Assembly (NCBI GenBank): GCA_012960465.1
Contig: DUBF01000109.1
Location: forward strand, 1 to 33,737
Reading direction: 5' to 3'
From: Rhodospirillales bacterium
GTDB lineage: Bacteria > Pseudomonadota > Alphaproteobacteria > Rhodospirillales > UBA2165
Length of the DNA stretch: 33,737 bases
Shown: in pieces, positions 1 through 33,737 of the stretch
Layout of the letters: the number at the start of each line of letters is the position of its first letter
Position numbering within the stretch: the first letter of the stretch is position 1
Notes under the pieces: generated by a model
Told to the model about the DNA's origin: nothing
Database searches by the model: none
What the model saw: only the letters and a program-made list of their open reading frames with translations
Program-made: the position numbers and the translations under genes

Positions 1-230
1 AAGGGTTGGGCAATGATAATACTTCAGCTTCACATATGTGGCGAACTTTACGCCGCCCATCTAACGCCCTATAAATTTGGATGAATTTATATTAGTGTAT
101 GGGATGTATGCGATAGCTTTGTATGATTGAAATTAAATTTTTATAAGAAAATTATGGGTTCATAGAATTATTGAGCGTCTTTTCTTTGGCAATTCTTCTT
201 CAATTACTCAACTTTTATTAGATAAGTTTT
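1..230. other. Window edge; possible 3' end of an upstream gene
   Basis: Two plus-strand frames are open from the edge. The frame starting at base 3 stops at 72-74 and would end ...HMWRTLRRPSNAL; the frame starting at base 1 stops at 82-84. Neither is long enough to recognise a family, so I do not call a gene. The rest (85-230) is very AT-rich non-coding DNA downstream of the minus-strand gene that follows. I see no clear terminator hairpin. Confidence 0.2.
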
Positions 231-1121
231 TTATCCAATAAATTTAGGCTCTGGCAATCCCTGTGCTTTTATTTCTAGCCCGAGCAGGCTGCCGGCTAAC
301 GGTTGGTTTTCTAGTTCTTTTTTGCTAAAACCTAGGGAATTTGTCGTAATATATAATGTATTTAAACTTGGACCCCCAAAAGCACACATGGTTGGTTTTG
401 AGACTGGTAATTCAATAATAGTGTCTATCCGCCCTTCGGGTGTATAACGACAGATTTGTGATGACCTTGGTTGAGCTAACCAATAACAGCCATCAGTATC
501 AACAGTAGCTCCATCTGGGACACCATCGTTTATACCAAATTCAATAAAGATCCGCTGATTGGAAATATCACCACTGTCTATATCAAAATCAAATGCCCAA
601 ACAACAGGATGGCGGGTATCGGCTAAATACAAGGTTTGGTTGTTGGGGCTCCAAGCTAGTCCGTTGGCAAGAATGATTTCTTCGTGCTTTTTCATATATG
701 TAAGATTGCCATCGATACAATAGAGACCCGCATCTGGAGTTTGATTTCCCTTTTCAACCATCGTACCAGCCCAAAAGCGACCCGCGCGGTCGCATCGGCC
801 ATCATTAAAACGGTTATTTGGTTTATTATTTTCTGGGTCACCAATCGGGGTGAAGCTATTTTTCGTTGAGTTATATAATTGGAACCCAGTTTCTGTAGCA
901 ACTATGAAACCACCTGTTTTTCTTAGCGCAAGGGCGCTAACTCTAATTCCTGTATTGATTGCTATATTTTTCGATATGTTGGGGTCGAACCTGTTAAAGG
1001 TGCGACCCTCTATATCTACCCAGTATAGACATTCTTCATTTTCGCTCCAAACAGGCGACTCGGCCAAAAGCGCGCGATTACGATAAATGCACTGGACTTT
1101 GGATTTTGAGATAATTTGCAT
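231..1121 (-). CDS. SMP-30/gluconolactonase/LRE family protein
   Basis: A complete 296-residue protein, the usual length for the six-bladed beta-propeller SMP-30/regucalcin family, whose members hydrolyse sugar lactones or related esters using one divalent metal. The family's metal-site signatures are present in order: AESPVW near residue 20 (Glu), RFNDGRCD near 104 (Asn), ANGLAWS near 152 (Asn) and PDGATVD near 203 (Asp). There is no signal peptide, so it is expected in the cytoplasm. It stands alone: the next minus-strand gene upstream ends 89 bases away. The ribosome site is weak. Family assignment is strong. The substrate is not known; the neighbouring genes do not say whether it acts on a sugar acid lactone. 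Confidence 0.9.
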   Translation of the reverse strand: MQIISKSKVQCIYRNRALLAESPVWSENEECLYWVDIEGRTFNRFDPNISKNIAINTGIRVSALALRKTGGFIVATETGFQLYNSTKNSFTPIGDPENNKPNNRFNDGRCDRAGRFWAGTMVEKGNQTPDAGLYCIDGNLTYMKKHEEIILANGLAWSPNNQTLYLADTRHPVVWAFDFDIDSGDISNQRIFIEFGINDGVPDGATVDTDGCYWLAQPRSSQICRYTPEGRIDTIIELPVSKPTMCAFGGPSLNTLYITTNSLGFSKKELENQPLAGSLLGLEIKAQGLPEPKFIG

Positions 1122-1210
1122 CGTTTTATCTATTTCAACTTATCAGACATATATAAAAACAACACTTCTTACAGGCGATAGATTTTCGTCTAAAGTAAAG
1201 CTTAATATTG

Positions 1211-1942
1211 TTAGCTGGTATCTAATTCTGGATAATGCCTGAAGACGCCCATTGTATTAAAAGGGATACGACGATCTGAAGCCAGGTATACGGCAGTATT
1301 TGGACGTACTGTAATTGCATCTCTAAGAGCTAGGGCTTTTGGATATTTTTTGTTAATTTTGCTGAAGGCTTTTGGAAATGCATATTGGAGGCCTTCTATA
1401 ATTTGGAATAAAGATAAGTCTGGATAAGTCATCTTGTCGCCAATTAACCAGCCGGAATTTGATTTATTATTGGTTAAAATTTTCTCAAAATAGTCCATAT
1501 ATTTGGGGATGCGAAGTTCTATAAAATTTGCCGAGCGTTTTTTTGCTTCTTCTACTTGGTCTTCATAATAGAGAGCGCTTGCGAGCGGGTGATGAGTATC
1601 GTGTACTTCCATTAGAAAATCGGTCACAGTCAGTTGAATTTGGTGTGCAAATATTTTTTCCGTCTCTTCATTTCCAATGAGGTTAATTTTTGGCGCTAAG
1701 TATTGTAATATGGCTGCAGCCTGGGCAATCATCACGCCATTATCTAGCAGGAATGGTGGGGCGAATGGCGGGCGTTCAAGATCAGGGTCCTGAAGGATAG
1801 CCAGGATCGCGGCCCGATTATCTTCCTGTTTTTCGTCTGATCTGGCTACATCGACGTAGTCTACACCGGCCTCCTCAAGCGCGAGACGAACGACCTCTCC
1901 CCGTCCTTGAATCATCGGCCAGTAGTAGAATTCGTAGGGCAT
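1211..1942 (-). CDS. Glutathione S-transferase family protein
   Basis: A 243-residue two-domain GST: a thioredoxin-like N-terminal domain (about 1-85) and an all-helical C-terminal domain. The start region FYYWPMIQGRGEVVRLAL has the Tyr and the GR-E pattern of sigma/alpha-like GSTs, and the glutathione-site segment APPFLLDNGVMIAQAAAI carries the cis-Pro and the family Gln-Ala pair in place of the usual Glu-Ser. The ATG at 1942-1940 overlaps the stop of the peroxiredoxin gene by one base (TGATG), so the two are almost certainly translationally coupled. An in-frame TTG one codon upstream (1945) is less likely. The coupling suggests a role in supplying glutathione to the peroxiredoxin; this is inferred, not shown by the sequence. 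Confidence 0.88.
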   Translation of the reverse strand: MPYEFYYWPMIQGRGEVVRLALEEAGVDYVDVARSDEKQEDNRAAILAILQDPDLERPPFAPPFLLDNGVMIAQAAAILQYLAPKINLIGNEETEKIFAHQIQLTVTDFLMEVHDTHHPLASALYYEDQVEEAKKRSANFIELRIPKYMDYFEKILTNNKSNSGWLIGDKMTYPDLSLFQIIEGLQYAFPKAFSKINKKYPKALALRDAITVRPNTAVYLASDRRIPFNTMGVFRHYPELDTS

Positions 1943-2388
1943 CAATCCAGACTAGCTAAATCAGCTAGCACTTCGTCGGCGTGCTCTGCTGGAGTAACAG
2001 TGTCGTAAGTTTTCGCAATTGTACCATCCGGCGCAATCAGTACTGACACTCTGTTTGCTTTGCCCGTATCAGAAGTTGCTACTCCAAAGGTAGTCGAGGC
2101 TGACTTATCGTTGTCGGTTAATAAGTCAAATGGAAATTCAAACTTGTCTTTAAATGCTTTATTATCTGAATTCTTATCAAAGCTCACGCCTAAAATAACA
2201 CAGTTTTTATTTTTGAAGTCTTGGATTCTATCACGGAACCCGTTTCCTTCGATGGTTCAGCCAGGGGTATCAGCTTTTGGATACCACCACATTAGTACGT
2301 ATTTTCCCGAAAAATCATCAAGTGCTACATTTGCGCCATCTTGATTTGTAAACGAGAATTTTGGTGCTTGTTCTCCAATTTTTATCAT
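1942..2388 (-). CDS. Selenocysteine-containing peroxiredoxin (BCP/PrxQ type), UGA at residue 44
   Basis: Reading from the ATG at 2388 (AGAG ribosome site 5' of it) gives a 148-residue peroxiredoxin of normal BCP/PrxQ length if the in-frame TGA at 2259-2257 is read through. The TGA sits at residue 44 in ...YPKADTPG-U-TIEGNGFRD, exactly where the family has its peroxidatic Cys (TPGCT). Both sides of the codon are well-conserved peroxiredoxin, including GVSFD and FPFDLLTD further on. A conventional gene call would truncate it to the 81 residues from 2187 and lose the catalytic centre. The +5 resolving Cys of E. coli-type BCP is absent (Asn49); the only Cys is Cys63. It would therefore act as a 1-Sec peroxiredoxin needing an external thiol, and the next gene is a GST overlapping the stop. 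Sec-containing peroxiredoxins are a known family in marine bacteria. Alternatives are a TGC-to-TGA sequencing error or a recent nonsense mutation. Confidence 0.82.
2230..2259 (-). promoter_or_regulatory. UGA codon with bacterial SECIS-like hairpin
   Basis: Directly after the in-frame TGA (2259-2257) the minus strand can form ACGG-GTT-CCGT: 5' arm 2243-2240, three-base loop 2239-2237, 3' arm 2236-2233. A short lower ATC/GAT pairing (2253-2251 with 2232-2230) is possible across an asymmetric internal loop. The apical loop begins 17 nt after the TGA and its first base is G. Known bacterial SECIS elements have a small apical loop with a G in its first two bases, roughly 16-37 nt from the UGA. The stem is short, so the hairpin alone would not be proof. 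Confidence 0.55.
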
Positions 2389-2610
2389 ATTTCTCTTCCG
2401 ATTTTTATTTTTGCTAAGTTGAAAAATAAGTTCAAATTCTTATCTTCGTTACCCTAATATAGCTTTCTTGTGTATGGTGTAAAGCCTCTGAGTTGCCTTG
2501 GATTAATTTTTCAATTATGTTGCAGAGTTATACTCACTCGATTTTTATGTAGATATTTATAGAAGCTCCAACAAGGTATGTTCGATAAATTGGATGAACT
2601 AGGCAGTGCT

Positions 2611-2755
2611 CTAAAGACCATCAAAAATAGCTTTGCGTTTCTTAACCGCTTCGTCTTTGGTGATGAGACGACGGTAGTCTAGTTCTTTAAGTGTGGATAG
2701 ACTTCAGCTAATTGTTTAACAAAATGATTTGTTTGTCTCACCCGATTTTGTTACG
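2611..2755 (-). pseudogene. Possible remnant of a decayed minus-strand gene
   Basis: The 2389-2813 gap holds no intact gene. On the minus strand two short, protein-like stretches abut in different frames. One ends in QLAEVYPHLKN-stop; the other continues as LKELDYRRLITKDEAVKKR and ends KAIFDGL-stop at 2613-2611. Joined across one frameshift near 2690 they read as a plausible C-terminus (...YPHLKELDYRR...). There is no start codon, and further stops lie upstream. I do not recognise the family. A 34-codon plus-strand reading frame with an ATG at 2578 covers the same bases; I judge it less likely because the minus-strand residues look more like ordinary protein. Confidence 0.3.
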
Positions 2756-2813
2756 GAAAAATTTCCTCATCTGAAACTTTATTAAGAAGTAGGGCCTGAC
2801 AACATGGCTAAAT

Positions 2814-3695
2814 TTACATCACAAACCACAGTAGAATAGGTAGCGTCGCGAATGAGCATAAAGTGGAAATTAATACAATACCTGCAATTTCTTGAGGCTG
2901 ATTCTGGTGAATTTCTGCAAATAGGAAATTGAGTACAGCAGATGGCATCGTGCATTGAATTATTAAAACGCCCCGTGCCACACCATGAAATCCTAATAAT
3001 TCCGAAAGAAAAACCCCAACTACAAAGCCAATGGCTAATCTCGTGATTGATAGGATAATACTACGTTTTAGGGAGTTAACTTTTAAATTTGCGACAGAAG
3101 CTCCCAAGGTAATCAAGCAAAGAGGAATTGAAAAACCGCCTAATAATTCAATAGTGTTATTAATACCTCTCGGAAGGCTGAGATCAAAATGGTCAAAAAC
3201 AAAGGCTATTATAACAGCCCAGATTATAGGAACCCGGAAAATTGCTTTAAAGTTAAACTGTTTGGAGGCGATTGCATTTCCTAGCAAAAAGACTAAAATT
3301 ACCTGTACCCAGAAGTAGGCGAAGCCATATGCTAAACCTATTGGCCCAAATGCAAAAAGACACAGCGGTAAACCCATATTTCCAGAGTTTGCAAGTGCGA
3401 TAGAAGGCAGATAGGTTGATTGGTTTAATTTCAAGAATTTTAGGATAATGGATCCGGCTATAAAGAAAATTAAGACAGATATAAAAGCTGATGCACTCAT
3501 TTCTCTAAATATTTGTTCAGTCGTTTGGTTCTTGGATATGATTGAGAAAATCAAACACGGAAATCCAATATTTGCTACTAGGCGCGTTATAAAAGAGGTT
3601 TCATACCCAAAATTTAGTTTTGCCCATAGAAAGCCAATACCACTACATAAAAATATTGGTGCAATTATATTTAGAATTTCAACCACGATACCCAT
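2814..3695 (-). CDS. AEC (auxin efflux carrier) family transporter
   Basis: A 293-residue, very hydrophobic protein with about ten predicted membrane segments and the family's central glycine/proline-rich parts (ANSGNMGLPLCLFAFGP about 102-118; GFSIPLCLITLGASVA about 188-203). AEC proteins are inner-membrane carriers for small carboxylates such as malate or malonate, or for amino-acid-like anions. It follows the amidase on the same strand with only 13 bases between them and is probably co-transcribed. The direction of transport and substrate cannot be read from the sequence; an organic-acid product of the amidase/TRAP module is a reasonable guess. Confidence 0.85.
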   Translation of the reverse strand: MGIVVEILNIIAPIFLCSGIGFLWAKLNFGYETSFITRLVANIGFPCLIFSIISKNQTTEQIFREMSASAFISVLIFFIAGSIILKFLKLNQSTYLPSIALANSGNMGLPLCLFAFGPIGLAYGFAYFWVQVILVFLLGNAIASKQFNFKAIFRVPIIWAVIIAFVFDHFDLSLPRGINNTIELLGGFSIPLCLITLGASVANLKVNSLKRSIILSITRLAIGFVVGVFLSELLGFHGVARGVLIIQCTMPSAVLNFLFAEIHQNQPQEIAGIVLISTLCSFATLPILLWFVM

Positions 3696-3708
3696 AGTTT
3701 TTCTAACT

Positions 3709-5034
3709 CTAGGATATTACTTTACTGGCTAACCACCGGGCGGATCTTAAAAGACGTGCATCATCACCAAACGAGCTCACGACTTGTACGCCCAAAGGCA
3801 TCCCATTTTCACCCTCCATAAGGGGTACATTTACTGCCGGGACGCCTAAATAAGACCAAAGGCTGCAAAAGATAGGATCACCTGTTGAGCTTAATCCCAA
3901 CGGCGCTTCTCCCGTAGCGGCCGGCGTTATGATGGCATCGTATTCGGAGCAGATCCCCTGAATCCAGGCGTTCAATATGGCTCGTCTCTCGACACTGGTG
4001 TTGTAGCTAACCGCGCTAATATTTAGACCTTCCTTGATCATCCCGCGCAATATTTCACTAATTTGATTTGCCCCTCGCTTCATATAGCGATTTAAGTTTT
4101 GGGCTAAATCAGCCAGCATTATATTTTTTAAATCTCCGACCGCATTGTCAAATTCTTCCGACAAGGTAACTTCCTCACAACTATCACCTAAAAATTCAAA
4201 GAGCTCCTCGAAAGCGTCTTGTGTTGCGGGTTCTGCTTGATCCCAAACAGGTGTTTTAATGAATGCAAATCTAGGCTCGATTGGGGGGTCCTGAGCGGTT
4301 ATTTCACTCAATAAAGGTGCCGGTTTTGGTTGAGTGTCGGGATCCTTCGGGTCATATCCGATTAAGCATTCAGTAATAAGAGCCACATCCTCCAGCGAGC
4401 GAGCAAAAACGCCGACATGATCCAAATTTCGCGATAGCGACAAAGCGCCAACTCTAGAAATTAAACCATGGGTTGGCTTAAATCCAACCACGCCGCAAAA
4501 AGAAGCTGGGCGAATAACCGAGCCATTGGTTTGAGAGCCAATGGCTAATGGAACCATACCACTAGCAACAGCTGCTGCGGAACCGCTGGAAGAGCCACCG
4601 GGAGTTCGATTGATATCTTGAGGATTTGCTGTCTTGCCCGGTGAATATACGGCCAATTCAGTTGTTACAGTCTTACCTATAATTACGGCTCCCGCAGCTA
4701 TCAATCGTTTAACGGCGGTGCAATCAACATCTGGTTTTCGACCAGTATCAAGGACAGTACCATTCTCGGTAGGGTAATCATCAGTATCAAAGATATCTTT
4801 TATTCCAATGGGGATCCCATGAAGCGGGCCGCAAGCTGCTCCGCTGGCACGATAGGCATCACTATGTTCCGCCTGCTTTCGAGCAAAATCATAATTCAGA
4901 TGGGCCCAGGCACCGATTTCTTCTTCTCTGGACTTAATCCGGGCAATGCAAGCATCAACCAGTTCTAGCGACGTAATCTCACCGTTCTTGATCATCTGCA
5001 CCAATTGTACTGCCGTTAAGTCTGCCAAATCCAT
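3709..5034 (-). CDS. Amidase signature family enzyme
   Basis: A 441-residue amidase signature hydrolase, normal for the family, which releases ammonia from carboxamides. The Ser-cisSer-Lys triad is present with Lys79 (GIPIGIKD), Ser148 (GGSSSGS) and Ser172 (SQTNGSVIRPA). The spacing of 69 and 24 residues matches that known for malonamidase E2. I chose the ATG at 5034 because an AGAGG ribosome site lies about 8 bases before it; the frame stays open to 5106 but that extension would overlap the gene in front. The gene follows the TRAP transporter operon and the small membrane protein, so the imported compound or a derivative of it may be an amide. Substrate specificity cannot be assigned. Confidence 0.9.
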   Translation of the reverse strand: MDLADLTAVQLVQMIKNGEITSLELVDACIARIKSREEEIGAWAHLNYDFARKQAEHSDAYRASGAACGPLHGIPIGIKDIFDTDDYPTENGTVLDTGRKPDVDCTAVKRLIAAGAVIIGKTVTTELAVYSPGKTANPQDINRTPGGSSSGSAAAVASGMVPLAIGSQTNGSVIRPASFCGVVGFKPTHGLISRVGALSLSRNLDHVGVFARSLEDVALITECLIGYDPKDPDTQPKPAPLLSEITAQDPPIEPRFAFIKTPVWDQAEPATQDAFEELFEFLGDSCEEVTLSEEFDNAVGDLKNIMLADLAQNLNRYMKRGANQISEILRGMIKEGLNISAVSYNTSVERRAILNAWIQGICSEYDAIITPAATGEAPLGLSSTGDPIFCSLWSYLGVPAVNVPLMEGENGMPLGVQVVSSFGDDARLLRSARWLASKVIS

Positions 5035-5069
5035 GGTCTTAACCTCTAAATCAAAAAATTGTAATTTCC

Positions 5070-5276
5070 TCAGTCGAAGGGTTTTTTCCGTAAGCAAGTA
5101 TCCCATAAATCATAGAAAACTAACATTATGACCATGATACAAATCACCCAAAACGGTAAGCCTCCCCAAAATCCGGCGGCGCCAGCAGATATACTTTGTG
5201 CAAGTCCAAGCACGAATATAACGATAAAAACCGTACCGATCATGCCGGATATTTTGTCAAAGTTATCTTTAGACAT
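5070..5276 (-). CDS. Small membrane protein next to TRAP transporter
   Basis: A 68-residue protein with two hydrophobic segments (about 12-30, TVFIVIFVLGLAQSISAG; about 38-55, PFWVICIMVIMLVFYDL) and a basic tail (RKKPF). The ATG at 5276 has a strong GGAGG ribosome site; the frame is open to 5336 but without a site there. It lies between dctM (69 bases upstream) and the amidase (35 bases downstream), so it is probably co-transcribed. I do not recognise the family. Candidate roles are an accessory subunit of the transporter or a small membrane anchor. Retention in the middle of the operon argues that it is real. Confidence 0.6.
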   Translation of the reverse strand: MSKDNFDKISGMIGTVFIVIFVLGLAQSISAGAAGFWGGLPFWVICIMVIMLVFYDLWDTCLRKKPFD

Positions 5277-5345
5277 TATATTTTTTCCTCCCTTTATCAC
5301 TATTAGTTCATTTTTATGTAAGGCGCCATGTGACATCTAGTTCCA

Positions 5346-6722
5346 TCATTTGCCTTTAGGAACATATTCGCCAAAAAAGAAATCGGGTAGCCACAAGGCG
5401 ATCTCTGGGAATTGATACATCAAGAACATAACAAAAATAACGATAGCGAGATAAGGCATAATGCCTCTAAAAATATCCATGAGTTCGATCGTTTTTCCCA
5501 ACACGCCTTTTAAGTAATAGGCAGACATGGCCATCGGCGGCGTCAGGAACGAGGTCTGTAAGTTAAGTGCCACTAACATCGCGAAGAAATAGGGATTGAT
5601 ATCAAAAATTGGCAACATAGGCAGGAAAATCGGCACAAAAATGATTAAAATTTCAGACCATTCCAAGGGCCAACCAAGAAGAAAAATAATGATTTGCACC
5701 AGGATTAGAAATTGCCACGGTGCCAGATTAAAACCAAGAATAAAATGCTCAATGATTTCGTGCCCGCCGAGATAAGAAAATACAGATGCAAATGTCCACG
5801 AGCCAACAAACAGCCAGCACACCATCGCCGTCGTTTTCGCTGTCAAATAGACGGCTTCTTTCAACATTCCCCAACTGAGGGATTTGTAGGCCCAGGATAA
5901 CACGAGCCCACCAAAAGCACCCATTGCAGCGGCTTCTGCCGGTGTTGCAAGACCGCCTAGTATTGACCCTAAAACCAACATAATTAAGAGCGTCAATGGA
6001 ACAAACGATGTTAGGAGTTCCCAATAGACGACCCGCGGCGGCGGTACATCTTCCGCCCGCGGCTTAGGTGCAATTGTGGGACTAATCATGACCCGAATAA
6101 TGACGTAGACAATATACGAACCGGCCAGGATAAATCCTGGGAGAATGGCCGCGGCATAAAGACGCAAAGGTGAAAGTTCCGCAATGGCCGCATAGACGAT
6201 CAACATGATCGACGGCGGAATCAAAATTCCAAGTGTCCCACCGGCACAGATGACGCCAGACGCAAAGCTCTTGTCATAATGGGCCTTGGCCATAGCCGGA
6301 AATGCCAAAAGACCCATTAACGTGACGACGGCACCAACGATACCGCTAGCAGTCGAAAATACGGCACAAGTGATCAAAGCAGCAATGGCCATTGATCCCG
6401 GCAAATTCCGGGCTGCCATTTGCAATGAGTAGAATAGTCTGTTTACAATATTTGCACGCTCCACCACGTAACCCATAAATAGAAACAGCGGTATTGCTAC
6501 CAGCGTATCGTTCTCCATCACTGAATATGTGTTTTGGTTTAAAAGATAGAATATCTTATTGTTGAATGCGTCGACAATGACCTCAATACTACCCGCTTCA
6601 TAGTAAGCGTAATAGCCAAAGCCAACGCCCATGGCGAGCAATGTGAAGGCAACCGGAAATCCCAGCAGTACCATCACAATAAAAAGCGATAACATTAAAA
6701 TCGCGATTTCTGGGTTCGTCAT
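5346..6722 (-). CDS. dctM: TRAP transporter large permease (DctM/FcbT3 type)
   Basis: A 458-residue polytopic inner-membrane protein with about 12 or more helices, the sodium-coupled transporter subunit of a tripartite ATP-independent (TRAP) system. Recognisable DctM blocks are FPVAFTLLAMGVGFG near the N-terminus, ASGIVGAVVTLMGLLAFPAM about 155-175, GGTLGILIPPSIMLIVY about 190-206, and LQTSFLTPPMAMSAYYLKG near 400. It belongs to the longer branch (COG4664-like) that works with a Tat-exported binding protein, associated in known cases with chloroaromatic acids, mannitol and 2-oxo acids. It lies 45 bases downstream of dctQ in the same operon. Confidence 0.95.
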   Translation of the reverse strand: MTNPEIAILMLSLFIVMVLLGFPVAFTLLAMGVGFGYYAYYEAGSIEVIVDAFNNKIFYLLNQNTYSVMENDTLVAIPLFLFMGYVVERANIVNRLFYSLQMAARNLPGSMAIAALITCAVFSTASGIVGAVVTLMGLLAFPAMAKAHYDKSFASGVICAGGTLGILIPPSIMLIVYAAIAELSPLRLYAAAILPGFILAGSYIVYVIIRVMISPTIAPKPRAEDVPPPRVVYWELLTSFVPLTLLIMLVLGSILGGLATPAEAAAMGAFGGLVLSWAYKSLSWGMLKEAVYLTAKTTAMVCWLFVGSWTFASVFSYLGGHEIIEHFILGFNLAPWQFLILVQIIIFLLGWPLEWSEILIIFVPIFLPMLPIFDINPYFFAMLVALNLQTSFLTPPMAMSAYYLKGVLGKTIELMDIFRGIMPYLAIVIFVMFLMYQFPEIALWLPDFFFGEYVPKGK

Positions 6723-6767
6723 CCTAAAAAGTACTCCGACGTAACAGCACTTTTTGAAAAGAGAAAA

Positions 6768-7343
6768 TTATTTGATTTCAAGTACAATTGCTTGGCCTTT
6801 CAAAAGATCCTCGGTTTTTTGGGCATCTTTCAGTCGCGGCAGCCAAATATTTGTTTTGATTGCCAAATAACACCGCATGCACTCTGCAATGCCTTGAAGA
6901 ATAAACAATCCACCGGCCACCGGGATGAGTGTTTTAAAGTAGTAAATTTGAATGCGTGCCGGGCTGTTCCAACTGACTTCTTTGTAACGCCATGAGTCCA
7001 TGGCGATCTCCCATCCAAACCAGACCAAAGCAAACATGCCCGGAAAGAAAAATAAAAAATACAAAACCAAATCTAGCTGAGCTTGCCAACGGGGCTCGAG
7101 GAACCGGTACAACACATCCGCACGCACATGAGTATCTTGGGCAAGGGCATACGGTCCGGCCATTAGAAATAAGGCGCCATACATCTGAATGCTCATGTCG
7201 AAAGCCCACAAGGTCGGCGCGTTAAGGACGTAACGTACAAAAACTTCATAGACGATCGAAAGGGTTAAAATTAAGATGCACCATCCAAAGGCACGCCCAA
7301 TCCAGATACTAAGCCCTTCAATTGCATGAATAATGGGTGTCAC
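6768..7343 (-). CDS. dctQ: TRAP transporter small permease (DctQ/FcbT2 type)
   Basis: A small, four-helix inner-membrane subunit that partners the large permease. Hydrophobic segments lie at the N-terminus (IGRAFGWCILILTLSIVYE), at MYGALFLMAGPYALA, at LDLVLYFLFFFPGMFALV and at TLIPVAGGLFILQGIAEC. The frame opens with a TTG at 7373, but that codon sits beside a hairpin and has no ribosome site. A GTG at 7343 is preceded at 8 bases by AGGGG, so I place the start there (191 residues); the choice is not certain. It is the second gene of the dctPQM operon. Confidence 0.9.
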   Translation of the reverse strand: MTPIIHAIEGLSIWIGRAFGWCILILTLSIVYEVFVRYVLNAPTLWAFDMSIQMYGALFLMAGPYALAQDTHVRADVLYRFLEPRWQAQLDLVLYFLFFFPGMFALVWFGWEIAMDSWRYKEVSWNSPARIQIYYFKTLIPVAGGLFILQGIAECMRCYLAIKTNIWLPRLKDAQKTEDLLKGQAIVLEIK

Positions 7344-7378
7344 GGCTGGAACCCCTGTATTTTGTTTTAGCAAGTTTT

Positions 7379-7406
7379 AGAGGGACAGCCTTCCGACTGC
7401 CCCTCT
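7379..7406 (-). other. Intercistronic RNA hairpin between dctP and dctQ
   Basis: In the minus-strand transcript this 28-base stretch folds into a 12-bp stem (two G-U pairs) closed by a GGAA tetraloop of the GNRA class. It lies between the binding-protein gene and the permease genes. No U-run follows it in the direction of transcription, so it is more likely a 3'-end stabiliser or processing site than a full terminator. Such hairpins are known after genes for transport binding proteins, which are needed in excess over the permease. On the plus strand the same stem has two mismatches, which supports function on the minus-strand RNA. Confidence 0.6.
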
Positions 7407-7453
7407 TAAACTGATTTTTTTTATAAATTAACTTCGTAAAACAAGTGTGTCTA

Positions 7454-8572
7454 TTAACCGAAGTGATGCTTGTAAGCTAAGCCATAATCGGGCTGGTTCA
7501 AAAGTAAATAGTCCATCACTTTCTTGGCGTAGCCTTTCTGCGATTTAACTACTTTGGCGAAGAACGGATCTTTTTTTGAAATTCGGTCGACAACGACATC
7601 CCACGCTTTTAACTGTTCCGTCATGACGGAATCCGGTGTCCGATAGACATTAACCTTATGCTTTGTCTTTAGCTTAATCAGATCATCTGCATAACGAAGG
7701 GTGTTGTTCCAATAGAAATTTGAGTTTTCTGCTTCGGAAGCATACTCTAAAATGGACTTAACTTCTGCTGGTAGACGGTCGAATTTTTTCTTATTGAACG
7801 TAACTTCAAAACATTCCTGCGACTGGTGGAAACTCGCAAGATGGTAATGTTTGGAAACATCCTGCATCCCAAAGTCACTATCCGAAGTTGGGTTGTTAAA
7901 CTCAGCTGCGTCAATCAAACCGGATTTCATTGCGGGTTGAATTTCGCCGCCAGGCAATTGCACAACCGACATACCCATTTCCGTCAAGACGTCTGCAGCC
8001 AGACCAACGGTTCTATATTTAAGGCCCTTCATCTGTGATGCGTTTTTAATCTCTTCTTTAAACCAGCCTAATGGTTGTGCAGGCATTGGGCTATTAAAGA
8101 AGCTGACTAGATTAAGGCCGAGGGACCCCATCAACTCGTTGAAGAGTTCCTTGCCGCCGCCATAATGGATCCAGCCGAGCAATTCCTGTGCGGACCAGCC
8201 AAAGCAAGGGCCAGTTCCAAACAAAGAAGCCGCGGGCGACTTTGAATACCAATAAGCTGGCACATAGTGGGCGCCGTCCAAAACGCCGCGGTGAACGGCA
8301 TCTTGCATTTGGCTGGTCTTAACAACTGAATTTACCGACAACAAATCTATCTTAAACCCACCGCCAGTCATCTTATTCACACGATCAACATAGCTTTTGG
8401 CATTTTCGAGGAAAATACCCCCGCCCCATGCTGCCTGAACTTTAAAAACTTTTTTTGTTGCTGAAGTAGCAACGTTCGGCATTGCGATGGTTGTCGCAGC
8501 TGCACCAGCTACAACGATACCACCTTTCTTGAGAAACTTGCGACGAGATACGTCTCTTTTTTTCTTAACCAT
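7454..8572 (-). CDS. dctP: TRAP transporter substrate-binding protein, Tat-exported (FcbT1/TakP type)
   Basis: A 372-residue periplasmic solute-binding protein. The N-terminus MVKKKRDVSRRKFLKKGG is a twin-arginine signal followed by a hydrophobic stretch and an A-rich cleavage region near residue 38. The core shows the DctP fold signatures: LKYRTVGLAADVLTEMGMSV with the substrate carboxylate-binding Arg (about 182), and the QLPGGEIQPAMKSGLIDAAE block about 200-220. ATG 8572 has a GGGAG ribosome site. It is first in the operon, separated from dctQ by a stem-loop. Tat export and length place it in the COG4663-like group; a 2-oxo or hydroxy acid, or an aromatic acid, is the likely class of ligand, but the exact one is unknown. 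Confidence 0.93.
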   Translation of the reverse strand: MVKKKRDVSRRKFLKKGGIVVAGAAATTIAMPNVATSATKKVFKVQAAWGGGIFLENAKSYVDRVNKMTGGGFKIDLLSVNSVVKTSQMQDAVHRGVLDGAHYVPAYWYSKSPAASLFGTGPCFGWSAQELLGWIHYGGGKELFNELMGSLGLNLVSFFNSPMPAQPLGWFKEEIKNASQMKGLKYRTVGLAADVLTEMGMSVVQLPGGEIQPAMKSGLIDAAEFNNPTSDSDFGMQDVSKHYHLASFHQSQECFEVTFNKKKFDRLPAEVKSILEYASEAENSNFYWNNTLRYADDLIKLKTKHKVNVYRTPDSVMTEQLKAWDVVVDRISKKDPFFAKVVKSQKGYAKKVMDYLLLNQPDYGLAYKHHFG

Positions 8573-8757
8573 GAATTGTCACTCCCGTTTGATTAGTATT
8601 TATTGCTAATATACATCGACTAGGAATTCGTCTTTATATAGTTAAACTAATTCAAGCCAGTATAAATTAGAAATCGTTATCAATAGGCATTATTACACAA
8701 CACTTATTGTCGTGAAGTGAGTATATAAGGATAATCTGATATTAGACAATAGAATTT

Positions 8758-8775
8758 GTATTAATATTGTAATAC
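8758..8775. promoter_or_regulatory. Inverted repeat upstream of the TRAP operon
   Basis: GTATTA (8758-8763) and TAATAC (8770-8775) form a 6-6-6 inverted repeat in the gene-free stretch 8573-8899, about 190 bases upstream of dctP. It could be an operator for a GntR- or LysR-like regulator, but no such gene is in the window. The rest of the 327-base stretch is AT-rich, contains the dctP ribosome site at its left end and the 3' end of the dehydrogenase transcript at its right. I see no convincing gene in it. Confidence 0.3.
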
Positions 8776-8899
8776 TAGTGGAAAATTCTAATAGTAAAAA
8801 ATTAACCTTGCATGTTTTAAAAGGATTTTGTAATTGAAAGAGCTGAATTTGCGTATGATTTAGTATGCTTCTATGCTTGCGCTGCATGGCCTCTCCTAC

Positions 8900-9871
8900 T
8901 TAGGCTACCCGGTCAACTGGCTCGCTACCGGCAAAAAATGCATCTAAGTTTGCCAATGCCCGAAAGCCCATAGCGTCCCGCGTCTCGCGGGTGGCACTGC
9001 CAATATGGGGCAATAGAAAAATATTTGTCAGATCCCGGTAACCAGGAAAAATGCCAGCTGGCTCATTGTTGTAAACATCGAGGCCCGCCGCTGCAATCTT
9101 GCCAGAGATCAGCGCTGTGGCTAGCGCTTCATCTTCAATCAACGCCCCTCTTGCGGTGTTCACAACAATGGCGTCCTCGGGTAAAATCGCAATGCGCTCG
9201 GCATTCAGCAGTCCAATTGATTCAGGTGTCGCCGGACAATGAAGGGATAAAAACTGGCAATGAGGTAATAACTCCTCCACAGAATCATAATAAATGGAAC
9301 CAGCTTCCAAGTCAGTGGGTAATTGGCTTCGGTTATGATAATGGATTTCCATACCAAACCCGTCACGGGCATTGCGCGCCATTACTTGGCCAACCCGCCC
9401 CATGCCAATTATGCCAAGACGCTTTCCAGATACTTGTATGCCAACCATGAAGTCTGGGCTCCAATCTTTCCATTCCTTCGAGCGGACCAGACGTTCGCCT
9501 TCGCTTGCCCGTCGTGCTGCGCCCAACATTAATAACATAGCGATCTCGGCTGTGGCATCGCTCAATACGTCGGGCGTATTAGTAACAACAATGCCCCTAG
9601 ATTTGGCGGCCTCTAGGTCACAATGATCGACGCCGACTGAAAAGTTGGCGATGATACGAACGCTTTCTGGAAGATCGCCAATTATCTTAGCGGTCAACAA
9701 TTCAGTATGACACGGAAGTATCGCAACAGCGCCCTCCGATAAACCAATCAATTCTTCCGCACTATAGAGACGGTCATCGTGGTTAAGTATTGGTTGATAA
9801 TTTTGCTCGAGCCGGCACTCCACCGCTTCTGGCAATTTTCGGGTAACGAGAATTTTTGGTTTATTTACCAT
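8900..9871 (-). CDS. D-2-hydroxyacid dehydrogenase (glyoxylate/hydroxypyruvate reductase type)
   Basis: A full-length 323-residue NAD(P)-dependent D-2-hydroxyacid dehydrogenase, which reduces 2-oxo acids such as glyoxylate or hydroxypyruvate or runs in reverse. The Rossmann motif GIIGMGRVGQVMA lies about 152-164. The three catalytic residues sit in their usual blocks: Arg in VNTARGALI, Glu in LDVYNNEPA and His in LPHIGSATRE. FSVGVDH and TAEIAMLLML are also typical. It is divergently transcribed from the 3-hydroxyisobutyrate dehydrogenase-like gene and lies upstream of the TRAP operon on the same strand, 327 bases away. A role in metabolising the imported acid is inferred. Confidence 0.92.
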   Translation of the reverse strand: MVNKPKILVTRKLPEAVECRLEQNYQPILNHDDRLYSAEELIGLSEGAVAILPCHTELLTAKIIGDLPESVRIIANFSVGVDHCDLEAAKSRGIVVTNTPDVLSDATAEIAMLLMLGAARRASEGERLVRSKEWKDWSPDFMVGIQVSGKRLGIIGMGRVGQVMARNARDGFGMEIHYHNRSQLPTDLEAGSIYYDSVEELLPHCQFLSLHCPATPESIGLLNAERIAILPEDAIVVNTARGALIEDEALATALISGKIAAAGLDVYNNEPAGIFPGYRDLTNIFLLPHIGSATRETRDAMGFRALANLDAFFAGSEPVDRVA

Positions 9872-9960
9872 GTTGTAGAATTTGCATAAATTATTTGCGT
9901 TGTCACCTCATAATAAAATATCAAGGGCTTTTACTGTTCTTCAGTGTCATCAATAATTCG

Positions 9961-9976
9961 TCACAAACCCGTGTGA
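9961..9976. promoter_or_regulatory. Inverted repeat in the divergent dehydrogenase promoter region
   Basis: TCACA-6 bases-TGTGA (9961-9965 and 9972-9976) is a perfect 5-bp inverted repeat in the 238-base region between two divergent dehydrogenase genes. Its position fits an operator serving one or both genes. It resembles a CRP site with its half-sites swapped, so it is not a CRP box. No cognate regulator is visible nearby. Confidence 0.3.
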
Positions 9977-10109
9977 TGGTAAAGCTGATAGCAATGGGTT
10001 AGGCGTAAAATTTTATAGATTCAAGATTTCCGTTGAGTTATTTTTGTTTAACTTGACCTTCAATAATAATTTCGACCAATATCACAATCACCAAAGAGGA
10101 GAATTAGAT

Positions 10110-10988
10110 ATGAGTAGTATTACTGTCGCGTTTATTGGGCTCGGCGTTATGGGCTATCCAATGGCCGGACATCTATCTAGGGCGGGGCACATTACACGGG
10201 TTTATAATCGAACCCCCAATAAGGCCGAGCAATGGATCAAGGATTACGACGGCTCCAGTCATCTTTCACCTCGGGAAGCCGCAGAAAATGCGGATGTCAT
10301 TTTTTCTTGCGTGGGTAATGATGATGATCTTCGAAGCGTTGTGTATGGCGATGATGGTATCCTTGCCGGATTGAAAGGTGGGTCAATATACGTTGATCAT
10401 ACCACCGCATCGGCTAATGTTGCCCGCGAAATTGAAGCGGAGGTTAGGGAAAAGGGATTTGAGTTTTTGGATGCACCTGTTTCCGGCGGCCAAGCTGGAG
10501 CTCAAAATGGTGCATTGACGGTTATGGTCGGTGGCGATCAGACAACTTTCGATGCAGCGCGACCGGTGATCGATGTGTACGCCACGGCGGTGACCCTCAT
10601 GGGTGACGCAGGGGCAGGTCAACTCACTAAAATGGCCAATCAAATTTGTATCGCTGGGTTGGTACAGGGTTTATCTGAAGGGTTAAACTTTGCCGTCAAT
10701 GCCGGGCTCAATGGTAAACAGGTCGTTGACGTTATTTCAAAAGGTGCGGCCGGCTCGTGGCAGATGGAAAACCGTGGTTACACGATGGTTGATGATGAAT
10801 TCGATTTTGGCTTTGCTGTAGATTGGATGTGTAAGGATTTGGGTATAGCCCTATCTGAAGCCAATAGAAATGCCTCTTTGTTGCCGATAACGAAAATTAT
10901 TAATGGGTATTACGGGAAGGTTCAAGAAATGGGTGGGGGGCGTTGGGATACGTCCAGTCTAATCCGACGTCTTTCTAAAAATAACTAA
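10110..10988 (+). CDS. 3-hydroxyisobutyrate dehydrogenase-like NAD(P)-dependent oxidoreductase
   Basis: A 292-residue beta-hydroxyacid dehydrogenase (HIBADH / tartronate semialdehyde reductase superfamily). The N-terminal nucleotide-binding motif FIGLGVMGYPMAGHL, the substrate-loop DAPVSGGQAGAQNGALTVMV (about 120-139) and the catalytic Lys in GAGQLTKMANQI (about 170) are all present. The ATG at 10110 has an AGAGGAG ribosome site; the frame is open to 10044 without one. The family reversibly oxidises 3-hydroxy acids such as 3-hydroxyisobutyrate, glycerate or 4-hydroxybutyrate. It is divergent from the D-2-hydroxyacid dehydrogenase, a pairing that fits glyoxylate/tartronate-semialdehyde metabolism, but this is inference. 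Confidence 0.92.
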   Translation: MSSITVAFIGLGVMGYPMAGHLSRAGHITRVYNRTPNKAEQWIKDYDGSSHLSPREAAENADVIFSCVGNDDDLRSVVYGDDGILAGLKGGSIYVDHTTASANVAREIEAEVREKGFEFLDAPVSGGQAGAQNGALTVMVGGDQTTFDAARPVIDVYATAVTLMGDAGAGQLTKMANQICIAGLVQGLSEGLNFAVNAGLNGKQVVDVISKGAAGSWQMENRGYTMVDDEFDFGFAVDWMCKDLGIALSEANRNASLLPITKIINGYYGKVQEMGGGRWDTSSLIRRLSKNN

Positions 10989-11446
10989 AAGTCTGTTGTG
11001 ACCGCAGTATAAGGAAATTTAGAGAAATCAACCGTTCTTCGTATAGAAGAAACTTATATCACTGACATCCATAGTATCCATCGGGGACATGCGGTAACCA
11101 GGGCTTTAAATGATAATCTCTCATACGTATGATATCAATTTCGGCTATATGGACCCCGCTACCTAAAGTTAAATAAAGGTAAAAAAGTCTCTCTTGAATT
11201 CTTTTACATCTCTGATTTTTTCATAATAGACAACAAATATAATTTATAGCCGATTAACATGACTTTAGAACGCGTGAAGTAAAGCCCTCTTGTCCTTAAT
11301 TCTAAACTATTCGTGGTATGCCTGGATTATTCAGAATAAGGCTTTACTTTATTGACTTATAACATACCTCCTATATGGTTGTTTATATAAAAAACTGTGT
11401 TTTATATACGGTACAGAATAATTTCAGTGTTATTGGAGGCTAAAAA
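10989..11446. other. Gene-free stretch at the left edge of the catabolic cluster
   Basis: This 458-base stretch separates the dehydrogenase from the catabolic cluster and holds no gene I can support. On the minus strand an open run (about 11243 down to a TGA at 11061-11059) reads protein-like (...HIAEIDIIRMRDYHLKPW...DGYYGCQ) but has no start codon or ribosome site, so it may be the end of a lost gene. The right end has near-repeats GTTTATATA and GTTTTATATA (about 11380-11407) just before the first gene of the cluster, a plausible promoter/operator area for the IclR regulator encoded downstream. No terminator is obvious. Confidence 0.35.
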
Positions 11447-11743
11447 ATGGATCACAATCCCAATTTGAAACCTTGGAAACGCCCAGAACCAAATCAAGTT
11501 GCTGGTAAAGGTAGGATTGAGAATCCAGATGAGGTTGAGAATATAGTCCATCAAACTCGGCCTTCCCCCCCCACAGAATATGAAAATCGCCTGGGAGAAG
11601 CTTTAATGGAGATTTTTGATTCAGACGTTAATCAACTTCCTGAAATTGTTACCTCGTTAAATGAAATGGGTGTTAAATCACCGGATGGCAAACCCTGGTC
11701 GGAGGAGAGCTTTAGGTTAGAGATGAGACGTCTTGGTGCGTAA
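11447..11743 (+). CDS. Recombinase-like helix-turn-helix small protein
   Basis: A 98-residue acidic protein preceded by a good TTGGAGG ribosome site. The first 40 residues are proline-rich and disordered-looking. The second half (TEYENRLGEALMEIFDS, then LPEIVTSLNEMGVKSPDGKP, then WSEESFRLEMRRLGA) matches my memory of small proteins annotated as recombinase-like helix-turn-helix domain proteins, which resemble the HTH at the end of serine recombinases and often sit next to Rieske oxygenase genes. No recombinase catalytic domain is present. It is first in the cluster, 71 bases before the Rieske gene. Its role is unknown; a regulatory or oxygenase-associated role is possible. Confidence 0.6.
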   Translation: MDHNPNLKPWKRPEPNQVAGKGRIENPDEVENIVHQTRPSPPTEYENRLGEALMEIFDSDVNQLPEIVTSLNEMGVKSPDGKPWSEESFRLEMRRLGA

Positions 11744-11814
11744 TAGTATTTAGCTTTTTCTATTGGGGAGATACAGAATTAAAATAGATTTTGACGAAGA
11801 TTAAGGATGGAATT

Positions 11815-12837
11815 ATGTCAGAAGTAACTCAAGCGATGGTCGATAAGCGAGTTAACGTTGGTCTGCAAAATTTGTGGCATCCCGTTTTACCAAGTTGGGG
11901 TGTTGGCAATGATCCCGTTGGTATAATTCGTTTATCTGAAAATATAGCTTTATGGCGCGATAATAAGGGCAGTGTCCACGCTATTGAGGATCGTTGTCCA
12001 CATCGAGGCGCGAGAGTATCTTTAGGCTGGAATCTTGGAGAGCGATTAGCCTGCTGGTATCATGGTATCCAGATCAATGGACATGGTATTGTTAATGAGG
12101 TTCCTGCTGTTGATAACTGTGCAATGCTGGGTAAAAAATTGGTTAAAAGTTACCCAGTTCAAGAAATTCATGATGCAATTTTCTTATATTTTGGAGATGA
12201 ATCACATCCGGAGCCGCCCGATCTTAACTTGCCGGATGAGTTGGTGGGCCAAGATCATAGTAATTTTCTCTGCACTGCGATGTGGAACTGTAATTATCGT
12301 TATGCAATAGATAATGTAATGGATCCAATGCATGGCGCTTACCTTCACGCTGTATCTCATTCAATGGCATTCGGTGATAAGACGGCTGAGATGCAGATCG
12401 TTAAAACCGATGCCGGGTTAATTTTCGAAAAGGTAGGGCAGCGAGACGTAAATTTTGATTGGGTTGAAATAGGCGAAACAGGTGCACTATGGATGCGGCT
12501 CTCAATTCCTTATCGCAAAGGTGCCGGTCCCGGAGGCAGTTTTTATATTGTCGGGTTTGCCACTCCAGTTGATGAGGACCATTGTCAGGTCTTCTTTTGG
12601 CGTACCCGCAAAGTAGATGGTTGGCAAAAAGATGTTTGGCGATTCATGTATCGCAATCGCCTTGAGAGACTTCATTGGGATGTGTTGGAACAAGACAGGG
12701 TTGTATTACAGGAGATGGCGCCGGATGCACGCGATAATGAATTGTTATATGAGCATGATCAGGGATTAGCATCGGTTCGTCGGATTTTAAAACAGAAGGC
12801 CGAAGATCAGCTTAAAGCCCCTGTCGCAGCAGAATAG
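11815..12837 (+). CDS. Rieske non-haem iron aromatic ring oxygenase, alpha subunit
   Basis: A 340-residue oxygenase of the phthalate-dioxygenase/vanillate-demethylase class. The Rieske [2Fe-2S] ligands are Cys61-x-His63 (CPHRG) and Cys80-x2-His83 (CWYHG). The mononuclear iron site shows His173 and His178 in DPMHGAYLH, with Asp170 three residues before the first His as in naphthalene dioxygenase. It should hydroxylate or O/N-demethylate an aromatic ring using electrons from a reductase. The ATG at 11815 follows AAGGATGG; a TTG eight codons earlier is possible. No ferredoxin or reductase gene lies in the window, so electrons must come from elsewhere. It leads directly into a short-chain dehydrogenase, 8 bases away. 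Confidence 0.93.
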   Translation: MSEVTQAMVDKRVNVGLQNLWHPVLPSWGVGNDPVGIIRLSENIALWRDNKGSVHAIEDRCPHRGARVSLGWNLGERLACWYHGIQINGHGIVNEVPAVDNCAMLGKKLVKSYPVQEIHDAIFLYFGDESHPEPPDLNLPDELVGQDHSNFLCTAMWNCNYRYAIDNVMDPMHGAYLHAVSHSMAFGDKTAEMQIVKTDAGLIFEKVGQRDVNFDWVEIGETGALWMRLSIPYRKGAGPGGSFYIVGFATPVDEDHCQVFFWRTRKVDGWQKDVWRFMYRNRLERLHWDVLEQDRVVLQEMAPDARDNELLYEHDQGLASVRRILKQKAEDQLKAPVAAE

Positions 12838-12845
12838 AATAACTG

Positions 12846-13592
12846 ATGGCAACTATCTCTCTAAAAGATAAACGTATCCTTATTACAGGTGGAGCTCGGG
12901 GACTGGGACAAGCTTTTGCTGAGGCGGCGATAGCCGCTAATGCACAAGTTATGATTGCCGATGTACTCGAGAATGAAGGAAAAAAATCAGCAAAACAAAT
13001 GGGCGCAATTTTTACAGTTCTTGATTTGAGAGATCCCAAGTCGGTCTCTAATTGTGCAGAGCAAACAATTAAATCTCTTGGTGGACTAGATGGCTTGGTG
13101 AATTGTGGGGCTATAGCAACCGGAATTGGTGGTCCAACGATGTCTGAGATAGATATTGATGTTTGGGATAAAGTTATGGAAGTCAATGTTCGTGGTACTT
13201 GGCTAATGAGTAAAGCTGTTATTCCCTATTTAGCCAAGAATAAGTCTAGTAAGATCGTTAATATTGCCTCGGATACTGCTATGTGGGGCGCACCGAAATT
13301 AATGGCCTATGTAGCCAGTAAAGGTGCAATTATTTCAATGACCCGATCAATGAGCCGAGAACTTGGCGCAGATAACATCGCTGTTAATTGTATTGCTCCC
13401 GGTTTGACGTTGGTTGAGGCGACGGAATATGTCCCAGAAGACAGAAAAAATCAGTACGTTACGGGCCGTGCTATCCAGCGCGGACAACTACCAGAAGACG
13501 TCACTGGAACAGTAATGTTTCTATTATCTAATGCAGCCAATTTTGTTACGGGACAATGTATTCCCGTCAATGGCGGTTTTTTTATGAACTAA
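12846..13592 (+). CDS. Short-chain dehydrogenase/reductase (SDR)
   Basis: A 248-residue classical SDR. It has the cofactor motif TGGARGLG near residue 13, NCGA in place of the usual NNAG near 89, Ser in VNIASDTAMWG and the catalytic YVASK pair near 157-161, so it should be an active NAD(P)(H) dehydrogenase. Position straight after the Rieske oxygenase suggests it could oxidise the cis-dihydrodiol or alcohol the oxygenase makes, but the family is too broad to fix the substrate. The C-terminus VTGQCIPVNGGFFMN is typical. The spacer to the cupin gene is 29 bases with a clear ribosome site. Confidence 0.9.
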   Translation: MATISLKDKRILITGGARGLGQAFAEAAIAANAQVMIADVLENEGKKSAKQMGAIFTVLDLRDPKSVSNCAEQTIKSLGGLDGLVNCGAIATGIGGPTMSEIDIDVWDKVMEVNVRGTWLMSKAVIPYLAKNKSSKIVNIASDTAMWGAPKLMAYVASKGAIISMTRSMSRELGADNIAVNCIAPGLTLVEATEYVPEDRKNQYVTGRAIQRGQLPEDVTGTVMFLLSNAANFVTGQCIPVNGGFFMN

Positions 13593-13621
13593 TAGTAAGA
13601 ATTAAAAAAAAGGAGAAAAAA

Positions 13622-14161
13622 ATGCCTAATGGCCCTGATTTTCAGAGAGAAGATATTGCTACTTATCAACGCCCTGAGGGCATGGATTTGGGCGATTGGC
13701 TAGAGAGCCGGGTAGCCCGCTATGAAACTCGAAGCCTCGATTGGGATGCTTTAAAGTTTCAAGCAGATTTTGATCCCAAATATAAGCGAGCCCAAATGCG
13801 CTATATGGGTACGGGTGGAGCCGGAGTTGATAGCGATGACAATGTAGTGCCCTCTGAGCATTTTTCGTTCTCAACGATGGTTCTTCCGGCTGGATGCGAG
13901 GGTCCTTCACACATTCATATCGACGTGGAAGAAGTTTTCTTCATGTTACGTGGTAAAATTCGTCTCTTCATGGATGTAGATGGTGAGCATTACGAAACGT
14001 TCTTAGGGGAAAGAGATTTAATTTCAGTTCCTCCTGGCGTTTATCGCGGTCTAGAAAACATAGGCCAAGAAGAGGCGGCAATGATTGTTATGCTCGGATC
14101 AACGAAACCGGTAAGACCGACTTATCCAGACGATCACCCGGTTTCGAAGTTAAAAAGGTAG
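13622..14161 (+). CDS. Cupin-domain protein
   Basis: A 179-residue single-cupin protein with ATG 13622 behind AAGGAG; the frame runs open further upstream into the SDR but without a site. The first cupin motif is GPSHIHIDVEEVFFMLRGKI, giving two His and a Glu as metal ligands. In the second motif, VPPGVYRGLENIG, Arg stands where the usual metal-binding His is. The site may therefore bind metal with three ligands or serve a non-oxygenase role. Cupins in aromatic clusters act as dioxygenases, isomerases or lactonases; I cannot choose among these. It lies between the SDR and a hydrolase, 25 bases ahead of the latter. Confidence 0.85.
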   Translation: MPNGPDFQREDIATYQRPEGMDLGDWLESRVARYETRSLDWDALKFQADFDPKYKRAQMRYMGTGGAGVDSDDNVVPSEHFSFSTMVLPAGCEGPSHIHIDVEEVFFMLRGKIRLFMDVDGEHYETFLGERDLISVPPGVYRGLENIGQEEAAMIVMLGSTKPVRPTYPDDHPVSKLKR

Positions 14162-14186
14162 CTAAAAATTAAGCTATAAAATAAAT

Positions 14187-15032
14187 ATGACTCTAAAATT
14201 AATTGAAAAGGTTGAACGTAGATTTCCAGTTCGCCGCGTGGAGACCAGAACTGGCATCATTTCGTATCGAGAAAGTGGCACGTCAAATGATAGGGTGATT
14301 GTTCTTCTTCATGGTATTGGTTCTGCCTCTGGATCCTGGTTAGGCCAGCTCGATAAATTATCATCTGATTATCATGTTATTGCCTGGGATGCTCCTGGTT
14401 ATGGCGCTTCGACCGCCTTATTAAATGACAGGCCTAACGCTACTGATTATGCTGAGGTGTTGATTAACTTTCTTCTTAGCCTAGAGATTAAACCATATGT
14501 AATCATCGGTCATTCGTTGGGGGCGTTGATGGCTGGAGCGTATGCCGTCAACAATGGCGCAATTGGTTTAGCTTTAATTTTAGCTAATCCAGCGAATGGT
14601 TATGGTGCTGCCGATAAGTCTGAAAGGGATTTAAAGCTCTCGACTAGATTGGCAAATATGAAAACGCTTGGGCCTCAGGGTTTAGCGGAAGCGCGCAGCT
14701 CGGCGCTATTATCGGCAGATGCTTCTGATGAAGCTTTAGAACTGGTGCGCTGGAATATGTCCATGTTGTCTGTTGGCAGTCACTCACAAGCTGCTCACAT
14801 GCTCGCTAGTGGTAATCTAATGGATGATGCTGCGCGGTATTCCGGGCCTGTTTTAGTTATGTGCGGCGCGGCAGACACTGTAACGCCCGAGGAGGGAAGC
14901 AAAAAAATCGCAGCGGCTTACTCCAACGGTCATTATCAAACGTTACCAGGAGTTGGACATGCCTCTTACGTTGAGGATCCAACTTTATTTAACTCTACTG
15001 TGATCAGTTTTGTGGAGAGACTTAATGCCTGA
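14187..15032 (+). CDS. Alpha/beta hydrolase (possible meta-cleavage C-C hydrolase)
   Basis: A 281-residue alpha/beta hydrolase with the triad Ser110 (GHSLGA), Asp230 (GAADTVTP) and His258 (GVGHASYVE), and the oxyanion motif LLHGIGSASGSW near 41-51. In a cluster with an extradiol dioxygenase the natural reading is a meta-cleavage product hydrolase that breaks the C-C bond of a 2-hydroxymuconate-type product. The sequence does not distinguish this from an ester or enol-lactone hydrolase. Its stop lies 8 bases inside the IclR gene, so the two are translationally coupled. Confidence 0.88.
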   Translation: MTLKLIEKVERRFPVRRVETRTGIISYRESGTSNDRVIVLLHGIGSASGSWLGQLDKLSSDYHVIAWDAPGYGASTALLNDRPNATDYAEVLINFLLSLEIKPYVIIGHSLGALMAGAYAVNNGAIGLALILANPANGYGAADKSERDLKLSTRLANMKTLGPQGLAEARSSALLSADASDEALELVRWNMSMLSVGSHSQAAHMLASGNLMDDAARYSGPVLVMCGAADTVTPEEGSKKIAAAYSNGHYQTLPGVGHASYVEDPTLFNSTVISFVERLNA

Positions 15033-15873
15033 TGCGGATAAATTAATAGATGGACTTCGACTATCAGATTCACCCCAAAGATATATTGTGCCGGGTTTAG
15101 AGCGTGGATTGAAAATTCTTCGAAAATTTAATCGTGACCGTACGGAGATTAGCGCTCCGATTGTGGCAAAAGAACTTGGAATTCCTCGTTCAACCGTGTT
15201 TCGTTTAATGCAAACTCTTGACCACATGGGTTTTATAGAAAAAGTTAAGAATTCTGGCAATTACCGATTAGGTATTGGCGTACTTTCTCTAGGTTTTGAG
15301 TTTCTTGCTTCATTGGAAATTACAGAGCTTGCGCGGCCCATACTAGAAAAATTACGTGACGACACCGGCTTTTCTTCACATTTAGTTATTCGAGATGGCT
15401 GGGATGTTGTCTTTGTAATAAAAGCTACAGCAAAGAGTACTTTTTCCAGTGCTATTAATATTGGTACGCGATTGCCGGCCCATGGAACTGTACTCGGCCG
15501 TGTGTTGTTAGCCGATTTATCGGATGAGGAACTTGATGTTATATATGCGAGAGACAAATTGCCCCAATTCTCTGATCAGACACCGGCAACGTTAGGCAAA
15601 CTGAAAAAAATTTTAGAACGAGACCGTAAGCATGGTTACGCAATTAGCGAAGCTTATTTTGAGAGTGGGATTGGCGCTATTGCAGCTCAGGTTCGCGATA
15701 ACTCAAAACGAGTGATCGCGGCAATAAATGTTACCTATCAGAATAGCAATGTTGAACGAGTAGATATTGAAGGGGAGATCTTGGCTAGAGTGTTACAAGC
15801 TGCCAATGAACTTTCTTACCAAATGAATTATGATGGAACACCTAAATCGTTTAAGCCTACGAGGAATTATTGA
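15025..15873 (+). CDS. IclR-family transcriptional regulator
   Basis: A 282-residue regulator with an N-terminal winged helix (GLKILRKF... then APIVAKELGIPRSTVFRLMQ with the recognition helix, about 30-75) and a C-terminal effector-binding GAF-like domain (about 105-275, including GTRLPAHGTVLGRVLLA and YFESGIGAIAAQV). ATG 15025 has GGAGAG before it and overlaps the hydrolase gene by 8 bases. IclR proteins usually sense aromatic or small organic acids and regulate their own catabolic operon. Being inside the operon suggests feedback on the whole cluster; the near-repeats before 11447 or the spacer before 20296 could be its sites. Confidence 0.93.
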   Translation: MPDADKLIDGLRLSDSPQRYIVPGLERGLKILRKFNRDRTEISAPIVAKELGIPRSTVFRLMQTLDHMGFIEKVKNSGNYRLGIGVLSLGFEFLASLEITELARPILEKLRDDTGFSSHLVIRDGWDVVFVIKATAKSTFSSAINIGTRLPAHGTVLGRVLLADLSDEELDVIYARDKLPQFSDQTPATLGKLKKILERDRKHGYAISEAYFESGIGAIAAQVRDNSKRVIAAINVTYQNSNVERVDIEGEILARVLQAANELSYQMNYDGTPKSFKPTRNY

Positions 15874-15940
15874 CTTTATCCAGTGTCGTTGGTCGAGCCG
15901 TTGCCGGGGATAAATTAGTTGCATAATGAAGGAAAGTTAG

Positions 15941-16735
15941 ATGAATAATGATTTATCAGGGCGTACAATTGTAATCACAGGTGGAACGTCGGGTATTGGA
16001 TTAGCAACTGCGAAGCGGTTTTTGCAGGTGGGGGCAAATGTTGCGATTTGTGGGCGTGATAAAGGCCGTCTTAAAATCGCTGTGGCGGATATTAGAAATA
16101 TGTTTGGTGATGAGAATTTGTTAGGTGTGACCTGCGATGTATTAGACAAACAGCAAATTGAGATTTTTGTAAACTCGGTAGTCGGACGATTTGGTGGCGT
16201 TGATACTTTAGTAAATAATGCTGGACAAGCTCGTCTTTCAACTTTTAGCACTACAGATGATGATGCATGGAGAGAAGAACTTGAGTTAAAGTTTTTTAGT
16301 ATAATATACCCAAGTAAAGGTTTCCAAACTTATCTAGAAAAATCAGGATCTGGTTCAATTGTTTGCGTTAGTTCTTTACTGTCACGTCAGCCTGAACCAA
16401 GATTGGTAGCGACAGCCGCCGCTCGTGCGGGACAGCTTAATCTTATTCACTCCATGGCAGTAGAACTTGCGCCTGCCATTCGGGTTAATTCGATTCTGAT
16501 AGGTGTCGTGGAGTCCGGGCAGTGGCAAAGGCGATTTGAAGCCGATAAAAATTCAGGTAACGACTATGAAGCATGGGTACGTAAACAAGCCCACGATAAG
16601 GGGATCCCATTAGGTAGATTTGGTCAACCCGAAGAGGCTGCAAATGCTATCTACTTTCTAGGCACGCCAATGTCATCTTACACGACTGGATCAACAATCG
16701 ATATCTCAGGGGGATACTCTAAACATGTCGGATAA
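15941..16735 (+). CDS. SDR-fold protein lacking the YxxxK catalytic pair
   Basis: A 264-residue SDR with an intact cofactor motif (TGGTSGIGLATAKRF), NNAG near 93 and the catalytic Ser in VCVSSLLSRQ. At the canonical spacing after that Ser (+13 and +17) the expected Tyr and Lys are Thr and Arg: PEPRLVATAAARAGQLNL. I recall related SDRs from aromatic clusters with a similar ATSAARAG block, so this is probably a conserved non-canonical subfamily rather than a decayed gene; the rest is intact, ending SGGY. It may use other residues or do another reaction such as isomerisation or decarboxylation. It overlaps the next gene by 11 bases. Confidence 0.88.
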   Translation: MNNDLSGRTIVITGGTSGIGLATAKRFLQVGANVAICGRDKGRLKIAVADIRNMFGDENLLGVTCDVLDKQQIEIFVNSVVGRFGGVDTLVNNAGQARLSTFSTTDDDAWREELELKFFSIIYPSKGFQTYLEKSGSGSIVCVSSLLSRQPEPRLVATAAARAGQLNLIHSMAVELAPAIRVNSILIGVVESGQWQRRFEADKNSGNDYEAWVRKQAHDKGIPLGRFGQPEEAANAIYFLGTPMSSYTTGSTIDISGGYSKHVG

Positions 16736-18410
16736 AACGACTGTAGGGGGGTTAATAGCCGTATTCCTTGAGGAGTGTGGTGTTGGAGCAGCTTTTGGAG
16801 TGATTTCAATTCATAATATGCCATTTCTGGATGCAATCGGAAAACGTGGAAATATTCGCTATATTCCTGCCCGTGGCGAAGCTGGTGCGGTTAACATGGC
16901 TGATGCATACGCACGCGTTGGACAACGTTTAGGCGTTGCCTTTACGAGTACAGGTGTAGCCGCCGGAAATGCAGCTGGATCTTTGGTTGAAGCGCAAACT
17001 GCTGGCACGCCAATTTTACATATTACGGGCCAGATAGAGACCCATCATCTCGATAAAAATCACTCGTACATACATGAAGCACGTGATCAACTGACAATGC
17101 TTAAAGCAGTCTCTAAAAGAGCTTATCGAGTCACTTCACCTGAAACTGCATTAGATGTCTTTAAAGAAGCCGTTTGTGTTGCGCTTACAGCTCCGATGGG
17201 CCCTGTAAGTGTTGAGGTGCCAATAGATATCCAACACGCATTGATTGAATGGCCAGAAAGTTTGACACCCTTAGTTATCCCAAAATTACAACCAAAAAAG
17301 AAAGAGATAAAAGAGTTAGCAATTAAATTAATGAAGGCTAAACGACCGTTAATTTGGCTTGGTGGTGGCGCACGGCATGCCAGTAAGGAAGTGGATCGAC
17401 TTGCGGCGTTGGGCTTTGGTGTGGTCACGTCGGTTCAGGGTCGCGGCGTGATCCCTGAAGATCATCCGCAGACATTAGGTGCTTTCAATATGTATGGATG
17501 CATTGAACAGTTTTATAATAGCTGCGATGTAATGCTGATTGTTGGTTCCAGATTGCGTGGTAACGAAACGCTAAAGTATAAACTAAACTTACCAAGTCCT
17601 CTTTATCAAATTGATATTGATAACGCTGCTAGAAATGGCCGCCCTTACATCTCTGATTTTTTTGTACAAGGCGATGCTCAAATATCTCTATCTGACTTAG
17701 TCGATGAGTTAGATGGTAAAATGGAGATTGATCCAAATTTTACCAAAGACCTAAAACTTGCTCGAGGCCAAGCTGAAGAATTTATGCGTTCAGGTCTCTC
17801 ACCATATGAGAAGCTGCTGGAGACTATTCAGGCAAAAGCTGGTAAAGATTTTATTTGGGCGCGAGATGTAACCATATCCAATAGCACTTGGGGTAATCGA
17901 GGTATATTCATTTCGGGTCCCCGTGATGGTGTCCACGCACTTGGTGGTGGTATTGGCCAAGGAGTTCAAATGGCAATCGGTGCGGCGATTGCCGCCCCTG
18001 AAAAGAAAGTATTCTGTTTGGTTGGTGATGGAGGTCTTCAGGTTAACATTGGTGAACTTGCAACTGCTGCTCAGGAAAACCTCAATATTATCATGATATT
18101 GATGAATAGCCATGATTACGAGGTAATTAAGAATATACAAAATGCAGAGTATGGCGGCCGTCAATATTATTCAGATATTTTCACACCCGACTTTAAAGGA
18201 ATCGCAGAGAGCAATGCATGGTTTTATCGAAAATTAAATACCCTAACCTCTATCGAAAAAGTCTTTGATGAAGCGCTGAAGTTTGATGGCCCTTCCATGT
18301 TAGAAATTGATATGCCATCAATAGGACCGTTTGCGCGTGCTTTTGGGGGCCCTCCAGTGAAACAACAAAATAAAGATTTAAAATCTCAGGCAATTGGTAA
18401 GGAAGGTTAA
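16725..18410 (+). CDS. Thiamine diphosphate-dependent enzyme (acetolactate synthase/benzoylformate decarboxylase family)
   Basis: A 561-residue three-domain ThDP enzyme. The PYR domain has the catalytic Glu52 in PARGEAGAVNMADAYAR; the middle domain spans about 195-330; the PP domain has the cofactor motif beginning GDGGLQVNIGELATAA with the ThDP-site Asn about 27 residues later. Family members decarboxylate 2-oxo acids, ligate them to aldehydes, or hydrolyse cyclic diketones. The start overlaps the odd SDR by 11 bases and the stop is 3 bases from the NadX-like gene, so the three form a tightly coupled block. The family subtype is not clear to me: it is neither a standard IlvB nor a standard MdlC. 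Confidence 0.9.
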   Translation: MSDKTTVGGLIAVFLEECGVGAAFGVISIHNMPFLDAIGKRGNIRYIPARGEAGAVNMADAYARVGQRLGVAFTSTGVAAGNAAGSLVEAQTAGTPILHITGQIETHHLDKNHSYIHEARDQLTMLKAVSKRAYRVTSPETALDVFKEAVCVALTAPMGPVSVEVPIDIQHALIEWPESLTPLVIPKLQPKKKEIKELAIKLMKAKRPLIWLGGGARHASKEVDRLAALGFGVVTSVQGRGVIPEDHPQTLGAFNMYGCIEQFYNSCDVMLIVGSRLRGNETLKYKLNLPSPLYQIDIDNAARNGRPYISDFFVQGDAQISLSDLVDELDGKMEIDPNFTKDLKLARGQAEEFMRSGLSPYEKLLETIQAKAGKDFIWARDVTISNSTWGNRGIFISGPRDGVHALGGGIGQGVQMAIGAAIAAPEKKVFCLVGDGGLQVNIGELATAAQENLNIIMILMNSHDYEVIKNIQNAEYGGRQYYSDIFTPDFKGIAESNAWFYRKLNTLTSIEKVFDEALKFDGPSMLEIDMPSIGPFARAFGGPPVKQQNKDLKSQAIGKEG

Positions 18411-18413
18411 ATT

Positions 18414-19214
18414 ATGAAACAATCAATCCTGCTTATTGGCTGCGGTGCTATTGGAAAGGAAATCATAGAGAAACTGGCTATTGAGCCAGACATCCGGATT
18501 ACGCAAATTTTGGTCCGTTCCGGAAAGGAAGAATTCGTAACTCGTGAGATTGGTGAAGGCATTCACGTTATTTCGTCAATTAATGATGTGAACCCAGTTC
18601 CTGATTTTGTAATGGAATGTGCTAGCCATGAGGCTGTCGCAGAATTTGGCCCATATTTTTTAAATCAAGGCATTGATTTTGGCGTTATCTCAATCGGAGC
18701 TCTCTCAGATCCTAATCTAATGGAACAACTTGAGGCCGCTAGTAAAAACGGAAATTCTCAGCTTTTCATTGTACCAGGGGCAATTGGTGGTATTGATTCA
18801 TTGGCGGCGGCGGCCGTTGAAAGTATAGACGAAGTTGTTTATATTTCTCGAAAACCTCCTTTAAGTTGGGAAGGAAGTCCTGCCGATCGAAGTTATAACT
18901 TAAAAGCTATAAAAGAAGCCACGATTATTTATCAAGGAACAGCCCGAGAGGCTGCGAGGTTGTATCCTAAAAATGCTAATGTTGCAGCAACAATTTCTCT
19001 AGCTGGTCTTGGTTTTGAAAGAACACAGGTCACATTAGTAGCAGACCCTGAAATTACAAAGAACACCCATCATTTTGAAGCACGTGGGTCTTTTGGAGAG
19101 CTCAACGTGACGATTTCTGGTAACCCTCTGCCAAGCAATCCAAAATCTTCGGCCTTGACGGCTTATAGTGCAGTACGAGCACTTAAAAATCGAGCTCAAC
19201 GCGTTTGTATTTAG
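18414..19214 (+). CDS. Aspartate dehydrogenase-like protein (NadX family)
   Basis: A 266-residue NadX-type protein with the dinucleotide motif LLIGCGAIGKEIIEKL at the start, the VPGAIGGIDSLAAA block (about 120-133), RKPPLSW, and the C-terminal GNPLPSNPKSSALTAYSAVR signature. NadX oxidises L-aspartate to iminoaspartate/oxaloacetate and is usually found with nadA/nadC. Those genes are absent here; instead it follows a ThDP enzyme and precedes a ring-cleavage dioxygenase. That suggests a paralogue recruited to catabolism of an amino- or imino-containing intermediate. This reassignment is inference. Confidence 0.87.
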   Translation: MKQSILLIGCGAIGKEIIEKLAIEPDIRITQILVRSGKEEFVTREIGEGIHVISSINDVNPVPDFVMECASHEAVAEFGPYFLNQGIDFGVISIGALSDPNLMEQLEAASKNGNSQLFIVPGAIGGIDSLAAAAVESIDEVVYISRKPPLSWEGSPADRSYNLKAIKEATIIYQGTAREAARLYPKNANVAATISLAGLGFERTQVTLVADPEITKNTHHFEARGSFGELNVTISGNPLPSNPKSSALTAYSAVRALKNRAQRVCI

Positions 19215-19225
19215 TGGAGTGTCTT

Positions 19226-20155
19226 ATGAATTTTACGGGAATTGAGAAAATTATCCATGGTGTCGAAGACCTTGCTGAAGGTATGCGGTTTTATGATGAC
19301 TGGGGACTGGCAAAAACATCTTTTGATAAGAACTCGGCTTTGTATAAAACGATGGATGGTTCAGAAGTTTTACTTTGCAATAAAAATGATCCGGCCTTAC
19401 CCCCTGCGATCGAAAAAGGCCCTACTATACGGCACATTGTTTGGGGTGTAAAAAATAAGACTGACCTAACTAAAGTTCATGAAATGATCTCTGGGTATGA
19501 GACCTTTAGTGAGTTAGATGGAGATCCTGCCTGTGTTGATCCAAACGGCTTAAGTATATCTTTTCGGGTGACCCAACGCCAAGCTGCTAATGTTAAAGGG
19601 GTTTCCATGAATACATGGGATAAACCAGATGCTCGAAGCGATTTGCGAAGCACATTTTACGATAAAGCTCAGCCTATTAAAATTGGTCATGTTGTATTTT
19701 TTGTTGCTGATCTACATGCGACTGAGGATTTTTATGTTGATATCTTGGGGTTTTCTGTTTCTGATCGATATCCAGGGGCCGGTTCATTTTTACGTTGTGC
19801 CACGCCTGGCGGCCATCACAGTTTATTTATTCTAGAAACACCGGATAAAAAAGTAGGCCTTAATCACGTTGCTTATACAGTTAGGGATATACATGAAGTT
19901 TTTGGCGGTGGTCTTCAAGTTGATCGTTGTGGCTGGAAAACTCAGATTGGTCCTGGGCGACACCCGGTTTCATCTGCCTATTTTTGGTATGTTGAAAATC
20001 CTGCTGGTGGTCTAGCAGAATATTTTACAGATGAAGATTATTGTACTGAGAAATGGAAGGTTCGTGATTTTCAAAGATCAAATGAAGCTTTCACTGAATG
20101 GGCTGTAGAGGGGGGGATAGATTTTAATACTCGACGGCAACATCTTCTGGAATAA
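19226..20155 (+). CDS. Extradiol ring-cleavage dioxygenase (VOC superfamily, type I)
   Basis: A 309-residue two-domain VOC protein. The C-terminal domain has the three iron ligands of type I extradiol dioxygenases: His155 (IGHVVFF), His214 (LNHVAYT) and Glu265 (LAEYFTDE). The N-terminal domain (IIHGVEDL...) is the usual non-catalytic copy. It should open a catechol-like ring next to the hydroxyls with O2 and Fe(II). ATG 19226 follows GTGGAG; the NadX stop is 11 bases upstream. It is the best evidence that the cluster degrades an aromatic compound by meta cleavage. The actual diol is unknown. Confidence 0.9.
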   Translation: MNFTGIEKIIHGVEDLAEGMRFYDDWGLAKTSFDKNSALYKTMDGSEVLLCNKNDPALPPAIEKGPTIRHIVWGVKNKTDLTKVHEMISGYETFSELDGDPACVDPNGLSISFRVTQRQAANVKGVSMNTWDKPDARSDLRSTFYDKAQPIKIGHVVFFVADLHATEDFYVDILGFSVSDRYPGAGSFLRCATPGGHHSLFILETPDKKVGLNHVAYTVRDIHEVFGGGLQVDRCGWKTQIGPGRHPVSSAYFWYVENPAGGLAEYFTDEDYCTEKWKVRDFQRSNEAFTEWAVEGGIDFNTRRQHLLE

Positions 20156-20295
20156 TATTGACTTAATATTTGATCTTTAATTACCGTAACTTTAAAAATA
20201 TTTACTAATCAGCAGTTTTAACAGGACGGATTATTGACGACAATCATGGGAATTAATTGTAATAATTAGAATATTTTTTTAGGGGGAAGACAGTC

Positions 20296-20976
20296 ATGCT
20301 TGGAGTTAGTGTTGAATATACAACTCGAGATGGAGAAAAATTTGGTGGGTATTTAACTAAACCAGTTGGTAGTGGCCCTTTCCCAGGTATTCTGCTTATT
20401 ACAGCTATATTTGGTATTGATGATGAAATGATGGAGCTTGCTGATGCTTGGGCTAATGACGGTTTCATAGTTTCTGTACCAGACATATTTTGGCGACAAG
20501 TTTCAGGTCCAACAGCGGATATGGACGTTGCTAGGGGTCGTATGAATGATTTTGATCCTGACCAAGGGATGAAGGATATAGAAGACTTACTGGACGACTT
20601 GCGTAATCGTTCTGAATGCGTTGGTAAAGCTGGAGTTTTAGGATTTTGCTTTGGTGGCAGGTATGTTCATTTAAGTGCAGCAAGGCTCGGTGTAGATGCA
20701 GGTGCCTCTTTCCATGGAGCCGCAATCGGGATGCATTTGGATGAAACAGATAAAATTACTTGCCCCATGAGCCATCATTTTGGCGCGGACGATCCCGTGG
20801 TTCCAATGGATGAGGTTAATGTGATTAAAGAGGCTTATGCTAAAATTCCTAATACGGATATAGGTATTTATCCAGGCGTAGGACATAATTTTAGCATGCC
20901 TTATAAGCCCGGTTATGACGAAAATGCGGCAAAGAGTTCGCGTGCAGCTGCCCTCAAAATATTTCAAACGATGTAA
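20296..20976 (+). CDS. Dienelactone hydrolase family protein
   Basis: A 226-residue protein with the DLH triad Cys118 (GFCFGGRY), Asp166 (GADDPVVP) and His197 (GVGHNFSMPY), and a strong AGGGGGA ribosome site. Classical dienelactone hydrolase has a Glu just before IFG that helps activate the Cys; here the segment is LLITAIFGID, with Ala at that place, so reactivity may differ. The 140-base spacer before it is the longest inside the cluster and may hold a second promoter. Dienelactone hydrolases usually belong to ortho/chlorocatechol routes, so its presence next to an extradiol enzyme is unusual. Confidence 0.9.
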   Translation: MLGVSVEYTTRDGEKFGGYLTKPVGSGPFPGILLITAIFGIDDEMMELADAWANDGFIVSVPDIFWRQVSGPTADMDVARGRMNDFDPDQGMKDIEDLLDDLRNRSECVGKAGVLGFCFGGRYVHLSAARLGVDAGASFHGAAIGMHLDETDKITCPMSHHFGADDPVVPMDEVNVIKEAYAKIPNTDIGIYPGVGHNFSMPYKPGYDENAAKSSRAAALKIFQTM

Positions 20977-21027
20977 TCAAATTTCTTTATTTATGTGCTC
21001 CGTAAATAAATATATAGGATCTTAGAA

Positions 21028-21216
21028 GTGGATAATTTTGATGTACGTTTGGCTGAGGCTCGTGCAGAATTAGTTATCGGTGGTCGGATCACTCTTCGGT
21101 ATGGGGAAGCTAATAAGCAGTCGCGTTTTGAAGTTTGGCTTTCTCCAATGTTTCCCTCCCCGCTTTACGATCAAGGCGAGTCAATTATGTATTCATTAGG
21201 TGGTGCCGATATTTAA
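21028..21216 (+). CDS. Small hypothetical protein, 62 residues
   Basis: A short frame starting with GTG at 21028, with AGGAT 5' of it, and ending 30 bases before the FAD monooxygenase ATG. The sequence (NFDVRLAEARAELVIGGRIT, then LRYGEANKQSRFEVWLSPMF, then PSPLYDQGESIMYSLGGADI) is charged, with no signal peptide or membrane segment and no motif I recognise. Its place between two cluster genes with short spacers favours a real gene, but start codon and size leave doubt. Confidence 0.5.
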   Translation: MDNFDVRLAEARAELVIGGRITLRYGEANKQSRFEVWLSPMFPSPLYDQGESIMYSLGGADI

Positions 21217-21246
21217 TTTCATTTGAATGTATGTGAGGAAATATTA

Positions 21247-22869
21247 ATGAACACTCAAGTGTTAATTATTGGCGGAGGACCAGTGGGGTTAACACTCTCC
21301 CTTGCATTTGCTAAATTTGGCGTAGACTGTACTGTTATCGAACGTAATGTTTCGACGACCGAGCATCCTAAAATGGATATTACAAACGGTCGATCCATGG
21401 AAATATTCCGAATGCTCGGCGTTGCCGATCAGATAAATGCCGCCGCAGTTCCCTCAACTATTTGTCATGATGTTAGCTGGATCCATACGCTTACGGATCA
21501 GGAAATTTATCGGTTTAATTATCCAAGCCCATATCAAGCACGGAAAGAATACAAAAAAAAGAATGACGGCACACAACCGATGGATCCAGCTGTCCGTATT
21601 TCGCAGATAGTTGTTGAGCCATTACTTAGAGATGCCGCAAAGATGTTACCACATGTGACGCTACGATATGGGTGGAAGTTTTTGCGTCTTGAACAAGATG
21701 AAGGTGGCGTAACTGCTTGGATCGAAGATTCTCGAACTGGCGAAGAAAAACAAATTTCCTCTGAATATCTGGTTGGCTGTGACGGCGGAAATAGTCGTGT
21801 ACGTCAGGGGCTTGGTATTGGACTCAGTGGAGATGCAAAAATACGCAAACGATATAGCGTTCATTTTATTTCCCATGATAAATCTACTTTTGAGCCTTTT
21901 GGCCCTGCTTGGCATTACCAATCACCTGTCTACGGTACGCTTGTTAGTCAAGACGGCAAAGAACGTTACACATTACACTCTTTTTTGACAGAAGATGAAG
22001 ACCCTAAAACTGTGAACCCTTATGACAAGGTGCGAGCTTTTGTCGGCAAGGATTTTCATTTTGCGTTGCTGCAAGCGATTGAATGGGACAACAATCTCTT
22101 GGTGGCCGATCATTACCGTGATCGGCGAGTTCTTTTAGCTGGAGATTCTACTCACCAATATATACCAACTGGCGGTTATGGCATGAACACTGGCGTGGGA
22201 GATGCGTTTGATTTAGGCTGGAAACTCTCAGCCGTTATTAATGGCTGGGGTGGAAAAAATTTACTGAGTTCGATTGAAGAGGAAAGGCGTCCAATAGCGA
22301 TTAGAAATCGTGAAGGTTCGAAACGGCATACGGAGGCGCGCATAGCGATTGGTGAATTCTGGCCAAAAAAACTTGGGGATCAGGGCGCCGATGATGATAA
22401 ACAACGAAGCCGTCTTGCCGACAAAATCGTTGAAATAGGAAATGCAGAAAATGAGAGCCTGGGCATTGAAATTGGCTATAGTTATCTGGGGTCTTCTATC
22501 GTTTGCAATGAGAATACAGATAAGGGTCAAGACGATCCGTTAGTCTATCATCCAACAACAACGCCAGGGTTTCGTCCGCCTGCTCTTTTTCTTAATAATA
22601 GGACACCTATTTTTGATATATTTGGTTCGGGATATACATTATTGAACTTTGAACCTAAAGCTCTAGACGTAAGTTCTTTTGCGCTAGGGGTGGATCAGTT
22701 AAATCTTCCCTTTACTTTTGTCTCAGTTGAAGATGGACATGCTAGATCAATCTATGGGTACAGTTTGGTTCTTCTGCGGCCAGATCAACATGTTGCCTGG
22801 CGAAGCCAAAAACTACCTAATGACCCAGCAACTATTATTCGTATTCTTAAAAAGATTTCCGGAAATTGA
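21247..22869 (+). CDS. FAD-dependent aromatic monooxygenase (PheA/TfdB/MhpA family)
   Basis: A 540-residue class A flavoprotein hydroxylase. It has the FAD motif LIIGGGPVGLTLS at the start, the DG motif LVGCDGGNSRVRQ near 178, the GD motif VLLAGDSTHQYIPTGGYGMN near 290-310, and a C-terminal thioredoxin-like domain from about 430. Such enzymes hydroxylate phenols or phenylpropanoids with NAD(P)H and O2, often forming the catechol that an extradiol enzyme then opens. ATG 21247 has GAGG 8 bases upstream. It is the last gene of the cluster, followed by a strong terminator. Confidence 0.92.
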   Translation: MNTQVLIIGGGPVGLTLSLAFAKFGVDCTVIERNVSTTEHPKMDITNGRSMEIFRMLGVADQINAAAVPSTICHDVSWIHTLTDQEIYRFNYPSPYQARKEYKKKNDGTQPMDPAVRISQIVVEPLLRDAAKMLPHVTLRYGWKFLRLEQDEGGVTAWIEDSRTGEEKQISSEYLVGCDGGNSRVRQGLGIGLSGDAKIRKRYSVHFISHDKSTFEPFGPAWHYQSPVYGTLVSQDGKERYTLHSFLTEDEDPKTVNPYDKVRAFVGKDFHFALLQAIEWDNNLLVADHYRDRRVLLAGDSTHQYIPTGGYGMNTGVGDAFDLGWKLSAVINGWGGKNLLSSIEEERRPIAIRNREGSKRHTEARIAIGEFWPKKLGDQGADDDKQRSRLADKIVEIGNAENESLGIEIGYSYLGSSIVCNENTDKGQDDPLVYHPTTTPGFRPPALFLNNRTPIFDIFGSGYTLLNFEPKALDVSSFALGVDQLNLPFTFVSVEDGHARSIYGYSLVLLRPDQHVAWRSQKLPNDPATIIRILKKISGN

Positions 22870-22938
22870 TTGGCGGAGTATTTCTTATATCCTGGTGGAA
22901 TACTGTTCAATAAAACCTATTCACAGTCCAAGTGTAAA

Positions 22939-22971
22939 AAAAGGGGGCGGAACTATTTTCCGCCCCCTTTT
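22939..22971. terminator. Bidirectional rho-independent terminator
   Basis: A 14-bp perfect stem (22939-22952 with 22958-22971) around a GGGGGCGG/CCGCCCCC core and a five-base loop, flanked by A4 on the left and T4 on the right. It sits between two convergent operons (FAD monooxygenase, plus strand; ABC binding protein, minus strand) and can end transcripts from both directions. Confidence 0.93.
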
Positions 22972-22987
22972 GATTTAAAAGATTATA

Positions 22988-24169
22988 TCATGAACATTTT
23001 TTTGATGGATGACTATCGATCATACGAACATCGCTATTTACAATTTCCATAACGTATGTTGGTAATTGAGCATCACCAAACTTATTAAAGCAAACGTTGC
23101 CAGTTACACCGTTAAATTTAAAAGTTTTTAAAGTGTCACGGATAGCTGTTCGTTCGGCTTTTAGTTTACTCGCTTCTCCCGTAACGCCAGCTTTTTCCAT
23201 TACCTGTTTTAACAGGTAAACGATATCGTAAGCAGAGGCATCGACATGATGGGGATTTGCTTTAACAATTCCCCGTTTTTTGTTCATAGCATTAAATTTA
23301 GCTGTGAAGTTTTTTGATCGGGCATCTCTGTCTTTCCAGAACCAAGATGCGTAAAGTGTGCCATCACCCTCTTTTCCTAGCTTGCCTGCGAGATCGGGAT
23401 CCGCTGAAATACCAGAGCCGATTATACGTCCTTTATAACCCTGCCGGCGTAATTCCTTTACAGCTTTAACGGTTGCCTCGACAATTCCAGCAACACCCAC
23501 ATTCTGAGGAGGGTTTTGCATTATTTTTGAGATCTGTGGAGCGATGTCAAAAGCAGCTGTCGGAAAACTTACAGCGTCGCCAATTATCTTTACTTTTTGT
23601 ATTCCAAAAATTTTAGGCATAATTACGGTACCAACAATTTTGGAAATAAATTCATCACTGACATAGATAATTCTAGCAGTGTCGCTTTTCAAGCCCTTAC
23701 GCTTCATGCTCCCCACTAATCTCATGAATTGAGTCCATTCACCGAGGGTTAAGCGATAAGCATATGAAAATTTATCAGCTAACTTTGGACCAGATGATGC
23801 ATTCGGAATCTGTACAATGCCAAGACGCTCTCCTGCGGGGAATGCGACACGGGCTTCACCTGATGAGAATGGTCCAATAACAGCTAGTGCTTTGTCGTCT
23901 TGGGCAAAACGCTTTACCGCCAGTTGAGCCTGTTTTGGATCTCCGCCAGTATCAAACTTTACAAGTTTTATTTTCATACCATTAATGCCGCCCGACGAAT
24001 TAATTTCCTGGACAGCAATATCAATAGCCGTCTCAGAAGTACGGGCAGTGGTTGAATAAGGACCTGTCTTTGCCATTGAAGCCCCTATTACAATTTGACC
24101 AGCATGTGATGAAAATGTTAGCGCAGAGAACATTAAGCCGGCGGTTAACGTTGAATAAAATAATTTCAT
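22988..24169 (-). CDS. ABC transporter substrate-binding protein (LivJ/HAAT type)
   Basis: A 393-residue type I periplasmic binding protein. The N-terminal signal peptide MKLFYSTLTAGLMFSALTFS probably ends at SHA-GQ (about residue 23-24). Typical features follow: VIGASMAKTGPYST, EINSSGGINGMKIKLVKFD and AVIGPFSSGEA. It delivers the ligand to LivHMGF. The gene is the last of the operon, 82 bases downstream of livF, and converges on the catabolic cluster. The HAAT family binds branched amino acids but also urea, amides and aromatic acids; the ligand may be the substrate of the neighbouring aromatic cluster (inference). Confidence 0.92.
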   Translation of the reverse strand: MKLFYSTLTAGLMFSALTFSSHAGQIVIGASMAKTGPYSTTARTSETAIDIAVQEINSSGGINGMKIKLVKFDTGGDPKQAQLAVKRFAQDDKALAVIGPFSSGEARVAFPAGERLGIVQIPNASSGPKLADKFSYAYRLTLGEWTQFMRLVGSMKRKGLKSDTARIIYVSDEFISKIVGTVIMPKIFGIQKVKIIGDAVSFPTAAFDIAPQISKIMQNPPQNVGVAGIVEATVKAVKELRRQGYKGRIIGSGISADPDLAGKLGKEGDGTLYASWFWKDRDARSKNFTAKFNAMNKKRGIVKANPHHVDASAYDIVYLLKQVMEKAGVTGEASKLKAERTAIRDTLKTFKFNGVTGNVCFNKFGDAQLPTYVMEIVNSDVRMIDSHPSKKCS

Positions 24170-24251
24170 TAGAATACTTCCCTTCTGGTTTTGTTGAAAT
24201 TGATTGTAATTTAGTTTCTTATCTTAGTTAGTGTCGATAGTTAAGTTTAAT

Positions 24252-24968
24252 TTAGTCACCGCCTAAGTAAGCCTTAGCTAACTTTTCATCGGCTAGCAAA
24301 TCGGCAGGTGTTCCTGATGCAACAATATTACCAAGTTCGAGGACATAACCTCGATCAGCATATTGTAACGCCATGTGGGTATTCTGTTCAACAAGAAGGA
24401 TACTTAAACCTTCACTGTTAATTTCCTTAATTAATTCAAAAAGTTGTTTTACCAAAATTGGACTTAGACCCAATGACGGTTCATCGAGCATTATGACAGT
24501 TGGTCGTGCTAATAGAGCACGGCTAATTGCAAGCATTTGTTGCTCACCCCCAGATAACACGGCAGCAGACATATTCCTTCGCTCTTTTAGGTTTGGAAAG
24601 CGCTCAAAAATTGTTTCTATTTCATTTGTAACATCAACATTTTTTCGGCTGTATGCCCCCATTAATAAATTTTCTTCGACGGTCATGCTGATAAAAATTT
24701 GTCGTCCCTCAGGAACCATTACTAACCCGCTTTGTACTCGTTTCGGAGCACTCCAGCGATTAATATTTTCACCTTTGAAAATAATACTTCCATTTGTTGA
24801 TTTTACTGTACCTTGAATTGCTTTTAGGAGTGAGCTCTTCCCGGCACCGTTAGCCCCAAGAACTGTTACAATTTCGCCATCCGCTATATTTAGGGATACA
24901 TCCTTTACCGCATGATTACGACCATAACGTACGTCAATTTCCTCGATATTAAGGAGCATTGTCATCAT
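24252..24968 (-). CDS. livF: Branched-chain amino-acid-type ABC transporter ATPase (LivF)
   Basis: A 238-residue ABC ATPase with Walker A GANGAGKSSLLKAI, signature LSGGEQQMLAISRAL and Walker B PTVIMLDEPSLGLSP, then the H-loop neighbour LLVEQNTHMALQYAD. Size and the EIVTVLGANGAGKSS context are typical of LivF. It overlaps the end of livG by 20 bases. Starts at 24968, 24965 and 24959 are all in frame; the AGGGGG ribosome site fits the latter two best. It powers transport with LivG. Confidence 0.95.
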   Translation of the reverse strand: MMTMLLNIEEIDVRYGRNHAVKDVSLNIADGEIVTVLGANGAGKSSLLKAIQGTVKSTNGSIIFKGENINRWSAPKRVQSGLVMVPEGRQIFISMTVEENLLMGAYSRKNVDVTNEIETIFERFPNLKERRNMSAAVLSGGEQQMLAISRALLARPTVIMLDEPSLGLSPILVKQLFELIKEINSEGLSILLVEQNTHMALQYADRGYVLELGNIVASGTPADLLADEKLAKAYLGGD

Positions 24969-25716
24969 TACCCCCTAAATAAGCCTCTAATACTTGTGGA
25001 TCTTTAGCAACTTCATCCGGTGTTCCTTCAAAGATCTTTTTGCCAAAATTGAGAACCACAACGTGTTGGCATAGGTTGCGGACAAAATTCATGTCGTGTT
25101 CCACGACGAATAGCGTAGTGCCTGTAGTGGAAACGTTTTCCAGCAATGTTTGCAGTTCTTTCGTTTCTGTAGAATTAAGGCCAGCGGCTGGTTCATCTAG
25201 TAATAGTAACTTAGGATTAGATACGAGTGCCCTTACGACTTCAATTCGTTTTTGAATACCATAAGGAAGCTCTGAGACGACTTGCCCCGGATAAGTTTCT
25301 AGTCCAGCATTTATTAGGGCCTGTTCGGCCCGTGCCGCCCACTTGTTGCGTTTGATAAGGCCTAAGGGGAAAAAATTTTCTTTAGTAGAATTTGCAAGAT
25401 GGTGTTGTCCAAGCATAACATTTTCTAGTGTACTCAGATGGGGCATTAACCTGATATTTTGAAAACTTCGAGACATTCCCATATTAATCCGTTTTCTAGC
25501 AGGGATATTAGTTATATCATTTTTATCTAGGATAATACTTCCTTTATCGACTTCATATATTCCACTTAACAAATTGAAAATAGTAGTTTTACCAGCGCCA
25601 TTCGGACCGATCAGAGCCGTGCGACTATCTTTTTTAACATTAAATGAAACATTATCTATAACCCTTAAGCCTCCAAAACTTTTGTCGACTGATGTAAAAT
25701 TAAGCACGTTAGACAT
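24949..25716 (-). CDS. livG: Branched-chain amino-acid-type ABC transporter ATPase (LivG)
   Basis: A 255-residue ABC ATPase with Walker A GPNGAGKTTIFNLL, the LivG-specific region MGMSRSFQNIRLMPHLSTLE, signature ELPYGIQKRIEVVRAL and Walker B PKLLLLDEPAAGLNS, ending in the usual LivG tail EAYLGG. It pairs with LivF as the motor of the transporter. It follows livM after 5 bases. Confidence 0.95.
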   Translation of the reverse strand: MSNVLNFTSVDKSFGGLRVIDNVSFNVKKDSRTALIGPNGAGKTTIFNLLSGIYEVDKGSIILDKNDITNIPARKRINMGMSRSFQNIRLMPHLSTLENVMLGQHHLANSTKENFFPLGLIKRNKWAARAEQALINAGLETYPGQVVSELPYGIQKRIEVVRALVSNPKLLLLDEPAAGLNSTETKELQTLLENVSTTGTTLFVVEHDMNFVRNLCQHVVVLNFGKKIFEGTPDEVAKDPQVLEAYLGGNDDNAP

Positions 25717-25721
25717 TCTTA

Positions 25722-26612
25722 TTAACCCAGACTTATATCTGATTTAGGCATCGGTTTCCTGAATAAAAGTTCTAGGAAGGTTCTGGTCATGATACCTTCT
25801 GGTCGAAGCACCATCATCCCAACAATTATAACCCCAAAGGCGGCAAAACGAAGTTCGCCCAGTAATTCAATGCCAGTGGCATCACCAAGAGCTCGTAATA
25901 TTTCTGGGATAAATGTAAAAAACATTGCCCCCACCAGAGGCCCCCAAGGAGTTTGGGTTCCCCCAATTAAAACATATAGCAACACATAAATGCTAAACAA
26001 GATACCCCAATTTTGTACTTCAATGTAGTCAAATTGGTGTCCATAAAGCGCTCCAGCTAATCCCCCTAAGAATGCGCCGATGGTAAATGCTCCTACCTTA
26101 ACAAGATGAGTGTTAACGCCAAACAATAACGAGACATTCTCATCGTCGTGGATTGATCGCATTGAGAGGCCAAAGCGTGTCGAAATTAAATAAAATCCAA
26201 ATACAATTACACCAACGGTTATGGGTAGAAGTACTTCTAATTCAGCATGTGTGGTTACTGGAAAACCTGATGCTCCTCCCACGATTTCCATATTAAGAAC
26301 AATACCGGCTACTATTTCTGCAAATGCAAAGGTAGCCAATATCATATATACGCCTTTTGTTCGTAGTATGGGAAAAGACATTAAAAAGCCTACGAGGCCA
26401 GTAAATAGCGCAGCAATAGGAATGGTTAGTAGTATTGGTAATCCAAGACCTTCATCAGCAGAACTTAGGTAAGCGTCCGTATAAGCTCCAATAATCATAA
26501 ATCCAGCGGCACCTAAATTAAGTTGCCCCGCCGCTGCAGGCAAGAATACAGAATAGGCAATAATAATGTTTAGGCATAATATTATAATGATGCCGGTCAT
26601 ATAAGCACTCAT
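25722..26612 (-). CDS. livM: Branched-chain amino-acid-type ABC transporter permease (LivM)
   Basis: A 296-residue inner-membrane permease with eight or more helices and the LivM signatures LPAAAGQLNLGAAGFMIIGAY near the start and YVLIGGTQTPWGPLVGAMFF near 225-245. ATG 26612 lies just after the livH stop (26617-26615); a TTG at 26618 is an alternative that would overlap it. It forms the channel with LivH. Confidence 0.94.
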   Translation of the reverse strand: MSAYMTGIIIILCLNIIIAYSVFLPAAAGQLNLGAAGFMIIGAYTDAYLSSADEGLGLPILLTIPIAALFTGLVGFLMSFPILRTKGVYMILATFAFAEIVAGIVLNMEIVGGASGFPVTTHAELEVLLPITVGVIVFGFYLISTRFGLSMRSIHDDENVSLLFGVNTHLVKVGAFTIGAFLGGLAGALYGHQFDYIEVQNWGILFSIYVLLYVLIGGTQTPWGPLVGAMFFTFIPEILRALGDATGIELLGELRFAAFGVIIVGMMVLRPEGIMTRTFLELLFRKPMPKSDISLG

Positions 26613-26614
26613 GA

Positions 26615-27508
26615 TCAAAATTTTCCTTTACCAATTTGAGTGTGACCAAATAATCCGGCTGGTCGGAAAACCAAAATTAACAGCATGAGACCCCACACAG
26701 GTACTTTAATTATATCTGCACCCCAGAAGTGAATTGATAACACTTCTACCATCCCAATAATTAGTCCTCCAGCGATCGCACCCCAAATATTCCCGAGGCC
26801 TCCAATTACCATTCCGGCAATTGCATTAGTTGCCACATGGTCACCTATATATGGACTAACATTTTTATAATTTATGGTGAATAAAATACCGGCTAATGCA
26901 CATAAGAAGCCTGTCATCATAAAAACCACAGGTACAATTCGGCCAACATCTACCCCCATCAGAGTTGCCGTGTCTGGTTTTTCAGCGATACTACGTAATG
27001 CGCGGCCTAAGCGAGTTCTTTTTAATAGGAGGCTTAACCCAAAAACGAGTAGTATAGATAAACCCAAACTGATCAACTGAGGTATCCCAAAAATAATTCC
27101 ACCGATTTTGAATTGGGCATGAGCGAATGGAGAATCAAAAGACATGGGGTCTGTACCCCAAATCATGATGACGACATGTTCAAATATAATTAGAAATCCA
27201 AGCGAACTTACTAAGGGAAGAGCGTGCTCTGTCGCATCGCCATATTTTGCCTTCATGTAACGATATGTGAAACGTTCAATAATTAGTGAGGCTATAATAG
27301 AAACGAACATTCCAATAGAGGCGCCTACTAACCAGTGCAACCCAGCAGCCGTAGCGGCCCACGTAATCATAGCCGCAACCATAAATAATGCCGGGATGGT
27401 AAAATTTAGAAAATTTAACATGCCAATAGTTAAGGTAAAGGCTACCGCAACCATTACGTAGACACTTCCTAGCATTAATCCATTAGTAATTTGTTGAAGT
27501 ATTAGCAT
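26615..27508 (-). CDS. livH: Branched-chain amino-acid-type ABC transporter permease (LivH)
   Basis: A 297-residue inner-membrane permease with eight or so helices and LivH signatures QQITNGLMLGSVYVMVAVAF at the start, LRSIAEKPDTATLMGVDVGR (the cytoplasmic EAA-like loop) and IAGMVIGGLGNIWGAIAGG. It begins six bases after the deacetylase gene ends, so the enzyme and transporter are co-transcribed. Confidence 0.94.
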   Translation of the reverse strand: MLILQQITNGLMLGSVYVMVAVAFTLTIGMLNFLNFTIPALFMVAAMITWAATAAGLHWLVGASIGMFVSIIASLIIERFTYRYMKAKYGDATEHALPLVSSLGFLIIFEHVVIMIWGTDPMSFDSPFAHAQFKIGGIIFGIPQLISLGLSILLVFGLSLLLKRTRLGRALRSIAEKPDTATLMGVDVGRIVPVVFMMTGFLCALAGILFTINYKNVSPYIGDHVATNAIAGMVIGGLGNIWGAIAGGLIIGMVEVLSIHFWGADIIKVPVWGLMLLILVFRPAGLFGHTQIGKGKF

Positions 27509-27514
27509 TATTCT

Positions 27515-28429
27515 TTATTTATTTTTCGTGGGGATGTGGGTTTCATGGCATGTAAGGTACCACTCTGCCAATTCTCCTCGGCTTGGCCACCATATATCGT
27601 CATAGGTTTTAGCATAAGCTAAAAATTCCCTTATAGCGCGAATTCTGTGGGGAACGCCGGCAACGTGTGGATGAAGACCAATATTCATTACCAGGCCAGT
27701 TTCTGCTGCTTCTTCGTAAAGAACGTCAAATTGTTCCGTTAAAAGTTTAATTGCGCCGTCAGTATCTAGACCTCGCCGGGAAAAAAAAGTAAAGTCATTG
27801 ACTTCGATTGAATAAGGCGTTGCTACGATACTACCTTTTGGAGTTTTAATCAGATAAGGTTGATCGTCATTCATAAGGTCACAGAAAAAAATCAGACCAT
27901 TATCTGCGAGTATTTCGCAAGTATTGATTGTTCCTCTCAATGAGCAAGACAGCCATCCTTTTGCTTTCCGACCGATGGCTTTTTCATATATTTCGAGAGA
28001 TTTTTCTATTAAATTTCTTTCTTCTGCTGGATTGTGCGCATAGTTGGTAAGTAGGTCTCCCTGTTCATAATTATGAGCAACCAACTCCCAATTCCGTTCG
28101 ATGGCAGCTTCAACAATGGGCCAGCGTTCCTCAATTAATTTGGCATTAACAGTGCAACTTGGCGCTATTCCGGCTTTTTCAAACTCTTTGAACATTCGCC
28201 AGACACCGACCCTTTGACCATATTCTCGCCAACTGAAGTTTGGGAAATCGGCAATATTTCCCGGCAATGAATCAGGTAAAATTGGGGGCCCACCCGCGTA
28301 ATATGGCTCGCTTGAGTCCTTTATCAGATCCCAATATTCAAGATTAATTGTCGGGACTACTGCTAATCTCTTTCCATTAGGGAAAACGAGCTTCCCTCTA
28401 TGAGGCATAGGCACATAATCATATTCCAT
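27515..28429 (-). CDS. Polysaccharide deacetylase-family enzyme (PuuE-like amidohydrolase branch)
   Basis: A 304-residue protein of the NodB-homology fold, closest in character to the PuuE allantoinase-like branch: ELVAHNYEQGDLLTNY (first His block), the WLSCSLRGTINTCEIL block, CDLMNDDQPYLI and LHPHVAGVPHRIRAI. The usual first-motif DD is absent (TINLEYWD instead), as in PuuE-type proteins, so hydrolysis of a small cyclic amide or similar C-N bond is more likely than chitin deacetylation. It has no signal peptide and is first in the liv operon. This suggests that it acts on what the transporter imports. The exact substrate is unknown. Confidence 0.85.
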   Translation of the reverse strand: MEYDYVPMPHRGKLVFPNGKRLAVVPTINLEYWDLIKDSSEPYYAGGPPILPDSLPGNIADFPNFSWREYGQRVGVWRMFKEFEKAGIAPSCTVNAKLIEERWPIVEAAIERNWELVAHNYEQGDLLTNYAHNPAEERNLIEKSLEIYEKAIGRKAKGWLSCSLRGTINTCEILADNGLIFFCDLMNDDQPYLIKTPKGSIVATPYSIEVNDFTFFSRRGLDTDGAIKLLTEQFDVLYEEAAETGLVMNIGLHPHVAGVPHRIRAIREFLAYAKTYDDIWWPSRGELAEWYLTCHETHIPTKNK

Positions 28430-28476
28430 GTATTTAAGACCCTGGTTTTAAGAATTCCTTGAATAAGTTTTATTTA

Positions 28477-28488
28477 TTTGTATACAAA
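28477..28488. promoter_or_regulatory. 12-bp palindrome upstream of the deacetylase-liv operon
   Basis: TTTGTATACAAA is a perfect 12-bp palindrome about 48 bases upstream of the first gene of the minus-strand operon. TTGTAT/ATACAA half-sites are typical of GntR-family (FCD) operators. No GntR gene is in the window, so the regulator would lie elsewhere. It shares TTTGTAT with the bases at the repeat near 8756. Confidence 0.45.
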
Positions 28489-28649
28489 ATTTAACTGGTG
28501 TCAATTCGGCTACATTTTAGAAATTTATTGATTTATGTTTTATGCCTGCCCAGATACAGCAGTATTTTCTGTTTTAGTAATTCAAATAGTTTCCGACACT
28601 ATTTTTCTCCTCTGAAAACACAAGGTATTTGCCTGTTGCTTTTTTCTCC

Positions 28650-28663
28650 TTGACCCGGGTCAA
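28650..28663 (+). promoter_or_regulatory. FNR box and promoter of the universal stress protein gene
   Basis: TTGAC-CCGG-GTCAA is a perfect dyad close to the FNR consensus TTGAT-N4-ATCAA. A -10-like TAATAA begins at 28686, 23 nt after the box. This puts the box centre at about -41.5 from a start near 28698 (class II activation). The gene starts at 28738 behind AAGGGAG. The 28430-28737 stretch holds this site, the palindrome at 28477 and no gene. Confidence 0.8.
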
Positions 28664-28737
28664 GGCACCCCCTCTACGAATGACCTAATAAGTAACCGTA
28701 AAATTGTTCTAAATTAGCGAAAAAAGGGAGCCTACAA

Positions 28738-29508
28738 ATGCCACTCAAAGATATTCTTGTTCATGTTGATGCATCAAAAGCTGGCGAAAATCGGGTCAAT
28801 GCCGCCGCGGAATTAGCCGCAAAACAGGAAGCAAATTTAATCGGACTTTTCGTGGAACGAAAACGAAAATATACCAAAGAAGAATCGGAAAAGGCCGAGG
28901 TTATGTTTATCGATCACGCCGATCGGGCCAATGTTTTCTATGAATGGCGCTCGGTGGAAGGACACCCTGGAGAAATAATTAGAACCCACGCAAAATACTG
29001 CGATTTACTCGTTCTCGGACAAAGCGATTCAGAAATTGACTTAGATATGGGCGATTATCCGGATGGCATCATATTGTCAGCAGGTCGCCCAGTTCTGGTC
29101 ATACCGAGAGTAGGCAAAGTGACCAGCATCGGCGAGCGGGTCATGATTGGCTGGGATGGTAGCGCTCAGGCCTCTCGCGCCGTCCATGACGCCTTACCGC
29201 TTATGAAAAATGCTGAGATGGTAAATGTAATTTCCATAAATCCAAACACCACCGGCGATCACGGCGAAGAGCCTTGTGCGGATATTTGCCGGCATCTCGC
29301 CCGGCATGGCATAAAGGTTGAAGCGCAGTCTATGAACGTGGATGACATCGGCATTGCCGACATGTTGCTGTCTCGGGCTTCGGACAAAGGAATTGATTTG
29401 TTTGTGGTTGGTGCTTATGGCCATGCGCGCTGGCGGGAATTGATTTTGGGCGGTGTAACGGCTCATATGCTCGAACATATGACCAGACCCGTTTTGATGA
29501 CGCATTAA
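28738..29508 (+). CDS. Universal stress protein, tandem UspA domains
   Basis: A 256-residue protein with two UspA domains (about 1-135 and 137-256). The second ends in FVVGAYGHARWRELILGGVT, the G-x2-G-x9-G-S/T-like nucleotide loop typical of ATP-binding Usps; the first, with LVLGQSDSE, lacks a clear version. Alphaproteobacterial tandem Usps of this kind are induced at low oxygen or energy stress. The FNR box upstream supports that. It converges with the regulator gene, 33 bases apart. Confidence 0.9.
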   Translation: MPLKDILVHVDASKAGENRVNAAAELAAKQEANLIGLFVERKRKYTKEESEKAEVMFIDHADRANVFYEWRSVEGHPGEIIRTHAKYCDLLVLGQSDSEIDLDMGDYPDGIILSAGRPVLVIPRVGKVTSIGERVMIGWDGSAQASRAVHDALPLMKNAEMVNVISINPNTTGDHGEEPCADICRHLARHGIKVEAQSMNVDDIGIADMLLSRASDKGIDLFVVGAYGHARWRELILGGVTAHMLEHMTRPVLMTH

Positions 29509-29541
29509 GAAAGGGCAACTTAGGTTTAGAACCAAAGAAAT

Positions 29542-30276
29542 TTAAACAAAATATTCTGGCTCAAACTCCTGTATTAAGGCCTCAATATCCGGCAAATGAA
29601 CCCTGCGTCCGGAAAACTTAGCTACGCCATCTTGCTCCATTTTTTTTATCGTGCGGGACATAGATTCCGGCGTGGTTCCGACCATCGAAGCGAGATCATG
29701 GCGTGCCAAGGGTAGTTCAAATTCCGCGCTGCCGGCTTTTGATCTATTCCCATATTTATCTAAAAGCACGATCAAGAGATGAGCAAACCGCGCCCTGACC
29801 GACATGGTGGTATTGTGGAGGATTTTATCCTCGGCATTGCCCAAACTGGTAGCTACGATCTTCAGATATCGTAAACCCAATGCTGGATTTTGTTCTAAAA
29901 GAGAGCGTACCGTGGAGGGATTAATCCGGCAAACACGGCTTGGTTCTAAAACTTCTGCACTGGCTCGATAGCCCTCACCGGCCAGTAACGCACGATATCC
30001 CAAAGTGTCGCCCCCATTCGCTAGATACAGGAGCACCGAATTTCCTTCCGCATCAGATTTACGAACACCGATCAGGCCTTTTTCAACGCAATATACTCCC
30101 GCGCATGGATCACCTTCATGAAACAACACCTCGCCCGGCACATATTCGCGGGTGAGCCGCCTTTGATCGAGCAGTGTTAACTCGTCATCAGATAAAACGC
30201 ACCATTCCGAGCGATCTCTGGTCTGACAGGTAAAACAGTTGGGGGCCTCTGGGCCGGATACTTGCACTGACATCAT
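29542..30276 (-). CDS. Crp/Fnr-family regulator, FNR-type oxygen sensor
   Basis: A 244-residue regulator. The cyclic-nucleotide-like beta barrel (about 30-130) is followed by the dimer helix and a winged helix. N-terminal Cys14, Cys17 and Cys26 plus Cys116 could bind a [4Fe-4S] cluster as in FNR (which uses four Cys), but the C-x2-C-x8-C spacing differs from E. coli's C-x2-C-x5-C, and Cys58 and Cys63 are extra. The recognition helix TTPESMSRTIKKM has Glu204, Ser207 and Arg208, the three residues that read TTGAT in FNR. It is the likely reader of the four boxes around it. The ATG at 30273 has slightly better spacing to the GAGG site than 30276. Confidence 0.9.
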   Translation of the reverse strand: MMSVQVSGPEAPNCFTCQTRDRSEWCVLSDDELTLLDQRRLTREYVPGEVLFHEGDPCAGVYCVEKGLIGVRKSDAEGNSVLLYLANGGDTLGYRALLAGEGYRASAEVLEPSRVCRINPSTVRSLLEQNPALGLRYLKIVATSLGNAEDKILHNTTMSVRARFAHLLIVLLDKYGNRSKAGSAEFELPLARHDLASMVGTTPESMSRTIKKMEQDGVAKFSGRRVHLPDIEALIQEFEPEYFV

Positions 30277-30385
30277 TTCCTCTAGCTGAGATCAAATTCG
30301 TCAAACAAACTTGATGCCGCCATTCTAGGCGTGAATAGGTCATTTTTTGCCTATTCACCCCCGTATGCAAGTTATTTAAAAAAAA

Positions 30386-30399
30386 TTGACGTGGATCAA
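30386..30399 (+). promoter_or_regulatory. FNR box between fnr-like gene and small ORF
   Basis: TTGAC-GTGG-ATCAA matches the FNR consensus at 9 of 10 fixed positions. A -10-like TAGATT begins at 30422, 23 nt after the box, giving a start near 30434 for rightward transcription. The site lies 110 bases upstream of the divergent regulator start and may also influence it. The 30277-30541 stretch holds no other feature I can support. Confidence 0.75.
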
Positions 30400-30541
30400 A
30401 TACAACTCCGTTTGTTGACGCTAGATTTTCAGCATGAAATCTGATCTTAAATTCTCGGTATCTGATAGCAATTCCCCCTGTCGCAACGTGCGCATGCGTT
30501 GTCCCATCGATTGTAGTCGCACGCGTCAAGATTTAACTGAC

Positions 30542-30718
30542 ATGTCAATTATTAGGGCATCTGCGGATCAGTTTGTAGAAAGATTTGGCGACGATGCCAT
30601 CAATCAAGCCATATTGAGAGCTGATGAGCTTTTGCACGCAAAAAATTTTCCGGCATGCGTTCGATGGCAGCTGATAGGCAAAGAAATTGAGTCACAGATT
30701 AAATCTTCGGTCAATTGA
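30542..30718 (+). CDS. Small conserved-looking protein under FNR control
   Basis: A 58-residue soluble protein (SIIRASADQFVERFGDDAIN, then QAILRADELLHAKNFPACVR, then WQLIGKEIESQ) with two amphipathic helices around AILRADELL and CVRWQLIGKEIE. It resembles short alphaproteobacterial proteins of unknown role in which an ERFG...A..RA-E-L pattern recurs. The frame is open from an ATG at 30434, but the FNR promoter would start transcription at about that base, so I prefer 30542; ribosome sites are weak for both. Its stop overlaps the next FNR box. Confidence 0.55.
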   Translation: MSIIRASADQFVERFGDDAINQAILRADELLHAKNFPACVRWQLIGKEIESQIKSSVN

Positions 30719-30728
30719 TCCAAATCAA
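30715..30728 (+). promoter_or_regulatory. FNR box upstream of the CBS-BON gene
   Basis: TTGAT-CCAA-ATCAA is a perfect FNR consensus. A -10-like AATACT begins at 30751, again 23 nt after the box, placing the start near 30763 and leaving a 27-base leader with an AGGAAAAGG ribosome site. The box overlaps the stop codon of the small protein gene. Confidence 0.85.
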
Positions 30729-30789
30729 TGATCCTAAATGGATCGAGTGAAATACTGTTTGAAAATTAGGACATAGAAAGGAAAAGGAT

Positions 30790-31485
30790 ATGTTTGCGAA
30801 AGATATCATGACACCAAATGTCATTACCGTCGGACCCGACGATTCTTTGGAATCGATCGCTAATCTTTTAATCGAAAATCGGATTAGCGCCGTGCCTGTT
30901 GTAAATGATGAAGAGGAACTAATTGGCATCGTCAGCGAAGGGGATTTAGTGCACCGAGTGCGGGGTGATTTCAAATTACCACGTTCCTGGTGGCTATCTC
31001 TCATCGGCGACCCCGGTGACAGTCCAAAAGAATATATTCGTTCACACGGTTTGGTGGCATCAGATGTCATGATCAAGAAGGTAATTATCGTAACGGAATT
31101 TACCTCAATAGCGGAAATTGCCGAAATTCTTGAGACCATGCGCATCAAGCGCGTGCCGGTTGTACGTGCTGGCAAACTCGTCGGTATCGTGAGCAGAGCC
31201 AATATCATTCAAGCTCTTGTTTCCCAGGAAAATCAAGAATTGCTCAATATATCCACCAGTGATCAAGAAATTCGGCAAAAATTGGTAAAAGAATGTTCTA
31301 ACCACTACTGGTCGCCTAAATCCACCATGAACGTAATCGTTATGGATGGAATCGTTCAGTATTGGGGATTTGTGGAATCTGAAGATGCTAAGGATGCGCT
31401 ACGTCTAGCCGCAAAAAATATACCCGGTGTCAAAGCTGTAAAGGAGAATTTGATAATTTCCGCTGCTTATCCAGATTATGTCTGA
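30790..31485 (+). CDS. CBS-domain pair protein with C-terminal BON domain
   Basis: A 231-residue protein with two CBS domains (about 1-60, MFAKDIMTPNVITVGPDDSL; about 92-150, ASDVMIKKVIIVTEFTSI) and a BON domain (about 160-228, ending NIPGVKAVKENLII). CBS pairs bind adenine nucleotides; BON domains bind membranes or proteins. Similar proteins in alphaproteobacteria are linked to energy stress. The perfect FNR box 60 bases upstream indicates low-oxygen expression. No signal peptide. Confidence 0.92.
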   Translation: MFAKDIMTPNVITVGPDDSLESIANLLIENRISAVPVVNDEEELIGIVSEGDLVHRVRGDFKLPRSWWLSLIGDPGDSPKEYIRSHGLVASDVMIKKVIIVTEFTSIAEIAEILETMRIKRVPVVRAGKLVGIVSRANIIQALVSQENQELLNISTSDQEIRQKLVKECSNHYWSPKSTMNVIVMDGIVQYWGFVESEDAKDALRLAAKNIPGVKAVKENLIISAAYPDYV

Positions 31486-31509
31486 AGCAGCAAACCTTGC
31501 GATCTGATC

Positions 31510-31594
31510 GCCTGCTGGGTCTTTCCTGGCAGGCTCAGCGTATGTTCCCTGAGACTGATGGGCCTGACGGTTTTCCGTCAGATCCATTTTTTTC
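31510..31594 (+). terminator. Tandem hairpins ending in a rho-independent terminator
   Basis: After the CBS-BON gene a GCCTGC/GCAGGC hairpin (31510-31534) is followed by CTGACGG-TTTT-CCGTCAG (31564-31581) and a run of seven T from 31587. The second is a standard terminator, separating the CBS-BON unit from the cytochrome operon, which has its own promoter downstream. Confidence 0.8.
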
Positions 31595-31639
31595 ACATAA
31601 GAGGGATGAGACTATCCTTTTTAATTATTCTAAGATAAT

Positions 31640-31653
31640 TTGATCCATATCAA
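31640..31653 (+). promoter_or_regulatory. FNR box and promoter of the cytochrome/molybdoenzyme operon
   Basis: TTGAT-CCAT-ATCAA is a perfect FNR consensus. A good -10 hexamer, TACGAT, begins at 31676, 23 nt after the box, placing the start near 31688, 37 bases before the napC-like ATG. It is intact although that first gene is broken, and would still serve the dihaem cytochrome and molybdoenzyme genes. Confidence 0.85.
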
Positions 31654-31724
31654 GGCAGTGTTTTTGCGGAACGCTTACGATCATTTCAAATACAAATTCT
31701 CGCTAACGAGATTGGTAGGAACAA

Positions 31725-32412
31725 ATGAAAAAGGTTGGGCTGCAATGGATTTCCAAGCTTTGGAAACGCGCCCTGAAAATTATCCATATCCATCCGAGTT
31801 TTGGATTGGCAGGCGTATTTTTGTGTGGCGTGCTGGCTTGGCGCCTTCAATTGGAGTCTGGAAATCACCAACACTTAAAGTTTCTGCGTCTCCTGCCACG
31901 AAATGCGCGAAAACGTTTTCAAAGAATACAAATTGACCATTCATTATTCCAACACAACAGGCGTGCGCGCCACCTGCCCGGATTGTCATGTGCCTCGGGA
32001 ATGGGCGCACAAATTGACGCGAAAAATCCGGGCTACCAACGATTTATTTCATTGGGCAGTGAGATCAATCGATACAAAAGAAAAATTCGAAGCAAAACGC
32101 CACAGCCTCGCCCGGCAAGTTTGGGCAATGATGAAGTCCAACAATTCTCAGGAATGCCGAAACTACCATGATATTGATTCAATGAAAACATCGGAACAAA
32201 CAGAAAAGCCGAGACCGTTTCACGAACTCACGGTGGTTTGGAAAATGACTTGTATCGACTGCCACAAAGGTATTGCCCACAAACTTCCCAAAGAATTCGA
32301 CAAAGAGATCACCATGGACCAACTGCACGACAGGTTGGAGAAGGAAAAAGTTAATTGTGAAAGCTGTCACTTAAATATGGCTAGACCAAAATCAAACAAT
32401 GGTTGGGATTAA
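31725..32412 (+). pseudogene. napC: NapC/NirT-type multihaem cytochrome c, disrupted by three lesions
   Basis: Membrane-anchored quinol-oxidising cytochrome that feeds periplasmic reductases. Translation starts at ATG 31725 (AGGAAC before it) with the N-terminal membrane helix (FGLAGVFLCGVLAW). At about 31840 the homologous frame shifts by +1 to GAFNWSLEITNT; there TAA (31876-31878) stands where the family has Glu (TNTE-FC), and SFCVSCHEM follows. The rest runs to 32412. Haem motifs are CVSCH, CPDCH, CIDCH and CESCH; the third motif is CRNYH (32155-32169), one base from CRNCH. A frameshift, a nonsense codon and a lost haem Cys together suggest a pseudogene; an error-prone assembly is the alternative. 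A restart at the internal ATG 31903 would lack the anchor and first haem. Confidence 0.85.
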
Positions 32413-32442
32413 ATGACCGGGATAAAAGAAAAGGAAAGACCG

Positions 32443-33114
32443 ATGAATGTTCAAAACATATTTTTATTTGGCTTTGTAGCATTACTGATTTCGGCTTTTA
32501 GTTTGCCGACTTACGGGCAAAAATCATCCGCGGCAATCAAGAAAGGTAAGGCGCTCTATAAAGAGAATTGCCTGGTATGCCATCAGGCTGATGCCATTGG
32601 AAAGCCGGGTGTAGCCCCTTCCCTTACAAATCCGGAATTTCTAAGTACTGCCTCGAATAAGTTCATCGAAGGCACCATTCGCGACGGCCGGGAAGATACC
32701 AGCATGATGCCCTTTGCCCATTTGGGCCGATCAAAGGTCCGCGCCATCGTCGCTTATTTGAGATCGAATGCGAAATCACCCCATCGCTCACAGGAAATAG
32801 ACGGTCAGCCCGACGCCATCGGCGATGTCGCACTCGGCCAAACCTGGTACATGAACATTTGTTCCACCTGTCATGGAAGTGCGGGAAATGGATATGAATC
32901 CGAGGGCGCTGGCACAGCAATCGGATTGCCGGGATTTCTCGACAAGGCGTCAGACGGATTTATTCGCGAGACCATAAAAAAAGGCCGCTCGAACACACGC
33001 ATGTTGCCCTTCCAAGGTCCCGAAGGCCTCGCCAATTTATCCGACCATCAAATCGACGACATTATCACTTACCTGAGAGAACAGCTCAAAACGAAAGTGG
33101 AGAAACAGCCATGA
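32443..33114 (+). CDS. Dihaem c-type cytochrome, periplasmic
   Basis: A 223-residue exported protein: signal peptide about 1-25 (ending LPTYGQ), then two class I cytochrome c domains. Haem sites are CLVCH (Cys43, Cys46, His47) and CSTCH (Cys140, Cys143, His144). Each domain has a likely Met axial ligand in a matching segment (DTSMMPF and NTRMLPF), and FIEGTIRDGRED and FIRETIKKGRSN show the domains are an internal duplication. It should carry electrons to the molybdoenzyme encoded next, whose ATG overlaps its stop (ATGA). ATG 32443 has AAGGAAAG; an in-frame ATG at 32413 lacks a site. Confidence 0.92.
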   Translation: MNVQNIFLFGFVALLISAFSLPTYGQKSSAAIKKGKALYKENCLVCHQADAIGKPGVAPSLTNPEFLSTASNKFIEGTIRDGREDTSMMPFAHLGRSKVRAIVAYLRSNAKSPHRSQEIDGQPDAIGDVALGQTWYMNICSTCHGSAGNGYESEGAGTAIGLPGFLDKASDGFIRETIKKGRSNTRMLPFQGPEGLANLSDHQIDDIITYLREQLKTKVEKQP

Positions 33115-33737
33115 AACGTATCAAAAACAAATTCTCACGCCGTGATTTCATGAAAAACAGCGCCTTCATTTCGGCATCTGCTGCGGGCGCTGGATTGATG
33201 GTCGGCAATAATCCGGAACTTGTCGCCTCGCCCGCCAATGCGCAGGTGAGCGAAGACGATCGCACGACTGCAATTGCCCAATGCCCCTATTGCGGGGTTG
33301 GCTGTGGCACCATTATTCAGGTGGAAAAAGGTAAAATCGTTTCGATGCGACCAGATAAAGACCACCCAACAAATTATGGACTACAATGCATCAAAGGCCT
33401 AACCGCTGCAGAACCCATGTATGTCGACCGAATGGAAGGCGATCCCTATGTCCGTAAAGACGTCTGGGCAGAATGGAAAAAACCGGGTCACGGCAATCTT
33501 GATTATATCAGCAAAACCAAGGGATCCTTTGACGAGGAACACTTCATCCGAATTCCATATGAACAAGCTTCGGAAATGGTCGATCACAAAATAGCCCATT
33601 TCGCTAAAAAGTGTGGCGGCAATTCAATAGGGCTCTACGGATCGGGCCAGCTGACGATGGAAGGCCAGTATCTCGACATCTTCTTCGAAACCGAGGTTTC
33701 CATCACCGTAGATCAGTACCTCGACATGATCGAGCGG
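33111..33737 (+). CDS. Molybdopterin oxidoreductase, Nap/Nas-like, N-terminal part (runs off window)
   Basis: The first 209 residues of a Tat-exported molybdoenzyme. MKRIKNKFSRRDFMKN is a twin-arginine signal with cleavage near SPANA-Q (about 44). Cys58-x2-Cys61-x3-Cys65-x27-Cys93 (CPYCGVGC...GLQCIKGL) binds the [4Fe-4S] cluster seen in periplasmic nitrate reductase and relatives. GLYGSGQLTMEGQYL (about 175-189) is the conserved strand before the Mo-ligand region, which is outside the window. After it, the usual Nap/Nas run toward N-ARHCM is replaced by DIFFETEVSITVDQYLDMIE. Nitrate reductase is the leading guess; other Nap-like reductases remain possible. No napB- or napD-like gene is seen. 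Confidence 0.8.
   Translation, partial: MKRIKNKFSRRDFMKNSAFISASAAGAGLMVGNNPELVASPANAQVSEDDRTTAIAQCPYCGVGCGTIIQVEKGKIVSMRPDKDHPTNYGLQCIKGLTAAEPMYVDRMEGDPYVRKDVWAEWKKPGHGNLDYISKTKGSFDEEHFIRIPYEQASEMVDHKIAHFAKKCGGNSIGLYGSGQLTMEGQYLDIFFETEVSITVDQYLDMIER

Follow-up and report, generated by a model that had tools for sequence, protein, structure and literature searches.

The window, which is the whole stretch of 33,737 nucleotides analyzed here (contig DUBF01000109.1, C109 below, of the Rhodospirillales assembly GCA_012960465.1), carries on its minus strand a frame of 148 codons (2388-1945) for a peroxiredoxin of the BCP/PrxQ type, with an in-frame TGA at codon 44 (2259-2257). With this TGA read as selenocysteine (Sec, U), the translation of 1942-2388 is MIKIGEQAPKF...YPKADTPGUTIEGNGFRDR...LASLD. 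The frame holds two TGA codons, that at codon 44 and the terminal stop (1944-1942), the last base of which doubles as the A of the start codon (ATG) of the next gene on the minus strand. This gene (1211-1942, starting at ATG 1942) encodes a glutathione S-transferase (GST) of 243 aa, with matches to the C-terminal and N-terminal GST domains (PF14497, 104.8 bits; PF02798, 26.0 bits). The purine-rich GGAAGAG found directly upstream of ATG 2388 is consistent with the use of this codon as the start of the peroxiredoxin gene. Further upstream (2440-2813), about 370 bases between a transporter gene and the peroxiredoxin gene contain no listed ORF and resemble, by eye, a decayed coding stretch.

When the standard code was applied (table 11, ORFs of at least 60 aa), the same frame yielded only an 81-aa C-terminal ORF from GTG 2187, so that a gene caller stopping at the TGA would drop the N-terminal half, as had been predicted by the sequence-only reading of this DNA. 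Annotation without a Sec model would truncate such genes in general. That reading had also proposed a full-length BCP-type frame from ATG 2388, interrupted solely by the TGA at 2259-2257, and the domain search bore it out: the AhpC-TSA profile (PF00578) matched over positions 1-123 of 124 with 108.3 bits (gathering score 26). The best NCBIfam model was NF006960 (PRK09437, BCP thiol peroxidase) with 118.0 bits, and since this is below its curated cut-off of 140, the protein is named here BCP/PrxQ-like and is not assigned to that equivalog. The AlphaFold2 model of the protein had a mean pLDDT of 95.5 and its nearest solved fold was that of Sulfolobus Bcp1 (3drn, TM 0.92), which was also the best solved relative by sequence.

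The active site of the predicted protein comprises the motif P37xxxT41xxU44 and Arg113. The segment T41-P-G-U44 aligned with the peroxidatic Cys of the 11 Cys-containing proteins in an alignment of 36 (25 with TGA and 11 with Cys), which places the TGA exactly where the earlier reading had put it, at the peroxidatic Cys of a TPGCT motif. Residues P37, R113, and H136 were invariant in all 36 proteins, and position 41 was Thr in 34 of them, the two exceptions having GGGU in place of TPGU. GGGU proteins, in which Thr41 is lost, form a divergent subgroup of Sec-peroxiredoxins (L036, L104 and L059:5564-5998), and the L059 copy sits just after a normal TPGU copy.

The codon used at the peroxidatic site was then compared in 42 distinct copies and homologs, and only TGA (25), TGC (15), and TGT (2) were found; all 17 Cys homologs thus had TGC or TGT. 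The 25 TGA copies, the window included, resulted from merging 33 TGA rows. As the terms "TGA copies" and "Cys homologs" sort the proteins by the codon itself, the informative count is that within the clade of the window protein, where 25 of the 27 distinct copies had TGA and two had TGC (L034 and L035); one more clade member read later (L104) also had TGA, which brings the count to 26 against 2. Among the matches listed, besides six congeneric species, TGA copies occurred in additional genera of the same family and order and in metagenome-assembled genomes (MAGs) labelled SAR324, Acidimicrobiia, and Gemmatimonadetes. No copy of the peroxiredoxin was present among the matches listed for two further species of the genus, whose genomes are 57% (G002) and 68% (G008) complete.

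When the window gene was compared with its counterparts in the six congeneric species, pN was 0.08-0.19 in codons 1-43, before the TGA, and 0.13-0.23 in codons 59-147, after it, with pS values of 0.53-1.03. These rates indicate purifying selection on both halves of the gene and synonymous sites close to saturation. They bear on the notion that the TGA stands for a Cys codon that was lost to a nonsense mutation, in a pseudogene, or to a sequencing error. TGA is indeed one base away from TGC and the assembly is fragmented (245 contigs); nevertheless, the same TGA recurs in separately named MAGs from the six congeneric species and from other genera, it has been kept despite near-saturated synonymous change, and selection after it is equal in kind to that before it. 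Such a pattern would not be expected of a dead or mis-sequenced gene, and we consider such an origin of the TGA exceedingly improbable. The same data address the possibility that the TGA is a true stop and that re-initiation at GTG 2187 yields the C-terminal part. Although the 81-aa ORF from this codon exists, its product would lack the catalytic motif, and the 43 codons before the TGA, which contain P37 and T41, are conserved; in addition, the TGA-containing peroxiredoxin is associated with selB (see below). The chance that re-initiation accounts for the locus is therefore, in our judgment, vanishingly small.

A putative bacterial SECIS element was found downstream of the TGA. Its upper hairpin (2241-2223, minus strand) consists of a 6-bp stem (2241-2236/2228-2223) closed by the loop CGUGAUA (2235-2229), and the minimum free energy (MFE) structure adds a lower 4-bp helix (2250-2247/2218-2215), the whole putative element spanning 2250-2215. 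Folding of the 48 nt from the UGA gave an MFE of -9.4 kcal/mol, with the loop beginning 21 nt after the UGA and having G and then U at its positions 2-3. The bacterial consensus given in the available text of PMC13188914 consists of a loop of 3-9 nt carrying a G at position 1 or 2, an upper stem of 4-16 bp, a distance from UGA to loop of 16-37 nt and an MFE of at most -7.5 kcal/mol. The window hairpin agrees with these four constraints (loop of 7 nt with a G within the first two positions, stem of 6 bp, 21 nt, -9.4 kcal/mol). Its stability alone was unremarkable when compared with shuffled sequences (z -0.70, 47 of 200 as good). Across the copies, 93.6% of the cells were paired, against at most 63.2% when the structure was slid along the alignment. 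Helix 2 was paired in 96.7% of its cells, with two pairs changed on both sides, whereas the lower helix was paired in 89%, with no pair changed on both sides. This covariation is thin, as only 3 of 250 cells, from two pairs, were changed on both sides, and 29 of 500 shuffles reached two such pairs.

Codon choice provided better evidence for a SECIS than hairpin stability, as judged from the aligned genes. Every one of the 25 TGA copies encoded the Arg at +8 by CGT, a codon that none of the 17 Cys homologs had there, and the TGA copies mostly had GGG at +6 (20 of 25) and CAA at +12 (21 of 25). Furthermore, pS in codons 45-58 was 0.35 in L019-L022, against 0.72-1.03 in the remainder of the gene in the same four copies, a comparison that covers 14 codons only; in L024 and L023 it was 0.48 and 0.72, respectively. 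In two other copies (L061 and L062) the loop was kept with another stem sequence, seemingly shifted by one base when inspected by eye. A SECIS covariance model was also run on the whole genome with E up to 5, and among the 150 of 1445 candidates scored it matched only the peroxiredoxin gene. This model is dominated by peroxiredoxin sequence and, having matched only that gene, missed the other selenoprotein candidates described below.

The earlier reading implied that the organism decodes UGA as Sec, and the genome search found the full set of genes for this. The scores of selA (610.9 bits), selB (452.6 bits), and selD (404.7 bits) were all above the NCBIfam cut-offs, and a tRNA-Sec was found at C123:6803-6893 with 77.5 bits (RF01852 cut-off, 47), which ARAGORN called tRNA-SeC with the anticodon TCA. 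In a control of 14 named genomes, the tRNA-Sec cut-off was passed by five, so that this cut-off is not specific, whereas selB and selD were each found in two. The genes selB and selA overlap (C123:15335-18657). The 97-kb contig of the window also carries selD (C109:49904-50986), which itself bears an active-site TGA, in HGGGUGCK. In this genome the tRNA-Sec gene is outside selB, unlike the nested arrangement, with tRNA-Sec inside selB, that the accessible part of PMC8124441 describes for several alphaproteobacterial orders.

The assembly, in 245 contigs, is 98.78% complete with a contamination of 2.91%, and it is by binning that the contig carrying selA, selB, and tRNA-Sec (C123) is assigned to the same organism. 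Bin contamination was considered as an origin of the machinery; it is possible for C123, but the TGA-bearing selD shares the 97-kb contig of the peroxiredoxin.

Decoding of the UGA as Cys or Trp, through a changed code or a near-cognate tRNA, would fit the Cys found at the same site in the homologs. This explanation is nevertheless highly improbable, given that a TGA still terminates the very same gene, overlapping the next start, that tRNA-Sec (TCA), selA, selB, and selD are present, and that a SECIS-like hairpin follows the TGA. Taken together, the gene is almost certainly a real Sec-peroxiredoxin gene of the BCP/PrxQ type, with Sec decoded at UGA 2259-2257 by way of SelB and the hairpin, and we infer the insertion of Sec at codon 44 from the sequence data presented.

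According to the mechanism proposed, SelA, SelD, and tRNA-Sec would make Sec-tRNA-Sec, and SelB would deliver this tRNA to the ribosome at UGA 2259-2257 through binding to the hairpin, the loop of which begins 21 nt downstream, whereas the second UGA (1944-1942) would terminate translation. By analogy with the family, the Sec selenolate would attack the O-O bond of the peroxide, aided by Pro37, Thr41, and Arg113, to give a selenenic acid. An outside thiol would then restore the selenolate, because the usual PrxQ resolving positions lack Cys; candidates for this less certain step are thioredoxin, glutaredoxin, and glutathione, the last perhaps delivered by the GST encoded next to the peroxiredoxin.

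The link between the TGA-containing peroxiredoxin and the Sec machinery was examined in 120 genomes. Among the matches listed, selB was above the cut-off in 15 of the 20 genomes with a TGA peroxiredoxin and in 10 of the 100 others (Fisher p 7e-9, a value that ignores relatedness). The TGA genomes numbered 17 at first (12 with selB) and 20 after the addition of four more TPGU rows in three new genomes; the selB matches of G003 and G013 are pieces. The five TGA genomes without selB above the cut-off were G006, G007, G012, G016, and G017. Of these, G007 and G016 had a tRNA-Sec of 73.5 and 79.4 bits, respectively, and a 90-position piece of selB was present in G017, whereas G006 (88% complete) and G012 (85%) had neither selB above the cut-off nor a clear tRNA-Sec. 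Conversely, selB was present in G003 and G014 with no tRNA-Sec above the cut-off. In all, a clear tRNA-Sec (more than 70 bits) was found in 6 of the 11 TGA genomes searched, those lacking it (G003, G006, G012, G014, and G017) being draft genomes that are 80-92% complete.

The two Cys copies of the clade (L034 and L035, from G009 and G019 of genus g2) nested within the Sec clade in the trees of both 36 and 42 proteins, in which the starred branches forced a minimum of two and three state changes, respectively. With other BCPs taken as the outside, these copies read as one apparent change from Sec to Cys. No selB above the cut-off was found in G009 (100% complete) or G019 (90%), and their RF01852 matches (47.6 and 47.1 bits) barely exceeded the cut-off (47), while six other genomes scored 73-79 bits. 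The apparent reversion to Cys hence coincides with the lack of a detectable selB. Both L034 and L035 have C83, three residues from the resolving place of XcPrxQ, so that they may represent a conversion from Sec to a 2-Cys enzyme. Additionally, TPGUT copies occurred among the conventional BCPs of the same bacterial family (L098-L101, in G013 and in G018, G022, and G023 of genus g11), that of G013 keeping a Cys at +5; by sequence, these indicate a second, separate gain of Sec among the conventional BCPs.

The recycling of the enzyme was considered in the light of its Cys residues and of the GST gene. A Cys at +5 (position 49) was found in none of the 25 Sec proteins and in 6 of the 11 Cys proteins. 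Position 80, which aligns with residue 84 of XcPrxQ, was occupied by K, R, S, Q, or A and had no Cys in any of the 36 proteins. We take residue 84 to be the resolving Cys of XcPrxQ, whose structure titles name C48S and C84S mutants. Besides U44, the only residue of this kind in the window protein is C63, which is present in 13 of the 25 Sec proteins, including all seven of the genus. In the model, the helices downstream of U44 lead into a strand that starts with C63, which is thus probably far from U44, so that a resolving role appears unlikely. The lack of Cys at the usual PrxQ resolving positions, together with the placement of C63, makes a 1-Sec catalytic cycle likely.

Of the 25 distinct TGA copies, 9 have a GST gene downstream on the same strand, namely those of all seven species of the genus in which the peroxiredoxin gene was found, the window included, and of two other genera (G014 and G016). 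This GST gene overlaps the peroxiredoxin stop in four of them (the window, G004, G006, and G007), and in G003 and G005 (L019 and L021) an extra gene lies between the two. The intervening gene of G005 (L050) matched the AhpD-like, peroxidase-related family TIGR01926 with 93.2 bits (cut-off, 81.8) and had no Pfam match. No GST was found near the other 16 TGA copies, in flanks that reached no more than 1.5 kb or 5 kb to either side and were sometimes shorter. The glutathione synthetase gene gshB is present in the genome (407.4 bits).

The text available for PMC6316032 describes mammalian Prdx6 as an enzyme without a resolving Cys that uses GSH and pi-GST, and on this precedent a GST-assisted glutathione cycle is proposed here, the adjacent GST suggesting a glutathione-dependent 1-Sec cycle. 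The lack of Cys at +5 and at position 80, the GST on the same strand in all seven species of the genus with the gene, and the presence of gshB all fit a 1-Sec peroxidase for which glutathione, aided by the adjacent GST, would be the reductant. However, the DNA flanking 16 of the 25 copies has no GST (many of these flanks being of 1.5 kb and some shorter), C63 could act as a resolving residue in the 13 Sec proteins that have it, and gene adjacency does not prove a joint reaction. We regard glutathione recycling of this kind as possible, if somewhat on the improbable side. The alternative is an ordinary Sec peroxiredoxin recycled by thioredoxin or glutaredoxin, the GST neighbor being merely co-regulated. 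PrxQ enzymes are typically thioredoxin-dependent and NF006960 is named as a thioredoxin-dependent thiol peroxidase, but this sits less well with the lack of Cys at the usual resolving positions and with the steady linkage to GST within the genus; on balance, ordinary recycling is the function to which we lean slightly. A bolder version of the glutathione proposal would make the overlapping pair, in this selenoprotein-rich marine lineage of Alphaproteobacteria, a dedicated glutathione peroxidase, with the Sec intermediate receiving its glutathione from GST, as a selenium-based bacterial counterpart of Prdx6/pi-GST. We consider it rather unlikely; if true, the Cys-reverted relatives in the same family would reveal the benefit of pairing Sec with GST. 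In either form, the proposal offers a testable idea on how 1-Sec peroxiredoxins are recycled.

The peroxiredoxin is one of at least 10 candidate selenoproteins of this genome, SelD (L072, C109:49904-50986, GGGUGCK) included, each with a TGA at a redox motif. The other candidates are Prx-like (UxxC), thioredoxin-like (UxxC), SelW-like (CxxU), and deiodinase-like (TUPPF) proteins, three CMD/AhpD-like proteins (CxxU) and one PrdB/GrdB-like protein (UxxC); their loci are on contigs C69, C11, C235, C92, C98, and C164 (L077, L083, L087, L080, L091, L093, and L094). Two of the CMD/AhpD-like genes and the PrdB/GrdB-like gene are grouped on C164. A published limit for a "selenoprotein-rich" genome is six, as stated in the accessible part of PMC5029168. 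The older picture for Alphaproteobacteria was one of FdhA only: a 2006 study (PMC1794560, as far as its text was available) gave FdhA as the sole selenoprotein of the Sec-decoding members, and three were listed for one alphaproteobacterium, Afipia carboxidovorans, in the available portion of a 2025 paper (PMC12013277). In the literature covered, which was partial, neither a selenoprotein-rich member of the class nor a pairing of Sec peroxiredoxin and GST was found to be reported, so that this negative is weak. A GST-like selenoprotein family is already in print, according to the partial sources; a search for the UGSC selenoprotein family gave no match, nor did its control.

A molybdopterin oxidoreductase gene starting at 33111 was considered as a candidate Sec formate dehydrogenase and discarded, because its N-terminal piece matched NapA best (87.5 bits) and, when it was read by eye past the N gap near 33737, it had a Cys and no TGA before its end. 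The region concerned (31903-33737, continued in L067) encodes a NapC-like cytochrome (PF03264, 165.2 bits), a cytochrome c, and this NapA-like molybdopterin oxidoreductase, cut by the N gap, and is followed in L067 by ferredoxin-like genes that by eye resemble NapG/NapH.

Compared with known systems, the window protein shares with the BCP/PrxQ enzymes (NF006960; Bcp1, 3drn; XcPrxQ, 5iiz) a model score of 118 bits, a TM of 0.92 to 3drn and the same active-site residues, and it differs from them in scoring below the cut-off of 140, in having Sec for Cys and in lacking Cys at +5 and at the XcPrxQ resolving place. PrxU (NF040737), the Sec enzyme of Eubacterium acidaminophilum, belongs to the same peroxiredoxin superfamily, but the score of 55.1 bits is far below the cut-off of its model (270). 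Prdx6 is a member of a different Prx subfamily and has Cys in place of Sec, and the GST of the bacterium is known so far just as a gene neighbor. What the present pair would share with Prdx6/pi-GST is the proposed logic, in which there is no resolving residue and GSH and GST complete the cycle (PMC6316032, as described in its available text).

The closest counterparts are the marine Sec peroxiredoxins (TxxU, COG1225/PF00578), which have the same fold family, the same TxxU motif and a UGA at the peroxidatic site. The sequence-only reading rightly treated this family as already known: "Peroxiredoxin (Prx), COG1225 (Bcp), TxxU" appears as a prokaryotic selenoprotein family in the accessible part of PMC9312934, and the partial texts of two surveys report 43 Sec peroxiredoxin genes in the Sargasso Sea set (PMC1088965) and 253 in GOS, where the selenoprotein genes reported as neighbors of Prx were SelW and Prx-like 2 (PMC2398784). 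As far as these ocean metagenome surveys could be consulted, Sec peroxiredoxin is among their most abundant selenoprotein families. Known since the Sargasso Sea survey, the family gains here a member and not a new kind. Beyond the metagenomic genes, the window gene stands in a near-complete genome, with the Sec machinery and a GST neighbor, and through this genome part of the marine selenoproteome can be ascribed to a definite organism.
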